Assembly (NCBI GenBank): GCA_000830175.1
Contig: JQIS01000001.1
Coordinates: 283,482-347,481, forward strand
DNA length: 64,000 nt
Direction of reading: 5' to 3'
Origin: Sulfurovum sp. FS08-3
GTDB lineage: Bacteria; Campylobacterota; Campylobacteria; Campylobacterales; Sulfurovaceae
A model generated the notes under the pieces. That model searched no databases. It had not been told where the DNA came from and saw only the letters and a list, made by a program, of their open reading frames with translations. Made by a program: the position numbers and the translations under genes. Below, in pieces: positions 1 through 64,000 of this stretch; position 1 is the first letter of the stretch; each line of letters begins with the position of its first letter.

Positions 1-1
1 G

Positions 2-364
2 ATTTATACGGAGAACAAAAATCTTACGCAAAAGGATTTTGAGTATGCCAAGGAGATAGTAAGTTTTGAAAAGGGGGTGGAGAGTTTTGGAGGGGATGAG
101 CAGAGCTATCGCAATGCTCTGCAAAAGTTCTGCAATGAGTATGCAAACTCCCTAACGTTACTTAAACAAAATATTCGCAATAGGAGAATTTTAGAAAGCT
201 TTGCCAAGGAGCTTGCAAAGAATGCACAACGCATTGATGCCAAAATAATGCTATCCTTATCCACCGCATTGAGTGAGCTTTTGGCTCATGAAGATAAGGA
301 ACTTAGAAAATTTATCGATAACTATCAAGATGCATTTGATGCAACGACACACAAACAGTCATAA
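2..364 (+). CDS. C-terminal part of an HPt-like (histidine phosphotransfer fold) protein, cut by the window edge
   Basis: The frame is open from base 2, so the gene starts upstream of the window and only its last 120 residues are visible. The segment reads as a four-helix HPt-like domain: the FEKGVESFGGDEQSYRNAL opening matches the usual start of HPt domains. The position where HPt proteins carry the phosphorylated His (H-x-L-K-G) reads FAKELAKNAQ here, without His. It is therefore probably the degenerate C-terminal domain of a larger sensor or response protein. The next gene has the same fold pattern. Fold assignment is by eye and moderately sure. Confidence 0.6.
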   Translation: MYTENKNLTQKDFEYAKEIVSFEKGVESFGGDEQSYRNALQKFCNEYANSLTLLKQNIRNRRILESFAKELAKNAQRIDAKIMLSLSTALSELLAHEDKELRKFIDNYQDAFDATTHKQS

Positions 365-391
365 AAATTTTTAAAAAGGTAGGACAAGAAG

Positions 392-1006
392 ATGGACAAT
401 AGCACATTAACACTCTTTAAGATAAAGTTCAAAGCATCGATTAGAAAACTTGAGGAACTTTTAGCCATTCGAGACATAAACAACGCAATGACACTGCTTG
501 AGAAGATGAAAAAAGAGGCAAACAGCCTAGAGATAGACTCTCTTGATAGTTTTGGGACAAAACTTATGACCATTCAAACAAACAGCTTCAAAAAAATTCT
601 TGCATCCAAAGAGGAGCTTGAGGTGCTTCATGGCAAATTTACAGATGGGTGCGAAGCGATTTTAAACAATAAATTTCAAGACGAAACACATAAAAAAGAG
701 AGCTTAGCGTTTGTGGGCGTATATCAAGGAATGGCTTACTACAAAAACGACGCAAAAGCCTATCGAGAAGCTTTGATTGCATTTTGCGATTGGTTTAAAG
801 AGAGTATCGAAAAGCTCGAACAACTCATCAATGAAAAGAATTTTTTACATTTTGTTGATTTAGCAGAGCAATTCAATGCAAAAGCACAAACCATTCAAGC
901 ACAAGAGATGCTCCAGTTTGCCTTAACACTCAATAAAATTATCGTGGAAGATAAAAATCAATGCAAAATCTTTTTAAGCTCTTACCAAAAAAGCATTGAA
1001 CTGTAG
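392..1006 (+). CDS. Helical protein with two degenerate HPt-like units
   Basis: 204 residues, almost entirely helical, no signal peptide and no membrane segment. The second half (about residues 108-204) aligns by eye with the C-terminal domain of the upstream gene: KNDAKAYREALIAFCDWFKESIEKLEQLI followed by a helix with LAEQFNAKAQTIQAQ, again lacking the HPt His. The first half shows the same helix spacing. It starts 28 bases after the upstream stop, behind a purine-rich GGTAGGACAAGAAG stretch, so the two probably form one transcript. A duplicated, non-phosphorylatable HPt-like scaffold is the best reading; function unknown. Confidence 0.6.
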   Translation: MDNSTLTLFKIKFKASIRKLEELLAIRDINNAMTLLEKMKKEANSLEIDSLDSFGTKLMTIQTNSFKKILASKEELEVLHGKFTDGCEAILNNKFQDETHKKESLAFVGVYQGMAYYKNDAKAYREALIAFCDWFKESIEKLEQLINEKNFLHFVDLAEQFNAKAQTIQAQEMLQFALTLNKIIVEDKNQCKIFLSSYQKSIEL

Positions 1007-1034
1007 AGGGAAGAGAAAACCCCTTATCTCTACA
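1002..1034. terminator. Possible shared hairpin between convergent genes
   Basis: TGTAGAG (1002-1008) pairs with CTCTACA (1028-1034) around an A-rich loop, spanning the stop of the HPt-like gene and facing the end of the Roadblock gene. No strong U-tract follows on either strand, so it is only a weak terminator candidate. Confidence 0.3.
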
Positions 1035-1042
1035 ATCGCTCT

Positions 1043-1402
1043 TTAACCCGCTGCAACTTCTTTCATGATTTTTCGTGCAAGTGCCAAGGTTGTTTCGGCT
1101 TTAAACGCTCCGTACAAGAAAAGTTCTGGATGGGCAGGTACAATCATCAAAATGTGTTGTTGTGCATCAAGGGTAATTAATATATCTTTAATCGTGTGCT
1201 GACCCAAGCCTGTACTCTTCATTACCGCCATTTTGGCTTTGATTACCTCTGTATTACCCGCAGCAGCCATCTCAATATCAAATTTACCATCTGAGCGAGT
1301 TCCCAATGTCATACCACTCTCCCAATCAATCAAAGCAGCAGCAAGTGCTCCATTGAGCGACATAATACTATCTAAACCAGCGTCTATGTTATTCATATCC
1401 AT
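1043..1402 (-). CDS. Roadblock/LC7 domain protein
   Basis: 119 residues forming a single Roadblock/LC7 fold: a start helix (IDAGLDSIMSLNGALAAALID), then beta strands (MTLGTRSDGKFD), a central helix and a closing helix. Such proteins are small dimerising scaffolds, in bacteria often next to MglA-type GTPases or chemosensory genes. No GTPase gene lies beside it here. An AGGAG lies eight bases before the first ATG (1402); a second ATG two codons on is less well placed. It converges on the HPt-like genes, so it has its own promoter near 1420-1460. Domain call confident, role unknown. Confidence 0.75.
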   Translation of the reverse strand: MDMNNIDAGLDSIMSLNGALAAALIDWESGMTLGTRSDGKFDIEMAAAGNTEVIKAKMAVMKSTGLGQHTIKDILITLDAQQHILMIVPAHPELFLYGAFKAETTLALARKIMKEVAAG

Positions 1403-1646
1403 AATAATACTCCTGAAAATCTGTTTTGTTTTATCACTAAAACTTATAGTATTCTAACATAAAACTACTTTAATAAACGCTTTGGGTATCACTCGTTTAC
1501 CCAAAAAGGGTTATTGTACAACTATAGGTAAATTCGAGATAGAAAAAAATATTATCCATGCTTATGAGCAATAGAGTCTTGACAATGGTTTGAGTTTTTA
1601 GAGAAGTTAAGATACAATGCACAAATATTACGCTTAGGAGCATACG

Positions 1647-2177
1647 ATGAAAAAAAATCTATGGACACTTTTATTTTTAACCCTTCTCTCTTTTGGCTCT
1701 CAAGGCGGAGCAAAACTTGCCAAAGAGACAAAAGATGAAGCATTGGTTGAAAATAGTTTAGAGGTATCCAAAGTGATTCAATTGGACATTTTTGAGGACA
1801 AACAACTGCTCTTATTTATTCAAGAGATCAAAACAAGCATTGCTACACACAATTGGAGTGCTTTTATTGATTTGTGTTCGAGCGAACATTACAAAACTCA
1901 AGTAAACGATAGTGGCATGAGTGCTACACAATACATCGCCGAAGCCATTGGAGTACACCATCAAGAGAATACTATTTTTGAAGAGGGTGAGAGCAAAATC
2001 GATATGAAAGTGCTTGAAAAGATAGAGGATATTAAGTTTTTGGAGATTAAAAAACACTACAACGAGGTTAAACTTCAAGGGATAGTGATACTAAAAAATG
2101 GAAAAACTCTTACCATGTCGATCGATGTACTCTACGATACTCAAGATGGTTATGTTATTACGGGTGCGTTGGGTTAG
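1647..2177 (+). CDS. Secreted protein of unknown function
   Basis: 176 residues beginning with a Sec-type signal peptide: KK, a hydrophobic stretch WTLLFLTLLSFGS, then a small-residue cleavage zone near GGAKLA. The mature part is acidic and mixed alpha/beta, with a helical segment about residues 50-105 and beta-rich end (KLQGIVILKNGKTLTMSIDV). I do not recognise a named family; the pattern resembles the lumazine-binding/SnoaL-like periplasmic proteins that carry a helix pair followed by a curved sheet, but this is a guess. SD is AGGAG, seven bases before the ATG. It is a single-gene unit converging on the ribosomal operon. Confidence 0.65.
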   Translation: MKKNLWTLLFLTLLSFGSQGGAKLAKETKDEALVENSLEVSKVIQLDIFEDKQLLLFIQEIKTSIATHNWSAFIDLCSSEHYKTQVNDSGMSATQYIAEAIGVHHQENTIFEEGESKIDMKVLEKIEDIKFLEIKKHYNEVKLQGIVILKNGKTLTMSIDVLYDTQDGYVITGALG

Positions 2178-2198
2178 GATTGTATCAGGAGAATTTAT

Positions 2199-2216
2199 GC
2201 GGGTGGACGAGTCCAC
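2199..2216. repeat. Short palindromic (REP-like) element between convergent genes
   Basis: GCGG is followed by GTGGAC-GA-GTCCAC, a near-perfect palindrome in the 56-base gap between the secreted-protein gene and rplQ. It has the same layout (four-base head ending in G, then an inverted repeat starting GT) as elements at 25609 and 26235. It could also act as a bidirectional terminator, but there is no U-tract. Confidence 0.4.
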
Positions 2217-2233
2217 TCACATAGTAGCAAAAA

Positions 2234-2587
2234 CTATTTTACAAGTTCAATAATTGCCATAGGGGCTGCATCACCACGTCTCATACGTGTTTTGATGATA
2301 CGAGTATATCCACCTTTTCTATCGCTGTATCGTGGAGCAACATCGTTCATGATTTTTTTGGTAGCCTCTTTGTCTTGAAGCATTGCAAAAACTGCTCTGT
2401 GGGCATTAAAATCATCAACGATTGCTTTAGTAATAAGCTTCTCATAGTAGCTGCGAAGCTCTTTTGCTTTTGGCAATGTTGTCTCAATTCGCTCACTCGC
2501 TGTTAAGGCTATTGAGAGATTTTTCAAAAGTGCCGCTCTGTGTGCCGAAGTACGGCTAAGTTTACGGTATCCATGTTTATGTCTCAT
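2234..2587 (-). CDS. rplQ: 50S ribosomal protein L17
   Basis: 117 residues, normal length for bacterial L17. The [20 protein letters not shown] start and the [13 protein letters not shown] block near residue 85 are the family signatures. It is the last gene of the rpmJ-rpsM-rpsK-rpsD-rpoA-rplQ operon and follows rpoA by three bases, so it is translated from the same message and probably coupled. Nothing unusual in the sequence. Confidence 0.97.
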
Positions 2588-2590
2588 GGG

Positions 2591-3601
2591 CTAATCCTTT
2601 GTCGTTTTTAATTGTTCAAATTTTTTAATAAGTGTTGTGCGAAGTGAATCACTAAGTTCAAAATCTGGACCAAAACCTTGACTAATCAAACAATCGGTGA
2701 TCTCATCAAGCGATTTTTTACCTAAATTTTTAATATTTTTAATCTCATTATCATCCATGAGTACCAACTCGCCCAAATATTTAATATTGGCTCTATCCAG
2801 TGAGTTGAATGATCGTGCACTCAATCCAAGAGAATCAATGCTTTTGAGATAATTTCTAAGTTCACCTTCGTCGTTTGTCTTTTTTGATTGAACCGAAACA
2901 ATATTGACATCCAAAACCCCATTAAATACAGAGAGTTGCTTATTCATTACTTCCAATGCGTTGGTAAATGCCTCTACTGCTGAAATTTGACTATCGGTTT
3001 CAATATCAAATACAATTTTTTCATAATTTGGGTTATCCTCTACAAGCATAGGTTCAATCTTGTAGTTTGCCTTTTTAACAGGCGTAAAGAAAGCATCAAG
3101 TGCTATCGAGCCCTCATCAATTTCATCTCGCAAATCCTCTGTTGGCACATATCCTATTCCTTTGGCGATAACCAAAGTAAAGTTTATCTGTGCGTCTTCG
3201 TTAAGCGTTGCAAGATGTGCCTCAGGGGTTACGACCTCAACCATGTCGTTGTTAAGATCTGCAGCAACAATATCTTTGTGTCCCTCAAAAGAGTATTTTA
3301 CTTCAACTCTATCAATATCCTCTTTGATTTTAAATCGAATATTTTTGAGATTTATTATGAAGACTGCAACATCCTCATGCATTCCTCGAATGCTATCAAA
3401 TTCATGCGAAGCCCCCTCTATTTTCACAGAGATGGGTGCATATCCTATTGAACTGCTTAAAATTAATCTTCGTAACGGGTGAGCTAGAGTGATGGCGTAT
3501 CCACTCTCAAATGGATAGGCTATAATTTGTGCTCTACTGTTACTGATTTCATTAACTTCAACCTCGGTTGGCATAAACGGTGTAAGTTTAATTTTTCTCA
3601 T
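2591..3601 (-). CDS. rpoA: RNA polymerase alpha subunit
   Basis: 336 residues. The N-terminal dimerisation domain is clear (TLAHPLRRLILSSSIG, RGMHEDV) and the C-terminal domain, which binds UP elements and activators, occupies roughly the last 80 residues (LSARSFNSLDRANI, GKKSLDEI). The frame can be extended two codons to a GTG at 3607, but the ATG at 3601 has an AAGGG five bases upstream, so I take 3601. It sits between rpsD and rplQ as in most bacteria. The two domains are joined by the usual acidic linker. Confidence 0.96.
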   Translation of the reverse strand: MRKIKLTPFMPTEVEVNEISNSRAQIIAYPFESGYAITLAHPLRRLILSSSIGYAPISVKIEGASHEFDSIRGMHEDVAVFIINLKNIRFKIKEDIDRVEVKYSFEGHKDIVAADLNNDMVEVVTPEAHLATLNEDAQINFTLVIAKGIGYVPTEDLRDEIDEGSIALDAFFTPVKKANYKIEPMLVEDNPNYEKIVFDIETDSQISAVEAFTNALEVMNKQLSVFNGVLDVNIVSVQSKKTNDEGELRNYLKSIDSLGLSARSFNSLDRANIKYLGELVLMDDNEIKNIKNLGKKSLDEITDCLISQGFGPDFELSDSLRTTLIKKFEQLKTTKD

Positions 3602-3619
3602 AACCACCCTTAAAAATTA

Positions 3620-4246
3620 TTATTTAGAATAAAGCTCAACGATTAAACGCTCTTCAACAGGAATTGAAACCTCATCTCTTTGTGGAATGCGTGTGTAGAT
3701 ACCAAATACTTTATCTTTATCTACATCAACCCAATCAACCATACCTGTTTGATTGGTAAGCTCTAGGCTTTGTACCACTTGTGGGTTTGTTTTGCTTTTT
3801 TCTTTGATTTCGATCTTTTGACCCGCTTTAACTCTAAACGATGGTATATCCACACGCTTACCGTCCACCAATACATGACCGTGGTTTACAAACTGTCTTG
3901 CCGATGCTCTAGTCGTAGCAAATCCCATACGATAGACGACGTTATCCAATCTTCGCTCAAGAAGTTCAATCAGGTTGTTACCTGTATTTCCCTCTTTACG
4001 ATTAGCTTCTTGAAAAAGTGTTCTAAACTGCTTTTCACTAATCCCATACATAAATTTCGCTTTTTGCTTCTCTCGCAACTGGAGACCATACTCGCTAACT
4101 TTTGCTCTTCTTTGTCCGTGTTGTCCTGGAGCGTAGGGTCGCTTCTCCATTGCACTTTTACCTGCAAGTCTTCGCTCACCCTTTAAACCAAGATCAACGC
4201 CTAGTCTTCTCTCTAGTTTCTCAACTGGACCTCTATATCTTGCCAT
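3620..4246 (-). CDS. rpsD: 30S ribosomal protein S4
   Basis: 208 residues with the typical MARYRGP start, the [12 protein letters not shown] block and an S4 RNA-binding domain from about residue 98 ([30 protein letters not shown]). S4 is a primary 16S rRNA binder and in many bacteria also the operon's translational repressor. There is no zinc-binding Cys cluster at the N-terminus, so this is the C-minus form. Gap to rpsK is 72 bases. Confidence 0.97.
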
Positions 4247-4318
4247 CTATAATACCTTTATTTCATTCTTCAAAAACAGCATTGCATTCAATGCACAACA
4301 AATTATACTCTTGTGTTA

Positions 4319-4693
4319 TTACACGCGTCGTTTTTTGGGTGGTCGGCAACCGTTGTGTGGTAGTGGTGTAATATCTTTAAGCGATGTTACACGAATGCCT
4401 TCTGTTGAACCGATTGCTTTAACGGCAGTATCTCGTCCAGATCCTGGCCCTTGTACTTTGATACCAACCTCTTTAATACCGTTCTCTTTTGCTTTGTTGA
4501 GAGCATCTTCGACGGCTTGTTGTGCAGCATAAGGAGTAGATTTTTTACTTCCCTTAAATCCCAATGAACCAGCCGAACTCCAAGAGATTACATTGCCCAT
4601 CTCATCAGTTACTGTAATTACTGTGTTATTAAAAGTTGCAGCTACGTAAACCACACCTTTTGCAATACTTTTTTTTGCTTTTTTCTTAGCCAT
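4319..4693 (-). CDS. rpsK: 30S ribosomal protein S11
   Basis: 124 residues. The internal block [17 protein letters not shown] and the C-terminal [13 protein letters not shown] are diagnostic of S11, a platform protein of the 30S subunit. It is ten bases downstream of rpsM, in the standard order. Confidence 0.97.
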
Positions 4694-4703
4694 CTATCTA
4701 CCC

Positions 4704-5066
4704 TTACGCTGAACCAACAGTTTTTCTTTTACCTTTACGAGTTCTCGCATTGGTTTTTGTTTTTTGACCTCTAACAGGAAGACCTCGTCTGTGTCTAAGT
4801 CCTCTGTAGTTACCTAAATCCATTAATGCTTTGATGTCCATCGCAACTTTTTTACGAAGATCCCCTTCGACCATAATGCCCTCTTGGATCTCGTTACGAA
4901 TAGCTGCTGCTTGAGCATCGGTTAGTTCATACACTCTAGTGTTGTAGTCAATTTGTGTTTTATCAAGAATATCTCTTGAAGTCTTTAACCCAATACCGTA
5001 GATATAGGTTAGAGCGTATTCAATTCTCTTTTTCTTTGGTAAATCAACCCCTGCAATACGAGCCAT
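4704..5066 (-). CDS. rpsM: 30S ribosomal protein S13
   Basis: 120 residues. [10 protein letters not shown], the helix-hairpin-helix segment [11 protein letters not shown] and the C-terminal [25 protein letters not shown] tail are typical S13. It lies two bases downstream of the rpmJ stop codon, so translation of the two is very likely coupled. Confidence 0.97.
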
Positions 5067-5068
5067 AA

Positions 5069-5182
5069 TTATCCTTGTCTCTGTTTATGTTTTGGATTTT
5101 TGCAAATCACTCTTACAATGCCTTTGCGCTTGATTACTTTGCAATCGTCGCACATCTTCTTGACTGATGGTCTAACTTTCAT
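5069..5182 (-). CDS. rpmJ: 50S ribosomal protein L36
   Basis: 37 residues: [20 protein letters not shown] and then [17 protein letters not shown]. The three Cys (CDDC and VIC) and the following His (PKH) are the zinc-ribbon ligands of L36, so this is the zinc-containing form. An AGGAG lies nine bases before the ATG. It is the first gene of the ribosomal operon visible here; infA and secY, often found upstream, are absent, and a 600-base gap precedes it. Confidence 0.95.
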
Positions 5183-5265
5183 CGTCATCTCCTAGTTTGT
5201 TTTACACTAAATCAACCTAATCATAGGTCATTTTGCGTGGATTACGGATGTGTGTAGTCCAACTC

Positions 5266-5291
5266 TTGTATAATCAGTGTGCATTATACAA
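5266..5291. promoter_or_regulatory. Inverted repeat containing opposed TATAAT boxes, likely rpmJ operon promoter
   Basis: TTGTATAAT (5266-5274) and ATTATACAA (5283-5291) form a perfect 9-bp inverted repeat with an eight-base spacer. Each arm contains TATAAT, one reading each way. The minus-strand box (5288-5283) lies about 100 bases upstream of rpmJ and is the best candidate for the ribosomal operon's -10. The symmetry could also make it an operator. No -35 is obvious, as is usual in Campylobacterota. Confidence 0.45.
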
Positions 5292-5422
5292 AAGCTCTTC
5301 TCGCAGTGTCCTTAATAAAATAATCTATCAAGGGTAGTAATCATATCCAAAAATAAATTATAAAACCCTTAGAATAGATAAAAATTTTTTTAGAACTATG
5401 CAAATTAGAATTTGAAATGTTT

Positions 5423-5518
5423 TTAGATATTTTTTATCCCTAGTAGTTGAATGGTTTGATGGATTGGGGTTTTGAGTTTATTTTCTATGATGGCGACTAT
5501 TTGACTCTCTATTGACAT
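5423..5518 (-). CDS. Possible 31-residue small protein or gene remnant in the long gap upstream of rpmJ
   Basis: The 605-base stretch 5183-5787 has no ordinary gene. The only coding-like signal is this ATG-to-TAA frame, which starts MSIESQIVAIIENKLK and ends LLGIKNI, with AAGGA eight bases before the ATG. It is an amphipathic helix and looks protein-like, but is too short to judge. The rest of the gap is AT-rich, with the rpmJ promoter at one end and the NFACT-gene promoter at the other. Confidence 0.3.
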   Translation of the reverse strand: MSIESQIVAIIENKLKTPIHQTIQLLGIKNI

Positions 5519-5761
5519 CTATCATTTCCTTGTTAAAACAGTAATAAATTATACACAAAAGCCCTATATACCGCACTTTGAAAGATATTTGAATACTCTT
5601 TTTTTGGTTAGACTTTAGCTTATATTTTATCAAGAGCTATTAGAGTAACTTTATATTCTATTGGATTTTGGTGATTTATCGATGGTTTTTGGGTGTTTGG
5701 TGGTGTGGAAGGTGGGATAATTATAATAGACGTCCATCTTAAATCTTTCGATTGTTTATGC

Positions 5762-5767
5762 TATAAT
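5762..5767 (+). promoter_or_regulatory. -10 box of the NFACT gene
   Basis: TATAAT follows a T-rich stretch, 21 bases before the ATG. A leader this short leaves little room for regulation; the ATG is preceded by AAAAAGAG. Confidence 0.55.
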
Positions 5768-5787
5768 TCAATCCAAAAAGAGTCCCT

Positions 5788-7134
5788 ATGAAGCACTATG
5801 AGCTACTCTCTATCGTCGAACATCTCAAATCCTTTGATTTTATTACCAAAGCTAGACGCATAGAGGACAATACCTTAGAGCTTAACTTCAATCGTAGTCC
5901 CAAAAGCTATTTTTTCAATATGACACGGGGGCATAGCTTTATCTATTTGGCATCTTCGCACCGTCCCCCTCAGAGCTATCAAGCCCCTTTTGATAATCTC
6001 CTTTTTTCACTCGTATCTTCGTCCAAAATTATAAGCGTTGAACTGGTCAATAACGATAGAGTCGTGCGTTTTACACTCGCTCCCAAAAGCAACTACAAAG
6101 ACCAAACCATCCATTTGCAGTTTGAATTTACAGGCAAAAACACCAACGCTATTCTTATCGACTCCGATGAAGTTGTCCTTGAGGCGTTACGCCATATCGA
6201 TAGCGATAGCTCCTTTCGGGTGGTTCGTCCCAATACTCCTCTTTTAGCTATTCCTCCAAGACAACTCAAACCTAGCCATGAGACTTTGTATGACGTTGAA
6301 GCCTTTTTGGAACAAGCCTACGATGAGCATATCAACCAAAAGCTTAACGCCCACAAAAAACAAAAAATAGTAGAATTTAGCAAAAAAATAGCCGTATTAC
6401 AACAAGAGATTGATAGACTTCCCAATGAAGAGGCACTCACGCAAGAGTATCAAACCTACAGCCACTACGCCCATATCGTTTTAGCTAACCTCCACCACAT
6501 CAAACCCTATGACACAAAGCTTGTCGCTTATGATTTTGAGGGTCATGAGATTGCTATTGAGCTGCCCAGCGGTGTGGTGAAAAATCGCATCAGTGAGCAT
6601 TTTTTCAACAAATCCAAACGCACCAAAAACCGAGCCAGAAATATCCATATCGAAAAAAGCAACCTCACCTCCAAACTCAACTTCTATACCAATATCAAGC
6701 ATACCATTGAGCATTGCACTAACCTCCATGACCTTGAACTTCTTGTCCCCAAACGCTCCCAATCCAAGAAGAAAAAGGCGAAAATCAAAGAGGGTGAGCT
6801 TTTTTGGATTGATGATTACAAAGTGTTGGTAGGTCGAAACTCCACCGAAAACCAAAAGCTATTGCAAAGTGCCAAAGCCAATGATGTGTGGATGCACATT
6901 CGCACTATGCCCTCTTCGCATATTATCATCAAGACCGACAAACAAAACCTTCCTGCTCACGTCATAGAGGCTGCTGCCAAACTGTGTGTCGATTTTTCAA
7001 CCAGTAGCTACGGGGATTTTGATGTCGATTACACCAAACGCAAATTTGTCAAAATCCAAGAGGGTTCTAATGTACTCTACAACCAATACGCCACCATTCG
7101 AGTGACCAAAGAGGGAGTAGAGATTAGAGAGTGA
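5788..7134 (+). CDS. rqcH: NFACT-family ribosome quality control protein (RqcH-like)
   Basis: 448 residues. The NFACT-N region comes first, a coiled coil lies about residues 185-215, and the NFACT-R domain starts near residue 342 (VGRNSTENQKLL, then DVWMHIRTMPSSHIIIK). In this family RqcH binds stalled 50S subunits and adds alanine tails to the nascent chain; the Asp-Arg pair needed in Bacillus for tRNA binding is present here as D90-R91 in NDRVVRF. Older databases call it fibronectin-binding protein, but there is no signal peptide. It is shorter than Firmicutes homologues (about 570). The gene ends in TGA, showing that TGA is a stop in this genome. Confidence 0.8.
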   Translation: MKHYELLSIVEHLKSFDFITKARRIEDNTLELNFNRSPKSYFFNMTRGHSFIYLASSHRPPQSYQAPFDNLLFSLVSSSKIISVELVNNDRVVRFTLAPKSNYKDQTIHLQFEFTGKNTNAILIDSDEVVLEALRHIDSDSSFRVVRPNTPLLAIPPRQLKPSHETLYDVEAFLEQAYDEHINQKLNAHKKQKIVEFSKKIAVLQQEIDRLPNEEALTQEYQTYSHYAHIVLANLHHIKPYDTKLVAYDFEGHEIAIELPSGVVKNRISEHFFNKSKRTKNRARNIHIEKSNLTSKLNFYTNIKHTIEHCTNLHDLELLVPKRSQSKKKKAKIKEGELFWIDDYKVLVGRNSTENQKLLQSAKANDVWMHIRTMPSSHIIIKTDKQNLPAHVIEAAAKLCVDFSTSSYGDFDVDYTKRKFVKIQEGSNVLYNQYATIRVTKEGVEIRE

Positions 7135-7143
7135 TTTGACTCG

Positions 7144-7166
7144 CTCCAAAGCTACCTGCTTTGGAG
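7144..7166. terminator. Hairpin between convergent rqcH-like and secretin genes
   Basis: CTCCAAAGC pairs with GCTTTGGAG (9 bp, loop TACCT) between the two stop codons, followed on the plus strand by TATTTAATAATATT. Good bidirectional terminator candidate. Confidence 0.6.
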
Positions 7167-7198
7167 TATTTAATAATATTGGGAAATCGCTATAGCAC

Positions 7199-9256
7199 CT
7201 ATTTTTTGATACTCGTAAAGAGATTGCGTATTTCGTTGGTGACGATTTGGCTATCTTGTGTGTTGTTCATAATGGTTGGTTTGACGGTAATAAAGAGTTC
7301 GGTTTTGTCACGAGAGTTATCGGTAGCGCTAAACAAAGCTCCAAAAAAGGGCAAATCACCCAGTAGCGGTACTTTGGATTTGTTTTTGGTTTTGGAGTTT
7401 TTAATCAATCCTCCTAGCATCACAGTATCTCCTGATTGCAAAGCCACTTTGGTTTGAATGCTTCGGTTGAGAATGGTAGGCGAAGCGATAGAAGTGGTGG
7501 TATCGGTTGAGACTTCACTTACCGTTTGGGAAATATCAAGCGTTAAGATACCTTGTGAATTGACATAGGGGGTAACGTTGAGAATAATACCTGTGTTTTT
7601 GTATTGTACAGTTTGGGTTCGTGTTGTATCAGTGTTGTTGATATTGGCCGAGGTGGTATCGGATGTCAAAACGGGTACTTGCGAACCGACATTGATATTG
7701 GCAGGTTCCCTATCAAGGACGATAAGTTTGGGTGAAGAGAGTACATGAATGAGATTGTCTTTTGCCAAAGCATCGAGTACGAACTGGATATTACCGCTAA
7801 AGATAGAACCCGAAAAACCGTTATTGATGCTCATCGTTTTGCCTGAATTGAGCGTTTTGTAGTGCCATTGCAAACCGTATTTGAGCTGTTCGGTGAGGGT
7901 TACTTCGGCAATAGTGACTTCTATTAAGATTTGCTTAGGAGTTTTGTCAAGCTTTTCAAGATGCGAGAGTATCTCTTTGTATTTAGTAGCGGTGGTATTG
8001 ACCATGATATTGTTTTGTTGGGCATCCAAAATAGCAAAATCCTCTTTGATTTCTACCATTGAACTTTCGCTACTGTTGTTCTCTTTGTTGCCACTCGCAC
8101 CGCTATTTGCTGCATTGCCGAGGAGTTGATTAATCAGTCCTACGAGTTCTTCAGCTTTTCTAAATTCAGGTTTATAGAAAAAGATATGCGACTCATCGCC
8201 CAAAATCGAAGCGTTATCAAAGCGATTTTTCCACGACTCAATGGTGCGTAACCATGAGGCTTTGGAAGAGACGACATAGACAGAGTTAAGCTCAGGCACA
8301 TCGACTATCAATACCCCAAGACTCGTTGAGTTTTGGGCGATGGGAATACCACTTGCACCCAAAAGAGACTGCAAACGCTCTTTGAAATCTTTGCTGTTGA
8401 TGTATTGCATCTTAAACAAAACCGCCTCTTTGTGTTGCATGGTTGATTGGTCAAGCAATCGTGCAGCCTCCAATACACGATGCACCTCTTTGGCTTCGCC
8501 CGTAATAGAAATCACATTAGCTCCCGCAATTTCGGTAATGGTTTGGACTACGGGAGAGCTTTGCGTAAAGCCACCAAGCAACATATTGCGAATAGGGACG
8601 TAATAGTAGGGGAAAAGTACTGTCACATTTTGCCCCTCTAGTCCACTCACATCAAAATCCCGCCCGTAGATGAAGTTTTGTTGGGCTTTGGCAATGGTAG
8701 CTTGAGACTTTTCATCAAACTGAAAGAGTGAACGCAACTGCTCTACGCCAATATTGTGATTGTTAAGCATCGCCAAAGCAATATCAAAGAGTTCACGAGG
8801 TGAAGTCTCTTTTTGCATATTGAGACTAATGGTAGCTTGTGAGGCTTTGACTTTGTCGCTATAGGAGTAGTTGAGTTTGAGTACCGAACCAAAGACAAGG
8901 TCGATAAATTTTGGCAAGGGGATATTTTCGACAGAGACTTTGACTCCTTGAGAATCGTGAAAAATGGGTTGAAGTTTGGCTCTTTGTACCTGTTTCTCTT
9001 TGGAAAAATTCATGTTTGTGAAGTTGTCTCTAAGGGGAATCTTCTCTATGGATGCGTTGTAGGCGTTTTTGATGTAACGCTTTTTGTAGTGGGAGTAGTC
9101 GTTGGTACCGCCACGACTGAGATTCATATCGCCTGTGAGATAGAGATTGGAGCTTAGCTTGTCATTGGGTTCGATATTCATAGCATTGTATTGGGTACAG
9201 CTATTGAGCGATAAAAAAGAGACGATAAGCAGATAATGGACTATTTTACGATACAT
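7199..9256 (-). CDS. Secretin, MshL/PilQ/GspD type, lipoprotein-like
   Basis: 685 residues from the ATG at 9256, preceded by AAAGGA; the frame is open 18 codons further but those lack a start signal and cover the upstream gene. The N-terminus is a lipoprotein signal (LLIVSFLSLNSC, Cys at +1). The middle carries N-domains; the last third is the secretin barrel, ending with VPLLGDLPFFGALF and TELFITVKPTI, the family signature. It forms the outer-membrane pore for a type IV pilus or type II secretion machine. It overlaps the upstream gene by 11 bases and is the last gene of a four-gene assembly operon. MshL is the closest guess on the lipoprotein signal. Confidence 0.85.
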   Translation of the reverse strand: MYRKIVHYLLIVSFLSLNSCTQYNAMNIEPNDKLSSNLYLTGDMNLSRGGTNDYSHYKKRYIKNAYNASIEKIPLRDNFTNMNFSKEKQVQRAKLQPIFHDSQGVKVSVENIPLPKFIDLVFGSVLKLNYSYSDKVKASQATISLNMQKETSPRELFDIALAMLNNHNIGVEQLRSLFQFDEKSQATIAKAQQNFIYGRDFDVSGLEGQNVTVLFPYYYVPIRNMLLGGFTQSSPVVQTITEIAGANVISITGEAKEVHRVLEAARLLDQSTMQHKEAVLFKMQYINSKDFKERLQSLLGASGIPIAQNSTSLGVLIVDVPELNSVYVVSSKASWLRTIESWKNRFDNASILGDESHIFFYKPEFRKAEELVGLINQLLGNAANSGASGNKENNSSESSMVEIKEDFAILDAQQNNIMVNTTATKYKEILSHLEKLDKTPKQILIEVTIAEVTLTEQLKYGLQWHYKTLNSGKTMSINNGFSGSIFSGNIQFVLDALAKDNLIHVLSSPKLIVLDREPANINVGSQVPVLTSDTTSANINNTDTTRTQTVQYKNTGIILNVTPYVNSQGILTLDISQTVSEVSTDTTTSIASPTILNRSIQTKVALQSGDTVMLGGLIKNSKTKNKSKVPLLGDLPFFGALFSATDNSRDKTELFITVKPTIMNNTQDSQIVTNEIRNLFTSIKK

Positions 9257-9812
9257 TGTTTTCCTTTGGTTTAAACTCCAACTCATCGACAAAGAAGTAG
9301 GGTATTTCAATCTTCTTATAACTTTTGGTATCGATAAGCAACAGAGTGTTGTGTTTAATTTTATGGAGCTTCACCTTTTGATGAAGGGTCTCACCCTCTT
9401 TGAAATGTTCAATTTTACTTTTGGATTTATCTTTGTGACTCAAAAAGATGCCCAGCATCGCTCCACCTTGCTTGGCTACTCCCAAAAAGTCAAACTCTTT
9501 TTTGTCTATAATTATAGTATAAAATCCGTTTTGATTTCTTAATTCGAAGCCCAAAGTTTCATTGCTCTCATTGTTATCAGCAGCTATCTCTTTGGGGGGT
9601 TCGTGGATGGGCAGTTCCCAAATGGTATGAGTAGCCAAAGCACTTAAGTTGCCCTCGTATTGGCGGTAGCTCGATAGCTCTTTGACTTTGAGCTGACTCT
9701 TTTTGTCCTTAGAAGCATTGGTTTGCCCACTCAAAGTGTAGAGGGTAGAGACAAACACATAGAGTCCATAGAGGGCTACTAGAAGGATAAAGATAGCTCT
9801 GATTTTAGTCAC
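9246..9812 (-). CDS. Single-pass membrane protein of the pilus/secretion assembly operon (PilP/GspC-like)
   Basis: 188 residues from a GTG at 9812 with AAAGGG six bases upstream; an ATG seven codons further up (9833) is possible but less well placed. One membrane helix (IFILLVALYGLYVFV) is followed by a periplasmic domain and a C-terminal beta-rich region (KLHKIKHNTLLLIDTKSYKKIEIP). Position between a PilO-like and a secretin gene, and this topology, suggest the inner-membrane partner that docks to the secretin (PilP or GspC role). The family assignment rests mainly on context. It overlaps both neighbours by a few bases. Confidence 0.6.
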   Translation of the reverse strand: MTKIRAIFILLVALYGLYVFVSTLYTLSGQTNASKDKKSQLKVKELSSYRQYEGNLSALATHTIWELPIHEPPKEIAADNNESNETLGFELRNQNGFYTIIIDKKEFDFLGVAKQGGAMLGIFLSHKDKSKSKIEHFKEGETLHQKVKLHKIKHNTLLLIDTKSYKKIEIPYFFVDELEFKPKENNVS

Positions 9813-10308
9813 TATGAACCCTTTTGTAACCATAAAGATAGAGCTGATAGTTCATTTCGTTGCGACTTTTGCTCATTGTTAGGGTATCGACTTTGACAAT
9901 CTTATCCATCGATTGGATAGCTTCCAAAAATTTGGCAAAGTAGTGCGGGGTGCTAGTGGCATTGAGCTTAAGAGGTATAGTGGTGAGCTTTAGGGCTTCA
10001 TTGGTCGTAGGCTCACCCCATGTGATATTGGTAATCTTAAATCCGCTCTTTAGAGCTAAGGCATTGATTTCGTTTTGGAAGGCTCCAAGGAGTCGGTTGT
10101 TGTCTTGTTTGGAGTCAAAAAAGAGTGTAGGACTATTGATTGCTCCTTGTAGGGTTTTGTTTTTAAACAGAGTTTTTTCATCAGCAAGGCGTTTTTTCAA
10201 AACATCAATCTTGTGAATCGTTTTGGACTCATCTTCATCAATATAATTGACAAAATTGACAAACACAGTCAAAACAACAAGAGCGATAAGCATATTTTTA
10301 CTCTCCAT
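9805..10308 (-). CDS. PilO/MshJ-like pilus assembly protein
   Basis: 167 residues: short cytoplasmic tail, a membrane helix (MLIALVVLTVFVNFVNYI), a coiled-coil stretch (IHKIDVLKKRLADEKTLF), then a ferredoxin-like periplasmic domain (GFKITNITWGEP and IPLKLNATSTPHYFAKFLEAI). This order is that of PilO and GspM. The gene starts inside the end of the GspL-like gene (11-base overlap) and overlaps the PilP-like gene, so the four genes form one tightly coupled operon read towards the secretin. Confidence 0.65.
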   Translation of the reverse strand: MESKNMLIALVVLTVFVNFVNYIDEDESKTIHKIDVLKKRLADEKTLFKNKTLQGAINSPTLFFDSKQDNNRLLGAFQNEINALALKSGFKITNITWGEPTTNEALKLTTIPLKLNATSTPHYFAKFLEAIQSMDKIVKVDTLTMSKSRNEMNYQLYLYGYKRVHSD

Positions 10309-11311
10309 GACTATCCTTTAGTCGCTTTAAGCTTCCCTCATAGACGACGTACTCTTTTTGATTTTGGGGTATTTTTCGACTCGATTGGATCTTGAAGCCC
10401 TCGAAATAACCGCTTTTTAAGACCGCATTCAAGATAGTGATAGACCCAAATGTCTCGACAGTGAGTGTCGCCTTTGAGCCTGAAAGACTAAAGTGTTTGA
10501 TGGTGCTGTTTGACTCTTGTGCTACAATACCAAAGAGAGTCTCCATGACATCAATAGAGTTGGGATAGACCAATACCTCATTGTAAAAACGGTGCGTAAA
10601 GGTTGCCTCTTCATTAAGACGCTTAAGCTTTTTGCGATAGGGGTCATTTTTCTTTTTGATGGCTTTGTACTCTTGTTGCACATTCTCATAATAGGAGGCG
10701 ATGTAGCGATCTTTGAGATATTCACTCGTGATAAAAACTCCCACTACGATAGCCAAAGGAAGCACGGCTCTATCAAGGTATTGGATAAGTATCTCTTTGG
10801 GAGATTGGTGGCTTTGATACCAGCAGTAATAGTTCCAGATAGGGTAGTTTTCGAGTTGTTCTTGCTCTATGGCTTTGGCTTTGGTAGCGTTTAGGGTGTA
10901 GAGCTTCTCTAGCCCATACTCATCGAGGAGTGCTTCTTGTTGCATTTTGAGTCCAAAACCGCAATAGGTAGCCTCTAGCAAACCATTTTTGATAACAAGC
11001 AAGGTATCTATCGTATCTTCTACAATAAAAATGGCATGATTGTCTTGCTCTTTGGCATAGAGATAGAGCAAGTAGGCTTGAGGAATGACAAAGTTTTTGA
11101 ACGAGACGGATTGGGGATAGAACCATAAAAGGAGGCGTTGCTTTTCGTAAAAGGGCAAAATCTCAAACTCTTTATAGGGAGAAAAATGGGCAAAATTGAG
11201 TCTTAGAATATCTTTGCCAAAGTGCTTTTGCTCCTTGATAGAAGCGACATAAAAAAAGCTATCTTTGGCGGGTAAAATCGAGAGATACCTATCTTTGAGA
11301 GACTCTAGCAC
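10298..11311 (-). CDS. GspL-like assembly platform protein (PilM/PilN-type fusion)
   Basis: 337 residues starting at GTG with AGGAA upstream. The first 180 residues are a degenerate actin-like cytoplasmic domain (AIFIVEDTIDTLLVIKNGLLEATYCG). A single membrane helix at about 185-200 (AVLPLAIVVGVFITSEYL) is followed by a coiled coil (YENVQQEYKAIKKKNDPYRKKLKRLNEEA) and a periplasmic ferredoxin-like end. This is the architecture of GspL, or of PilM and PilN fused. It begins the operon of GspL-, PilO-, PilP-like and secretin genes. ATPase, platform and prepilin peptidase genes are not in the window. Confidence 0.6.
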   Translation of the reverse strand: MLESLKDRYLSILPAKDSFFYVASIKEQKHFGKDILRLNFAHFSPYKEFEILPFYEKQRLLLWFYPQSVSFKNFVIPQAYLLYLYAKEQDNHAIFIVEDTIDTLLVIKNGLLEATYCGFGLKMQQEALLDEYGLEKLYTLNATKAKAIEQEQLENYPIWNYYCWYQSHQSPKEILIQYLDRAVLPLAIVVGVFITSEYLKDRYIASYYENVQQEYKAIKKKNDPYRKKLKRLNEEATFTHRFYNEVLVYPNSIDVMETLFGIVAQESNSTIKHFSLSGSKATLTVETFGSITILNAVLKSGYFEGFKIQSSRKIPQNQKEYVVYEGSLKRLKDSHGE

Positions 11312-11359
11312 ACGGTTTCCTAAGTTTTTGTTGATATTTTATCCAAAATCTTGCTATTA

Positions 11360-12055
11360 TCAAAATAGCCTCTTAAACATCAACAAAGTTTTGTCTTGTA
11401 TCTCATCGTAAAGATAGATATCAAGCGTATCGATAAGTTCAAGAGAGGTCATGGCACACATCTCTTTAACCTTATGGTAATATTGCTTAATGGTGGCTTG
11501 TTCTTTGGTGAAACAGTCGTTGTCGCATTGGCTAAAAAGCGTAAACTCTGCCTCATAAATCCCCTTATTGAAATCGCTATCAATGGTCAAAAAGCGTGTT
11601 TGGTCATCGACGATATAAGACCCCACCGCTACGTTTTCAAACCCCGCTAGGGTGTTTACGTCAAACAAAAAGAGTCCATTGGGAGCCAAAAGTCTCTCTA
11701 TGCACCCCAAAAATCGCTTAAGTTGGGGTTTGTCAAGATAGTTGAGCGTATCAAACATCGCCGTAATCACCTCAAAGCTCCCCTCAAGGTGGCAAATATC
11801 AATAACGTGAGCCTCAATGCCTCTGCTTTGCGTCGCTTCGACCATCAAAGGACTTAAATCAACGCCCAAAAGCTTTTGCGTTTGAAACTCCTTTTGGATA
11901 CGCTCCAAAAATGCCCCTTTGCCGCATCCAACATCCAACAGTGAATCAAAAGAGAGATTTTTGAGCGTATCAAGATAGTAGTTTTGCAAATCACCACTCG
12001 CCTCTTCAATCCCCAAAAGATCTTCGACTTTGGCGTATAAATCAAGGTTGTGCAT
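11360..12055 (-). CDS. Class I SAM-dependent methyltransferase
   Basis: 231 residues. Motif I is clear (LLDVGCGKGAFL, about residues 39-50), followed by the acidic loop LLGVDLSPLMVEAT, motif post-II (FEVITAMFDTLNYL) and LLAPNGLFLFDVNT. This is the Methyltransf_25/11 type acting on a small molecule or unknown substrate. It follows the MFS gene by nine bases in the same direction, so the two are probably co-transcribed; it may modify a metabolite that the pump exports, but that is speculation. Confidence 0.85.
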   Translation of the reverse strand: MHNLDLYAKVEDLLGIEEASGDLQNYYLDTLKNLSFDSLLDVGCGKGAFLERIQKEFQTQKLLGVDLSPLMVEATQSRGIEAHVIDICHLEGSFEVITAMFDTLNYLDKPQLKRFLGCIERLLAPNGLFLFDVNTLAGFENVAVGSYIVDDQTRFLTIDSDFNKGIYEAEFTLFSQCDNDCFTKEQATIKQYYHKVKEMCAMTSLELIDTLDIYLYDEIQDKTLLMFKRLF

Positions 12056-12064
12056 GAGTTTTTC

Positions 12065-13405
12065 CTATTGTCGCTTGAGTACTTTGCCCCGAAGCGTATC
12101 TTCGTCCATCAAAGCCTTCTCATATTTCACTACAGCGATATTTTCACTCTCATTAATATAGGTCTCAGTTACCGCTTCAAGGGCGTTGAGTGAGGCTATC
12201 TTTTCTCTATCGAAAATATTTAAATCCAAATAGAGATTGGCACGACTGCTAGGATTTTCCATCGTGGCTACCCATCCTATCCAAAAAAGCGACAAAACAA
12301 TGACCAACATCGCCAATGTCTCGCGTGAATGGTGTTGCATAATGTATCCCGCAACCATTCCGCCCAAAAAGATACCCGTATAGGCAAAGGTATTGGCTAC
12401 GCCTAAAGCCGCTCCTTTTTGGTGTACTTTGGCAAATTTGGATACAAAGCTTTGCAATAGAGGCTCAAACATATTAAATCCAATAAAAAAAAGCACCACG
12501 CCGACGATAAAAAGCCATGCCGAAGCACTAAATCCCATCGCAACAAAGCCTATCAAAATGGCCACAATCGAAACGGTAAAAACCTCTTTGCCTTTGCCGT
12601 ACTTTTCGCCAAATACCGCTGCGGGTCCCATCGCCAATAGCCCAAAAATCAAAGCAGGAACATAGACTTTCCATAGCTCACTCTTGCTCCATCCAAATCC
12701 CCCCTCGCTGGGTGTTTGCGTCATAACAAGCGGAATAATAAAAAACGCCATAGTCATAATCGAAGAGTGAAACAAAAAGGTAATGTACATCTTCACCAGT
12801 GCTTTATCTTTGAAAACATGACGCATTTGCGACTCCTCTTGCGAATAGGAGTGGAGGATTTTGGGAGGGTTGGGGACTTTGGTAAATAAAATACCAATAG
12901 CCAAAATCGTTAATAACGCCGTAAGCCAAAAGAGTTTGTCGATACCGTAAGCCCCCGCCACAATAGGAGCAATAAGCATGGCAAGTGCAAAACTTACCGC
13001 AATAGTACCTCCCATGATCGCCATAGCTTTGGCTCTTTGTTCCTCTTTGACCAAATCGGCTATCATGGCACTTACAACCGAACCAATCGCTCCCGCCCCT
13101 TGCAAAAAGCGACCCATCATCAACGTATAGATACTTTCACTCGTGGCACACACAACAGAACCCACGATAAAAATAAGCAAACCTACAAGCAGTGTCTTTT
13201 TGCGTCCTATCTTGTCGCTTACCAATCCAAAAGGTACTTGAAAAAAGGCCTGTGTGAGTGCGTAGCCACCTACAACGACACCCGCCAAAAAAGGAGTAGC
13301 ATCGGGCATCTCGATAGCATAAATCGAAAGCACAGGCAATACAATAAAGAGTCCAAAAAATCTAAGTCCTATAATCGAACTTAGAGGAAATATCTGTCTA
13401 AACAT
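12065..13405 (-). CDS. MFS transporter (YajR/drug efflux type)
   Basis: 446 residues with twelve hydrophobic segments. Loop 2-3 carries the MFS motif A (GLVSDKIGRKKT) and TM4-5 the GRFLQGAGAIGSVVSAMIADL block of proton antiporters. The C-terminus extends about 50 residues past the last helix, with IALNALEAVTETYINESENIAVVKYEKAL-like beta-alpha character, reminiscent of the YAM domain of YajR; I see this only by pattern. Substrate unknown. Upstream gene of a two-gene unit with the methyltransferase. Confidence 0.85.
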   Translation of the reverse strand: MFRQIFPLSSIIGLRFFGLFIVLPVLSIYAIEMPDATPFLAGVVVGGYALTQAFFQVPFGLVSDKIGRKKTLLVGLLIFIVGSVVCATSESIYTLMMGRFLQGAGAIGSVVSAMIADLVKEEQRAKAMAIMGGTIAVSFALAMLIAPIVAGAYGIDKLFWLTALLTILAIGILFTKVPNPPKILHSYSQEESQMRHVFKDKALVKMYITFLFHSSIMTMAFFIIPLVMTQTPSEGGFGWSKSELWKVYVPALIFGLLAMGPAAVFGEKYGKGKEVFTVSIVAILIGFVAMGFSASAWLFIVGVVLFFIGFNMFEPLLQSFVSKFAKVHQKGAALGVANTFAYTGIFLGGMVAGYIMQHHSRETLAMLVIVLSLFWIGWVATMENPSSRANLYLDLNIFDREKIASLNALEAVTETYINESENIAVVKYEKALMDEDTLRGKVLKRQ

Positions 13406-13505
13406 TGTTAAACCTTATATATAGGATAAAATCTATCCGCATTATATCCTATTGAGTTAAAAAAGGGTTAATTGGTTTTTGAGATACCCTAGTCGATGTT
13501 ATCAA

Positions 13506-13526
13506 ATCCTAAGTCGAACTTAGGAT
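13506..13526 (-). terminator. Hairpin downstream of the first pilin gene
   Basis: ATCCTAAG pairs with CTTAGGAT (8 bp, loop TCGAA), 44 bases past the pilin stop codon on the minus strand. There is no strong U-tract, so it is a modest terminator candidate. Confidence 0.4.
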
Positions 13527-13569
13527 ATTTTGGTGAGATAAAAGTTTGGGAATCAGGAGTTTGATTGCT

Positions 13570-14028
13570 CTACTCTAATTTATCGCAAGAACCACTTTTG
13601 CAGGTGAGTTTATTGTCTTTCAATTCAAAAGTTGCAGTACCTATATCGGCGGGGAAAAAATAGGTATAGCTTGTAGCATTGTTGCGTTTCCAGCACCCTT
13701 TTTCACCTGAAGCACAATTTTTCACAGGATATTGAAGCACATCGTTGGCAACCCCTGCACCATCGTTATCTTTATTGAAAGTACTAAAGGCATAGCTACC
13801 TGTACTCGCCAAGTCAGTAATAGGTGTAAAGTCACCCTTTAAAATTCTCTTTTGTTTTTCGGCACCTATGGCACCACGAACGGCTGCTAAAGTTGTACTA
13901 GAGCTAGAAATTTTTGCATCATCTCGTGTTGCAGCCAATTTTGGAACCGCAACGGCAGCAAGAATACCTATAATAACTATTGCAAACACCAACTCTATCA
14001 TTGTGAAAGCTTGTGCAAATCTTTTCAT
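13570..14028 (-). CDS. Type IV pilin / type II pseudopilin
   Basis: 152 residues. The start MKRFAQA is a short class III leader, cleaved before FTMIELVFAIVIIGILAAVAVPKL, the hydrophobic assembly helix with the conserved Glu at mature position 5. The following LAATRDDAK stretch is shared with two other pilin genes in this window. The C-terminal region has four Cys (NCASGEKGC, TCKSGSC) that may form one or two disulfides, as in the D-region of pilins. SD GGAGGAAG. It probably works with the secretin operon at 7.2-11.3 kb. Confidence 0.85.
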   Translation of the reverse strand: MKRFAQAFTMIELVFAIVIIGILAAVAVPKLAATRDDAKISSSSTTLAAVRGAIGAEKQKRILKGDFTPITDLASTGSYAFSTFNKDNDGAGVANDVLQYPVKNCASGEKGCWKRNNATSYTYFFPADIGTATFELKDNKLTCKSGSCDKLE

Positions 14029-14197
14029 TTCTTCCTCCGAAATATTATATTTATACCTTAAGCAATAATAGGTATTTTAGAACAAAGAACTCTAAAAAAC
14101 TATATTTTAGATACTTTGATTTTTATAAAATCTCACCATGGCAATGCTTGTTATTGTACATGAAATGAAACAATACGGATTTTAGAGATTTCTATAA

Positions 14198-14590
14198 TCA
14201 ATAACTAACCAAACTACCAGAAATTCTTAAAATATGTTCTCCTATTAGGTTTCTATCTGTTCCTCCTCGTTCAACTTCATCGCAAAAACTTGGCAAAATA
14301 CCATCTTTTTGACGAACATTGACATAGATAATGCCACCAGATTCACGTGAGTCAACAAAGGTATAGCATTCTGATTCCAAATGACTGGTTTCAGACATAG
14401 CTAAATTAAAATCACCTTTAGCGTTATATATATTTAAGATGCTAGCCAAACGAGTCGATATGGTACTTAAATCAGCCGATGCTTTAGCGTCGTCACGAGT
14501 AGCTGCCAACTTGCCAAGTGCAATTGATGCAACTATTCCTATCACGACAATACTAAAGACAATTTCAATCATTGTGAATGCTTTTTTCAT
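14198..14590 (-). CDS. Type IV pilin / pseudopilin, second paralogue
   Basis: 130 residues from the ATG at 14590 with AGGAAA upstream; an in-frame ATG at 14644 would add 18 residues that do not belong to a pilin leader. Leader MKKA, then FTMIEIVFSIVVIGIVASIALGKLAATRDDAK. The body is unlike the first pilin after the LAATRDDAK block, with two Cys (ECYTF, SFCDE) that could pair. It lies 170 bases upstream of the first pilin, same strand. Likely minor pilin or alternative major subunit. Confidence 0.8.
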   Translation of the reverse strand: MKKAFTMIEIVFSIVVIGIVASIALGKLAATRDDAKASADLSTISTRLASILNIYNAKGDFNLAMSETSHLESECYTFVDSRESGGIIYVNVRQKDGILPSFCDEVERGGTDRNLIGEHILRISGSLVSY

Positions 14591-14899
14591 ACTTTTCCTA
14601 TTTAGTCTTATTTGCAATATGTTTATCTTTCTGCGAAAATACAAACATACAAGCCAGTGTATTAATTATGCTAAATTAAAGTAGAATTAATTTATACTTA
14701 AAATTAATTCTATGTTAATTATAACATTTATTAACTTATGAAAATATTAGACATACGATAAAAATTAATAAAAAAACGGAGTATTTATCTTTTCTGTAAA
14801 GACTTTTTGGTTACTTTCAGAAAAGAATATCCTATTTAGTGTTATACTATATCAAAAGATTTCTTTTGGTGAGATTATTTTAAAAGCAAGGAATTAAAG
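14591..14899. other. Intergenic region with divergent promoters and two inverted repeats
   Basis: This 309-base gap separates a pilin gene read leftwards from the glycan operon read rightwards. It is strongly AT-rich. It holds a perfect 12-bp inverted repeat (14682-14712) and a 9-bp inverted repeat (TCTTTTCTG 14788-14796, CAGAAAAGA 14818-14826). A TATACT-like -10 for the glycosyltransferase lies near 14847. I see no coding frame in it. Confidence 0.5.
14682..14712. repeat. Perfect 12-bp inverted repeat
   Basis: TAGAATTAATTT and AAATTAATTCTA are exact reverse complements separated by the seven bases ATACTTA. It lies between the divergent pilin gene and glycan operon, where a dimeric regulator could bind. 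AT-only arms of this length are uncommon by chance but not impossible. Confidence 0.45.
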
Positions 14900-15850
14900 T
14901 TGAATTATGTGATAGATATTTCAGTTGTTATACCTGTATATGGATGTGTTGATAGCTTGAAAATACTTTATAATAGAATTGCAAATACTCTAATGAAAAT
15001 AACAAAAAACTTTGAAATTATCATGATTAATGATGCAAGTCCAGACAATGCATGGAGTACCATCTTGCAATTGTCTCATGAAGACAATAGGGTTAGGGGA
15101 ATTAATCTCTCTCGAAATTTTGGACAACATCGTGCAATTACTGCGGGGATAGATCATGCAAGAGGAGATTGGGTTGTTGTTATGGATTGTGATTTGCAAG
15201 ATCAACCTGAAGAAATTATTAAACTATACAACAAAGCTCAAGAGGGATTTCACATTGTAGTTGGAAAGAGAGCCGAAAGACAAGATAGTTTTCTTAAAAA
15301 AATGAATTCAAAACTATTTTATACGCTTTATAACTATCTTACAGATATAGAAGTTAATTCGAGTATTAGCAATTTTGGTATCTATTCCAAAAGTGTAATT
15401 GATACTCTTAGGCATTTTAAAGAACAAAACCGTTCGTTTGGACTTTTTGTTGTATGGAGTGGATTTTCAAGAGTAGAAATTGATATCAATCATGCCAAAA
15501 GAGAGATAGGTGAGACCTCCTATACATTTAAAAAGTTATTTAATCTTGCAACCGATAGTATTGTTTCTCATTCTAATAAACCTTTAAAGATAAGTGTAAA
15601 ATTGGGTTTTTTTCTATCTTTTTTCTCTATAATGTATGCCTTTTGGCTAGTGATAAGTTATTTTATATGGTCAACACCTATTGAGGGTTGGACAAGTTTG
15701 ATTGTCTCTATGTATTTTCTTTCAGGATTGATAATTGCATCAATTGGCATGGCGAGTCTTTATATAGGCAAAATTTTTGATGAGGTTAAAAATAGACCCC
15801 TCTACATTATCCAAGATACAACATTTAAGGAGGGTAGTCGTGAAAAATAA
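14900..15850 (+). CDS. GT2 glycosyltransferase, polyprenyl-phosphate sugar synthase type
   Basis: 316 residues, TTG start with AAGGAAT upstream. GT-A fold: ISVVIPVYGC, FEIIMINDASPDNAW, then the metal-binding DCDLQDQPEEI (DxD-like), all typical of the DPM1/ArnC/GtrB group. Two C-terminal membrane helices (about 235-260 and 268-290) complete the picture. Such enzymes load a sugar onto undecaprenyl phosphate at the cytoplasmic face. It opens the glycan operon; its TAA overlaps the start of the next gene by 11 bases. Sugar donor cannot be told from sequence. Confidence 0.85.
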   Translation: MNYVIDISVVIPVYGCVDSLKILYNRIANTLMKITKNFEIIMINDASPDNAWSTILQLSHEDNRVRGINLSRNFGQHRAITAGIDHARGDWVVVMDCDLQDQPEEIIKLYNKAQEGFHIVVGKRAERQDSFLKKMNSKLFYTLYNYLTDIEVNSSISNFGIYSKSVIDTLRHFKEQNRSFGLFVVWSGFSRVEIDINHAKREIGETSYTFKKLFNLATDSIVSHSNKPLKISVKLGFFLSFFSIMYAFWLVISYFIWSTPIEGWTSLIVSMYFLSGLIIASIGMASLYIGKIFDEVKNRPLYIIQDTTFKEGSREK

Positions 15851-16982
15851 AAGACTTAATATAGGTTTTATTGGTGGAGGGGTAAACTCCGCAATAGGCA
15901 CCACGCATAAAATAGCTTCGCAAATGGATAATAACTTTAAGTTAGTATCAGGAGCCTTTAGTCAAAACAGAACCATCAATCAAGAGAGTGCAATCCAATG
16001 GAATGTCGGTAGATATTATGATGATTATAAAATGTTTTTGCAAAAAGAGAGCGATAATATAGATGCGGTCGTTATTTTAACTCCAACAGATACTCATGCA
16101 GATATTATTATGGATGTTTTAAAATATAACCTTCCTATCGTCTGTGAAAAGACATTAACAACTTCTAGTCAAGAAGCAGTGCAAATCAAACATATTTTAG
16201 AAGAGAATCAAGGTTTTTTGCTCACGACATACAACTATACGGGTTATCCGATGATAAGGGAATTAAAAAATATGATTGAGTGTGCCAAATTGGGTCAAAT
16301 TTTGCACATTAACATAGAGATGCCTCAAGAGAGTTTTATTCGTCTTACTCCCGAAGAAACCATTCCTATGCCTCAAAAGTGGCGACTAAAAGATCATATT
16401 ATTCCAACCCTCTCTTTGGATTTGGGTACACACTTATCCAATATGGTTTATTTTCTTATTAACAAAAAACCGCTTGAAGCAATCGCAATGCATAACAGCT
16501 TTGGGCATCATAATGTTATTGATAATCTCACTGCACTTATTAAGTACGAGGATAATATTGATTGTCAAATGTGGTATAGCAAATCTGCTTTGGGTCATAA
16601 AAATGGATTGAGAGTAGAAATTTATGGCACAAAGGGATCTGCAAGTTGGTATCAGATGAACCCTGAGTTTTTAGAATTTAATGATAATCTTGGTCGCAAC
16701 ATTGTTCTGGATAGATCTTCCAAGGATATAAGTATTGCCAATCAAACACGATACAACCGCTTTAAGACAGGTCACCCCGCTGGATTTATAGAAGCTTTTT
16801 CAAATCACTATCACGATATCTATTTATCACTGCAAAATTATAAGCAAGGTTCATCCAATGCCACCAAAATGGATTATGTTTTTGATATTAACCACTCCAT
16901 AGAAGGATTAAAGCTTATGGAAGCAATCAATCTATCAACAAAAACAAAAACATGGGAGAGGGTAAATGATGCTAAAAATTGA
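15840..16982 (+). CDS. Gfo/Idh/MocA family oxidoreductase
   Basis: 380 residues from the GTG at 15840, five bases behind a full AAGGAGGG; the frame runs further up, but inside the glycosyltransferase gene. Rossmann start NIGFIGGGVNSAIG binds NAD(P). VILTPTDTHADIIMD and CEKTLTT (the family EKP-like Lys motif, here EKT) follow, with the catalytic-loop DLGTHLSNM near residue 200. These enzymes oxidise or reduce sugars, often UDP/dTDP-sugars in surface-glycan pathways. It probably tailors the sugar of this locus. Overlaps the FkbM gene by 17 bases. Confidence 0.85.
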   Translation: MKNKRLNIGFIGGGVNSAIGTTHKIASQMDNNFKLVSGAFSQNRTINQESAIQWNVGRYYDDYKMFLQKESDNIDAVVILTPTDTHADIIMDVLKYNLPIVCEKTLTTSSQEAVQIKHILEENQGFLLTTYNYTGYPMIRELKNMIECAKLGQILHINIEMPQESFIRLTPEETIPMPQKWRLKDHIIPTLSLDLGTHLSNMVYFLINKKPLEAIAMHNSFGHHNVIDNLTALIKYEDNIDCQMWYSKSALGHKNGLRVEIYGTKGSASWYQMNPEFLEFNDNLGRNIVLDRSSKDISIANQTRYNRFKTGHPAGFIEAFSNHYHDIYLSLQNYKQGSSNATKMDYVFDINHSIEGLKLMEAINLSTKTKTWERVNDAKN

Positions 16983-18042
16983 TACATATTATGACAATCT
17001 TAAGGCACAAGCATTTTGCGACGCATTCATTCATAGCACAAGACCTAAATATATCTTTGGAAGAAGTGCATGGGCCAAAAGTATTGCTCAACAAATAGAT
17101 GTGAATGGCTTTATAGATGATTTTACCAGCGAAGCATCTTATTTGGATAAGCCTGTTGTTCCTATAGAAGAGATACCTTGCGACGCTTTGGTTGTTGTTA
17201 CAGTTATTGGAAAGCCACTTGTTGCAGAAAAGCGGGTTAAACAGTTTCAATTTGAATCCATAGACTATTATAGTTTTTTTAGATATGCACAACTTCCCAT
17301 TAAACAAGTGATGTTTTGGGAGGGAATGATTGAAGACATAAAGAGTAATTTCTCCAAATATCAATGGATTTATAATCTTTTAGAAGACCAAATATCAAAA
17401 AACCAATTTTATCATATTATCAATTTTAGACTCTCTTATGATTTGGATTATATGCGTGGCTTTAGCGATAGAGAAGATGAGCAGTACTTTGAAGACTTTT
17501 TAGGCTTACGAGGAAGCGGAGAGGTTTTTGTTGATGTGGGTGCTTACGATGGATATACCACAGAGGAGTTTATCAAGCTATCTCCCCAATTTGACAAAGT
17601 ACATCTATTTGAGCCAGAAGAAAAAAATATGAAGGCAGCCAAAGAAAGGTTGTCTAAAATTGATAATATTGTATTTCACCAATTGGGTCTCTCCAACAAA
17701 AAAGCATCACTACGGTTTGACACAAGTGGTTCAAGTTCTAAGATTAGTCAAGAGGGAGATGTGACGATTAATGTAGATCGATTGGATGATATTATACAAG
17801 AGAGAGTTACCTTTATTAAAATGGATATCGAAGGAGCAGAACCGTTGGCTATCGAAGGAGCAAAAGAGACTATTGCTAAATATCATCCTAAGTTAGCTAT
17901 TAGTGTTTACCATCGGAAAGATGACTTTTGGGCTATTGCACAGCAAATTTTATCCATTAGAAAAGATTACAAAATATATCTACGGCACTATACTGAAGGT
18001 ATCTCTGAAACAATAATGTTTTTTGTGCCAAAGGAGTCATAA
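16966..18042 (+). CDS. FkbM family methyltransferase with an N-terminal extension
   Basis: 358 residues. The FkbM domain starts near residue 180: VFVDVGAYDGYTTEEF (SAM motif I), VHLFEPEEKNMKAA, IKMDIEGAEPLAIEGA and the closing LRHYT. The first 130 residues (KYIFGRSAWAKSIAQ, GFIDDFTSEASYLDKPVV) look like the NAD-like GxGxxA sensor domain often fused to FkbM enzymes in sugar loci. It would O-methylate a sugar. Two adjacent ATG codons are possible starts; I use the first, which has the better distance to GAGAGGG. Confidence 0.85.
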   Translation: MMLKIDTYYDNLKAQAFCDAFIHSTRPKYIFGRSAWAKSIAQQIDVNGFIDDFTSEASYLDKPVVPIEEIPCDALVVVTVIGKPLVAEKRVKQFQFESIDYYSFFRYAQLPIKQVMFWEGMIEDIKSNFSKYQWIYNLLEDQISKNQFYHIINFRLSYDLDYMRGFSDREDEQYFEDFLGLRGSGEVFVDVGAYDGYTTEEFIKLSPQFDKVHLFEPEEKNMKAAKERLSKIDNIVFHQLGLSNKKASLRFDTSGSSSKISQEGDVTINVDRLDDIIQERVTFIKMDIEGAEPLAIEGAKETIAKYHPKLAISVYHRKDDFWAIAQQILSIRKDYKIYLRHYTEGISETIMFFVPKES

Positions 18043-19194
18043 ATGCAAAAAAAACTACTACTTGTGGGGGGTAGTCATGCTGATATTCCTATTATTCAAG
18101 CAGCAAAAAAATTGGGACTTTGGGTCATTACAACAGGTAATAATCCAAAAGATTTAGGTCATGTCTATGGGGATGAGTATTACAGCGAAGATTACTCGAA
18201 GCCTCATAATATATATCTTCTTGCCAAAAAATTACAAGTTGATGCAATTTGTGCCTCAAGTAACGATTTTTCGGCAATTGCTTGTGCTTATGCGGCTCAA
18301 AAATTGCACTTAGGTGGACACGATACCCTAGATACCGCACTAACTATTCATCACAAAGATCGCTTTAGGGCATTTGCTTTAACCGAGGGACTTTGTGTTC
18401 CCCAAACTGTAACATACAATCAAGAAAGTAGAGATAATTACAATTACCCTCTGATTGTAAAACCTATTGACTTATCAGGAGGCAAAGGGATTCAAAAAGT
18501 TATGAACAAAAAAGAGCTTGACAAAGCAATTGTTCATGCCAAAGCACTTTCAAAAAGCGATAATGTAGTTATTGAAGAGTTTATTGAGGGAAGCAACCAT
18601 GGATACAGTACCTTTATAAAAGAGAAAAAAGTGGTTTTTGCTTTTATGGATGATGAACACTACTTTCACAACCCTTACCTTGTTGGAGGTGCTTCAACAT
18701 CGCTTCATTATACTCAGGCTATTGCCAATGAACTTAACCATGACCTAGAGAAGATGGCTTCACGACTCAATCTTGTTGATGGACTCTTGCATGTGCAGTT
18801 TATTCTCAAAGGCAATAGACCCTATATTATAGAAATATGCAGAAGAACCCCAGGCGACCTCTATGTGAAACTCGTCGAGTATGCCACAGGCTTCGATATG
18901 CCTAAGGCAATTATTTATTCTGTTTTATCTAAAAAAATAGAAGATTATAGTATTAAAAAACTCTCTTATATCACAAGACATTGTGTAATGAGTCCAGAAG
19001 AAAAGATAGTTAATCGTGTTGAGTACGGTAGTTTTGAGGCAAAGATTTTTGATAAGATGGTTTTTTATGCAAAAGGGGATAAGATTAGTAATCCACTCAC
19101 CTACAAAGCAGAGATTGATTTTATTCGATATGAAAATAAAGAAGATATGCAAAAGAGTATTAATAAAATAGTTGAAGATATTATTATTGTATGA
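18043..19194 (+). CDS. ATP-grasp ligase
   Basis: 383 residues. A PurT/CarB-like preATP-grasp domain (KLLLVGGSHADIPIIQAAKKLG, DAICASSNDFSAIA) leads into the ATP-grasp core: YPLIVKPIDLSGGKGIQKV, VVIEEFIEGSNHGYSTF and the metal-binding IIEICRRTPGDLY. Members join a carboxylate to an amine or thiol via acyl phosphate. Here it may add an amino acid or other acyl group to an amino sugar, as with the amino sugar that WecE would make; this is inference. It starts directly at the upstream stop and overlaps the next gene by four bases. Confidence 0.85.
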   Translation: MQKKLLLVGGSHADIPIIQAAKKLGLWVITTGNNPKDLGHVYGDEYYSEDYSKPHNIYLLAKKLQVDAICASSNDFSAIACAYAAQKLHLGGHDTLDTALTIHHKDRFRAFALTEGLCVPQTVTYNQESRDNYNYPLIVKPIDLSGGKGIQKVMNKKELDKAIVHAKALSKSDNVVIEEFIEGSNHGYSTFIKEKKVVFAFMDDEHYFHNPYLVGGASTSLHYTQAIANELNHDLEKMASRLNLVDGLLHVQFILKGNRPYIIEICRRTPGDLYVKLVEYATGFDMPKAIIYSVLSKKIEDYSIKKLSYITRHCVMSPEEKIVNRVEYGSFEAKIFDKMVFYAKGDKISNPLTYKAEIDFIRYENKEDMQKSINKIVEDIIIV

Positions 19195-20292
19195 AAAAAC
19201 TTACCTATTTTTATACCGTTGATTTGTTTCGAGGATTAGCGGCTATTTTAATTTTGGTATGGCACTATCATCACTTTTATCTCTACGGTTTAAATACGCA
19301 CATATGGGACTATTCAATTCAGCCATTTTATACAACTTTCAAGTTTTTTTATCATCAAGGTTTTTGGTTAGTCTCTTTCTTTTGGGTTATTTCTGGATTT
19401 GTATTTGCTTATGTCTATCTAAAAACAAAACCTACACTCAAGGACTTTATGTTACACCGATTTTCAAGACTCTATCCTCTTCATCTTATTACTCTTGTCG
19501 CTATTGCCCTATTGCAATTTAGCAGTATCGCTGTTTTAGGTTATTATCAAATTTTTGACAACTCGGATTTGTACCACTTTATCTCGCACCTTTGGTTTGC
19601 TTCTTACTGGCAAGCAGGAGCAGAGTATTCATATAATGCACCAATATGGTCTGTTTCGGTAGAAATTTTTATATATTTTTTTCTTTTTTGCCGTACTTAA
19701 ATATTTAAATAAAAGAGCTATTTTGTATTCAATATTGTTCTCTTGTGGATTTCTTTTGATACTTCCATTTTTTGATCTCTATTGGCTAATATTTAATAGG
19801 TTTATCTTAATGTGTGGATTTTACTTTTTTTCAGGAGTTTTTGCCTTTTCGCTTATTTACTCGCTCAAAGAGCATCCTAGCAAACTTTTATTGATAGGTG
19901 GCATATTTTTTGGCTTATCTCACATCGTTCAAATCATACATCCAATGACAACTGCATTTATACAACGGTATGTATTATATATTGATATGATGTTTCTTTT
20001 TTTGACCATACTTACTTTTGTGGCGTGGATTGATATTCAAGGGTATTCAAAAAGATATAAAACCTCTTTCTTGTGGATAGGTCACAGCACATATTCCATA
20101 TATCTTTGGCATTTCCCCATTCAAATTTTGATTTTATTTATTTTTGACTATTTTCATTTAAATCGAGATATATTCAACAGTGAAGTTGTCTTTATTTTAT
20201 GGATATCCTTTATGATAGTGATAGGCAGACTCTCTTATCAATGGATAGAAAAACCTTTGCAAACCAAAATCCGTCAAAAATTTAAACGTTAA
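19191..20292 (+). pseudogene. Acyltransferase family 3 (OafA/YrhL-like), frameshifted
   Basis: The N-terminal half (19191-19700) reads DLFRGLAAILILVWHYHHF, the active-site His region of acyltransferase 3, then several membrane helices up to APIWSVSVEIFIYFFLF, and stops at TAA. The C-terminal half continues without loss in the +1 frame from about 19690 to 20292 (FAVLKYLNKRAILYSI, ending YQWIEKPLQTKI). The break is in T7-C-T6 at 19676-19689; one extra base would restore a 367-residue protein. It is a recent frameshift, a base-calling error, or a slippage switch. The enzyme would O-acetylate a surface sugar. Confidence 0.8.
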
Positions 20293-20316
20293 GTAGTTCA
20301 ATTTAACATAATTTTG

Positions 20317-20322
20317 TATAAT
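20317..20322 (+). promoter_or_regulatory. -10 box of an internal promoter
   Basis: TATAAT preceded by TTTTG, 37 bases before the ATG of the small membrane protein, in the only gap of the front half of the glycan locus. It suggests the genes from 20359 on have their own promoter. Confidence 0.45.
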
Positions 20323-20358
20323 ATTTTTTATTTAATAAACCATTAGGCTAAACTTACA

Positions 20359-20739
20359 ATGCAATTTTTTTTCAATCATCTCTACATCTTTCTCTCTATT
20401 TGTTTTGCTGTCTCTAGTCAATTAATTATCAAGTGGCAAATGTCTGGACAAGATTTTACGCAACATGCCACCATGATTGACAAATTCGCTTTTGCTTTTG
20501 CAATGCTGTTAAATCCTTTTATTCTATTATCACTCCTTTTTACACTACTAAGTGGATTGGCATGGATGATTGCTATGAGTAGATTTGATATATCTTATGC
20601 CTACCCCTTTACGACACTAGGATTTGTTTTGGTTTTGGTGCTATCATCTATTCTTTTCAATGAAGTGATTACATGGCAGAAGATCTTAGGCGTTCTTTTT
20701 ATAGTAATAGGTATTTTTATTACAAGCAAAAGCACATGA
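20359..20739 (+). CDS. Small EamA/SMR-like membrane protein, possible undecaprenyl-linked sugar flippase subunit
   Basis: 126 residues with four membrane helices. The pattern PFILLSLLFTLLSGLAWMIAMSRFDISYAYPF and the closing ITWQKILGVLFIVIGIFI match the four-helix DMT subunits such as EmrE and ArnE/ArnF. Next to a polyprenyl-phosphate glycosyltransferase and polytopic membrane enzymes, the ArnE/F-like role of flipping an undecaprenyl-linked sugar is more likely than drug efflux. Its TGA overlaps the ATG of the next gene (ATGA). Confidence 0.65.
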   Translation: MQFFFNHLYIFLSICFAVSSQLIIKWQMSGQDFTQHATMIDKFAFAFAMLLNPFILLSLLFTLLSGLAWMIAMSRFDISYAYPFTTLGFVLVLVLSSILFNEVITWQKILGVLFIVIGIFITSKST

Positions 20740-21878
20740 AAAATATAAAACTCAACTACCCTCTTTTGTTTTTACTTGTGACATTATTTCTTGCTATAAG
20801 CTTTTTGGTTTATCATCAAGCCTATGATGCTCAAAACTATTTTAGTGATACGAAGCCTCACATAGAGTATCTGCGTAAGTATTTCTCCTTGGAGTCATTT
20901 TATATTCCTCACCCTTTATGGCACTATGGAGTGAAAATCACATCGGAGTTATTCTTTATTTCTATAGAGTTGGCAGCTGTGATTTTTTCGGCTTTTTTGG
21001 TTACATTATGGACATATCTTGTCTATCACACTATTAAATATCTTTCAAAAATAGAGAGCGACCTATGCGTGACGCTGCTTACTTTCACTACTATTATTAT
21101 CGCCCCTCTAACCATACCATGGTATAATCAAGTCATCTATTTGGGTCAAAGTTCTCCCAATATATGGCACAATGTAACTCTTTGGAGCGTTAAGCCTTTT
21201 GCACTTCTTACCATGTTTTTTATGATTGAAGCGATACGAAGTCAAAAACGCCATTACTATTTTATTTCACTTGTCACACTCCTAATTTCAATTTTGGCTA
21301 AACCTAGTTTTGTAATTGCTTTTCTTCCAGCAATTGCACTATTTGTGTTAATGAAAAAGCTTATTTATAGAGAATTTATTGTATTCTATTTGCTCTTTAC
21401 AATTCTAAGCGTAGTAATATTGTCGTATCAATACACACACACCTTTACAGGTGAAGACTCTCATGTCTTTGTTGATTTTTTGGGCGTTTGGTCACAAAGT
21501 TCGCTCAATATTCCTATTTCAATTGTATTAGCACTCGCATTTCCTATTGCTTTGTTTATTTTGGAAACAAAAATTATCCATGATGATTATATATTGCTTT
21601 CGTGGATACTTACTTTTATTGGAATTGTATTCTATGCCGTCTTTGCTCAAAGTGGTAAATATTATCCGCATGGCAACTTTGGATGGAGCTATGCAATAGC
21701 CATGAGTCTGCTCTATCTTTTTTCAATTATCAAATTTGCTGAAATTTACAAAGGTTTGCATTTCATTAAAAAATCTATTCTACTAACCCTTCTTGCACTA
21801 CAGACTTTGATAGGTTTATATTATCTAATAAAAATTCTAGAAGGACAAAGTCCTCTCTATATTTCGATAGGGTTTTAA
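20736..21878 (+). CDS. Polytopic membrane protein, GT-C-like
   Basis: 380 residues from the ATG at 20736, overlapping the previous stop by four bases. About ten membrane helices. An acidic residue in the first outside loop (DAQNYFSDTKPHIEY) and ILAKPSFVIAFLPA later resemble GT-C membrane glycosyltransferases, which use polyprenyl-linked sugars. No family is recognised for certain. Coupling to the flippase-like gene supports a role in transferring the sugar outside the membrane. Confidence 0.5.
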   Translation: MKNIKLNYPLLFLLVTLFLAISFLVYHQAYDAQNYFSDTKPHIEYLRKYFSLESFYIPHPLWHYGVKITSELFFISIELAAVIFSAFLVTLWTYLVYHTIKYLSKIESDLCVTLLTFTTIIIAPLTIPWYNQVIYLGQSSPNIWHNVTLWSVKPFALLTMFFMIEAIRSQKRHYYFISLVTLLISILAKPSFVIAFLPAIALFVLMKKLIYREFIVFYLLFTILSVVILSYQYTHTFTGEDSHVFVDFLGVWSQSSLNIPISIVLALAFPIALFILETKIIHDDYILLSWILTFIGIVFYAVFAQSGKYYPHGNFGWSYAIAMSLLYLFSIIKFAEIYKGLHFIKKSILLTLLALQTLIGLYYLIKILEGQSPLYISIGF

Positions 21879-21882
21879 AAAT

Positions 21883-22035
21883 ATGTTAATATCCATACAG
21901 ATTCTAAGAGCATTTGCAATTTCTTTTTTTAAGCTACAGATATATTATAAGTCATCAAAATACAACACAACCTACTTACGCAAAAAGGAAATAAATCAAC
22001 ACGATAAACAACATGTGATAATATTTTCGATATGA
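21883..22035 (+). CDS. Short 50-residue frame, possible acyltransferase 3 remnant
   Basis: The 214-base gap before wecE holds this ATG-to-TGA frame beginning MLISIQILRAFAISFF. That start resembles the first membrane helix of acyltransferase 3 proteins (I-Q-x-L-R-A/G-x-A-x), after which the similarity ends. It could be the stump of a second acyltransferase gene, or chance. No good SD. Confidence 0.2.
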   Translation: MLISIQILRAFAISFFKLQIYYKSSKYNTTYLRKKEINQHDKQHVIIFSI

Positions 22036-22092
22036 TTACTAATAATTGCACTTACTTGGCAAACAAGTAAAACATAACTTTTTGAGGCAAAT

Positions 22093-23223
22093 ATGATTCC
22101 ATTTAATAAACCGCCCTATTTAGGGATAGAAGAACCTTATGTTTTAGAGGCGATGAAGCAAAGCAAGATTTCAGGCGATGGGGCTTTTTCCCAAAAGTGC
22201 CAAAAGTGGTTTGAACAAAAAACCCAGAGTAAAATAGCTCTATTGACTACCTCCTGTACCCATGCACTTGAGATGTCTGCACTTCTTATAAATCTCAAAG
22301 CAGGAGATGAAGTGATTATGCCCTCCTATACCTTTGTCTCAACTGCCAATGCCTTTGCTCTGCGTGGTGCTACCATTGTCTTTGTTGATATTCGCCCCGA
22401 TACCATGAATATTGATGAACGCAAAATTGAAGAGGCTATTACAGATAAAACCCGCGCCATTGTGCCTGTTCATTATGCAGGGGTTGCTTGTGAGATGGAT
22501 ACGATTATGGATATTGCCAATCGATACAATTTGGCAGTTATTGAAGATGCGGCTCAAGGGATGATGAGTACCTATAAAGGTAGAGCTTTGGGAAACATTG
22601 GTCATATTGGAACCTACTCTTTTCATGAGACCAAAAACTACACCTCAGGCGGTGAAGGGGGCGTGATTTTCATTAATGATGAGAGCTACCTAGAGCATGC
22701 GGAAATCATACGAGAAAAAGGAACAAATAGAAATAAATTTTTTAGAGGAGAGGTTGATAAATATACCTGGGTAGAGCTAGGAAGCTCCTATTTGCCATGT
22801 GAACTACAAGCAGCCTATCTCTATGCACAACTCTTGGAAGCAGATAGAATCAACAATAATCGTATGGATAGTTGGGATTTTTACTATCAACAGCTTCTGC
22901 CATTAGCCCACAAAGGTTTTATAGAACTTCCTACTATTCCCAATGAGTGCAAACATAACGCCCATATGTTTTACATAAAAGCCAAAAATCTCAAAGAGCG
23001 TACAAAGTTGCTTAACTTTTTAAAAGAACATGGTATTCTAGCAGTCTTTCACTACGTTCCGCTTCACTCTTCGGAGGCAGGATTAAAGCTTGGTCGCTTT
23101 CATGGTGAAGATCAATTCACAACCAAAGAGAGCGAAAGACTTATAAGGTTGCCGATGTATTACAATATTACAAGAGAAGAACAACTGAAAGTTATTGATT
23201 ATGTTACTCAATTCTATCAATAA
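22093..23223 (+). CDS. wecE: dTDP-4-amino-4,6-dideoxygalactose transaminase
   Basis: 376 residues of the DegT/DnrJ/EryC1/StrS family. Blocks ALLTTSCTHALEMSAL, GDEVIMPSYTFVSTANAFALRG and FVDIRPDTMNID are those of WecE/RffA; the PLP lysine is K181 in FHETKN and GEGG follows. WecE uses glutamate to aminate dTDP-4-keto-6-deoxyglucose, giving dTDP-Fuc4N for surface glycans. rmlA/rmlB genes for the precursor are not in the window. It has a 214-base gap in front, so probably a new promoter, and it overlaps the next gene. Confidence 0.9.
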   Translation: MIPFNKPPYLGIEEPYVLEAMKQSKISGDGAFSQKCQKWFEQKTQSKIALLTTSCTHALEMSALLINLKAGDEVIMPSYTFVSTANAFALRGATIVFVDIRPDTMNIDERKIEEAITDKTRAIVPVHYAGVACEMDTIMDIANRYNLAVIEDAAQGMMSTYKGRALGNIGHIGTYSFHETKNYTSGGEGGVIFINDESYLEHAEIIREKGTNRNKFFRGEVDKYTWVELGSSYLPCELQAAYLYAQLLEADRINNNRMDSWDFYYQQLLPLAHKGFIELPTIPNECKHNAHMFYIKAKNLKERTKLLNFLKEHGILAVFHYVPLHSSEAGLKLGRFHGEDQFTTKESERLIRLPMYYNITREEQLKVIDYVTQFYQ

Positions 23224-25063
23224 AGCCCTAACTAGCAATAGACTATGGGTTGCTATTAGTGTTTTCTCTATGCTTTTGCTTTTATCTCCTCTCCTCTTTA
23301 ATGGAGGTGAGTTTTATGTCCCTATTTTTGACAATCTTGATTCGACAGTTGTATGGTATAAGATATTAGCTCAAAGCGGTATGATATTTGCCGATAACAG
23401 TGCCATTATTCCCAATATGATGAGTGGTTTGCCCCGTTCAAGCTATTATGGAGAGTTTGATGTAGTGCTTTGGCTTTACTACTTTTTTGAACCCAAGACA
23501 GCCTTTATTATCAATGAAATCTCAATACACGTGGTTGCTTTTTTTTCTATGTATATTTTTTTGAAAAAATATATTATTAAAGAAAAGCACTATTATAAAA
23601 ATATACCTGTTTTCGTAGGAGCGTTGTACTTCTCGCTTTTGCCCTATTGGCAGGGTGCGGGATTGACTATTGCCATTATGCCTCTTGTTACCTATAGCCT
23701 TCTTAATATAAAAAACCGTATAGATAGCAAATGGGATTGGATTTTACTCATCTTGTTGCCCCTCTATGCAAGTTTTGTTTTTTTTTATATGTTTTATATC
23801 CTCTATGCAGGTATCTATCTTGTGTGGATTACTATCAAAAATAGAAAACTCAACAGCAGACTCTTTTTTGCACTTTTGATTATGGGTGTACTCTTTTTGC
23901 TTATTGAATATAGACTGGTTTATGCGATGTTTATTGATAGCGGATTTGCTTCTCATCGCAGTGAGTTTAATATTTTTTATAATAATACTTTTTTGGAAAT
24001 CTATCGAGATGCTCAAAGCTTTTTTATTGCAGGTCACCCTCATCATCTTTTGGGGCTACAAGCAATATATGTTTTGCCTATTATAATTATTGCTATGATG
24101 CTTTCACTTAGCAATAAACGTTTTACCGCACAAGAGTCGATGGTGATTTGGCTTTTAATACTCTTGAGTTTCATTGTAAATGTTTGGGATATTGTTTTGC
24201 GGCAACTCTATAGTTTGCCCATTCTTGTCTCATTTTTTTTATATATTGCACTTTTTTCCAAAAAAAATAGGATTACAGGGGTTCTTCTTCTCTTTCAAAT
24301 AGGAGTTATTTTTCTAGCTGTGCATCAATTCTACAGTGGATTTGCCTCTCTTGCAGAAATATTTCCTATCTTAAAGACATTAAACCTCTCCCGTATAGCG
24401 TTTGTTCAATCTACGATAAATACCATACTACTGGTCTATGCCATAGTACTACTATCAAAAAAATTACTATTTTCCAATATATTTATCACTCTTTTTCTAC
24501 TATTGCAACTTCATTTGAGCTTAGAAGAGAGTTTTTATTCCAATAAAGAGAAAGAGCAATATGCATCTTTTGAACAATATTATGCACCAACTCTATTTGA
24601 TAAACTCAAAACTCTACTCAAAGAACCATTAGATACGATTCGTATCGTTAGCTATGGTTTAGAACCTGCTGTGACACTCTATAATGGTTTTTATACCATT
24701 GATGGATACAGTGTAAACTATCCATTGGAGTACAAACGTAAATTTCGTGAAGTTATTTCTGAATACCTAGATACCAAGAACAACCTTGCAACAAAAGAGG
24801 CAAGAAAAGTATATGATGAATGGGGAGGCAAAACATATATTCTCTCTACTACTGTAACATTGCAATATTACACAAAAAATATTCTAGTACAAAATCCGCA
24901 ATTTAGCACCCAAGCACTCTGTAAACTTCATACCGATTATCTTATCTCTTCGCATAAAATAGATACTCAAAAGATAAAAAATCTTTCTTATATAGATACT
25001 CTCAAAGGAGAGAAGAACTCATGGGATATATACACCTATAAGATTGAGTGCAAAAAAGAGTAG
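23201..25063 (+). CDS. Large polytopic membrane protein (YkoS/DUF6044-like)
   Basis: 620 residues from the ATG at 23201, which overlaps the wecE end by 23 bases. About twelve membrane helices fill the first 430 residues; the conserved-looking outside loop EFYVPIFDNLDSTVVWYK follows TM1. A soluble C-terminal domain (RIVSYGLEPAVTLYNGFYTIDGYSVNYPLEYKRKF) recalls the Bacillus YkoS/DUF6044 group, which lies next to a DPM1-like glycosyltransferase as here. I infer a membrane enzyme using an undecaprenyl-linked sugar. The family call is from memory of the motif and not checked. Confidence 0.55.
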   Translation: MLLNSINKALTSNRLWVAISVFSMLLLLSPLLFNGGEFYVPIFDNLDSTVVWYKILAQSGMIFADNSAIIPNMMSGLPRSSYYGEFDVVLWLYYFFEPKTAFIINEISIHVVAFFSMYIFLKKYIIKEKHYYKNIPVFVGALYFSLLPYWQGAGLTIAIMPLVTYSLLNIKNRIDSKWDWILLILLPLYASFVFFYMFYILYAGIYLVWITIKNRKLNSRLFFALLIMGVLFLLIEYRLVYAMFIDSGFASHRSEFNIFYNNTFLEIYRDAQSFFIAGHPHHLLGLQAIYVLPIIIIAMMLSLSNKRFTAQESMVIWLLILLSFIVNVWDIVLRQLYSLPILVSFFLYIALFSKKNRITGVLLLFQIGVIFLAVHQFYSGFASLAEIFPILKTLNLSRIAFVQSTINTILLVYAIVLLSKKLLFSNIFITLFLLLQLHLSLEESFYSNKEKEQYASFEQYYAPTLFDKLKTLLKEPLDTIRIVSYGLEPAVTLYNGFYTIDGYSVNYPLEYKRKFREVISEYLDTKNNLATKEARKVYDEWGGKTYILSTTVTLQYYTKNILVQNPQFSTQALCKLHTDYLISSHKIDTQKIKNLSYIDTLKGEKNSWDIYTYKIECKKE

Positions 25064-25141
25064 TAGATACTTTGCGATAATTTTTGGATTTGAATAGAAA
25101 AGATTTGAGAAATTTATATTTATTTGAGAGGAATGTAAAGT

Positions 25142-25169
25142 CATAAGGTGAAAATAGTTTCACCTTATG
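25142..25169. terminator. Perfect 12-bp hairpin between convergent genes
   Basis: CATAAGGTGAAA pairs exactly with TTTCACCTTATG around the loop ATAG, between the end of the glycan locus and the third pilin gene. Strong bidirectional terminator candidate, though without a long U-run. Confidence 0.65.
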
Positions 25170-25178
25170 AAGCAAGGA

Positions 25179-25496
25179 CTAGAAGCTTACGCTTGAACCG
25201 CCGTATTTTCCAGAAATACTTGTACCATTTACAGCACCAGTTACAGTTACTATATTATTAGCAGCAGAAGCACTTACTGTACCACCCGTACAAGGTTTTT
25301 CACCGATAGTAGCTGTAGTTCCAGTTGATGTGTACTCATTGATTACGTTTGAAAGACATGTTGCCATATCCGCTTTCTCTGCTGATTTTTTTGCATCATC
25401 TCTAGTAGCTGCCAATTTTGGGATAGCAACCGCTGCCAAAATACCAATAATAACGATAACGAAGATCAATTCGATCATTGTAAAACCTTTTCTCAT
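25179..25496 (-). CDS. Type IV pilin / pseudopilin, third paralogue
   Basis: 105 residues. Leader MRKG, then FTMIELIFVIVIIGILAAVAIPKLAATRDDAKKSAEKAD, nearly identical over this part to the pilins at 13.6 and 14.2 kb. The short Ser/Thr/Gly-rich body has two Cys (ATCLS, KPCTG) that may form the only disulfide. It is a compact major-pilin-like protein. Sitting at the far end of the glycan locus from its paralogues, in the same orientation, it raises the idea that the locus was inserted into a pilin cluster, or that the glycan decorates the pilins. Confidence 0.85.
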   Translation of the reverse strand: MRKGFTMIELIFVIVIIGILAAVAIPKLAATRDDAKKSAEKADMATCLSNVINEYTSTGTTATIGEKPCTGGTVSASAANNIVTVTGAVNGTSISGKYGGSSVSF

Positions 25497-25608
25497 AAGA
25501 GACTCCTTGAATAAATTAAATTTTAGTTAGCTCAATAACCAACCTAATAAGAATTGTAACATCTATAAGCTTAGAAAGATATTAAGAGAGTCGAGAGTGA
25601 AAAATTTT

Positions 25609-25629
25609 GTAGGTGCGACCATGTCGCAC
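25609..25629. repeat. GTAG-headed palindrome (REP-like)
   Basis: GTAG is directly followed by GTGCGAC-CAT-GTCGCAC, a 7-bp hairpin with a three-base loop. The GTAG head plus hairpin is the layout of REP elements that go with RAYT transposases. A second copy with different stem bases is at 26235. Confidence 0.55.
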
Positions 25630-25631
25630 AA

Positions 25632-25853
25632 TTAGATAGAATCAAGCGTTTCGATAAGCAACTCTATCTCATCTTCGTAGCTGTTGGACTTTTTGGCTAT
25701 TTTGAGATAGGCTTTGAGGAGATTGGAGGGGTTGTTGTCGCGTGCAAATGAGATGCCTGACTCTTCTAGGTCTTTGATAATAAAGCTTGCAAAGTCCTCT
25801 TCGAGCGTGATTTCGTATTTGTTTCCAGAGATGGTAAGACTAAGTTTTTTCAT
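25632..25853 (-). CDS. Small conserved-looking protein of unknown function
   Basis: 73 residues, acidic, no signal peptide. It starts with a beta hairpin (LSLTISGNKYEITLEED), followed by helices (FASFIIKDLEESGISF, NLLKAYLKIAKKSNSYEDEIELLIETLDSI). It lies 17 bases downstream of the coiled-coil gene on the same strand with GGAGAAAA as SD, so the pair is co-transcribed. I do not recognise a family. Confidence 0.6.
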   Translation of the reverse strand: MKKLSLTISGNKYEITLEEDFASFIIKDLEESGISFARDNNPSNLLKAYLKIAKKSNSYEDEIELLIETLDSI

Positions 25854-25870
25854 GTAGGTTTTCTCCTTTT

Positions 25871-26095
25871 TTAGGTTGCTAAAAGCTCTTCGACTTTGGC
25901 AATGAGCGTATCGATGTGTTCATCTTTTTGCTCTAGCTCCTCTTGAAGCTTTTTGATAAGGTCTTGTTGCTCTTTTTGATCAAATGATGGATTTTGTAAT
26001 CGTCTTGTGAGTTTTGCGTTCTCTATTTTGAGCTGTTCGTACTTTTTTGTGAACTCTTCAATTTTGACCTGCAATCTCTCTAGTGCTGAGGACAT
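25871..26095 (-). CDS. Small coiled-coil protein (ZapB-like shape)
   Basis: 74 residues, a nearly continuous coiled coil with heptads (LERLQVKIEEFTKKYEQL, then LQEELEQKDEHIDTLIAKVEEL) and one short break at NPSFDQ. Size and shape are those of ZapB-type division factors or small structural proteins, but coiled coils give no reliable homology. First gene of a two-gene unit with the 73-residue protein. Confidence 0.6.
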   Translation of the reverse strand: MSSALERLQVKIEEFTKKYEQLKIENAKLTRRLQNPSFDQKEQQDLIKKLQEELEQKDEHIDTLIAKVEELLAT

Positions 26096-26123
26096 CTTGG
26101 CACCTTTACAATAATAGTTTTGT

Positions 26124-26129
26124 TATAAT
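26124..26129 (+). promoter_or_regulatory. -10 box, possible uvrB promoter
   Basis: TATAAT preceded by a T-rich stretch. It lies 182 bases ahead of uvrB, so the leader would include both hairpins of this gap. No SOS (LexA-type) box was seen. Confidence 0.35.
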
Positions 26130-26151
26130 ATCCAAAGATTAATTAAAAAAA

Positions 26152-26173
26152 GGGCAACCACAAGGGATTGCCC
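26152..26173. repeat. GGGCAA...TTGCCC hairpin element
   Basis: GGGCAACC-ACAA-GGGATTGCCC forms a hairpin, and the same 11-mer AATTAAAAAAA occurs on each side (26141-26151 and near 26180-26190). This stem-loop type resembles GTTGCCC-like REP repeats seen in other bacteria. It is unlike the GTAG family nearby. Confidence 0.45.
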
Positions 26174-26234
26174 CTGTGCAATTAAAAAAATATCCTATGA
26201 ATATTGTTAAAGAGGATAAATTTAAGATTTTTTC

Positions 26235-26256
26235 GTAGGTTCGGCTTTAGCCGAAC
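26235..26256. repeat. GTAG-headed palindrome (REP-like), second copy
   Basis: GTAG followed by GTTCGGC-TTTA-GCCGAAC. Same head and layout as the element at 25609, with a different stem sequence, 55 bases upstream of uvrB. Confidence 0.55.
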
Positions 26257-26310
26257 ATTTGGAGGCTACTCAAAACCTACGCAATCATCAATATTAAAAG
26301 GCATTACACC

Positions 26311-28284
26311 ATGGCAACATTTCAACTTAGTAGCGATTATAGCCCCTCGGGTGACCAACCTCAAGCGATAGAGCAGCTTACTCGTTCTTTAAAGCAGGGC
26401 AATAAGTTTCAAACGCTTTTGGGAGTGACGGGGAGTGGGAAAACCTTTACGATGGCAAATGTCATTGCCCAATACGCCAAACCCACCCTCATTATGACTC
26501 ACAACAAAACCCTTGCGGCTCAACTCTACAGTGAATTTAAGAGCTTTTTTCCGCACAACCATGTGGAGTATTTTATTAGCTATTACGATTACTATCAACC
26601 CGAAGCCTATATTCCTAGAAGCGACCTTTTTATCGAAAAAGATAGCTCTATCAACGAAGAGTTGGAGCGTCTTCGCCTAAGTGCTACGGCATCGCTTCTT
26701 AGCTACGATGATGTTATTATTATCGCTTCGGTTTCGGCAAACTATGGGCTAGGTTCGCCCGAGGAGTACAAAGAGATTGTGCAAAAACTACTCGTGGGGC
26801 AGGAGTACAATCAAAAAGAGCTTTTGCTTAGACTCGTCGATATGGGCTACAAACGAGAAGATACCTATTTTGATGTGAGCAACTTTAGGGTAAACGGTGA
26901 GATTATCGACATCTATCCTGCCTACAATCACACCGATGCGATTAGAGTGGAGTTTTTTGGGGATGAGATTGAAGCCATTTACAGTTTTGATGCACTTACC
27001 AATCAAAAAATCGCATCCATGGAGTCTATCACTATCTTTGCCACCAGTCAATTTATCGTCTCCAAAGAGCGATTAGCTCTAGCTATCAAGAGTATCGAAG
27101 CGGAGCTTGATGGGCGATTGCAATACTACAAAGAGCAGGATAAAATAGTAGAGTATCAACGCCTCAAACAAAGAGTAGAGTTTGATTTGGAGATGATGGA
27201 GACTACGGGAATGTGCAAAGGGATTGAGAACTACTCACGCCATCTTACGGGCAAAAAAGAGGGTGAGACTCCCTATACGATGTTGGATTATTTCCAAGCG
27301 ATGCACAAAGATTATTTGGTAATCGTCGATGAATCGCACGTCTCTTTGCCTCAGTTTCGGGGGATGTATGCAGGAGATAGGAGTCGTAAGGAGGTGCTAG
27401 TGGAGTATGGGTTTAGGCTTCCCTCAGCTTTGGATAACCGACCGCTCAAAATCGATGAGTATATCAACGCCGTACCGCATTTTCTCTTCGTATCGGCTAC
27501 GCCCAATGTGTTTGAAATCGACAACTCCGCTACAGTAGCTCACCAAATCGTGCGTCCTACAGGACTATTGGACCCTATCATTGATGTAGTCGATAGTAAG
27601 TATCAAGTCGATCATCTCCACGATGAAATCAAAAAGGTAATCGTCAAAAATCAACGAGTATTGATAACCGTCCTTACCAAAAAAATGGCAGAGGAGCTAA
27701 GTAAATATTACAATGAGTTGGGGCTAAAGGTCAAATATATGCACTCCGATCTCGATACGGTAGAGCGAAACCAAATCATTCGGGCTTTGAGGGCGGGAGA
27801 GTTTGATGTGCTTGTGGGTATCAATTTGCTACGAGAGGGGCTTGATATTCCCGAAGTCTCACTAGTGGCGATACTCGATGCCGACAAAGAGGGGTTTTTG
27901 CGTTCGCTTACTTCGCTCATCCAAACCGCAGGAAGGGCGGCACGCAACTCTGATGGGCGAGTCATTATGTACGCTGCCAAAACCACGCAATCGATGAGTG
28001 AAACGATTAAAATCACGCAAGAGCGGCGAGCCAAGCAGATGGAGTACAACCAAGTCCACGGCATTACGCCTACAACCACCCTACGCAAAATGGATGAAAA
28101 TCTCAAACTTGAAGACCCAACCCATGCCTACAACACCAAAGCCAAGCTTGAAAAGATGCCAAAATCCCAAAAAGAGGCACTCATGCGAGAACTCAAAGCC
28201 AAAATGCTTCAAGCGGCTCAAAAGTTGGAGTTTGAAGAGGCGGCACGGCTAAGAGATGAGATAGCCAAAATCAAGAAGCTGTAG
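26311..28284 (+). CDS. uvrB: Excinuclease ABC subunit B
   Basis: 657 residues, the normal length. Walker [18 protein letters not shown] near residue 38, the beta-hairpin [15 protein letters not shown] that clamps damaged DNA, the DESH box ([11 protein letters not shown]), helicase motif [19 protein letters not shown] and a UvrC-binding UVR domain at the end ([12 protein letters not shown]). UvrB is the damage-verifying helicase of nucleotide excision repair. It stands alone; uvrA and uvrC are not nearby. Confidence 0.97.
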
Positions 28285-28295
28285 CTTTTCTATGC

Positions 28296-28301
28296 TATAA
28301 T
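28296..28301 (+). promoter_or_regulatory. -10 box of ppk
   Basis: TATAAT in CTATGCTATAATCAC, 28 bases before the chosen ppk start and just after the uvrB stop. It shows that ppk does not depend on uvrB transcription. Confidence 0.5.
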
Positions 28302-28328
28302 CACACCAATTTTTTGCAAGGGATAGAG

Positions 28329-30416
28329 ATGGATTTAAATCAACCGCAATTGTACTTCAATAGAGAGCTTTCATGGCTTCGCTTCAACACACGCGTCATT
28401 GCTCAAGCCCAAAACAGCAACCTACCACCGCTTGAACGGCTTAAATTTATTGCCATTTACGGGACGAATTTGGATGAATTTTATATGATACGCGTTGCGG
28501 GACTCAAAAGTCTCTTTGCAGCAGGGGTTCAAGAGAGCGGGCCCGATAAATTTACGCCTTTTGAACAACTCGATTACATTAATGATTATATCCACAAAGA
28601 GCAACACGTTTTGGAACACTCTTATCTTTCTATTATAGAGGAGCTTAAAAAAGAGAGTGTTTTTATTCAAGATTATGCCCATATTCCTTTGCAGTATCAA
28701 GAGGCGGTTGAGCGTATATTTTTTGAAGAGATCTATCCTATTATTATTCCTATTGCGGTCGATTCTACGCATCCTTTTCCGCATCTCAACAACTTAAGCT
28801 TTGGATTGGCTCTCAAACTAAGCGACTCCAACAACAATATCAAACACGGTTTGGTGCGTATCCCTCGGGTTTTGCCTCGTTTTATTGAGGTGGGACACCT
28901 TTTTGTGCCTATTGATTCGATTGTGGAGCATTTTATTGACCAGCTCTTTCCAGGATTTAAAAAAGTAGTCTCAACCACCTTTAGGGTTACCCGTAATGCC
29001 GATATTGATATCGAAGAGGAAGAGGCGGACGATTTTTTGGAGATTTTGGAAGAGGGGCTTCGTTCTCGTAACAAAGGGAGTTTTGTAAGGCTTGAACTGC
29101 TCAAAGAGAGCGATGAGGATTTGGTAGCCTTTTTGACACGCCATTTAAGGCTCTCAAACTATGACATCTACTACTATCAAAATATTCCGCTTGATTTGGG
29201 AAGTCTTTGGCAAATCGTGGGCAACAAAGAGCTTTCGCATTTGACACTTCCTAGCTACAAACCCAAAACCCTGCCCCCCTTTGATAGCAACAGCGACGAT
29301 ATGTTCAAAGCCATCGAGCATCAAGATGTTATGCTCTATCACCCTTTTGAGAGCTTTGACCCTGTCGTTAAATTCATCAAACAAGCCGCTAGTGACAAAG
29401 ATACGATTGCTATTCGCATGACGCTCTACCGTGTAGGAGCCAATTCACCTATCGTTAAATCGCTCCTCAATGCTATTCAAAACGGCAAACAAGTGACGGT
29501 ACTTGTAGAACTCAAAGCCCGATTTGATGAAGAGAACAATCTCCAGTGGGCAAAACTGCTTGAAGGGGCGGGTGCGCATGTGGTCTATGGAATCCCTGGC
29601 CTCAAAGTGCACGCCAAAATCGCCCAAGTGATTCGCCGTGAGGGCAATATCCTCAAATCCTATCTCCATCTTGCTACAGGCAACTACAACCCCTCAACGG
29701 CCAGAATCTATACCGATATATCCTACTTCACCACCAAAGAGAGCTTTGGACACGATGCGACGAAGTTTTTTCACTTTTTGACAGGTTTTTCGAGTCATAT
29801 TAGACTAGGTAAACTCTTCATGTCGCCTACGCAAATCAAACCCAAGCTCCTCCAACTCATCGAAAACGAAGCCAAAATGGGCAAAGAGGGGCATATTGTC
29901 CTCAAATCCAACTCGCTTGTCGATCAAAGTATCATCAAAGCCCTCTACAAAGCTTCTCAAGCGGGGTGCAAAATCGATTTGATTATTCGTGGTATTTGTT
30001 GTTTGGTGCCTCAGCTCAAAGATGTGAGTGAGAATATTACCGTCCACTCTATCATCGGAAAATATTTAGAGCATCCACGAATCTATTACTTCAAAAACGA
30101 CACCACAAGGGTCTATATCGCCAGTGCCGATTTGATGCCTCGCAATTTGGTTCGACGAGTCGAGCTTATGACACCTATCGAAGAGGAGAGTTTGGTCAAT
30201 AAAATCATTCATATCTTAAAACTTCAACTTGATGACAACACCCTGCGATGGGTACTTGATGCGCAGGGCAACTATACCAAAGTCACCAATTCCAACCCCC
30301 CACTCAACAGCCACGACGAACTTGAAACCTACATCAACAAAATGGAACAAAAAAGCAAAAAAATCAGCAACAACTACGTCGAGAAGTTAGCTAGGAAGTT
30401 GTTGGAGGAGAGTTAG
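28329..30416 (+). CDS. ppk: Polyphosphate kinase 1
   Basis: 695 residues from the ATG at 28329 with AAGGG five bases upstream; a TTG five codons earlier is less likely. The N domain starts YFNRELSWLRFNTRV. The catalytic His region GLKVHAKIAQVIRRE, the HLATGNYNPSTARIYTD block and the second His in KYLEHPRIYYF are all present. Ppk1 makes polyphosphate from ATP, a reserve used in stress and surface life in this group. The end overlaps nothing; the ATPase gene follows by three bases. Confidence 0.96.
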   Translation: MDLNQPQLYFNRELSWLRFNTRVIAQAQNSNLPPLERLKFIAIYGTNLDEFYMIRVAGLKSLFAAGVQESGPDKFTPFEQLDYINDYIHKEQHVLEHSYLSIIEELKKESVFIQDYAHIPLQYQEAVERIFFEEIYPIIIPIAVDSTHPFPHLNNLSFGLALKLSDSNNNIKHGLVRIPRVLPRFIEVGHLFVPIDSIVEHFIDQLFPGFKKVVSTTFRVTRNADIDIEEEEADDFLEILEEGLRSRNKGSFVRLELLKESDEDLVAFLTRHLRLSNYDIYYYQNIPLDLGSLWQIVGNKELSHLTLPSYKPKTLPPFDSNSDDMFKAIEHQDVMLYHPFESFDPVVKFIKQAASDKDTIAIRMTLYRVGANSPIVKSLLNAIQNGKQVTVLVELKARFDEENNLQWAKLLEGAGAHVVYGIPGLKVHAKIAQVIRREGNILKSYLHLATGNYNPSTARIYTDISYFTTKESFGHDATKFFHFLTGFSSHIRLGKLFMSPTQIKPKLLQLIENEAKMGKEGHIVLKSNSLVDQSIIKALYKASQAGCKIDLIIRGICCLVPQLKDVSENITVHSIIGKYLEHPRIYYFKNDTTRVYIASADLMPRNLVRRVELMTPIEEESLVNKIIHILKLQLDDNTLRWVLDAQGNYTKVTNSNPPLNSHDELETYINKMEQKSKKISNNYVEKLARKLLEES

Positions 30417-30419
30417 AAT

Positions 30420-31784
30420 ATGGTGAGCTTTAAACTTAAAAACATTGGTTTAATTGAAAATGCAGAGATAACTCTGAATGATTTAACAATAATTTGTGGA
30501 CAAAATAATACTGGAAAAACTTATATAACCTACTCTATTTTTGGTTTTTTAGATAGATGGAGCAGTTTAATAGATTTTCAAATTAGTCGTGATGTTTTTA
30601 AAGAATTAGATGAAAATGGTTTTTGCAATATTAGTATTGAAGATTATGTAAATAGTATTGACGATGTTTTAAAACAGCTTTCTATCGAATACACTAAGCA
30701 TCTTGATTCTATTTTTAGTACAGATAATGAGTGGTTTGCAGATAGTAACTTTGAAGTATTTATTGATAAATTTCAATTAAATTTAAGTAGTGAATTAGAG
30801 AGTACTTTTAGCTCATCAAAAAAAGATATTTTACAACTTAAAAAAGATAAAGATAGTAGTTTATTAACCATATCTGTACTTTCAGCAAATACACAAAAAT
30901 CAATTCCTCATTTTATTTTAAATAGAGCGATTAATCAAGCATTGGGAAAAATTTTTTTTGGAGCAGTCTTTAAAAAACCATTTATCATTACAAGTGAACG
31001 AACAGGAATATCTTTGTTTCATACAGAACTCGATATCAATCGAAATGTAATGGTAGAACATCTAACCAATAGTAAAGGCAAAGAGATAGACCCCTTTAAG
31101 CTTTTTGAAGACAACATTTCAAGATACGCTATGCCAATTAGAAAAAATATTGATTTTAGACGAGAACTTGAAGATGAAATCAATAAAAATAAAAGCTTTT
31201 TGTATGCAGATAGAGAGATAAGTTCTTACTTTAAAGATATGCTCAATGGTGCAATGTATAGGTATATTAAAAATGAGGGTATAGTTTTGGTTACAAAAAA
31301 AACAGGCAATAGGGAATCTAAAAAAATTCCAATGTATCTTACATCTTCAGCTTCAAAGTCACTATTAGATTTGTATGCCTATATTACCCGTTTTGCAAAA
31401 CCCAATGAGATATTAATGATTGATGAGCCTGAACTTAATCTACATCCTGATAATCATATCATTATGGCTAGACTTTTAATCTATTTGGTTAATCATAATA
31501 TCAACATTTTTATTACAACACACAGTGATTATATGATTAAAGAGTTTAATAACTTGATTCGCCTCAAACATCAAATCGTCAATAAAACGCAAATCATGAA
31601 AGAGTATAAATATAAAGAACACGATAGACTCAATTATGAATCCATCGCAGCTTATATTAATGAGTACGGTAGTTTAAGGCAAGTCTTGATTGATAATATG
31701 GGAATGGAAATGGATACTTTTGATGAAACAACAAATAGACTATCAAGCTCCATGGATGATATTTTTTTCAATATTAAAGAGTAA
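30420..31784 (+). CDS. AAA family ATPase of the SMC/OLD-like (AAA_15/AAA_21) group, possible defence component
   Basis: 454 residues. Walker A GQNNTGKT at 27-34, an ABC-signature-like TSSASKSLLDLY near 305-320, Walker B with DEPELNLHP at about 335-343, and a final switch TTHSD at 367-371. This is the ABC-like ATPase head of OLD, RloC and Septu PtuA proteins; there is no TOPRIM domain, unlike OLD or GajA, and the middle is helical. The gene is much more AT-rich than ppk and starts three bases after it. Together with the following gene it forms a compact two-gene module. The defence role is inference. Confidence 0.75.
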   Translation: MVSFKLKNIGLIENAEITLNDLTIICGQNNTGKTYITYSIFGFLDRWSSLIDFQISRDVFKELDENGFCNISIEDYVNSIDDVLKQLSIEYTKHLDSIFSTDNEWFADSNFEVFIDKFQLNLSSELESTFSSSKKDILQLKKDKDSSLLTISVLSANTQKSIPHFILNRAINQALGKIFFGAVFKKPFIITSERTGISLFHTELDINRNVMVEHLTNSKGKEIDPFKLFEDNISRYAMPIRKNIDFRRELEDEINKNKSFLYADREISSYFKDMLNGAMYRYIKNEGIVLVTKKTGNRESKKIPMYLTSSASKSLLDLYAYITRFAKPNEILMIDEPELNLHPDNHIIMARLLIYLVNHNINIFITTHSDYMIKEFNNLIRLKHQIVNKTQIMKEYKYKEHDRLNYESIAAYINEYGSLRQVLIDNMGMEMDTFDETTNRLSSSMDDIFFNIKE

Positions 31785-31790
31785 TAAACT

Positions 31791-32342
31791 ATGTACGACA
31801 TACTAAAAGATGTGATTTTTCAAAAGGCTCAACTCAAAAACTATAACTCATCTGAAAATAGCTTTTATCTCAAAGAGCAAAATGAAGCAATTTGCAAAAG
31901 AGTGGATTTATTACACTTCGAGTCAGAACAAACAACTTTTGGCTTCGAGTTAGATAGTAAACATATAAAGTATCGTGGTATTCATAAAATTAGTCCATAT
32001 TTTGAAAATGGAAAAGGGTTTGATAAAGGAAATGATGGAATTATCTTTACGACTATCAAAAAGAAAGAGTATATTTTTATATGCGAATTAAAAGATGGTG
32101 CTAAAGGCTTTGTCACTCAATTTAAAAGTAGTCTCTGTTTTATTGAATATTTAAAGGCAATACCGCAAACATATTACAACTATAATACAGATGATTTCAT
32201 TGTTAAATATATTGTCTTTTCTAAAAAAGGCAAATCCTATAAGGACTCAAAAGGAAAATTTATAACAACCAAGCAAGATGGAATTGAGTTTTATCATCTA
32301 CCTTGTTCACAAACAAAATATTATATAACAAGTTTTATTTAA
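31791..32342 (+). CDS. PD-(D/E)XK nuclease-like protein paired with the upstream ATPase
   Basis: 183 residues. A nuclease-like core is visible: NDGIIF (D82), a beta hairpin, then ICELKD giving E99-x-K101, and Q110 in the next helix (FVTQFKSS). Asp, E-x-K and a downstream Gln with about this spacing is the PD-(D/E)XK pattern. I know no family that fits exactly. It is separated from the ATPase stop by six bases, so the two are one unit. AT-rich composition like its partner. If active it would be the effector of an ATPase-plus-nuclease system. Confidence 0.6.
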   Translation: MYDILKDVIFQKAQLKNYNSSENSFYLKEQNEAICKRVDLLHFESEQTTFGFELDSKHIKYRGIHKISPYFENGKGFDKGNDGIIFTTIKKKEYIFICELKDGAKGFVTQFKSSLCFIEYLKAIPQTYYNYNTDDFIVKYIVFSKKGKSYKDSKGKFITTKQDGIEFYHLPCSQTKYYITSFI

Positions 32343-32357
32343 AATAAGGAGAAAAAA

Positions 32358-32882
32358 ATGACACTAAAATTTAAAGAGTGGAGTCCCCAATTGGGACAAA
32401 ATGCGTGGATTGCACAAGGAGCGAGTGTAATTGGAAATGTAGAGATGGGTGAAGATAGTGCGGTGTGGTTTGGAGCGGTCGTGAGAGGCGATGTGCATTA
32501 TATTAAAATTGGAGCTAGGAGCAATATCCAAGACCTTAGCATGGTACATGTGACACACTACAAAAAAGAGGATATGAGCGATGGCAATCCAACCATTATT
32601 GGCAACGATGTCACGGTGGGGCATAGAGTCATGCTGCATGGATGCACGATTGAAGATGCTTGTTTGATTGGAATGAGCGCTACCATTCTTGATGGAGCCG
32701 TAATAGGCAAAGAGTCGATTGTGGGTGCGGGAAGTTTGGTAACCAAAAACAAAGTATTTCCTCCACGAAGCCTTATTATGGGTTCTCCTGCTAAGGTGGT
32801 AAGGGAATTAAATGACGATGAAGTAGCAGAGCTTTACGCCTCGGCTGCTCGTTATGTCAAATTTAAAAACGAGTATCTCTAG
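32358..32882 (+). CDS. Gamma-carbonic anhydrase-like (YrdA/PaaY) hexapeptide protein
   Basis: 174 residues built of left-handed beta-helix hexapeptide repeats (GASVIGNVEMGEDSAVWFGAVVRGD). The three metal His are present in MVHVTH, VTVGHRVM and LHGC. Family members are carbonic anhydrase-like or acyltransferase-like trimers. AAGGAG lies before the ATG. It restores the host-like base composition after the ATPase module, so the module appears inserted between ppk and this gene. Confidence 0.88.
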   Translation: MTLKFKEWSPQLGQNAWIAQGASVIGNVEMGEDSAVWFGAVVRGDVHYIKIGARSNIQDLSMVHVTHYKKEDMSDGNPTIIGNDVTVGHRVMLHGCTIEDACLIGMSATILDGAVIGKESIVGAGSLVTKNKVFPPRSLIMGSPAKVVRELNDDEVAELYASAARYVKFKNEYL

Positions 32883-32884
32883 CC

Positions 32885-33535
32885 ATGCAACTATCCAAAA
32901 CACTTGCATTGGGACTCAAAGATATTCTCTCGCTCGAAGTGATGAGCTTTGTTTTGAAAGTTGGATTGGGTTCTATTGCTCTATGGATTGGAGTTTTTTA
33001 TCTCTATTGGCATGAGATTGTAGCGATTATTGCCTCCTATTTGGGCTTTCTCCCGTGGGAGTGGCTCAAAACGACAGGTTCGGTTATGGCTACTGTGATA
33101 GTGGCTTATGTTTTAATTATTACAACCATCTCCGTCCTCACTTCGCTCTACAGTGAAGATTTGCTCAAAAAACTTGCCCTCAAACACTACGGCGTGGAGG
33201 CTACGGGCAATCCTAGTATTGTCGATTCCATTTGGATTAATGTGAGAGTCAATGCGATTTTTTTGGCTCTTTTTCTCCTCTTTTTTTGGTTGATATTTGT
33301 GCCTATCGTGGGACAAATTTTTATGCTCTATCTTTGGTCGATTCAAATCAAAGAGCCAACCATTCACGATGTAGGAGGATTGTTTATCCACGACAAAGAG
33401 GTATTAAAACAAAAAGCCAAAAAAGCAAGAGTATTGGCTATTGTCCCCTCGGCATTTAACTATATACCTTTGCTTAACATTTTTGCACCTCTCTATTTGC
33501 AAATTCTTTTTTTGCATCATATTTTGCATGATTAA
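32885..33535 (+). CDS. EI24 domain membrane protein (CysZ-like)
   Basis: 216 residues with about five membrane helices. LSKTLALGLKDIL at the start, GNPSIVDSIWINVRVN in the middle loop and FNYIPLLNIFAPLYLQILFLHH at the end fit the EI24/CysZ family, whose E. coli member is a sulfate permease-like channel. The role here is not proven. It begins two bases after the carbonic anhydrase gene and so is co-transcribed. Confidence 0.75.
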   Translation: MQLSKTLALGLKDILSLEVMSFVLKVGLGSIALWIGVFYLYWHEIVAIIASYLGFLPWEWLKTTGSVMATVIVAYVLIITTISVLTSLYSEDLLKKLALKHYGVEATGNPSIVDSIWINVRVNAIFLALFLLFFWLIFVPIVGQIFMLYLWSIQIKEPTIHDVGGLFIHDKEVLKQKAKKARVLAIVPSAFNYIPLLNIFAPLYLQILFLHHILHD

Positions 33536-33552
33536 AACCCCAAAGGAGCGTC

Positions 33553-34116
33553 ATGAAATACTCAATAATGCTTAGGCTTTGGCACTGGCTAAATGCTTTG
33601 AGTATTTTTATACTTGTAGGCACAGCGTTGCTACGCAAAACCTTTTTCGATACCGATACGCTAATAGAAAGTATCGCCAAAAGTACCCAAGAGTACGGTG
33701 CGAATATCGGGTATGAGATGGCTGAGGTTATTGCAAAAGCTATCCATCGACCGCTGTGGGAGTGGCATATTGCGTTTGGGTATCTTTTGGTTTTTTTGCT
33801 TATCTTTAGGATTTTTATCTTTGTAAAAGAGGGGGTAAGTTATGTCGATACCGTTACGATTTACAATAAGCTTAGCACGGTTATCTATACCATGTTTTAC
33901 TCTTTGACCTTTTTTATGGTGCTTTCGGGATTGGTACTAGCTCAAAGTGACCAACTCGAAGCTTCAAGCTTTATTTTGCACGATATTAAAAATCTCCACG
34001 ATACAGCGGCATGGTTTTTTATTTTCTTTGTGCCTCTGCATATCCTTAGCGTCGTGGCTAATAGTGCTTTGAAAAAAGATAAATCTCTTTCGCAAATGGG
34101 AATAGAGCATAGATAA
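33553..34116 (+). CDS. Di-haem cytochrome b561-type membrane protein
   Basis: 187 residues with four membrane helices and possible haem-ligand His in LRLWHWLNA (TM1), LWEWHIAFGY (TM2), and HDTAAWFFIFFVPLHILSV (TM4). This is the cytochrome b/b6-like pattern of hydrogenase and formate dehydrogenase gamma subunits or of free-standing b561 proteins. No dehydrogenase gene lies beside it, so the partner is unknown. AAAGGAG precedes the ATG; same direction as the CysZ-like gene. Confidence 0.8.
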   Translation: MKYSIMLRLWHWLNALSIFILVGTALLRKTFFDTDTLIESIAKSTQEYGANIGYEMAEVIAKAIHRPLWEWHIAFGYLLVFLLIFRIFIFVKEGVSYVDTVTIYNKLSTVIYTMFYSLTFFMVLSGLVLAQSDQLEASSFILHDIKNLHDTAAWFFIFFVPLHILSVVANSALKKDKSLSQMGIEHR

Positions 34117-34205
34117 AGCAGTAAAAAGTTACTTTTTTGATAATAAAGTGTTGCAATTGATTAATTTTTCATCATCTGTAACGGTTGCTCAAATTTTTTT
34201 TAGGC

Positions 34206-34211
34206 TATAAT
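34206..34211 (+). promoter_or_regulatory. -10 box of glnA
   Basis: TATAAT in GGCTATAATATG, 34 bases before the ATG, preceded by an eight-T run. AGGAG lies nine bases before the start. No sigma-54 GG-N10-GC element was seen. Confidence 0.55.
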
Positions 34212-34245
34212 ATGCTCATTACAAATATTTTTAGGAGATATATTT

Positions 34246-35673
34246 ATGGGTAAATTTGTGAATAGTGTAAAAGAGTTTTTTACATTTTGTGAAGAAAATG
34301 AAGTGGAATTTGTAGATTTACGATTTACAGATATCAAAGGTGCATGGCATCATTTGACTTACAGATACAGTGCAATCAACGAGACAAACTTAACAACAGG
34401 TATTCCTTTTGATGGTTCATCTATTGATGCGTGGCAACCCATTAATCGTTCCGATATGTTGCTTAAGCCAGAAGTTGAAACTGCCTTTTTAGATCCTTTT
34501 ACAGCCGATCCAACCGTCATCGTTTTTTGTGATGTTTACGACATCTACAAAGGTCAAATGTATGAAAAATGCCCCCGTTCTATTGCCAAAAAAGCACTCA
34601 AACACGCCGAAGAGCTTGGAATTGCCGATGCAGCCTACTTTGGACCTGAGAATGAGTTTTTTATCTTTGATGATGTACGATTTGTCGATACCATCAACGA
34701 AGCGGGATACAAAATCGATTCAACCGAGGGTGAATGGTCTGACAATGTAGCACTTGAGGGCGGAAATACTGCACATAGACCACGAACCAAAGGGGGATAT
34801 TTCCCAGTACAACCAACAGACTCTATGGTTGATTTGAGAGCCGAGATGATGCAAGTACTTGAAGAGGTAGGATTAGAAGTTGTCTTAGGACACCACGAAG
34901 TAGCACAAGCTCAAGGCGAGATTGGTATCGTATTTAGCGATATTATTGGAGCAGCTGATAATGTACAAAAATTAAAATACGTTATCAAAATGGTAGCACA
35001 CCTCAATGGAAAAACCGCTACATTCATGCCAAAACCACTCTTTGGAGACAACGGTAACGGAATGCACGTGCATCAATCCCTTTGGAAAGATGGCAAAAAC
35101 CTATTCTACAAAGAGGGCGCATACGCCAACCTTAGCGAAACAGCGTTGCATTACATCGGCGGTGTATTCAAACATGCGCGTGCTGTTGCAGCCTTTACCA
35201 ACCCATCAACCAACTCCTATAAACGATTGATTCCAGGGTTTGAAGCACCTAGTATTTTGACCTATTCAAGCCAAAACCGCTCCGCTTCTTGTCGTATTCC
35301 ATGGGGTGCAGGTGAAAAAGCGACACGCATTGAGATGCGTTTCCCAGATAGTACATCATGCCCCTACCTTGCTTTTGCTGCGATGATGATGGCTGGGCTT
35401 GACGGTATCAAAAACCAAGATATCCCAGTAGGACCTATGGATGAGGATCTTTTTGAGCTTAGCCTTGATGAGATTAGAGAAAAAGGTATCCCACAAATGC
35501 CTCATACTCTTAGAGGATCGCTTGAAGCTCTTATTAGAGATAACGATTTCCTTAAACCTGTATTTACACAAGAGTTTATCGATACCTACCAAGGGTACAA
35601 ATTCCAAACACAAGTGTGGCCAGACGAAGCTAGACCTACAGCGTTTGAATTTAAAACAACCTACTCATGCTAA
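34246..35673 (+). CDS. glnA: Glutamine synthetase type I
   Basis: 475 residues. Signature blocks [23 protein letters not shown], the glutamate/ammonia site [12 protein letters not shown], and [11 protein letters not shown] with the ATP site. It makes glutamine from glutamate and ammonia as a dodecamer. Where type I-beta enzymes have the adenylylated Tyr (NLYDLP in E. coli), the aligned segment reads DLFEL with Phe at about residue 403, so regulation by GlnE-type adenylylation seems unlikely. Monocistronic, between its own promoter and a terminator hairpin. Confidence 0.96.
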
Positions 35674-35678
35674 ACCCT

Positions 35679-35704
35679 CCAAAGAGTCTTTTACGGCTCT
35701 TTGG
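35679..35704. terminator. Shared hairpin between convergent glnA and cyclase genes
   Basis: CCAAAGAG pairs with CTCTTTGG (8 bp, ten-base loop containing TCTTTT). It overlaps the last codons of the cyclase gene and directly follows the glnA stop. Confidence 0.6.
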
Positions 35705-36779
35705 TACTCTCATACGCATCAATAATTTCATAAACTTTTACAAGATTCTCTATTCCTTTTAGTGTGAGTTCCCCTTTGGGTTGGGTTTGGATTTTGGTTT
35801 TGATTAAATCGTGGGTTTGTTGCGAAATCAAAATAGTATTGGGCAAGGCTTTGCTCTCCAAACGACTTGCCAAATTGACGTGTTCGCCTACGATGGTATA
35901 ATCGATGCGAAAATTACTGCCAAAGTTTCCAACTGTTACCTTTCCGCTAGAGATTCCCATGCGTACTTGTAGGGGTTGTTTGAGTCCTTTTTGTATCCAA
36001 ATAGGGGACATCTCTTGAATTTTTTGACGCATCTCAATCGCCATCATAGCACAATTGAGTGCATCTTGCTCAACTCCTTGCGTTTTGGGGTCACCAAAAA
36101 AGAGCATAATGGCATCGCCGATAAATTTATCAATCGTCGCTCCATACTTCAAAGCAATTTGAACCATCTCATCAAGATAACTGTTGAGAATATCCGTTAG
36201 TACCTCAGGTTCAAGCTCCTCCGTCATACGGGTAAAGCCAACCAAATCCGAAAAGAAAACCGTAAGCGTTTTTCGAGTCGATTGGACGGTTGCATCTTGT
36301 TTTCCTAGATAGATTGATTCGTAGATTTGCGGAGCGATATAAAAAGAGAGCTTATGCGAAAGATCTTCCAAAAGCTTTTTGTACTCCACCTCTTTGGTAA
36401 TATCCCTTTGCATGGATATGTAGTGGGTAATCTCTCCTTGTTCGTTTCGGATAGGGGAGATGTTCCACTCCACATGGTATGGGGTGCCATCTTTGCGGTA
36501 GTTGATGGTGCTACCTTGAAAATACTCTCCCTTTTGGCACTGCTCTTTGAGCTTGATAAGCAATTGTCTATCGGTTAGTTCACCTTGAAGAATGCGAGGT
36601 GTTTTGTTTTGAAGCTCATCAAGCGTATAGCCTGTTTTGCGGGTAAAAGCGGGGTTGTTATAGACAAATCTAGGTCCTGGCAACTCCAAATTAGCATCGG
36701 TAATGGCTATTGAATTAAAAGAGTGTTCAAAAAGTATCTTAGGTATATCTTCTTCTAACAAAACATCTAAACTAAGCAT
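35691..36779 (-). CDS. PAS domain plus class III adenylate/guanylate cyclase
   Basis: 362 residues, no membrane helix. A LOV-type PAS domain fills about 10-130 (TGYTLDELQ, NYRKDGTPYHVEWNISPI, YISMQRDIT). In LOV proteins NCRFLQG carries the photoreactive Cys; here it is TPRILQG, Pro61 in place of Cys, so it should not form the flavin adduct. The cyclase domain follows from about 165 with the metal Asp in FFSDLVGFT, the Lys in DKFIGDAIM and DYTIVGEHVNLASRL. The Thr in DYT favours ATP over GTP. It converges on glnA. Signal unknown. Confidence 0.85.
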   Translation of the reverse strand: MLSLDVLLEEDIPKILFEHSFNSIAITDANLELPGPRFVYNNPAFTRKTGYTLDELQNKTPRILQGELTDRQLLIKLKEQCQKGEYFQGSTINYRKDGTPYHVEWNISPIRNEQGEITHYISMQRDITKEVEYKKLLEDLSHKLSFYIAPQIYESIYLGKQDATVQSTRKTLTVFFSDLVGFTRMTEELEPEVLTDILNSYLDEMVQIALKYGATIDKFIGDAIMLFFGDPKTQGVEQDALNCAMMAIEMRQKIQEMSPIWIQKGLKQPLQVRMGISSGKVTVGNFGSNFRIDYTIVGEHVNLASRLESKALPNTILISQQTHDLIKTKIQTQPKGELTLKGIENLVKVYEIIDAYESTKEP

Positions 36780-36958
36780 ATTCGTATCCTTTAATGAAAT
36801 TTCCCATTGGATACTATTCTATCAAAAATTAGATAAGGATTGTCTCTCGAATTGATGTATAGATCAAGTACTAGATTTGGACACTGTAGGAGAAATTAAT
36901 CCTATCTACCAATGTGCCATTGTACTCTTACTCGCTACAAAGCTCCACTATCCAAAGT

Positions 36959-37855
36959 TTATGGCTTATCCAAATGCTTTTTGAGTTCATCAATGGAGAT
37001 ATTTAGCTCTGTTGCCACCTCTTCGATGGAGAGTTTAAATTTCGTTATCATTTTAATAGCACTGTTGATTACTCCTTGCTCTATCCCCAACTCTATTCCT
37101 TTTTCCATTCCTTTTTCCATTCCTTTTTCCATCCCCTCTTCCAATCCATCCTCTTTGGCTTTTAAAATAGCGAGTTTTTGGATAGAGATGAACTCTTTTC
37201 GTTTGTGTTGGGCTTCGAGTTCTTCTTTGGTGAGATTGGCTTCGTTGGCATTGTTGAGGGCGTGGATGATGCACTTATCGAGAGTTTTTGGGATGTATTC
37301 CAAACTTCCTGCGTTTTTAAGGAAATAGATCCATTGCTCTTTGATGTTGGTGAGCTGTTCAAGGCTCTTGTCAAATTTGGGCAACTCTACAAAGATAAGC
37401 TCTATATCGTCGCTGTAGTCTATGAGATGCTCTTTTTCGATGAGTTTGAATTTGTTGATGATAGCCTCGCTCTCTTCAAACATCGTAAAATCAACGATAC
37501 TTAGAGCAATGACGGGATTAAGGAGGTGGTACTCTTGCCCTTTGGTGAGTTGGACGGAGTAGTTTTTGGTAGCGTTGTAGAGAACTCTCTTTTCAAATCC
37601 TTTGTGGTTGAGGACTTGCATCTCTATAATAACCCTAGAGTCATCATCCAGCACCGCTTTGACATCGACAAAGGTATCTTTGACTCCCTTGATCATAGGA
37701 ATATTGTAAGGATCAACAATGGTGAGGTCTTTGATTTGATAAGGAGCATCTTCATAGACTAGAGCGTTGAGGAAACTTATCAGTATCTCTTTGCTCTCAA
37801 TGCTTCCAAACACCTTTTTAAAAGCATAATCGGTTCTAACATCAAGGAAGTTCAT
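36959..37855 (-). CDS. Rpn family PD-(D/E)XK nuclease / putative transposase
   Basis: 298 residues starting MNFLDVRTDYAFKKVFG, the usual opening of this family. Nuclease residues D64, E78 and Q80 (VDVKAV, IIEMQV) are in place, so it looks intact. The C-terminus has a Lys/Glu-rich stretch of EKGM repeats coded by a tandem 12-base unit (37095-37130 on the plus strand). Rpn proteins are DNA nucleases that promote RecA-independent recombination, possibly defence genes, and change copy number often. It stands alone between the cyclase and priA. Confidence 0.85.
   Translation of the reverse strand: MNFLDVRTDYAFKKVFGSIESKEILISFLNALVYEDAPYQIKDLTIVDPYNIPMIKGVKDTFVDVKAVLDDDSRVIIEMQVLNHKGFEKRVLYNATKNYSVQLTKGQEYHLLNPVIALSIVDFTMFEESEAIINKFKLIEKEHLIDYSDDIELIFVELPKFDKSLEQLTNIKEQWIYFLKNAGSLEYIPKTLDKCIIHALNNANEANLTKEELEAQHKRKEFISIQKLAILKAKEDGLEEGMEKGMEKGMEKGIELGIEQGVINSAIKMITKFKLSIEEVATELNISIDELKKHLDKP
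37095..37130. repeat. Three exact tandem copies of a 12-base unit in the rpn gene
   Basis: ATTCCTTTTTCC occurs three times in direct succession, followed by a diverged fourth copy. In the protein it gives GMEK repeats; loss or gain of a unit keeps the frame. Replication slippage can change its length. Confidence 0.85.
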
Positions 37856-37933
37856 AAGGTTTGCCTTTTTGGGATTTGTTTTTGTATTATAGCATAATGG
37901 TTGAAATCGTTATCAAGCAAGATGAGGCTTAGT

Positions 37934-39787
37934 TTACGAAAAATCGATAGGGTCCATATCGATATCTATATCGTTTCGATTGATATAGTGCAACGCTTTG
38001 AGCAGTGCGATACGTTCTTGGGAGCGTAGCAAGATATTGTAGCGAAATCTGTTGGCGATGCGTTCAATGGCATTTTTGCCGTATCCCACAATCTCAATAT
38101 TTTGGAGGGTTTGAAGTTTGGCTACGTTTTCGTGCATGATGGTTTGGGCTTTGGTTTCATCTTTGTGCGCAATCAAAACACGAGCAAGTGACACAAAGGG
38201 AGGATAGAGGTTTTTGACAAACTCCAACTCATCGTGAATAAAAGCCTCGTAGTTGTCCAAATATTTGCTAAAAAATTCTCGATTGGCACTCTCAATCATA
38301 ATCGTAGCCTCTTTGGCTCTTCCGCACCTTCCGCTTAGTTGTTGCAACAGTGCTACAGCCTTTTGGGAGGCTCTATAATCCCCAATGCTCAAAATATAAT
38401 CCAATCCCGTAATAATGCCTAAAGTAATATTGGCATAATCATGCCCTTTGCTAAGCATTTGCGTTCCTACGAGTAGATGGGTTTGACCGCTCTCGAAGCG
38501 TTCAATTGCTTTTTGCAACTTGGATGCACTGCTAATACTATCTTTGTCAAACTGCTCTATCGCCATCTCGCTTATATGCTCACTGATCTGCTCAATAGCC
38601 TCTACCGTGCCTATACGTTGAGAGACAAGAGGTGAATACCCACACTCACTGCACTCTGTCACAATGGGTTCGGTGTAGTTGCAATAGTGGCATTTGAGGA
38701 GTTTGTATTTGGCATGAACCGCCATACCCACGGAGCAAAAAGGGCATTTGTGTGTCGTAGCACAACGAGGACAACTAAGATATTTAAAATTGGCTCGTGT
38801 GGGTACAAAGAGTATGCTTTGATTGCCTTGGTTGTAGTTTTGCTTTAGGGCTTGGATAATGGTAAAGTCGATGGTGTTGTGCGAGGGAGTTTTAAAAAGA
38901 TACCTCTTTTGGGTTTGGATATAGGGCTGTTCAAGTCGCACAAGCGGTAATTTATGATAGGAGTTGAGTGAGGGAGTAGCCGAAACAAGCAAAACTTTTA
39001 TTTTGAGTCTATCCCCCATAAGCAAAGCCACATCACGGGCGTTGTAGCGAGGAGTGGAGGAGGATTTGTAACTGTCGTCGTGTTCCTCATCGACTACAAT
39101 AAGTCCAATATGAGCCAAAGGCAAAAACAAAGCACTCCTAGCCCCCGCCACGATACACACCTTGCCACTGCCAATATCTTCTAAGATTTTCTCTTTTTGT
39201 TTTTTGGTTAATTTGGAGTGCCAAATGGCAACGCTTTGCCCAAAGTACTCTTTGAGTCGTTTGCCCATTTGAGGCGTGAGGTTGATTTCGGGCATTAGCA
39301 AAATAGCTTGTTTGCCCTCTTGCAAAGTATCGGCAATAAGGGTAAAAAAAACCTCACTCTTGCCACTTCCCGTGACACCAAAGAGTAGAGAGGCAGGGTG
39401 TTTTTGGATAGCTTCGTAGGCTTTTTGTTGTATGAGTGTTAAGGTGGGGCGTTTAAAGGAGAGTGTTTTGTTTTTGTGGCGTAAGGCTTTGTGTTTGATT
39501 GAAAAAGGTACAAAAAGTGCAAGGGCTTTGGAGAGTGTGCTAAAGTAGTAGGAGCCAATAAAGTGAGCGATTTTGATTTGAAAAGAGGAGTAGAGATAAT
39601 CACTAATAGATACAATCTCCAAAGCTTCAAAATCTTTGGGTTTGGCACTCTCTTTGATAACGGTAGCTTTTTTAATCGTTCTCCCAATAGGTACTTCGAT
39701 AATCGAGCCTATTGGAATAGTTGTGTGTGAAAAATAGGTTAAATGGGGAGCTTTTGAGCCAACAAGAGCCACAAGGTAGTAGTGCAA
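37934..39787 (-). CDS. priA: Primosomal protein N' (replication restart helicase)
   Basis: 617 residues from a TTG at 39787, with GGAG six bases upstream. Walker A FGVTGSGKSEVFF, the DEEH box (VVDEEHDDSYK), zinc-binding Cys pairs (CPRC, CPFC, CHYC, CSEC) and the helicase motif GTQMLSKGHDYANITL are all present. It is shorter than E. coli PriA (732) mainly in the N-terminal DNA-binding part, as usual in this group. The GGAG that serves as SD is part of the last codons of a 23-residue upstream frame. Confidence 0.95.
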   Translation of the reverse strand: MHYYLVALVGSKAPHLTYFSHTTIPIGSIIEVPIGRTIKKATVIKESAKPKDFEALEIVSISDYLYSSFQIKIAHFIGSYYFSTLSKALALFVPFSIKHKALRHKNKTLSFKRPTLTLIQQKAYEAIQKHPASLLFGVTGSGKSEVFFTLIADTLQEGKQAILLMPEINLTPQMGKRLKEYFGQSVAIWHSKLTKKQKEKILEDIGSGKVCIVAGARSALFLPLAHIGLIVVDEEHDDSYKSSSTPRYNARDVALLMGDRLKIKVLLVSATPSLNSYHKLPLVRLEQPYIQTQKRYLFKTPSHNTIDFTIIQALKQNYNQGNQSILFVPTRANFKYLSCPRCATTHKCPFCSVGMAVHAKYKLLKCHYCNYTEPIVTECSECGYSPLVSQRIGTVEAIEQISEHISEMAIEQFDKDSISSASKLQKAIERFESGQTHLLVGTQMLSKGHDYANITLGIITGLDYILSIGDYRASQKAVALLQQLSGRCGRAKEATIMIESANREFFSKYLDNYEAFIHDELEFVKNLYPPFVSLARVLIAHKDETKAQTIMHENVAKLQTLQNIEIVGYGKNAIERIANRFRYNILLRSQERIALLKALHYINRNDIDIDMDPIDFS

Positions 39788-39790
39788 AGA

Positions 39791-39862
39791 TTACTCCAAA
39801 ACCGTACGAGAACCATCTTTGGTAGTTCTTGGGTAAATATCTAAAATGGCAAATCTTTGCAT
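39791..39862 (-). CDS. Possible 23-residue upstream peptide coupled to priA
   Basis: MQRFAILDIYPRTTKDGSRT and then VLE-stop. AAGGAG lies nine bases before its ATG, a better start signal than priA has. Its last bases GGAGTAA supply the Shine-Dalgarno for priA, whose TTG start is three bases beyond the TAA. This fits a translated leader that couples to priA, or the stump of a lost gene. The peptide is not repetitive and has normal host codon use. Confidence 0.45.
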   Translation of the reverse strand: MQRFAILDIYPRTTKDGSRTVLE

Positions 39863-39941
39863 CTGTAAAGCTCCTTGAAAATTCCTTAAACCTATCCTTC
39901 TTCTCAACTTGATTATATCCAAAAACCCCCAAAAGCCTCTT

Positions 39942-40568
39942 TTAATTGCTAGGTTTGTGCCTCTTTTTGGCTAGGAGTTTGAGCATTAGGGTAGAGAGTA
40001 CAAAAGGGGTGGGTGAGCCAACGTCCAATGCTTGATAGGCGTTCGTGAAAAGTTCAAGCAACTCTTCATCGATTTTGTAGGAGTGTGAAGCAATCATTTC
40101 TTTGAGGAGTCGCTCTACCAATACTCTAGCCTTGGGGGCGGGGGTTCTTTGGTGGGCTTGGATAAAAGCATAAACATCTTTGAGAGCCAATTTTGCCATA
40201 TCAAGCTCAAACGCCTCGGGTGCAACCTCATCTTTGAGGTAGTGGAGCGGCAACCGTGATTTGATGGTAGGCAAAAGAGAGGATTGGGTATGAGTGATAA
40301 GGATAAACTCTTTGTTGGGCGGTGGCTCTTCCAAAATCTTCAAGAGCTTATTTTGCACCACTTCCGAAAAGATAGGAGCAGCCAACACAATCACATCGGT
40401 GGTTCGAGCGGTGAGATACGCCTTTTCGATAGCGAGTTTGACATCTTCAACCAAAAATTGCTTCTCGTTGATAATAGCAATAATATGTTCATCTCTTTTG
40501 AGGGCTTCAAGTCCTTGGAGGGTTTTTTCAATATCTTGAGCGATAAGAATTTGGCTAACAAGTCTCAT
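39942..40568 (-). CDS. holB: DNA polymerase III subunit delta-prime
   Basis: 208 residues, short as usual in Campylobacterota. The central block VVQNKLLKILEEPPPNKEFILITH and SSLLPTIKSRLPLHYL are those of clamp-loader delta-prime; the Walker A is missing, as expected for a non-ATPase subunit. Its ATG overlaps the hobA stop (ATGA), giving tight coupling. In Campylobacter, folP follows; here a small ORF and priA follow instead. Confidence 0.88.
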   Translation of the reverse strand: MRLVSQILIAQDIEKTLQGLEALKRDEHIIAIINEKQFLVEDVKLAIEKAYLTARTTDVIVLAAPIFSEVVQNKLLKILEEPPPNKEFILITHTQSSLLPTIKSRLPLHYLKDEVAPEAFELDMAKLALKDVYAFIQAHQRTPAPKARVLVERLLKEMIASHSYKIDEELLELFTNAYQALDVGSPTPFVLSTLMLKLLAKKRHKPSN

Positions 40569-41110
40569 GTATCAAAATCAATTTCTCCAAAGAGTCCCAC
40601 CTCAATGGTTTTGTTAAAGAGTTTAAAAAGTTGCAACAGTTTAATATCAAGAAGCACATCCGAACTACGCAACTTGAAGCTATTTTGCACCTCTTCATCC
40701 ATAATCCACAAAAAGTTCTCATCGCTTCGATAGACAAATTTGGTGTATTGATGATCGGCTTTGCCAATGTACCACAAAAAATGTCCATTGGGGTAGGCAA
40801 TATCAAGCATATCATCCAAAAGCTCTAGGTCTTGTGAGGAGTTGAGCGATTTGAGATTGGGGAAGATGGTCTCAAGTGGAAAAAAGGGCAAAAAGGGTCG
40901 ATTTCGCTCTTTGCAATTGAGCTTACTCATAATGTATTTTCCAAACCAACGATTATCATCATCCGTCACCACCAAAACCGTTTGACCCTCTATAATCTTG
41001 CTTACGGCACTTTGTACCAAAGGAGTCCACTCGTAGCGGTACTCCTCCATCCAGCTAAAACTGTCCTCCTCACGGATAGACTCCAACGTCCATTTGAGCA
41101 ATTGTTGCAT
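40565..41110 (-). CDS. hobA: HobA, DnaA-binding initiation protein
   Basis: 181 residues. The size, the Rossmann-like start (GQTVLVVTDDDNRWFGKYIMSKLN), and the exact place between lysC and holB identify HobA, known only from Epsilonproteobacteria (HP1230 in Helicobacter pylori). It tetramerises and bridges DnaA molecules at oriC, doing the job of DiaA in E. coli. In this genome dnaA and the origin lie about 20 kb away. It starts five bases after the lysC stop. Confidence 0.85.
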   Translation of the reverse strand: MQQLLKWTLESIREEDSFSWMEEYRYEWTPLVQSAVSKIIEGQTVLVVTDDDNRWFGKYIMSKLNCKERNRPFLPFFPLETIFPNLKSLNSSQDLELLDDMLDIAYPNGHFLWYIGKADHQYTKFVYRSDENFLWIMDEEVQNSFKLRSSDVLLDIKLLQLFKLFNKTIEVGLFGEIDFDT

Positions 41111-41115
41111 CGAAC

Positions 41116-42321
41116 CTACTTATCGAGTTCATAGACTTTGTGCAACTCTCGCAACGCCAACTCACCGTACTTTGCATCAATAATCATCGATATTTTAATC
41201 TCACTTGTACTAATCATTTGGATATTGATGCCATTTTTTGCCATTTGGGTAAATGCTGTAGCGGCTACACCCGAATGCGATTTCATTCCTACTCCCACGA
41301 CGGAGACTTTGCACACCTCATTGTCAAAATCCATCGCTCCAAATTCACCCTTGAAAGACTCCATGAGTTGTTTTGCCTCTTCAAGGTCGCTTTGGGTGAC
41401 GGTGAAACCTAGATTGGTAAGCCCATCGGTTCCTACGTTTTGGATAATCATATCCACTACAATCTGTTTGTCTGCCAACGCTGTAAAAATCTCTGCTGCA
41501 ATACCAGGTCTATCTTGCACCCCTCTTAAGGTTACTCTTGATTGATTTTTATCCAATACAACACCACTTACTAATACCGCTTCCATATTTTCACTCTCCT
41601 GTGTAATTAAAGTTCCCTCATTGTCACTAAAACTGCTCTTCGCATAGAGCTTCACGCCCAATTTTTTTGCCAACTCAACCGATCGATTTTGAAGCACTTT
41701 GGCTCCTAGCGATGAAAGCTCTAGCATCTCATCATACGAAATGGTATCAAGCTTTTTGGCATGAGGTTCGATGCGAGGATCGGTTGTATAAATCCCATCA
41801 ACATCGGAATAGATTTCACACGCATCAGCCTCCAATGCACCCGCAATGGCTACAGCTGAGAGATCTGAACCACCTCGCCCCAATGTCGTAACATTGCCCA
41901 ACGCATCAATACCTTGAAACCCCGCTACGATAACGATTTTGCCATTGCGTACCTCTTGAAGCATCTTTTTGTTGTCGATGGATTCTATCCGTGCATAGGT
42001 GTAGATGCTATCGGTGACAATACCCGCTTGTCGTCCTGTGAGTGCAATGGCATCGTATCCTTTGGCTTGGAGTGCAATGGCCAGTAGTGAGGCGGTAACA
42101 CGCTCACCAGAACTGAGCAAAATATCCATCTCACGCTTGGAAGGCATAGAGGTGAAGTGATGAGCATACTCAATAAGCTTATTGGTCTCCCCGCTCATTG
42201 CCGAAACCACTACTACCAAATCTTTACCCTCGTTACGAGCCTTTATGACACGATTGGCTACATTTTCAATACGCTCTAAGCTTCCTACACTGGTGCCACC
42301 ATATTTTTGAACTATTAACAT
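41116..42321 (-). CDS. lysC: Aspartate kinase
   Basis: 401 residues. KYGGTSVG at the start, TLGRGGSDLSAVAIAGALEADACEIYSDVDGIYT for Asp binding, and two C-terminal ACT domains (from about 265) that sense lysine or threonine. First step of lysine, methionine and threonine synthesis. It lies in the nudH-lysC-hobA-holB operon, a typical arrangement of this phylum. Confidence 0.96.
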   Translation of the reverse strand: MLIVQKYGGTSVGSLERIENVANRVIKARNEGKDLVVVVSAMSGETNKLIEYAHHFTSMPSKREMDILLSSGERVTASLLAIALQAKGYDAIALTGRQAGIVTDSIYTYARIESIDNKKMLQEVRNGKIVIVAGFQGIDALGNVTTLGRGGSDLSAVAIAGALEADACEIYSDVDGIYTTDPRIEPHAKKLDTISYDEMLELSSLGAKVLQNRSVELAKKLGVKLYAKSSFSDNEGTLITQESENMEAVLVSGVVLDKNQSRVTLRGVQDRPGIAAEIFTALADKQIVVDMIIQNVGTDGLTNLGFTVTQSDLEEAKQLMESFKGEFGAMDFDNEVCKVSVVGVGMKSHSGVAATAFTQMAKNGINIQMISTSEIKISMIIDAKYGELALRELHKVYELDK

Positions 42322-42337
42322 CTCAAACTATCCTTCA

Positions 42338-42826
42338 TTATGAAATAAACCCCTCTTGGATAAAATAGTCTATAACTTTTTTATAGACTTGCCGCTTTAA
42401 ATAACTTGCCATATTCATCAATTCGTCGTATGTTACAAACTTATACTCTTCAAACTCGGGTGTGGCATGACTGTAGAGATCAATCGCCTCATCATCTTTG
42501 AGACGTACCAAAAAGTATTTCTGCTTTTGTCCATCAAATGGATACTTTCGTGCAGCATTGACTTTGGGAAAGTCATACGTAATCCAACCTGGATACTCCG
42601 ATATAATATCTACATCGGCACAACCAATCTCCTCCTCTAGCTCTCGGTAAAGAGCCTCTTTGGGTGTTTCATTGGCATCAATCCCACCTTGGGGAAACTG
42701 CCAAATATTTTTTATATCGTTTCGGTGCGCCAAAAAAAATTCGCACTTTTGAGGATATTTTGAAGAAAGTATAACAGCTGCAACATTAGGACGATAGAGT
42801 TTTTCTGTCCGCATCTGTGTACTCAT
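42338..42826 (-). CDS. rppH: RNA pyrophosphohydrolase (Nudix)
   Basis: 162 residues. The Nudix box GGIDANETPKEALYRELEEEIG is complete (GX5EX7REUXEEXGU). YRPNVAAVIL at the start and WQFPQGG place it in the RppH/NudH group, which removes pyrophosphate from mRNA 5' ends to start decay. It is first in the operon with lysC, hobA and holB; the promoter region lies between 42827 and 42880. Confidence 0.93.
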   Translation of the reverse strand: MSTQMRTEKLYRPNVAAVILSSKYPQKCEFFLAHRNDIKNIWQFPQGGIDANETPKEALYRELEEEIGCADVDIISEYPGWITYDFPKVNAARKYPFDGQKQKYFLVRLKDDEAIDLYSHATPEFEEYKFVTYDELMNMASYLKRQVYKKVIDYFIQEGFIS

Positions 42827-42999
42827 TATTATTAAAATTTTGATATTATTGTACCCAAAAAGTAGTTACACTCTTATGAAAATTGGTTAATAAGTACATT
42901 TTAAGTTTTTGTTGATATTCTACTTTTGATTGGTTTGTAATTTATACTTCAATTAAAATTATATAAGATTAAACTCTCAACACAACAAAGGAGAACAAG

Positions 43000-43836
43000 A
43001 TGAAAAAAGTTGTTATCAGCGGTGCAAGTGGCTTTGTGGGAAAATATTTGCAAGAGTATTTTCGTGATACCTACGCAATCGAAACCATCACACGAAACGA
43101 GCTAGACAATCCTCAAGCACTCAAACAAAAATTGCAAGAGAGTGACGTAGTTATCAATCTTGCAGGGGCTAACATTATGCATAAATGGAGCGATGAGTAT
43201 AAAAAACTGCTCGTTTCAAGCCGTATTGATACGACACAAAATATTGTTGATGTTATCAATGTCTTAGAGAATCCTCCTATGCTTATCTCTACTTCAGCTA
43301 TTGGTATCTATGACACTCAAAAGCACCACGACGAGAACTCGCAAATCTTTGCCAATGATTTCCTCTCAACCTTATGTCAAAACTGGGAGGCAGAGGCTCA
43401 AAAATCCAGAGGCAAAGTGGTTATCTTTCGCTTTGGTGTCGTGCTTGGCAAAGAGGAGGGAGCGTTACACAAAATGCTACCTCCTTTTAAATGGGGAGTG
43501 GGAGGAACAATTGGTGAGGGCAAGCAGCACTTTAGCTATATTCATATCGAAGATTTGGCTCGTGCTTATAAATTTGTCATTGAACTCTCCCTTGAGGGGA
43601 TTTTCAACCTCACCACGCCTCACCCTACTACCAATCGTGGATTAACCAAAGCTTTGGGCAAGGCACTTCATAGACCAACCTTTCTACCTGTGCCAACTTT
43701 TGTGCTTAAAGCAATCTTTGGAGAGGGAGCTACAATCCTTATGGATGGGCAAAGCGTTATCCCTGCACGGTTGCTTGAGCGTGGATTTGATTTTAAATAC
43801 AAAACCATTGATGAAGTTGTGCAAAATCTTGTATAA
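43000..43836 (+). CDS. TIGR01777 family NAD(P)-dependent epimerase/dehydratase-like protein
   Basis: 278 residues. Rossmann start KVVISGASGFVGKYL, then DVVINLAGANIM, RIDTTQNIVDVI, and a C-terminal DUF1731-like end (GEGATILMDGQSVIPARLLERGF). This is the SDR39U1/YfcH group; its substrate is not known. AAGGAG precedes the ATG. The gene ends inside the promoter of the next one. Confidence 0.88.
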   Translation: MKKVVISGASGFVGKYLQEYFRDTYAIETITRNELDNPQALKQKLQESDVVINLAGANIMHKWSDEYKKLLVSSRIDTTQNIVDVINVLENPPMLISTSAIGIYDTQKHHDENSQIFANDFLSTLCQNWEAEAQKSRGKVVIFRFGVVLGKEEGALHKMLPPFKWGVGGTIGEGKQHFSYIHIEDLARAYKFVIELSLEGIFNLTTPHPTTNRGLTKALGKALHRPTFLPVPTFVLKAIFGEGATILMDGQSVIPARLLERGFDFKYKTIDEVVQNLV

Positions 43837-43837
43837 T
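43832..43837 (+). promoter_or_regulatory. -10 box ahead of the L,D-transpeptidase gene
   Basis: TATAAT in CTTGTATAATTGC at the very end of the upstream gene, 24 bases before the ATG. Confidence 0.5.
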
Positions 43838-43860
43838 TGCAATCAAAAAAGAGGGCTTTG

Positions 43861-44559
43861 ATGCGTTATTTTATAGGATTTATGCTACTTATTAATCTGC
43901 TCTATGGCAATCTTCATCGATACGACGATGAGTATATTGATGAAATCAATGAAGAGGAGTATCAGCAAGGGGCTTACGATGATAGCGAAGATGAGTATCG
44001 CCCCAACTCATACTACCATCAACCGCCAAGACCTCTAAACAACCGAGTCGTTTACCCCAATGAAGAAAAAAGAGGCTATGCCTTGCGTAATGATGTTGTA
44101 CGCTTTAGCGATGAAGATAGACTAAGAGAGATCAACAAAGATGAGTTTGAAGAGATTGAACGAAGCCGTAGCATCAGCGAAAACCTCTCTATTCCCTACG
44201 GTGTACCTATCAAGGTAGAGGTGGATATTGCCTCGCAACGTATGAATATTTACGCAGGGGGCAAACGCTACCATCAGTGGAAAATCTCTACGGGTACATG
44301 GAAATACCCCACACCCACAGGCTACTATCGCCCCTACTATCTCAAAAAGATGCACTACTCCAAAAAGTACGACGATGCCCCTATGCCCCACTCTATCTTT
44401 TTTCGTGGAGGGTATGCGATTCACGGTACGGAGTCTATCTCACGTCTGGGTCAAAGAGCCTCTCATGGGTGCATTCGTCTCCATCCCGATAATGCCAAAA
44501 AGCTTTTTCATCTGATGCAAGAGCGTGGTAAACACAAATTTTCTATTGTGGTACGCTAA
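43861..44559 (+). CDS. L,D-transpeptidase (YkuD domain), periplasmic
   Basis: 232 residues from the ATG at 43861 (AGAGGG upstream). A signal peptide (YFIGFMLLINLLYGN) is followed by a Tyr/Asp/Pro-rich linker (about 20-85), then the YkuD domain from about 125 (YGVPIKVEVDIASQRMNIY). The active site YAIHGTESISRLGQRASHGCIRLHP is intact with catalytic His and Cys. It would form 3-3 peptidoglycan cross-links or trim and anchor in the wall; in Campylobacterota such genes affect cell shape. Starts a unit with the peptidase-like gene after it. Confidence 0.9.
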   Translation: MRYFIGFMLLINLLYGNLHRYDDEYIDEINEEEYQQGAYDDSEDEYRPNSYYHQPPRPLNNRVVYPNEEKRGYALRNDVVRFSDEDRLREINKDEFEEIERSRSISENLSIPYGVPIKVEVDIASQRMNIYAGGKRYHQWKISTGTWKYPTPTGYYRPYYLKKMHYSKKYDDAPMPHSIFFRGGYAIHGTESISRLGQRASHGCIRLHPDNAKKLFHLMQERGKHKFSIVVR

Positions 44560-45195
44560 GTGAACCTGCACATAGTCCCCAAAAATATCAAACATATCTA
44601 TATTCGCATCAAACCCTCAGGCGAAGTTGTCCTAAGTGTCCCCTTGCGTACGTCGCAACACACCATTGATAGAGTACTCCACGATAGAAGCCACTGGATA
44701 GAGCAAAAGCTTAGAGGCATGGAGAGCAAATATCCTACACAAAGCCAATACATGGAAGGCGATAGGCTCTTTTTTTTGGGTGAGGCATACACCTTGCATC
44801 TTGTAGCCTCTCATCAAAGAAGGGTTGAGCTAGAGGGCAACCATCTCTATCTCTTTGGTTCTAGCGATACAAAAGCCAAAATCCTAGAACAATGGTACAA
44901 AAATCAAGCAAAACACTACTTTGAGCAAACCATTGCCACCTACCATCCCTTTATCAATCGCCCCATTTGTGCGGTGCGTATCAAAAAAATGAAAACCCGT
45001 TGGGGAAGCTGCAACCCTGCCAAAGGCTACATCAATCTCAATCTTGAACTCATCAAAAAACCTCTTGAGGCGTTGGAGTATGTCGTTTTGCACGAGTTGG
45101 CACACCTCATCTATCCCCATCATGGCAAAGATTTTTACGCTTTGATTGCAAAACAGATGCCCGATTGGAAACAAAGAGCCGCTTTACTTAAATAG
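44560..45195 (+). CDS. YgjP-like (DUF45) zinc metallopeptidase
   Basis: 211 residues, GTG start directly after the L,D-transpeptidase stop. TRWGSCNPAKGYINLNLELIK and the zinc motif VLHELAHLIYPHHGKDF are the hallmarks. No signal peptide, so it is cytoplasmic. Family function is unclear; YgjP-like proteins are suggested to be involved in protein quality control or type I restriction neighbourhoods. Coupled to the upstream gene. Confidence 0.88.
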   Translation: MNLHIVPKNIKHIYIRIKPSGEVVLSVPLRTSQHTIDRVLHDRSHWIEQKLRGMESKYPTQSQYMEGDRLFFLGEAYTLHLVASHQRRVELEGNHLYLFGSSDTKAKILEQWYKNQAKHYFEQTIATYHPFINRPICAVRIKKMKTRWGSCNPAKGYINLNLELIKKPLEALEYVVLHELAHLIYPHHGKDFYALIAKQMPDWKQRAALLK

Positions 45196-45223
45196 TTCCA
45201 ATATCAATAAACAAGGAAACCCT

Positions 45224-45847
45224 ATGACCATCACACTCCTACACCACACCCCTCTTACTATCTGCTCCAACGCCATACGCACCTGTTGGCAAAGCTTTGA
45301 CAAAAGTGACAACGGCGGTGAAAAAGACAAAGAACTCATCGATAGAGTAGGCAACAAATTCAAACACGCCTCAACCCTAGAACACCTTAGCTACAATTTC
45401 TACATCCAAGGCATATCACGAGCATTGCTTCAAGAACTCGCCCGTCACCGTATCGCCTCGCTAAGTGTCAAAAGCACACGCTATACACTCAAAGAACTCA
45501 AAGATATAGAACCATTCCACACAAAGGATTTTGAGGGGGCTTCACGTTTTTTGGTACTTACAGGAGTCCAAGCTGTCGATAGTGCCTCCATCGAAGCACT
45601 CAACAACCTACAAGCCATTTTAAAAAGCGGAGTAAGCAACGATAGAGCCAAATATTGTCTGCCTGAGAGCTACAAAACTGAGCTAACATGGAGCATCAAC
45701 GCCCGAAGCCTCCAAAACTTCCTTAGCCTAAGAAGCGACAAATCGGCTCTATGGGAGATACAAAATTTGGCTCATGCACTCTTTGAGGCGTTGCCTATGG
45801 AACATAGATATTTGTTTGAGAGTTCAATCAAAACCAAAGAGGGCTAA
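45224..45847 (+). CDS. thyX: FAD-dependent thymidylate synthase
   Basis: 207 residues from the ATG at 45224 with AAGGAA upstream; the open frame begins inside the previous gene but has no start signal there. The ThyX motif RHRIASLSVKSTRY is complete, as is FKHASTLEHLSYNF. It makes dTMP from dUMP using FAD and methylene-THF. Usual in this phylum, where ThyA is absent. Confidence 0.94.
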   Translation: MTITLLHHTPLTICSNAIRTCWQSFDKSDNGGEKDKELIDRVGNKFKHASTLEHLSYNFYIQGISRALLQELARHRIASLSVKSTRYTLKELKDIEPFHTKDFEGASRFLVLTGVQAVDSASIEALNNLQAILKSGVSNDRAKYCLPESYKTELTWSINARSLQNFLSLRSDKSALWEIQNLAHALFEALPMEHRYLFESSIKTKEG

Positions 45848-45959
45848 AGTATATTTTCAAATATTATTCAATAAGGATAAGCATAGATATTTCTATATGA
45901 TTTAATATTATATAAGTTTAAAAGTGTTAAAATAAGCTATTCTATTTAAGGAGAATGAC

Positions 45960-46628
45960 ATGAAAAAATTAGCACTGAGTGTTGCAACGCTTGTTGCAAT
46001 GAGTAGTTTGGTCTTTGCAGGTGGTGACGTTGAACCCGTTGTTGAGCCTAAAATGACTATTCCAACACCTAACAGAGTGGTAGAAGCTCCTATGGAAGTG
46101 GAATCTGAAGGCGGATTTTACCTAGGTATTGCTTACGCTTACGCCATGGAGAAAGAGAGAGCAGGATTTGCCCCAAACGGCATTGCTGCTTCTGATGATC
46201 CAACATGGGAAATAGCGGGTATGGCACTAGCTGGATACCAAATCAATGAAAACTTTGCCGTTGAGGGTCGCTTTAGCGGTAACGTTGATGATGTAAAGTA
46301 TAACGATAACGATGTTGCCGATTACGATCTTACCAATGCGGCACTCTATGCCAAAATGATGTATCCTGTAGCTGATGTTGCTAGTGTTTACGCATTGTTG
46401 GGTTACGGTGAGACGACGATTGAGGATAAAAACTTAGGCGTTGAATCTAAAAGCGATGGATTCCAATGGGGTGTAGGTGCTGCTTACAAAGTCAATGAGA
46501 AAGTATCAGTATTTGCTGACTATACTCAACTAGCCCAAGAGGAAGAGTATGAGCGAAACAGTGTCGATGCCACACGTCCAGAACTCGATGTAGGAAGCGT
46601 CAATTTAGGCGTAGCTTACAAATTCTAA
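45960..46628 (+). CDS. Outer membrane beta-barrel protein
   Basis: 222 residues. Signal peptide LALSVATLVAMSSLVFAG, a Pro-rich linker (PVVEPKMTIPTP), then alternating beta strands (GFYLGIAYAYAME, WEIAGMALAGYQINENFAVEGRF, WGVGAAYKVNEKVSVFADYT) and the C-terminal aromatic residue (VAYKF) read by the BAM complex. The eight-strand OprF/OmpX-type size fits. No OmpA C-domain. SD AAGGAG. Role unknown; likely an abundant surface protein. Confidence 0.85.
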   Translation: MKKLALSVATLVAMSSLVFAGGDVEPVVEPKMTIPTPNRVVEAPMEVESEGGFYLGIAYAYAMEKERAGFAPNGIAASDDPTWEIAGMALAGYQINENFAVEGRFSGNVDDVKYNDNDVADYDLTNAALYAKMMYPVADVASVYALLGYGETTIEDKNLGVESKSDGFQWGVGAAYKVNEKVSVFADYTQLAQEEEYERNSVDATRPELDVGSVNLGVAYKF

Positions 46629-46640
46629 CGCACTTCTTCC

Positions 46641-46677
46641 TTCTCGTTCCACCTCTCCTAAGAGTGTGAAACGAGAA
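46641..46677. repeat. Intergenic hairpin repeat, copy A
   Basis: TTCTCGTTCCAC...GTGTGAAACGAGAA, with inner CTCT-CCTA-AGAG. Stem of eight pairs, a C-A mismatch, three pairs, a bulged T and four pairs. It lies 13 bases after the outer membrane gene and may also end its transcript. Related to copies at 47930 and 49404. Confidence 0.75.
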
Positions 46678-46691
46678 AAAGCATCCAACCC

Positions 46692-47837
<1,146 letters not shown>

Positions 47838-47929
47838 CTATTGTATCTATTTTTTGACAAAAGAGCAAAAAGCCTTTGTTGTTTCGTTTTTCTAAAAAAT
47901 AGAAATAAGGATAACTCTAAAAACCTTTT

Positions 47930-47959
47930 CTCATTCCACCTCGGGAGAGGTGGAATGAG
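47930..47959. repeat. Intergenic hairpin repeat, copy B
   Basis: CTCATTCCACCTC-GGGA-GAGGTGGAATGAG is a perfect 13-bp stem with a four-base loop. Compared with copy C, the CG pair of the stem is replaced by a matching change on both arms (CGTT/AACG to CATT/AATG), and the C-A mismatch is repaired. It lies between the tgt promoter and the end of the LOV-GGDEF gene. Confidence 0.8.
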
Positions 47960-48026
47960 TGAAAGTTCATTCTCTTTTGTAGAAGTGGAAATGATTGGTT
48001 TTTATTATTGCTTATATTTGTGTCAT

Positions 48027-49277
48027 TCACACATGAGGTGTAATTGTTGAAATCATATTTTTCCCATGTAATTTTGAATAATACATCAAATCATCTGCTC
48101 TTTTAAAGATTGAATTTTTGTCATCTTTTGTGTCTATTTGGGTCAATCCAACACTTATCGTAATCATTTCATTTTTGATGATTCTAAGCTGTTGAATAGA
48201 TATTCTAATTTTTTCCATCAGCATAATGGCGTTCTCAAGTGAAGTCTCATAAAAAAGTATAACGAACTCTTCCCCTCCGATTCTATAAAATATATCACTC
48301 TTTCTTATTGTAGATTTTATATGATTTGATAATTCCAAAAGAACTTTATCGCCTGCGTCATGACCATAAGTATCATTAATATGTTTAAAATTATCAATAT
48401 CAAACATCGCTATGGAAAAATGATGATTGTATCTATGAAACAGTTCTATATCGTTTGCCAGTCTTTCATTAAAAGCTTTTCTATTGTAGGCTTTTGTCAA
48501 CTCGTCTATATATGTTTGCTCATTTAATTTTTCTTGTATAAGATATAAATCTGTAATATCATTTTGAAAACCTGCATAATAAATGAGTTTACCATTATCA
48601 TCAAAGAGGGGCGTTATGACAACTAAGTTATAAAATAAAGTACCATCTTTTTTATAGTTTTTCACTTTTACTTCACAGCTCTTTTGATTTAAAATAGCTT
48701 TCCTCATTATATTTATCCCTGGTTGGTCTTTATCGTCACCTTGCAGAAACCTACAGTTTTTTCCAATCACATCATCTTTTGAGTACCCTGTAATAGTTTC
48801 AAAAGCATCATTCATAAAAATTATAGGGTTGTCTTCTAGCCCTGCATCGGCTATCACGACCCCACTTTTTGTTATATTGATTAACTTTTGAAAAATTTCC
48901 CCCCTCTCTTTATCTATCTCTGTAGATAAATCTTTAACAACTACACCGACTCCAATGATTACACCATTTTCATAGATTGGGAAATAATCATCTTCCCATG
49001 AAGTCCTAAAGAGTTTATTGTCGCCGTAATCTTCTTTGAGGGTAAATTTCTCGCCATTTAAAGCTCTATCAAAATTATATTTTGCTTTTTCTCTGTCTTT
49101 TTCATCTTGTATACAGTTAAGCATATTAGAATTTTTAGCAATTTCCACACCCCATATTTTTTTCATAGTTTCATAATGTTTTGTTGAAAAATCAATATAG
49201 CAGTAATGTAAATCAAGTGAAAAAAAGATAATATCCGCAGATGTTAAAATAGAGTTCAGGAGAGTATCTTGTTGCAT
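48027..49277 (-). CDS. PAS-LOV-GGDEF protein, predicted blue-light-sensing diguanylate cyclase
   Basis: 416 residues without membrane helices. A first PAS-like domain fills about 10-115. The second (135-243) is a complete LOV domain: GKNCRFLQG with the photoreactive Cys175, NYKKDGTLFYN with the flavin-contacting Asn residues, and GFQNDIT with the Gln that flips on adduct formation. The GGDEF domain follows: DIDNFKHINDTYGH, GGEEF at 334-338 (active A-site) and RKSD at 325-328, a product-inhibition I-site. It should make c-di-GMP under blue light or redox control of flavin. No EAL domain. Confidence 0.9.
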   Translation of the reverse strand: MQQDTLLNSILTSADIIFFSLDLHYCYIDFSTKHYETMKKIWGVEIAKNSNMLNCIQDEKDREKAKYNFDRALNGEKFTLKEDYGDNKLFRTSWEDDYFPIYENGVIIGVGVVVKDLSTEIDKERGEIFQKLINITKSGVVIADAGLEDNPIIFMNDAFETITGYSKDDVIGKNCRFLQGDDKDQPGINIMRKAILNQKSCEVKVKNYKKDGTLFYNLVVITPLFDDNGKLIYYAGFQNDITDLYLIQEKLNEQTYIDELTKAYNRKAFNERLANDIELFHRYNHHFSIAMFDIDNFKHINDTYGHDAGDKVLLELSNHIKSTIRKSDIFYRIGGEEFVILFYETSLENAIMLMEKIRISIQQLRIIKNEMITISVGLTQIDTKDDKNSIFKRADDLMYYSKLHGKNMISTITPHV

Positions 49278-49403
49278 TTTACCACCTACTATGAGAAAAA
49301 TGAATTATATTATAATTTGTTTATATGAAAATAGAACTTAAATAACCGTCAATTGCTATAATAACTTAAACTTTAAAAGTTTGAAACTTGTTCTAATTTT
49401 TCT

Positions 49404-49437
49404 TTCTCGTTCCACCTCGGGAGAGGTGAAACGAGAA
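49404..49437. repeat. Intergenic hairpin repeat, copy C
   Basis: TTCTCGTT-C-CACCTC-GGGA-GAGGTG-A-AACGAGAA: eight pairs, one C-A mismatch and six pairs. It sits between divergently read genes, where a terminator is not needed, which speaks for a mobile or structural repeat. Confidence 0.8.
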
Positions 49438-49485
49438 GAAAAGCAATGCGTTGATTTTTATCATCTTGTACTTAGTTGATTTTGT

Positions 49486-49491
49486 TATAAT
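49486..49491 (+). promoter_or_regulatory. -10 box of the COG3400 gene
   Basis: TATAAT in TTTTGTTATAATTAC, 28 bases ahead of the ATG. Confidence 0.5.
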
Positions 49492-49518
49492 TACTAAAAC
49501 ATTTACTCAAGGGTTCTC

Positions 49519-50946
49519 ATGAAGTATGTTCTTATTTTGTGCGACAATCCTATCGCCAAACATTTTTTAGCATGGACACATAAGCGTCGAGTGGGCGATA
49601 ACTACTACATTGTTGCTTCACTCAATGAGAATATTTTGCCACCCAACTCATCCAAATCGTTTCAACTCAAAGCCATAGACCCTACAAGCTTTAGCAAACT
49701 TCGCAATATCTCTAGCGAATACCTCTTTTCGGCGGTTTTTATTATTATGGGTAGCATTGAAGATACCAATTATGTGTTGCAAAATGTACGCAAAATAGAT
49801 CAAAAGGTGATAGTCACACTGCTTGATTATTGGGGGCTTGAGTATGCCCAGTATCAAGATAAAAATCTTCATATTATCAATGCCAACACCATTATCGCTT
49901 CGCATCTCTATCACAACTTGCCCAATGTTCCACTTATTGCTCAAAATATCGGCTTGGGAGAGGGGGAGATTATGGAGGTGCTTGTTCCTTATGGGAGCAG
50001 TTTTGCTTATCGTCATGTGGGTTCTATCGCACAACGAAAATGGAAAATTGTCGCCTTGTACCGTGAACAAAAGCAACTTCTTCCTAGCAGTGCTACGATG
50101 ATACGCCCTAGTGATACGCTTATTATCATGGGACGACCCCTTGTGCTTGATGGAGTCTATCGCACCATCAACCGACGAAAAGGGCTTTTCCCAGAGCCTT
50201 TTGGTAAAAATATCTATCTTTTGCTTGATTTTCGTTACGATCAATACCGTGCCATTGATTATCTCTCACAAGCTATCTACCTTCAAGAGAGTCTGCGTAA
50301 TAAAAAACTCAAAATACGCATCATCAACGCAACCAACTTTGGAGTAATGAACGATATTAAACGCCATCGAAGCGATACGATTGAAATCTCTATCTCTTAT
50401 GGCAAAAAAGATTTTAAAGAGATTGTTGAGTACGATATTCAAAATTTTGATGTAGGAGTTGTCTTGACAAGTGTTGAAACAATGGTTAAAAACTCCCTTG
50501 AACAACGCTTCTATGAACTCAAAAAGCCCATCTATCTCTTTGGCGATTACTCGATTTTCAATATCAAAACAGCCACCATTCTTGCAAGTGGTGACAACTA
50601 TCAAATGGAATCTATCTCCTCGACAGCTTTTGACCTTTGTGAAACGCTCAAATTTGCTCTTCTCTTCTCTCATTGCGATCCCGATGGTGATTTCAAAAGC
50701 AAAAAGATGATTATAGAACACTACGAGACATTGGCACAGATTTTCAACTATCCTATTGAGATAGAGCAAAAAATTGCCAATCCTATTCGAGAACTCAACA
50801 GCAAAAACGATACATTGCACATTCTTCCTTTCAACAAAGCCTTGCGTAAACGGGGATTTATGCGTATTTTGTCGCAAAAAATGGAAGATTATGTCCTTTC
50901 AACCAGCAAACATCCCAAACTGCTTATTCCCGCCGAGGCACTCTAA
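49519..50946 (+). CDS. COG3400-type protein with TrkA-N/RCK-like domains
   Basis: 475 residues. A Rossmann-like first domain (KYVLILCDNPIAKHFLAW, FSAVFIIMGSIEDTNYVLQNVRK) resembles the TrkA-N/RCK fold of potassium channel regulators, and an RCK-C-like part follows (IMEVLVPYGSSFAYRHVGSI...WKIVALYREQKQLLPSSATMIRPSDTLIIMG). The second half is specific to the COG3400 group, which I know chiefly from this phylum. No transport subunit is adjacent. The partner and role are unknown. Confidence 0.7.
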   Translation: MKYVLILCDNPIAKHFLAWTHKRRVGDNYYIVASLNENILPPNSSKSFQLKAIDPTSFSKLRNISSEYLFSAVFIIMGSIEDTNYVLQNVRKIDQKVIVTLLDYWGLEYAQYQDKNLHIINANTIIASHLYHNLPNVPLIAQNIGLGEGEIMEVLVPYGSSFAYRHVGSIAQRKWKIVALYREQKQLLPSSATMIRPSDTLIIMGRPLVLDGVYRTINRRKGLFPEPFGKNIYLLLDFRYDQYRAIDYLSQAIYLQESLRNKKLKIRIINATNFGVMNDIKRHRSDTIEISISYGKKDFKEIVEYDIQNFDVGVVLTSVETMVKNSLEQRFYELKKPIYLFGDYSIFNIKTATILASGDNYQMESISSTAFDLCETLKFALLFSHCDPDGDFKSKKMIIEHYETLAQIFNYPIEIEQKIANPIRELNSKNDTLHILPFNKALRKRGFMRILSQKMEDYVLSTSKHPKLLIPAEAL

Positions 50947-51025
50947 TGTTGTATCCAAAAAGCACATTATGAAAAAAAAACTAAAAAAATTGATACTTTT
51001 ATTAAAGTCTAAATAGAGTTCATAG

Positions 51026-51031
51026 TATAAT
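51026..51031 (+). promoter_or_regulatory. -10 box of the small secreted protein gene
   Basis: TATAAT in CATAGTATAATAAAATAC, 31 bases before the ATG; AAAGGGA is the SD. Confidence 0.5.
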
Positions 51032-51062
51032 AAAATACTCTAAACTTTTTAAAGGGATTTTA

Positions 51063-51305
51063 ATGAAAAAGATCAATCTAATAGTAGCACTGCTTTGTGT
51101 AGCAACCTTTGCAAACGCCAACTACAGTGCCAAAAAAGAGACATCGGTCATGAAACACAGCTACATATCAACGCCCAAAGCACTCAAAGATGATAGTTGT
51201 GCGTGTGCCAATGAGAAGAAAAAAGCCATCGTAAACAAAGACCGAGATACCAAAATAGTCTCAGCTATGTACAATGGTGTCAAAGCAAAAACTTCTATCA
51301 ATTAA
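51063..51305 (+). CDS. Small secreted protein
   Basis: 80 residues with a clear signal peptide (KKINLIVALLCVATFANAN). The mature part of about 60 residues is Lys-rich and carries a CAC motif (DDSCACANEKKKA) that could bind metal or form a strained disulfide. No family recognised. Good promoter and SD, so probably expressed. Confidence 0.6.
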   Translation: MKKINLIVALLCVATFANANYSAKKETSVMKHSYISTPKALKDDSCACANEKKKAIVNKDRDTKIVSAMYNGVKAKTSIN

Positions 51306-51340
51306 ATTTGCTTTGTTGATTTGCTCTTTGGAGAGGGGGA

Positions 51341-52177
51341 TTACCACCCCTCGGAGAGATGAATGAGTCGATACCCTTTGGCGTTTCGCTCTTTGAGTTT
51401 GATTTCAAAATTCTCTACACTAGAAGAGGCTTCATACCCTTGTTTGCCATATTGGGTGCTTTTGGAAAAAAGGACAAACCAGCGGTGCAATCCATTGGCA
51501 ATAGAGGTGATTTTTTGATTTTCTCTCCATCTATCTTCAATGCCCATAACGGTATCGGGCCAATAGGAGCGGACATTGAATGCTTGGTCTTTGTAGAGAT
51601 TTTTGCCTTTTGAAAAGATGCCTAGCCATCGCCCCTCACCGTACTCTACATGCGTAAGCGTAAAGCCTTTTCGCCATCGCTCACGAATAGCCAAACGAAA
51701 CTCTTCAAGCTCCTCTCTTCGTTCATATCCTTGATGGGTGTAGCCTGTTGATTGGGCGTTGGCAAAAAAAGCAATCCATTTACCCAAACCGTATTCAACT
51801 TTGGTCACAAAATTGCCGTCTTTCCACTCTTTTTCAATGACGCCATCCATATCGTTCCATCGTCCCGCTTCGTAGTATTTTTGGGTCACACCTTTCGTGT
51901 TTTTAGAAAAGACTCCCACCCATTTACCATCGCCATATTTTATATCATCGAGTACATATCCCGAGTTCCACAATCGCTTGATGGTGTCTTGAAACTCATA
52001 AAAATGAAAATGGCTTTTGAGTATCTGCTCTACTTTGCCACTCTCTCCCACAAAAACTCCTACCCACTTGTAACGATTGGATAAATCAGCATACTCCTTG
52101 TACTCTTTGGCACTCATAGGTAGTGCAAAAAAGAGCATAACCAACGCAAACACCAACGCAAACTTGCTTTTTATCAT
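51341..52177 (-). CDS. Secreted protein of tandem YGxGxWxxxFSK repeats (DUF7477-like)
   Basis: 278 residues from the ATG at 52177, seven bases behind AAAGGAG (a TTG two codons up is less likely). Signal peptide FALVFALVMLFFALPMSA. The mature protein is made of about four to five repeats of some 50 residues, each with W-x-x-G-x-x-(V/L)-x-x-(I/V)-x-Y-G-x-G-(K/R)-W-(V/I/L)-x-x-F-(S/A)-K: DIKYGDGKWVGVFSK, KVEYGLGKWIAFFAN, HVEYGEGRWLGIFSK, SIANGLHRWFVLFSK. That resembles the DUF7477 repeat unit found in plant and bacterial proteins, by memory. Probably a propeller-like periplasmic protein. Confidence 0.7.
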   Translation of the reverse strand: MIKSKFALVFALVMLFFALPMSAKEYKEYADLSNRYKWVGVFVGESGKVEQILKSHFHFYEFQDTIKRLWNSGYVLDDIKYGDGKWVGVFSKNTKGVTQKYYEAGRWNDMDGVIEKEWKDGNFVTKVEYGLGKWIAFFANAQSTGYTHQGYERREELEEFRLAIRERWRKGFTLTHVEYGEGRWLGIFSKGKNLYKDQAFNVRSYWPDTVMGIEDRWRENQKITSIANGLHRWFVLFSKSTQYGKQGYEASSSVENFEIKLKERNAKGYRLIHLSEGW

Positions 52178-52350
52178 AAACAAACTCCTTTTGAAATAGT
52201 AATGTTTAGATTATCTCTAACTATAGCTTATGTTTATATTTAATAAATCATATTTATTATAAATAATCAATTTTTATGATGAAAGTGTGAAGAAAATAGC
52301 CATTTTTTGTGTATAACTTTTTGCAATATCTCTACATAAGTCTATTGCGA

Positions 52351-52356
52351 TATAAT
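52351..52356 (+). promoter_or_regulatory. -10 box of metY
   Basis: TATAAT in TTGCGATATAATCATAAA, 27 bases before the ATG, with AAGGA as SD. Confidence 0.5.
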
Positions 52357-52383
52357 CATAAAAAATCTTAACAAGGATTCACC

Positions 52384-53655
52384 ATGAAACAACAAACTCT
52401 CGCTTTGCATGCAAGTTATGAAAAAGAGGCTCAAGGCACTATGGCAGTACCGCTCTACATGACAACCGCTTACGACTTTGGTTCGGCCGATTTTGCTGCA
52501 AGTAGCTTTAATTTGCAACAAGGAACCGATCATGTTTATACTCGTGTAGGCAATCCCACAACGGCTATTTTGGAGCGACGCTTTGCCACGATTGAAGGGG
52601 GTAGCGGGGCATTGGCTATCTCAAGTGGCATGGGGGCTATTTTTTATGCCGTACTTAATATCGCAGGGGCGGGAGATAACATTATCGTAGCTAGTAAACT
52701 CTACGGTGGTACGATTACGCTCTTTACTCAAACCCTTAAGCGACTAGGCATTGAGGCACGTTTTTACGATGTGCATAACCCCGACGAGATTACACCACTT
52801 ATTGATGAACATACAAAAGGTATCTTCTTTGAAACCATCTCCAATCCAAGCATTGACGTACCCGATATTGAAGCGATTGTGGCGATTGCTAATGCACACG
52901 GTATTTTAACCATTGCGGACAATACCGTAGCAACTCCCTTTTTGTGCCAACCGCTTTTGTTGGGCGTGGATGTAGTGGTACACAGTGCCAGTAAATACAC
53001 CACAGGTCAAGGATTGGCTATTGGTGGCTTGATGGTAGAACGCAACGATTTGGTAGCCAAAATCCTAGAAAATCCTCGTTATCCCTTTTTCAATGAACCC
53101 GAAACAAGTTATCATGGGCTTGTTTTTGCCAATTGCCCTGCAAGTGCCGTTTTGTTTACCTTTAGGGCTCGTATGATTTTATTGCGTGACACGGGAGCGG
53201 TTTTGAGTCCCTTTAACGCATGGCTCTTTATCCAAGGGCTAGAGACTCTATCGCTTAGAATGCAACAACACAGCCGTAGTGCTTTTGAGATAGCCAAATT
53301 TCTTGCAACGCATAGCCAAGTCAAAAAGGTAAACTACCCACTCCTTTCAAGTGATAGAAGCTATGCCAATGCCTCCAAATACCTCACCAAAGGGGCTAGT
53401 GGATTGGTGAGTTTTGAAGTAGAGAGCTTTGAAGTAGCCAAAAAGATACTTGATGGTGTCAAACTCTTCTCTATTGTTGCCAATATCGGCGATAGCAAAT
53501 CGATTATCAACCATTCAGCCTCAACAACGCACCAACAACTTAGCCCTCAAGAGCTTGAAAATGCAGGGATTAGTGCGGGACTTATTCGATTGAGCATTGG
53601 ATTGGAAGATACGCAAGATTTGATTGAGGATTTGGAACAAGCCTTAAGTGAGTAA
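52384..53655 (+). CDS. metY: O-acetylhomoserine sulfhydrylase
   Basis: 423 residues of the Cys/Met PLP family. TTAYDFGSADFAA, YTRVGNPTTAILERR, the PLP Lys K204 in HSASKYTTGQG and the C-terminal GLIRLSIGLEDTQDLIEDLEQAL. The length and ISNPSIDVPDIEAI fit MetY rather than MetB/MetC. It makes homocysteine from O-acetylhomoserine and sulfide, a direct route suited to a sulfur-oxidising lineage. Single-gene unit. Confidence 0.93.
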   Translation: MKQQTLALHASYEKEAQGTMAVPLYMTTAYDFGSADFAASSFNLQQGTDHVYTRVGNPTTAILERRFATIEGGSGALAISSGMGAIFYAVLNIAGAGDNIIVASKLYGGTITLFTQTLKRLGIEARFYDVHNPDEITPLIDEHTKGIFFETISNPSIDVPDIEAIVAIANAHGILTIADNTVATPFLCQPLLLGVDVVVHSASKYTTGQGLAIGGLMVERNDLVAKILENPRYPFFNEPETSYHGLVFANCPASAVLFTFRARMILLRDTGAVLSPFNAWLFIQGLETLSLRMQQHSRSAFEIAKFLATHSQVKKVNYPLLSSDRSYANASKYLTKGASGLVSFEVESFEVAKKILDGVKLFSIVANIGDSKSIINHSASTTHQQLSPQELENAGISAGLIRLSIGLEDTQDLIEDLEQALSE

Positions 53656-53701
53656 AATACTATTTTGAGTATTTTTTGATTTGCAAAGTAGGGTTTTATG
53701 C

Positions 53702-53707
53702 TATAAT
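53702..53707 (+). promoter_or_regulatory. -10 box of the thioredoxin-like gene
   Basis: TATAAT in TATGCTATAATCAAAGC, 40 bases before the chosen ATG. Confidence 0.5.
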
Positions 53708-53747
53708 CAAAGCATTAAAAAATTTTACAACCCCAATAGGCAAAACC

Positions 53748-54245
53748 ATGAACCCAAAAATCAAAAAGATACTCAAAGAGATAGTCTCAACGCTTCTTAT
53801 AGTTTTTGTTTTATCTTTGGTAGTCAATTACTTTCGTTCGCCCAAGCTTGATTCCAATACCCTCTCTCCCTTAGAGGCTACGCTTATAGATGGTTCGATA
53901 TGGAACAGCGAGGAGGTGAAAAAACCTTTGGTGGTTCACTTTTGGGCGACGTGGTGCAAGGTGTGTAAACTTGAAGCTAGTAACATTGATACGTTGGCAA
54001 AAGAGGCAAATGTTATCACTGTAGCGGTCAATAGCGGTAGCAATGAGGAGGTCAAAGCCTTTATGCGTGAGCGAGGCTTGTCGTTTAGAGTCATCAATGA
54101 CAAAGAGGGTGTTCTTGCACAAAAATTTAAAATCGAAGCTTTTCCTACGACTTTTATTTTTGATTCGAGCAAACAACTCTCCTCCACCCAAACAGGCTAC
54201 ACCACCCTAGCAGGACTCAAAGCCAGATTGGCACTTACACACTAA
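53748..54245 (+). CDS. TlpA/ResA-like membrane-anchored thiol-disulfide protein
   Basis: 165 residues from the ATG at 53748; the longer open frame covers the promoter. One N-terminal membrane anchor (IVSTLLIVFVLSLVVNYF) puts the thioredoxin domain in the periplasm. Active site WATWCKVCKLEA (CxxC) and the cis-Pro region FPTTFIFDSS are intact. Likely role: reducing periplasmic disulfides, for example in cytochrome c maturation or the pilin/secretin system. Followed by hldD 14 bases on. Confidence 0.88.
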   Translation: MNPKIKKILKEIVSTLLIVFVLSLVVNYFRSPKLDSNTLSPLEATLIDGSIWNSEEVKKPLVVHFWATWCKVCKLEASNIDTLAKEANVITVAVNSGSNEEVKAFMRERGLSFRVINDKEGVLAQKFKIEAFPTTFIFDSSKQLSSTQTGYTTLAGLKARLALTH

Positions 54246-54259
54246 AATAAGGAGAGGCG

Positions 54260-55264
54260 ATGCACTACAGCGATAGAGATTTCAATACCAAAACCATTTT
54301 GATTACAGGAGGAGCGGGTTTTATCGGTTCTAATTTGGCACTCTATTTCCAAAACCACTACCCCCATGCCACCGTTATCGTCTTCGATAGCTTCCGAAAC
54401 GGTGAGAAGCTTAGCAACGGAAACCTCAAAAGCTTTGGGCATTATCACAATCTATTGGGTTTTAAAGGCATCGTCATAAGCGGTGATATTAACGACAAAG
54501 CAGCACTTGAAGCACTCCAAAACAACTATCGCTTTGATTACATCTTCCATCAAGCCGCTATTAGCGACACGACTGCCCATGAGCAAGATTTGATGATAGC
54601 TACCAATGTCAATGCCTATGAAGCGTTGCTCAAAATCGCCATCAACCACGGTGCTAATATGGTCTATGCCTCTTCGGCTGCTGCTTATGGCGATAGCAAT
54701 CGATTTGAAGTGGGATACGAATCGCCCAATAATCTCTATGGATTTTCCAAGGTGATGATGGATAATGTCACCTATCGCTACCTTCAAAAAGGGGTCAATA
54801 TCTCTATCGTGGGATTGCGTTATTTTAATGTCTATGGCGAACGAGAGATGCACAAAAACACAACCGCTTCGATGGTGTTGCAGTTTGGATTGCAGATTTT
54901 GCAGGGCAAAACCCCACGCCTTTTTGAGGGCAGTGATAAGATTTTGAGAGATTTTATCTATATCGACGATGTGATACAAGCCAATATTTTAGCCACACAT
55001 CCCAAACAAAGCGGTGTTTACAATGTCGGTACGGGCAAAGCACGCAGTTTTGAAGATATTGTGGATATTTTACAACTCCAATTGAGCATAAACAACGGCA
55101 AAACTTACATTCCAAACCCCTATATTGGAGCTTATCAATTCTTCACCCAAGCCGATATCCAAACTAGCAAAACCAACTTAAATTATGCCCCACGCTTTAG
55201 CCTAGAAGAGGGTATCAAAGCCTACTTGCCCCACATTCAACAACTCCACAACACCAGTGCCTAG
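54260..55264 (+). CDS. hldD: ADP-L-glycero-D-manno-heptose 6-epimerase
   Basis: 334 residues. NAD site ILITGGAGFIGSNLA, DYIFHQAAISDTT, the catalytic YGFSK Tyr/Lys, and the specific end NPYIGAYQFFTQADIQTSKTNL. It makes the heptose donor of the LPS inner core. Other heptose genes (hldE, gmhA, gmhB, waaC) commonly follow in this phylum but are not here: the next 2.5 kb is the foreign segment, which may have interrupted the cluster. Codon use is host-like with CGC, CGT and CGA Arg codons. Confidence 0.92.
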   Translation: MHYSDRDFNTKTILITGGAGFIGSNLALYFQNHYPHATVIVFDSFRNGEKLSNGNLKSFGHYHNLLGFKGIVISGDINDKAALEALQNNYRFDYIFHQAAISDTTAHEQDLMIATNVNAYEALLKIAINHGANMVYASSAAAYGDSNRFEVGYESPNNLYGFSKVMMDNVTYRYLQKGVNISIVGLRYFNVYGEREMHKNTTASMVLQFGLQILQGKTPRLFEGSDKILRDFIYIDDVIQANILATHPKQSGVYNVGTGKARSFEDIVDILQLQLSINNGKTYIPNPYIGAYQFFTQADIQTSKTNLNYAPRFSLEEGIKAYLPHIQQLHNTSA

Positions 55265-55338
55265 GGTTGGGTAATATTTAAGATTGTAGCATTCCCATAA
55301 GAGGCACAAGCCAAATCCCTCCATAACCTAAAATAGAG

Positions 55339-55344
55339 TATAAT
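55339..55344 (+). promoter_or_regulatory. -10 box ahead of the foreign segment
   Basis: TATAAT in AGAGTATAATCAAAATC, in host-like sequence after hldD. In the uninterrupted genome it would have driven a gene that is no longer next to it; now it points into the AT-rich segment. Confidence 0.45.
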
Positions 55345-55453
55345 CAAAATCATTTCACAACAAAGATAGCATCATAGAGAAAAACATCACTTATGGATAC
55401 GATTGGTAACAGGAGGAGCTAACCGATTAGCCTGTTTACTAAATTTAAAAAAT

Positions 55454-56134
55454 ATGGAAAATGAAAAAGAGTTTCCTTTAGATGCATTATTTTGTGATAA
55501 TATTAAAGGACAAGAACCAAAACTTGAAGTTGTTAAAATACCTTCAGTAGATACAGAGCAAATCTTAGGAGAACCAATGAAAAAACCAGTTTTGAATATA
55601 AAAGACCTTACACCAGAAGTTAAACAATATATGATGTTTCTTGCTTCAGTAGTTGCTTTGACTTCCACTCCTGCCCAAGCAGATGTTGGAAAATTTGATC
55701 ATGCTGGAGTGATGAAAAAATGTGACAAAAATGGAGATAGTAAAATACAAAAAGGTTTTGAAAAAACTTGTTATTTAGGATTTAGAAAAGAATATACTGA
55801 TAGTCTTATGACTCCTTTTGAAATACAATTAAGAGATGGAGCTAAGAACAATCCAAATCATATTGATAATTTGACACTAGAACAACTTGAAGAGAGAATC
55901 AAAATAATTGAAGAAGAAAAAAGACAAAGAGATGCTAATATAACTAAACAAAATGAAAATATAGCTAAACAAAATGAAAATATAGCTAAACAAAATGAAA
56001 ATATAGCTAGACTTGATGCAGAAGGAAACAGACTTGATGCAGAAGGAAACAGACTTGATGCAAATATTAATTTAGCAAGAAAATTAAATAAAAAATATAG
56101 TGGTGGGCTTCCAACTTATTATAAAAAAGACTAA
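55454..56134 (+). CDS. Foreign-looking protein with EF-hand-like loop and repeated coiled-coil units
   Basis: 226 residues from the ATG at 55454. A longer frame from a TTG at 55403 would include a CGA codon and no start signal. From 55454 on all nine Arg codons are AGA, unlike the host. There is a hydrophobic stretch YMMFLASVVALTSTPAQADV (about 66-85) that could be a signal or anchor after a long N-tail, then DKNGDSKIQKGF, an EF-hand-like loop. The end has three copies of AKQNENI-type and two of RLDAEGN-type units. No in-frame TGA. Likely same donor as the next ORF; family unknown. Confidence 0.6.
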   Translation: MENEKEFPLDALFCDNIKGQEPKLEVVKIPSVDTEQILGEPMKKPVLNIKDLTPEVKQYMMFLASVVALTSTPAQADVGKFDHAGVMKKCDKNGDSKIQKGFEKTCYLGFRKEYTDSLMTPFEIQLRDGAKNNPNHIDNLTLEQLEERIKIIEEEKRQRDANITKQNENIAKQNENIAKQNENIARLDAEGNRLDAEGNRLDANINLARKLNKKYSGGLPTYYKKD

Positions 56135-56161
56135 TTTTTGCAAAATATTTTAATATATGAT

Positions 56162-56193
56162 AAAGTATTATAAATTTTTATTTATAATACTTT
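56162..56193. terminator. Perfect 14-bp AT hairpin with U-tract between the two foreign ORFs
   Basis: AAAGTATTATAAAT pairs exactly with ATTTATAATACTTT around a TTTT loop, followed by TTT. It is a terminator-like structure for the first ORF, ending three bases before the ATG of the second. No host terminator in the window is this AT-rich. Confidence 0.6.
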
Positions 56194-56196
56194 TTT

Positions 56197-57828
56197 ATGC
56201 TTGAAAGTAACTCAACTAAACCTTTAGAAACACAAATAAATCTTTCTCCTACAGAAAAAGAGGCTTTAAAGGTGGAAAAAACTCAAAAAGATAAGCAAAA
56301 TTTAGAACAATGAACTCAGTGAGACAAAGACAAAAAAGAGCAGTTAGGTGCAATTGGATGGATGGATAATTTGGAAGAAACTACTGATATTTGAGATATT
56401 CCAAAAGATTTAGCAAAAAGAATTCAAATTTTTGCCAAAAATCATCCTCAAGATTTCAAAAAATTTCAAAAAGTGATAGGGGATATTTCTGAAATAATGG
56501 ATGCTCAATTGTTTAAAGATACTTTTTTGATAGCAGAAAAAGATGTAAAAATAGAAAAAATAACAGAATTACAAAATGAAAATGAAAAATTAAAAGAGAT
56601 AGGAAATAAAAATCAAAAAATAGAAAATACAAATCAAAAAATAGAAAATACAAAAAAAGAAAAAAACAATACAAGAAAAGAAAAAAACAATACAAAAGAA
56701 GAAAAAAACAATACAAAAGAAGAAATAGAAGAAAAGGAGTTTAATACTCTTTATAAAAATTATAAAAATGTAGCAAATATTTTGAGTTGAAATGCAAATG
56801 CAGGGGAGTTTTTGAGATTGATATCTCAAATAGATAAAAATGGATGAAAGTTAAATCCAGAAAATGCAATAAAATTAGATAAAGCAATTGACTCTATTAA
56901 AAATCCAAAAAATTTAAAACAAATTGCAAAAGAGTTAAAAGCAGAGTCTCCTCAAAAATATCAAACTTTTAGAAAAGCAGTGAGTTTTGACCCACAAATA
57001 GCAATGATGCTAGATAGTTTTGAGGCAAAAAGTACTGGAGTGCCTTGAAGGGCTATTGTGGATATCAATGCTGGAGTGAGTGGGGAAAAGTGAGATGTGG
57101 ATGGTGATAATGTGAGTTTTGATAAAGATGGTGCTACAATTAATACAAATAAAGGTGAGACTACTATTGCTTTGAATGGGAGTGATTACAAAATGAGCTC
57201 AAAACCTTGAGAAGCCAATGAAAATCTGGAAAAAGCTAAAAAGGTGCAAGAGGAGAATAATAAAAAAATAGAACCTTTAGAAAAAAGTATTTTTGGATTA
57301 AAAGGTTTGATTGATTTTGTGAGACAAAATTTGACTAAATTTGAAGAGATAAAAAAGAGTTTGAGTAATATTTGAGATAAATTTTATGATAATTTTTCAA
57401 ATGAAGAGAAGACAAAAGTGCAAAGTATTGTAGCAAATTCTAGTAGTGCAGAGGATTTGATAGCCAAAATCACTGCTTTTAAAACTGAATTTGAAGAAGA
57501 TAAAAAGAAACTAGAAGATAAAGCTAAAAAAGATATAGAAGAGATAGTGGAACAAAATGCACAAGAGGTGAGTGAAAAAAGAGAAAAACAAAAAGAGATT
57601 TTGCAGTTTTTGAAAAAAATAGGTTTTGATTTATTGCCAAAAGATGCAACTGATTATGTAATTGCTAGAATCAAAAATGGTGCTATTCCAAATGTTTTGG
57701 GTTTGGAGAAGGGAAATATAGATTTAGCAAAAGGACATTTTGGGGAGAGTTTGCTAGATAAAGATGGAATTGCATGGAAACAAAATTTGGTGAATTTTAT
57801 GAATGTGGTTTTGTATAATTGGAGGTAA
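56197..57828 (+). CDS. Recoded ORF: TGA read as an amino acid, most likely glycine (genetic code 25)
   Basis: 544 codons in one frame, ATG at 56197 to TAA at 57826-57828. Nine TGA codons fall in frame: 56311, 56320, 56392, 56788, 56845, 57046, 57091, 57208 and 57373. No TAA or TAG interrupts it. With TGA as Gly the contexts read P-G, K-G-D, I-G-D, S-G-N, giving 31 Gly (about 6 percent); as Trp they would give 12 Trp (2 percent), odd for a Lys/Glu/Asn-rich protein. All nine Arg codons are AGA or AGG. The product is helical, with NNTKEEK-type repeats and a DKNG loop. In the host it cannot be translated whole. Function unknown. Confidence 0.85.
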
Positions 57829-57829
57829 G

Positions 57830-57936
57830 ACCCCCCTTCAGATACCTACGGCACCTAATAGTTGAAAGTGTGCTGCTATGTTCCCATCCTGACACAGTCC
57901 TTCCAAATACCATCGCATAGGTCTAAAAGGAGGCAC
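57830..57936 (-). ncRNA. ffs: Signal recognition particle RNA (4.5S, small type)
   Basis: On the minus strand the conserved core reads GTCAGG-ATG-GGAA-CAT-AGCAGC: the GGAA tetraloop (57881-57884), a three-pair stem and the asymmetric CAGG/AGCAGC loop that bind Ffh. GTGT/ACAC extends the helix. The outer ends CCTCCTTTTAGACC and GGTATCTGAAGGGGGG pair, so the RNA is complete and of the ~105-base small type without Alu domain. Its 3' end meets the stop codon of the recoded ORF within one or two bases, so the foreign segment starts right where the RNA gene ends. TAGCAATACT upstream may be its -10 region. Confidence 0.88.
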
Positions 57937-58055
57937 TCAAAGTATTGCTACAATACTCTCAATGCCTTCTTTGCTTGTGGAATTGAGATTATAGCCAATT
58001 TCTTTTAAAGTTGCAAGACAAATGCACGATTTTGATAGTTTAAGCATTAAGCCCT

Positions 58056-58061
58056 TATAAT
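58056..58061 (+). promoter_or_regulatory. -10 box of the RDD gene
   Basis: TATAAT in GCCCTTATAATACGCC, 29 bases before the ATG. The gap 57937-58089 thus carries divergent promoters, one for the SRP RNA and one for this operon. Confidence 0.55.
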
Positions 58062-58089
58062 ACGCCATCAAGCAAACCAAAGGCAACCC

Positions 58090-58569
58090 ATGGCACACAA
58101 GAGATTTAGAACCGTTAAAAAAGGGAGTACCCCAACCCAAAAACCCCAACCCAATCAACCCCGACGCCCCGCCATTGCCTCTATCGTGGATAGAATCAAA
58201 GCCTTAATCACCGATTTGTTTATGCTTCTTATGCCTATCCTCTATGTCGTTTTTTATATGGTCATGGGAAGCCGTGAAGCCTTTGCACAGCATCAAGCGA
58301 TGGGATGGGTCTATATCATCGTACCCCACTTTATCATCGTGACACTCTTTTTGTGGAAAAAGCAACAAACCCCAGGGGCCAAAGCCTACAACATCCTACT
58401 TGTCGATAGAGCAGGAGAACGCCCCACGCTAGGAGCTATAGTACTACGATACTACACCCAACTTTTGGGCTTTTTGACTATTGTTGGAATCTTTTTACCT
58501 CTCTTTCGCAAAGATAAAAAATCGCTTCATGATCTTCTCTCTGCTACGCACTTTGTATCGTTAGATTGA
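58090..58569 (+). CDS. RDD family membrane protein
   Basis: 159 residues. A basic, Pro-rich start (about 1-30), then the RDD motif region ASIVDRIKALITDLFML with R and D pairs, three membrane helices and the closing FRKDKKSLHDLLSATHFV. RDD proteins are small, some with sodium/proton antiport activity; role here unknown. Stops with TGA, immediately followed by the MFS gene. Confidence 0.85.
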   Translation: MAHKRFRTVKKGSTPTQKPQPNQPRRPAIASIVDRIKALITDLFMLLMPILYVVFYMVMGSREAFAQHQAMGWVYIIVPHFIIVTLFLWKKQQTPGAKAYNILLVDRAGERPTLGAIVLRYYTQLLGFLTIVGIFLPLFRKDKKSLHDLLSATHFVSLD

Positions 58570-58572
58570 TTG

Positions 58573-59670
58573 ATGATTTACGCCCTTAGCCTCTTTTATC
58601 TTTTTTACTTTGCCCTTGTGGGTGTCTATGTCATCTTTATGCCCAAAGCGTTACTAAGCCTTGGATACAGCGAAGCCGATGTAGGCATTGTCTTTGCTGC
58701 TGCACCTTTGATGCGGTTTTTGATACCTTTTTTGTTTAAAAAGTACTTTGTATTAAACACTGCTATCTTTGTTGGCTCTTTGATTGTGACCTTTGGGGGA
58801 ACCTTGCTTATCGCTCTATGGGTCCATAACTTTTGGCTCTACTTGGTAGCCAATCTTATCTTTGGGGGTGCTATGGGTGTCGTGTTGCCCTATGTCGAAT
58901 CGGTAGCGTTGGACAAACTTTCACGCACCAAATACGGCAAAGTTCGCCTCTTTGGCTCGATTGGTTTTATGCTTGTTGCTTTGTGGCTAGGCAAAGTTTT
59001 GGTTGATTTTGAAGATGTTTTTATCTATCTTATCGCTAGTGCTTTTTTGACTTTGCTTATGGGCTACTGGACAAGTCGATACGATGAGACAATGCACAAT
59101 GAATCCAAAGAGCAAAACGCAACTTTTTCCATCTTCCAACATCGCTACTTTTGGCTCTCGGCTTTGCTCATGCAAATAGGCTTTGGAGGCTTTTACAACT
59201 TCTTTACCATCTATGAAACCTCACACGCAATCTCGTTGGAGATGACAAGCCAGATGTGGAGCTTTGGGGTACTTTGCGAAATAGCCATGCTCTACTTTCA
59301 AGGACCCCTCTTGGAGCGAAATTTGCTCACCATTATCAAAATATCCATCTTTTTGACGGCTATTCGGTGGCTATTACTCTACCTCTATCCTACCTCTGAA
59401 ATCATGGCATTTGTGTCTCAAAGCTTCCACGCCTTTAGCTTCGCTCTCTACCACAGTGCTGCTATTACCTATATCTTCATGCTCTATACCCAAAAGCGAC
59501 TGGCACAACAGTTTTTTTTGGGCATTGCCTTTGGACTTGGCGGAAGCCTTGGTGCATTGTTGGCGGGATGGGTTTATGGCGAATACCTCTTTTTGATTGA
59601 AGCTTCTATCACGCTTGTAGCCTTTGGTGTACTCTTTTTGCACAACGACACAAAACCTCACATTACCTAA
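58573..59670 (+). CDS. MFS transporter (MFS_1-like)
   Basis: 365 residues from the ATG at 58573; a TTG one codon earlier directly follows the RDD stop. About eleven to twelve membrane helices. LVDRAGE-type loops are absent; instead [27 protein letters not shown] between TM4 and TM5 matches the sugar/nucleoside-like MFS_1_like group (3-phenylpropionate and LacY relatives). Substrate unknown. Overlaps the ruvC end by eight bases, convergent. Confidence 0.8.
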
Positions 59671-60136
59671 TAGCAATACGCTGGGCGTGGGTGATTGCTA
59701 GTGCCATGGCATCGGTAATATCGTAGGGTTTAATCTCTTTTTTGATTCCCAATATGTGTCTAACCATAAAGGATACCTGCTCTTTGGTCGCTTTGGCTTT
59801 GCCTGTGAGGGATTTTTTGACTTGCAAGGGAGTGTATTCATAGAAGTAGCCCACCTCTTGCAAAATTTTGAGCGACAAAGCACCACGAAACTGAGCCAAC
59901 TTTAAAACCGTCTTAGGATTGTGAGCATAAAAAATATCCTCTATCGCCACCTCATCGACGGGGTGAGATTTGAGTACAATATCCAATCCCTCTACCAACT
60001 CTACGATTTGTTCTTGTAAGTTTGTGGCTTTGATTTTAATAATACCCGCTTCAAGAAGTGAATAACTTCGCTTCTCAACTTTGAGTATGCAATAGCCTAA
60101 ATTACGGCTTCCTGGGTCTATCCCTAATAGATTCAT
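59663..60136 (-). CDS. ruvC: Crossover junction endodeoxyribonuclease RuvC
   Basis: 157 residues. The catalytic acidic residues are seen in [11 protein letters not shown] (Asp7), [15 protein letters not shown] (Glu), and the C-terminal [12 protein letters not shown] Asp pair. It cuts Holliday junctions after RuvAB migration. The ruvC-dnaA neighbourhood is typical of this phylum. Confidence 0.95.
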
Positions 60137-60243
60137 TCACATCTCTTTTCACATAGTGAATAGTTTTTTTCAACCCTCACTTTTGCCCATATTTTAGCTA
60201 AATTAAGATAAAATTACCAAAACTTATTCACATTAGGTACTTT
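60133..60243. other. oriC: Origin region part 1 (oriC1), ruvC-dnaA intergenic
   Basis: DnaA-box-like sequences: TCATTCACA (60133-60141), TTTTCACA (60146-60153), GTGAAT (60156-60161, reverse) and TTATTCACA (60224-60232). The first matches the Helicobacter TCATTCAC consensus. These boxes also lie in the dnaA promoter, so DnaA may control its own gene. Confidence 0.65.
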
Positions 60244-61587
60244 ATGAATCTTGGACAAAAAATTTTACTGGAGCTTAAAAAAGAGATTAGTTTAAGTGAT
60301 TATGAACGCTACATCAAACCGCTTAGCTACGATATTGATAACTCTCGTAGTAATGTCTCCTACTATTACGCTCCCAATTTGCTCGTTGCCAAATGGATTC
60401 GCACCAAATTTAGTGACAAAATAGCACACCTCTTTGAGCTTCAAAGCGGTATTCGTCCCAAAATCAAAATCGAAGTCAAAAAAAACAAATCGCTCACGCA
60501 ATCGACTCCATCAGGCGAAATTACCGACAACAGCGTTAAACGTATCTCCTCCAAAAGCACCATCCTTAACCCCTCTTTTACCTTTGAGAGCTTTATTGTA
60601 GGAAGCTCCAACCAGTTTGCCTTCACTACCGCTCAAAGCGTGGCTCAAAAACCTGGTCGCCAATACAATCCTCTCTTTTTGTACGGCGGAGTGGGACTGG
60701 GCAAAACCCATCTGCTTCAAGCTATCGGGAACTATCACCTTCACCTTGGCAAAAAAGTCATCTACACCACCCTTGAGCAGTTTATGAACAAATTCACCTC
60801 CCACCTACGCTCTCAAAGCATGGATAGATTTCGTGATCACTTTAGAGAGTGCGATTTGTTGCTTATTGATGATGTGCAGTTTTTAAGTCGAAAAGAGCAA
60901 ACACAAGAGGAGTTTTTTCACACCTTTAACGAACTTCACACCGCCAACAAACAAATCGTTATCACCGCCGATAGACCTCCCAATAAAATTGCGGGATTGG
61001 TTGATAGGCTCAAAAGTCGCTTTGAATGGGGGCTTTTGGCAGATATTCAACCCCCAGGGCTTGAAACCAAAATCGCTATTATCCAAAAAAAGTGCGAACT
61101 TGATGGAATAGTACTCAACAACGATGTAGTCAATTATATTGCCAGTAATATGGGGTCAAACATTCGTGAAATTGAAGGCACTATTATCAAACTCAACGCC
61201 ATGAGTTCTATTCTCAATCAAGAAATCACCCTTGAATTTACGCAAAATGCGATACGAGACCAGCTCCAAGACAAAAAAGAGTCGCTCAATATTGACGATA
61301 TAGTAAACTTTATCGCTACCGAACTCAACGTCAAACCCGCCGACATCAAATCCAAAAAACGCAACAAAAATATCGTCAATGCCAGACGTATCGCTATCTA
61401 TTTGGCTCGAAATCTTACGACAAGCTCTATGCCTCAAATTGCCGTCTATTTTGGTATGAAAGATCACACCGCTATTAGCCACTCGATGCGTAAAATCAAC
61501 GAGATTGTCGAAAACGACGACAACTTCAAGCTTCTTTTGGAAGAGCTAGAGAATAAAATCTCTGCAAATAAAATTAAATTTGATTAA
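60244..61587 (+). CDS. dnaA: Chromosomal replication initiator protein DnaA
   Basis: 447 residues with the four DnaA domains. Domain I at 1-80 (HobA-binding in this phylum), Walker A GGVGLGKTH at 148-156, Walker B LLLIDDVQFL near 210, and the box-binding domain IV ending with the signature DHTAISHSMRK. DnaA boxes occur on both sides of the gene. Followed by oriC2 and dnaN. Confidence 0.97.
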   Translation: MNLGQKILLELKKEISLSDYERYIKPLSYDIDNSRSNVSYYYAPNLLVAKWIRTKFSDKIAHLFELQSGIRPKIKIEVKKNKSLTQSTPSGEITDNSVKRISSKSTILNPSFTFESFIVGSSNQFAFTTAQSVAQKPGRQYNPLFLYGGVGLGKTHLLQAIGNYHLHLGKKVIYTTLEQFMNKFTSHLRSQSMDRFRDHFRECDLLLIDDVQFLSRKEQTQEEFFHTFNELHTANKQIVITADRPPNKIAGLVDRLKSRFEWGLLADIQPPGLETKIAIIQKKCELDGIVLNNDVVNYIASNMGSNIREIEGTIIKLNAMSSILNQEITLEFTQNAIRDQLQDKKESLNIDDIVNFIATELNVKPADIKSKKRNKNIVNARRIAIYLARNLTTSSMPQIAVYFGMKDHTAISHSMRKINEIVENDDNFKLLLEELENKISANKIKFD

Positions 61588-61604
61588 AAAAAAGATATAA
61601 TCGT

Positions 61605-61744
61605 AAAAGTGAACCAATGTGAATAAAAAATTTTTCATTGCAACAGTGTAGTAGCCCAAAAAAGAGTAGTTTGTTTACTTTTTCACATTTTCATCGCATA
61701 CTACTACTGCTACTATTTTTTATTTAATATACTAGGAGAGTTTC
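61605..61744. other. oriC: Origin region part 2 (oriC2) with DnaA boxes, DnaA-trio-like tract and AT-rich unwinding element
   Basis: TGTGAATAA (61618-61626) is the exact reverse complement of the TTATTCACA box upstream of dnaA; TTTTTCACA lies at 61679-61687. Ten or so bases on come five CTA/CTG triplets (61701-61715), the DnaA-trio pattern, then an all-AT stretch TTTTTTATTTAATATA. Box, trio and AT-rich DNA in this order are the unwinding module of bacterial origins. A bipartite oriC flanking dnaA is known in Helicobacter and relatives. Confidence 0.7.
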
Positions 61745-62818
61745 ATGAAAATTATCGTTCAAAAACCTATTATCGAATCCATACTTATCAATAGTGCACC
61801 CTTTTTGGAAAAAAAAGATGCTTCGCAAATCACTTCGCACATCTTAATTGATGTAAACCCTAATGGAGCTATCGTACAAGCAACCGATTTGGAGTTTGGA
61901 ATAGAAATCAAAACCAACGCTATTGATATCCATGAGATAGGTAGCTTTACTGTCAATGGCAAAAAATTGCTTGAAATTATCCGTATTCTTAACGATAATG
62001 AGATTATCTTTGAAATAGAAAACGAGGTGTTGCATATCGTACAAGGTAGCTCCAAATTCAAACTCCCCACCTTTGATAGCTCCTCTTTTCCTCTTTTTCC
62101 TACCAAAGAGAACAAATTTACTATCTCCATGGACTCATTAGCCCTTATCAAAAATCTCAAAAAAATCTCTCCCGCTATTGATACCAACAATCCTAAATAC
62201 GAACTCAACGGGGCTTTGATAGATATTCAAAAAGAAAAAACCTTCATCGTAGGAACCGATACGAGACGTTTGGCTATCGCCTCTATTGATAATCAATCGC
62301 AAACGGAACTCTCACTTATTATCCCCAAAAAAACTATCCTAGAGATTGAAAAGCTCTTTTTGGATCAAATTACTATCTATTATGACACTCAAGAACTTAT
62401 CATCGAAAACGATAAATACTCTATCTATACCAAACTTATCAATGGAAAATTCCCCGATTACAATCGAATCATCCCCAAAGAGATCAAAAACTCTTTTGAA
62501 TTTCCCAAAAAAGAGATGCTTGATGCTATTAGAAAAATCACCACCGTATCGCAAGATATTAACATGAGACTCACTCCCAATAGGATTTATTTCACCTCTT
62601 TGATGCAAAACTCTCAAAATCTCGAAGCCAAAACAGAGCTTCCTTTGGAGATTACCATCGAGCATGAACTCGAACTCAACTTTAACGGTCGCTACCTTGT
62701 AGAGTTTTTATCACAAATCGATAGTCCTACCTTTACCATTGGTATTAACGAAACAAGATTGCCTTTTACAGTAAAAGATAATAACTTTATGACTATAATT
62801 ATGCCTATCATAAATTAA
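61745..62818 (+). CDS. dnaN: DNA polymerase III beta subunit (sliding clamp)
   Basis: 357 residues, three similar domains; [26 protein letters not shown] and the C-terminal end [10 protein letters not shown], which completes the binding pocket for polymerase peptides. AGGAG precedes the ATG. It follows oriC2 in the standard dnaA-dnaN order. Confidence 0.96.
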
Positions 62819-62828
62819 AGGCAATGTT

Positions 62829-64000
62829 TTGGAGAATAAAAAATATATATTTATTACAGGTGGAGTACTTAGTTCACTGGGCAAAGGAGTTACGGCTGCA
62901 AGTATAGGAACACTGCTTAAACATGCAGGTATGCGTATTGGTGTATTGAAGCTTGATCCCTATATCAATGTTGATCCAGGAACCATGTCACCGCTTGAAC
63001 ACGGAGAGGTTTATGTGACACAAGATGGAGCCGAAACCGATTTGGATTTGGGTCACTATGAGCGATTTTTGGATACTTCACTGACACGGCACAGCAACTT
63101 CACAACGGGTCAAATCTATAAAACCGTCATCGAAAATGAGCGAAAAGGGAAATATCTAGGAAAAACAATTCAAATTGTTCCTCATATTGTTGATGAAATC
63201 AAAGAGCGTATTTTATTGGCAAGCGAACATAAAGATTTGCTTATTGTTGAACTAGGCGGTACAACAGGAGATATAGAAGGATTGCCCTTTTTGGAAACGA
63301 TTCGCCAAATGAAACATGAGTTTGGAAGCGATAGCGTTTTTAATATTCACGTCACGCTTTTGCCCTATCTCAAAAGTGCAGGAGAACTCAAAACCAAACC
63401 AACCCAACACTCCGTTCAAGAGCTTCGACGATTAGGCATTGCACCCCATATGATAGTGTTGCGTTCGGAACATTTTATCCCCAATGACCTTAAACGCAAA
63501 ATCGCCTTTAGTTGCGATGTTGATGTTGATTGCGTGATTGATGCGATGGATTCGCCTAGTATCTATCAAGTACCGCTCAACTTTTTGCAACAAGATATTA
63601 TCGCACCCATTGCCAAACGCCTCAATTTGGGAGAACTTAGTCCCGATATGGATAAATGGAGTCAATTGGTAAAAACCATTATCTCTCCCAAAGAGAGCGT
63701 AACCATTGCCTTTGTAGGTAAATATCTTGACCTTAAAGAGTCTTACAAATCACTCACCGAAGCACTTATCCACGCAGGTGCTCATTTGGATTGCAAAGTA
63801 AATATCAAATGGGTTGATAGTGAAAAAATCGAAGATGAAGGGGTGCAAAAATTCCTTGCGGGAGTTGATGGTGTGCTTGTTGCGGGTGGATTTGGAGAGC
63901 GAGGCGTTGAGGGTAAAATTTTGTGCATCTCCTACGCCAGAGAAAACAAAATACCCTTTTTGGGAATATGTCTAGGAATGCAACTTGCCATGATAGAGTT
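62829..64000 (+). CDS. pyrG: CTP synthase, cut by the window edge
   Basis: The first 390 codons are present. Start is a TTG at 62829, with AAAGG eight bases upstream; the nearer ATG at 62824 is out of frame. [26 protein letters not shown] is the synthetase P-loop, [22 protein letters not shown] and [17 protein letters not shown] are the family blocks. The glutaminase domain starts around residue 290 ([19 protein letters not shown]) and the nucleophile Cys is seen in GICLGMQ. It makes CTP from UTP and glutamine. Confidence 0.96.

What the first reader, a model, noticed from the sequence alone, without database searches (positions are those of the whole stretch)
56197..57828. A gene written in genetic code 25 (UGA = Gly) inside a standard-code genome
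One 544-codon frame holds nine in-frame TGA codons and no TAA or TAG before its end, although the DNA is very AT-rich and random stops would be frequent. Nine TGA positions are all in the same frame as the ATG and the TAA. Contexts (P-G, K-G-D, I-G-D twice, Q-G-D, S-G-N) and residue totals (31 Gly, 3 Trp) favour Gly over Trp. Arg is only AGA/AGG, in line with the loss or rarity of CGN codons in Absconditabacteria/Gracilibacteria. Host genes nearby, such as the RDD gene (58567) and the NFACT gene (7132), end in TGA, so the host reads it as stop. No tRNA with a UCA anticodon is in the window. This is transfer from a recoded bacterium, a recoded mobile element, or an assembly join.
Basis: partly seen in the sequence, partly recalled or inferred. 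Interest (0 to 1): 0.95.

Follow-up and report, generated by a model that had tools for sequence, protein, structure and literature searches.

The report
Recoded gene fragment in Sulfurovum-like chromosome
A 2.4-kb piece of DNA written in a genetic code where UGA means glycine sits in the genome of an ordinary-code sulfur bacterium that cannot translate it; two sister genomes carry matching pieces, so it looks like real but dead-on-arrival gene transfer across a genetic-code boundary, with an assembly error still possible.

Summary
In detail: window 56197-57828 is one frame with nine TGA and no TAA/TAG, where about 27 of the latter are expected. TGA fits Gly far better than Trp, and no CGN codon occurs. 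A second AT-rich foreign ORF lies upstream (55454-56134). The host is a Sulfurovum-like Campylobacterotum with release factor 2, so TGA is stop there.

The frame is a truncated gene fused to host DNA. Its last codons and TAA belong to the SRP-RNA terminator. The left edge abuts the end of a host insertion sequence present in over 30 copies.

Two congeners also carry recoded DNA. G004 has the same recoded|SRP junction, at the host's own divergence, followed by another TGA-rich frame. G003 has the same gene family beside purN, including the missing continuation, with TGA opposite GGA. G000 and G003 differ as coding sequence under code 25. Two other congeners lack inserts at both sites.

Best reading: chromosomal fragments of code-25 (Gracilibacteria/Absconditabacteria-type) DNA, unreadable in the host. 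A MAG assembly chimera remains the main rival. No Patescibacteria relative was found, so the donor is inferred from the code.

The parts
55374..55437 (+). Right end (last about 62 bp) of a multicopy host insertion sequence, inverted repeat GGAGGAGCTAACCGATTAGCCTGT. It is joined on its left to unrelated host DNA without the IS interior or left end, so the join at 55373/55374 is unsafe.
   Evidence: 47 matches in G000, 33 of them near full length, many at contig ends; joins lacking the IS interior and palindromic joins elsewhere in the MAG
55438..57816 (+). Foreign, code-25-type insert (about 2.4 kb)
   Evidence: GC 0.25-0.33 in 1-kb windows, no CGN codons, TGA in frame; joined to the host SRP RNA terminator, a junction shared with G004
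55454..56134 (+). Foreign ORF1, 226 aa, hydrophobic export-like stretch (MMFLASVVALTSTPAQA), coiled repeats at the C-terminus; no TGA in frame; no family
   Evidence: codon usage 9 AGA / 0 CGN, GC3 0.11; of 175 family genomes only G000 has it, apart from a weak 61-residue hit in G029
56197..57816 (+). Recoded gene fragment with nine TGA = Gly (P0001), 3' truncated; mostly helical/coiled-coil prediction
57751..57816 (+). 22 codons (LLDKDGIAWKQNLVNFMNVVLY) shared with G004:C85 and G003:C56; the G003 copy goes on for about 76 more recoded codons
57817..57828 (+). Host-derived end of the frame, including the TAA stop (SRP RNA terminator stem)
   Evidence: alignment with G001, G002 and G004
57832..57929 (-). 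Host small SRP RNA gene, RF00169
   Evidence: 58.7 bits; homologues in many relatives

Best explanation
A roughly 2.4-kb chromosomal fragment from a bacterium (or its mobile element) that uses genetic code 25 (UGA = Gly, the Gracilibacteria/Absconditabacteria code) became joined to a Sulfurovum-like chromosome at the terminator of the SRP RNA gene, before the split of G000 and G004. A host insertion sequence now marks its other edge. The captured gene was cut off at the junction. The host has RF2 and no UCA tRNA was found, so translation would stop at the first TGA (codon 39). The DNA is therefore an unexpressed relic that drifts. The same donor gene family appears in the genus at a second place, beside purN in G003. 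Shown: the recoded reading, the foreign codon usage, the shared junction in two species, the related recoded piece in a third, and empty sites in others. Inferred: the donor lineage, the route (natural transformation after contact with or lysis of an episymbiont is my guess) and the lack of function.
For: Nine TGA with 0 TAA/TAG in 543 codons, 0 CGN. TGA = Gly preferred over Trp by about 13 log units, and TGA opposite GGA in a homologue. The recoded|SRP junction is shared with G004: 83 bp at 96%, host flank 94-96%, and G004 continues into more TGA-rich open frame. G003 carries the homologous gene with its continuation next to purN. G000/G003 differences are mostly synonymous under code 25 (6 synonymous, 3 nonsynonymous codons; none of 20,000 random sets as conservative), so they diverged as code-25 coding sequence. 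Sites without recoded DNA: SRP in G001 and G002, purN in G000, G001 and G002. Host RF2. No other recoded segment in about 2.2 Mb of the MAG, so it is not a bin full of contaminant contigs. A host IS end abuts the insert with an ordinary AT-rich target.
Against: No reads or coverage were available. All three carriers are draft MAGs, two of the three recoded pieces are at contig ends, and the left join in the window is at an IS end in an assembly with many false-looking IS joins. G003's junction lies at a short dispersed repeat. The part shared between G000 and G004 is only 83 bp; upstream of it the two differ. No Patescibacteria homologue was found, so the donor is not named.
Confidence: 0.68

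Rival explanations
1. Assembly chimera: recoded contigs from a co-occurring Gracilibacteria-type organism were fused to host contigs in the MAGs, at an IS end, a terminator hairpin and a short repeat.
For: Left junction at a misjoined IS end. Recoded pieces at contig ends in G003 and G004. Recoded contamination is documented in other assemblies (PMC8629427). Related sulfide-spring biofilms contain Gracilibacteria and Absconditabacteria together with Sulfurovum (PMC10811913).
Against: Two species with their own SNPs share the same junction at host-like divergence. The insert is bounded by host sequence on both sides within one 428-kb contig, and no other recoded DNA is in the bin.
Confidence: 0.25
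2. The reverse transfer: a code-25 bacterium acquired the host's SRP RNA region, and assemblers crossed from its genome into the host genome through that shared stretch.
For: It would also give the same junction in two MAGs.
Against: It needs an extra transfer plus an assembly error in both MAGs. G004 and G000 run from the junction through SRP RNA and RDD into further host genes at uniform divergence.
Confidence: 0.04
3. TGA is read as Trp (code 4, Mollicutes or insect-symbiont type) in a donor of that kind.
For: AT-rich DNA with AGA-only Arg also fits Mollicutes.
Against: It would need 21 Trp in 688 codons (6 expected) and only 23 Gly (36 expected), 13 log units worse; TGA stands opposite GGA.
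Confidence: 0.02
4. An ordinary host pseudogene that accumulated nine TGA stops.
For: The host reads TGA as stop.
Against: Zero TAA/TAG and no frameshift alongside nine TGA; no homologue in 175 family genomes other than the three insert carriers; foreign codon usage.
Confidence: 0.01

Closest known systems
Code-25 genomes of Gracilibacteria (BD1-5/GN02) and Absconditabacteria (SR1)
   Same: UGA used as Gly, about 29% GC, AT-rich codons, CGN codons rare (PMC6851277, PMC8629427)
   Different: Here it is an isolated 2.4-kb fragment inside a standard-code chromosome with RF2 and without a detected UCA tRNA
Phages that interact with both code-25 and code-11 bacteria (PMC10746230)
   Same: DNA exchange across the code-25/code-11 boundary
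   Different: Those phages avoid in-frame TGA and so work in both codes. This DNA keeps TGA and cannot be expressed, and no phage gene was found
Recoded contamination in genome assemblies (Shulgina and Eddy, PMC8629427)
   Same: Recoded DNA in an assembly of an ordinary-code organism
   Different: There the recoding was attributed to contaminant contigs. Here it is joined within a 428-kb host contig, with a junction shared by a sister species

Membership tests
Code-25 protein-coding DNA | Long frame open except for in-frame TGA | tested here: met
   543 codons, 9 TGA, 0 TAA/TAG
Code-25 protein-coding DNA | TGA at positions held by Gly in homologues | tested here: met
   One informative column: G000 and G004 GGA, G003 TGA; a second G003 TGA stands opposite Asp. 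Composition supports Gly. Thin, because only one homologue differs
Code-25 protein-coding DNA | Closest relatives in Gracilibacteria or Absconditabacteria | tested here: inconclusive
   Pattern scans of GTDB contigs found only G003's own contig; whole Patescibacteria genomes could not be reached for a profile search
Code-25 protein-coding DNA | Donor genome has tRNA-Gly(UCA) and lacks RF2 | not testable with these tools
   Donor genome not found. The host has RF2 and no UCA tRNA was seen
Horizontal transfer into the host chromosome | Foreign segment flanked by host DNA on both sides | tested here: met
   SRP RNA on the right and a host IS end on the left; the join beyond the IS end is unsafe
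Horizontal transfer into the host chromosome | Junction reproduced in an independent genome | tested here: met
   Recoded|SRP junction in G004
Horizontal transfer into the host chromosome | Reads spanning both junctions at host depth | not testable with these tools
   No reads available
Recoded prophage, plasmid or integrative element | Integrase/phage genes or flanking attachment repeats | tested here: not met
   No such family in the insert; no flanking direct repeat beyond chance; no phage, plasmid or IMG/VR relative

The most novel reading that the evidence does not exclude
Sulfurovum-like bacteria repeatedly take up and keep chromosomal DNA of a code-25 episymbiont or predator. The same gene family was captured at two loci in three species, giving a fossil record of a parasite-host pairing and of gene flow that the genetic-code change makes unreadable.
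Probability: 0.3. Interest if true: 0.75.

Novelty: new variant of a known kind. Interest (0 to 1): 0.55.

Why it matters
If real, this is chromosomal gene flow from a UGA=Gly bacterium into a standard-code bacterium. The code change does not block the DNA but kills the protein, which is a natural test of the genetic-code firewall. Such relics could also point to the hosts of uncultured Patescibacteria. If artefactual, it is a clear warning that a MAG contig can fuse recoded and ordinary DNA while the genome is scored as nearly free of contamination (0.09%).

Tried and rejected
Relatives: two scans of GTDB contigs (only G003's own contig was found), five of IMG/VR, tblastn in phages and plasmids, Pfam, PHROGs, NCBIfam and PDB sequences, and Foldseek in PDB and BFVD (nothing below E 0.001) gave no family. 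A peptidoglycan-binding-like motif that I saw by eye in the G003 and G004 pieces was not supported by Pfam, and their mutual alignment is weak (20 of 1000 shuffles as good), so I dropped it. Contig C23, which first looked recoded, is host DNA. The AlphaFold placement of 7 of 9 TGA outside helices (29% background) fits Gly but is circular, because the model was made with Gly. The 98-aa G003 model is low confidence. The first version of the 66-nt codon comparison was off by one base and was redone.

Full report
Observation. The frame 56197-57828 is exactly as described: ATG, nine in-frame TGA, no TAA/TAG, then TAA. Resampling the sequence with the same nearest-neighbour composition gives a mean of 27 TAA/TAG in frame (minimum 13 in 2000 resamples), and the real alternative frames hold 40 and 34. 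Codon usage is foreign: 0 CGN among 9 Arg codons, and GC3 0.19 against 0.40 in host genes. The upstream ORF 55454-56134 has the same signature (9 AGA, 0 CGN, GC3 0.11) but no TGA.

Host. The window belongs to a 2.54-Mb, 68-contig MAG. Its congener G003 is titled Sulfurovum sp. SulCav_AS07-7, so the host is a Sulfurovum-like Campylobacterotum; the record name of G000 itself was not available. The host has prfB/RF2 at 509 bits, and 7 of 52 window ORFs end in TGA. No UCA-anticodon tRNA was found in about 2 Mb. About 2.2 Mb of the MAG was surveyed for further recoded frames. Only the window insert combines many TGA, low GC3 and no CGN.

Meaning of TGA. Over 688 recoded codons from three genomes, reading TGA as Gly gives 41 Gly and 3 Trp (36 and 6 expected from host proteins). 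Reading it as Trp gives 23 Gly and 21 Trp, 13 log units worse. In one homologous column G000 and G004 have GGA where G003 has TGA; a neighbouring G003 TGA stands opposite Asp.

Right boundary. The insert meets the 3' terminator hairpin of the SRP RNA gene (RF00169, 57832-57929 minus). Congener G004 has the same junction: 83 bp at 96% identity, with host DNA beyond at 94-96%. G004 then runs into a different TGA-rich open frame up to its contig end. G001 and G002 have the SRP RNA with unrelated DNA on that side. G003 carries a homologue of the last 22 recoded codons next to purN. There the gene continues for about 76 further codons (LLDKGGVAWKQNLVNFMNIVLYGEVSPKNS...), so the window gene is truncated and its last codons and TAA are host DNA. 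The purN flank in G000, G001 and G002 has no such insert. In searches of 175 family genomes and 397 class genomes only these three carried the family.

Mode of divergence. Between G000 and G003, 14 of 66 nt differ, giving 6 synonymous and 3 nonsynonymous codons under code 25. None of 20,000 random substitution sets was as conservative. They therefore diverged as coding sequence, presumably in donors before transfer, which suggests two capture events or two paralogues. The two G000-G004 differences in the same stretch both change the amino acid, as expected of dead DNA, but two changes are too few to prove it.

Left boundary. 55374-55437 is the right end of an insertion sequence with 47 matches in the genome (33 near full length), often at contig ends. 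Several internal copies are joined as palindromes or lack the IS interior, and most of the joined copies inspected have flanks that do not match as a target duplication. In G003 and G004 the epimerase gene is followed by what I read as a uracil-DNA glycosylase gene, not by this sequence. The epimerase adjacency is therefore unsafe. The IS|recoded junction looks like other IS edges in this genome and supports a host location.

Function. Neither ORF has a recognisable family. The long fragment is predicted mostly helical/coiled-coil. In the host translation would stop at codon 39, so I take it to be unexpressed. The donor role, perhaps a secreted or surface protein judging from ORF1's hydrophobic export-like stretch, is a guess.

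Age. If the whole fragment had been present since the G000/G004 split (about 6% host divergence, so roughly 50 substitutions in this lineage), the chance of no TAA/TAG arising is about 0.17. That is compatible with drift and does not demand selection, but it ignores indels and would fit a later arrival better.

Verdict. The best explanation is an integrated, untranslatable fragment of code-25 DNA, with a second related piece in a sister species. The chief rival is assembly chimerism, which is documented for recoded contigs in other assemblies (PMC8629427). It is weakened, not excluded, by the shared junction. Searches of the held library found no report of code-25 chromosomal DNA inside a standard-code chromosome. 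The nearest precedent concerns phages compatible with both codes (PMC10746230).

Noticed in passing
window 55374-55437 and 46 other matches in G000; also G003: A multicopy insertion sequence (left end ACAGGCTA(G/A)TCGGTTAGCTCCTCC..., ORF start MEPVN-like, right end GGAGGAGCTAACCGATTAGCCTGT) breaks the assembly; many copies are at contig ends and several internal joins look false (palindromes, missing interior).
   Followed up: partly
G000:C16:53962-54086, C16:22006-22147, C62:16233-16365, C35, C53: Apparent false scaffold joins at IS ends, a caution for gene order anywhere in this MAG.
   Followed up: partly
window 46640-46680 and L087 4604-4644: A dispersed palindromic repeat of about 40 bp (TTCTCRTTCCACCTCTCC...GAAACGAGA-like) with several copies in G000 and G003; the G003 recoded|host junction lies at one copy.
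   Followed up: partly
G003 genome: The SRP RNA-RDD region gave no match in G003, as if the contig holding it had been lost from the bin.
   Followed up: no
L022 16425-16580 (G004:C85 contig end): A second recoded open frame (4 TGA in 52 codons, ends in TAA) joined upstream of the shared 83 bp; different from the window insert.
   Followed up: partly
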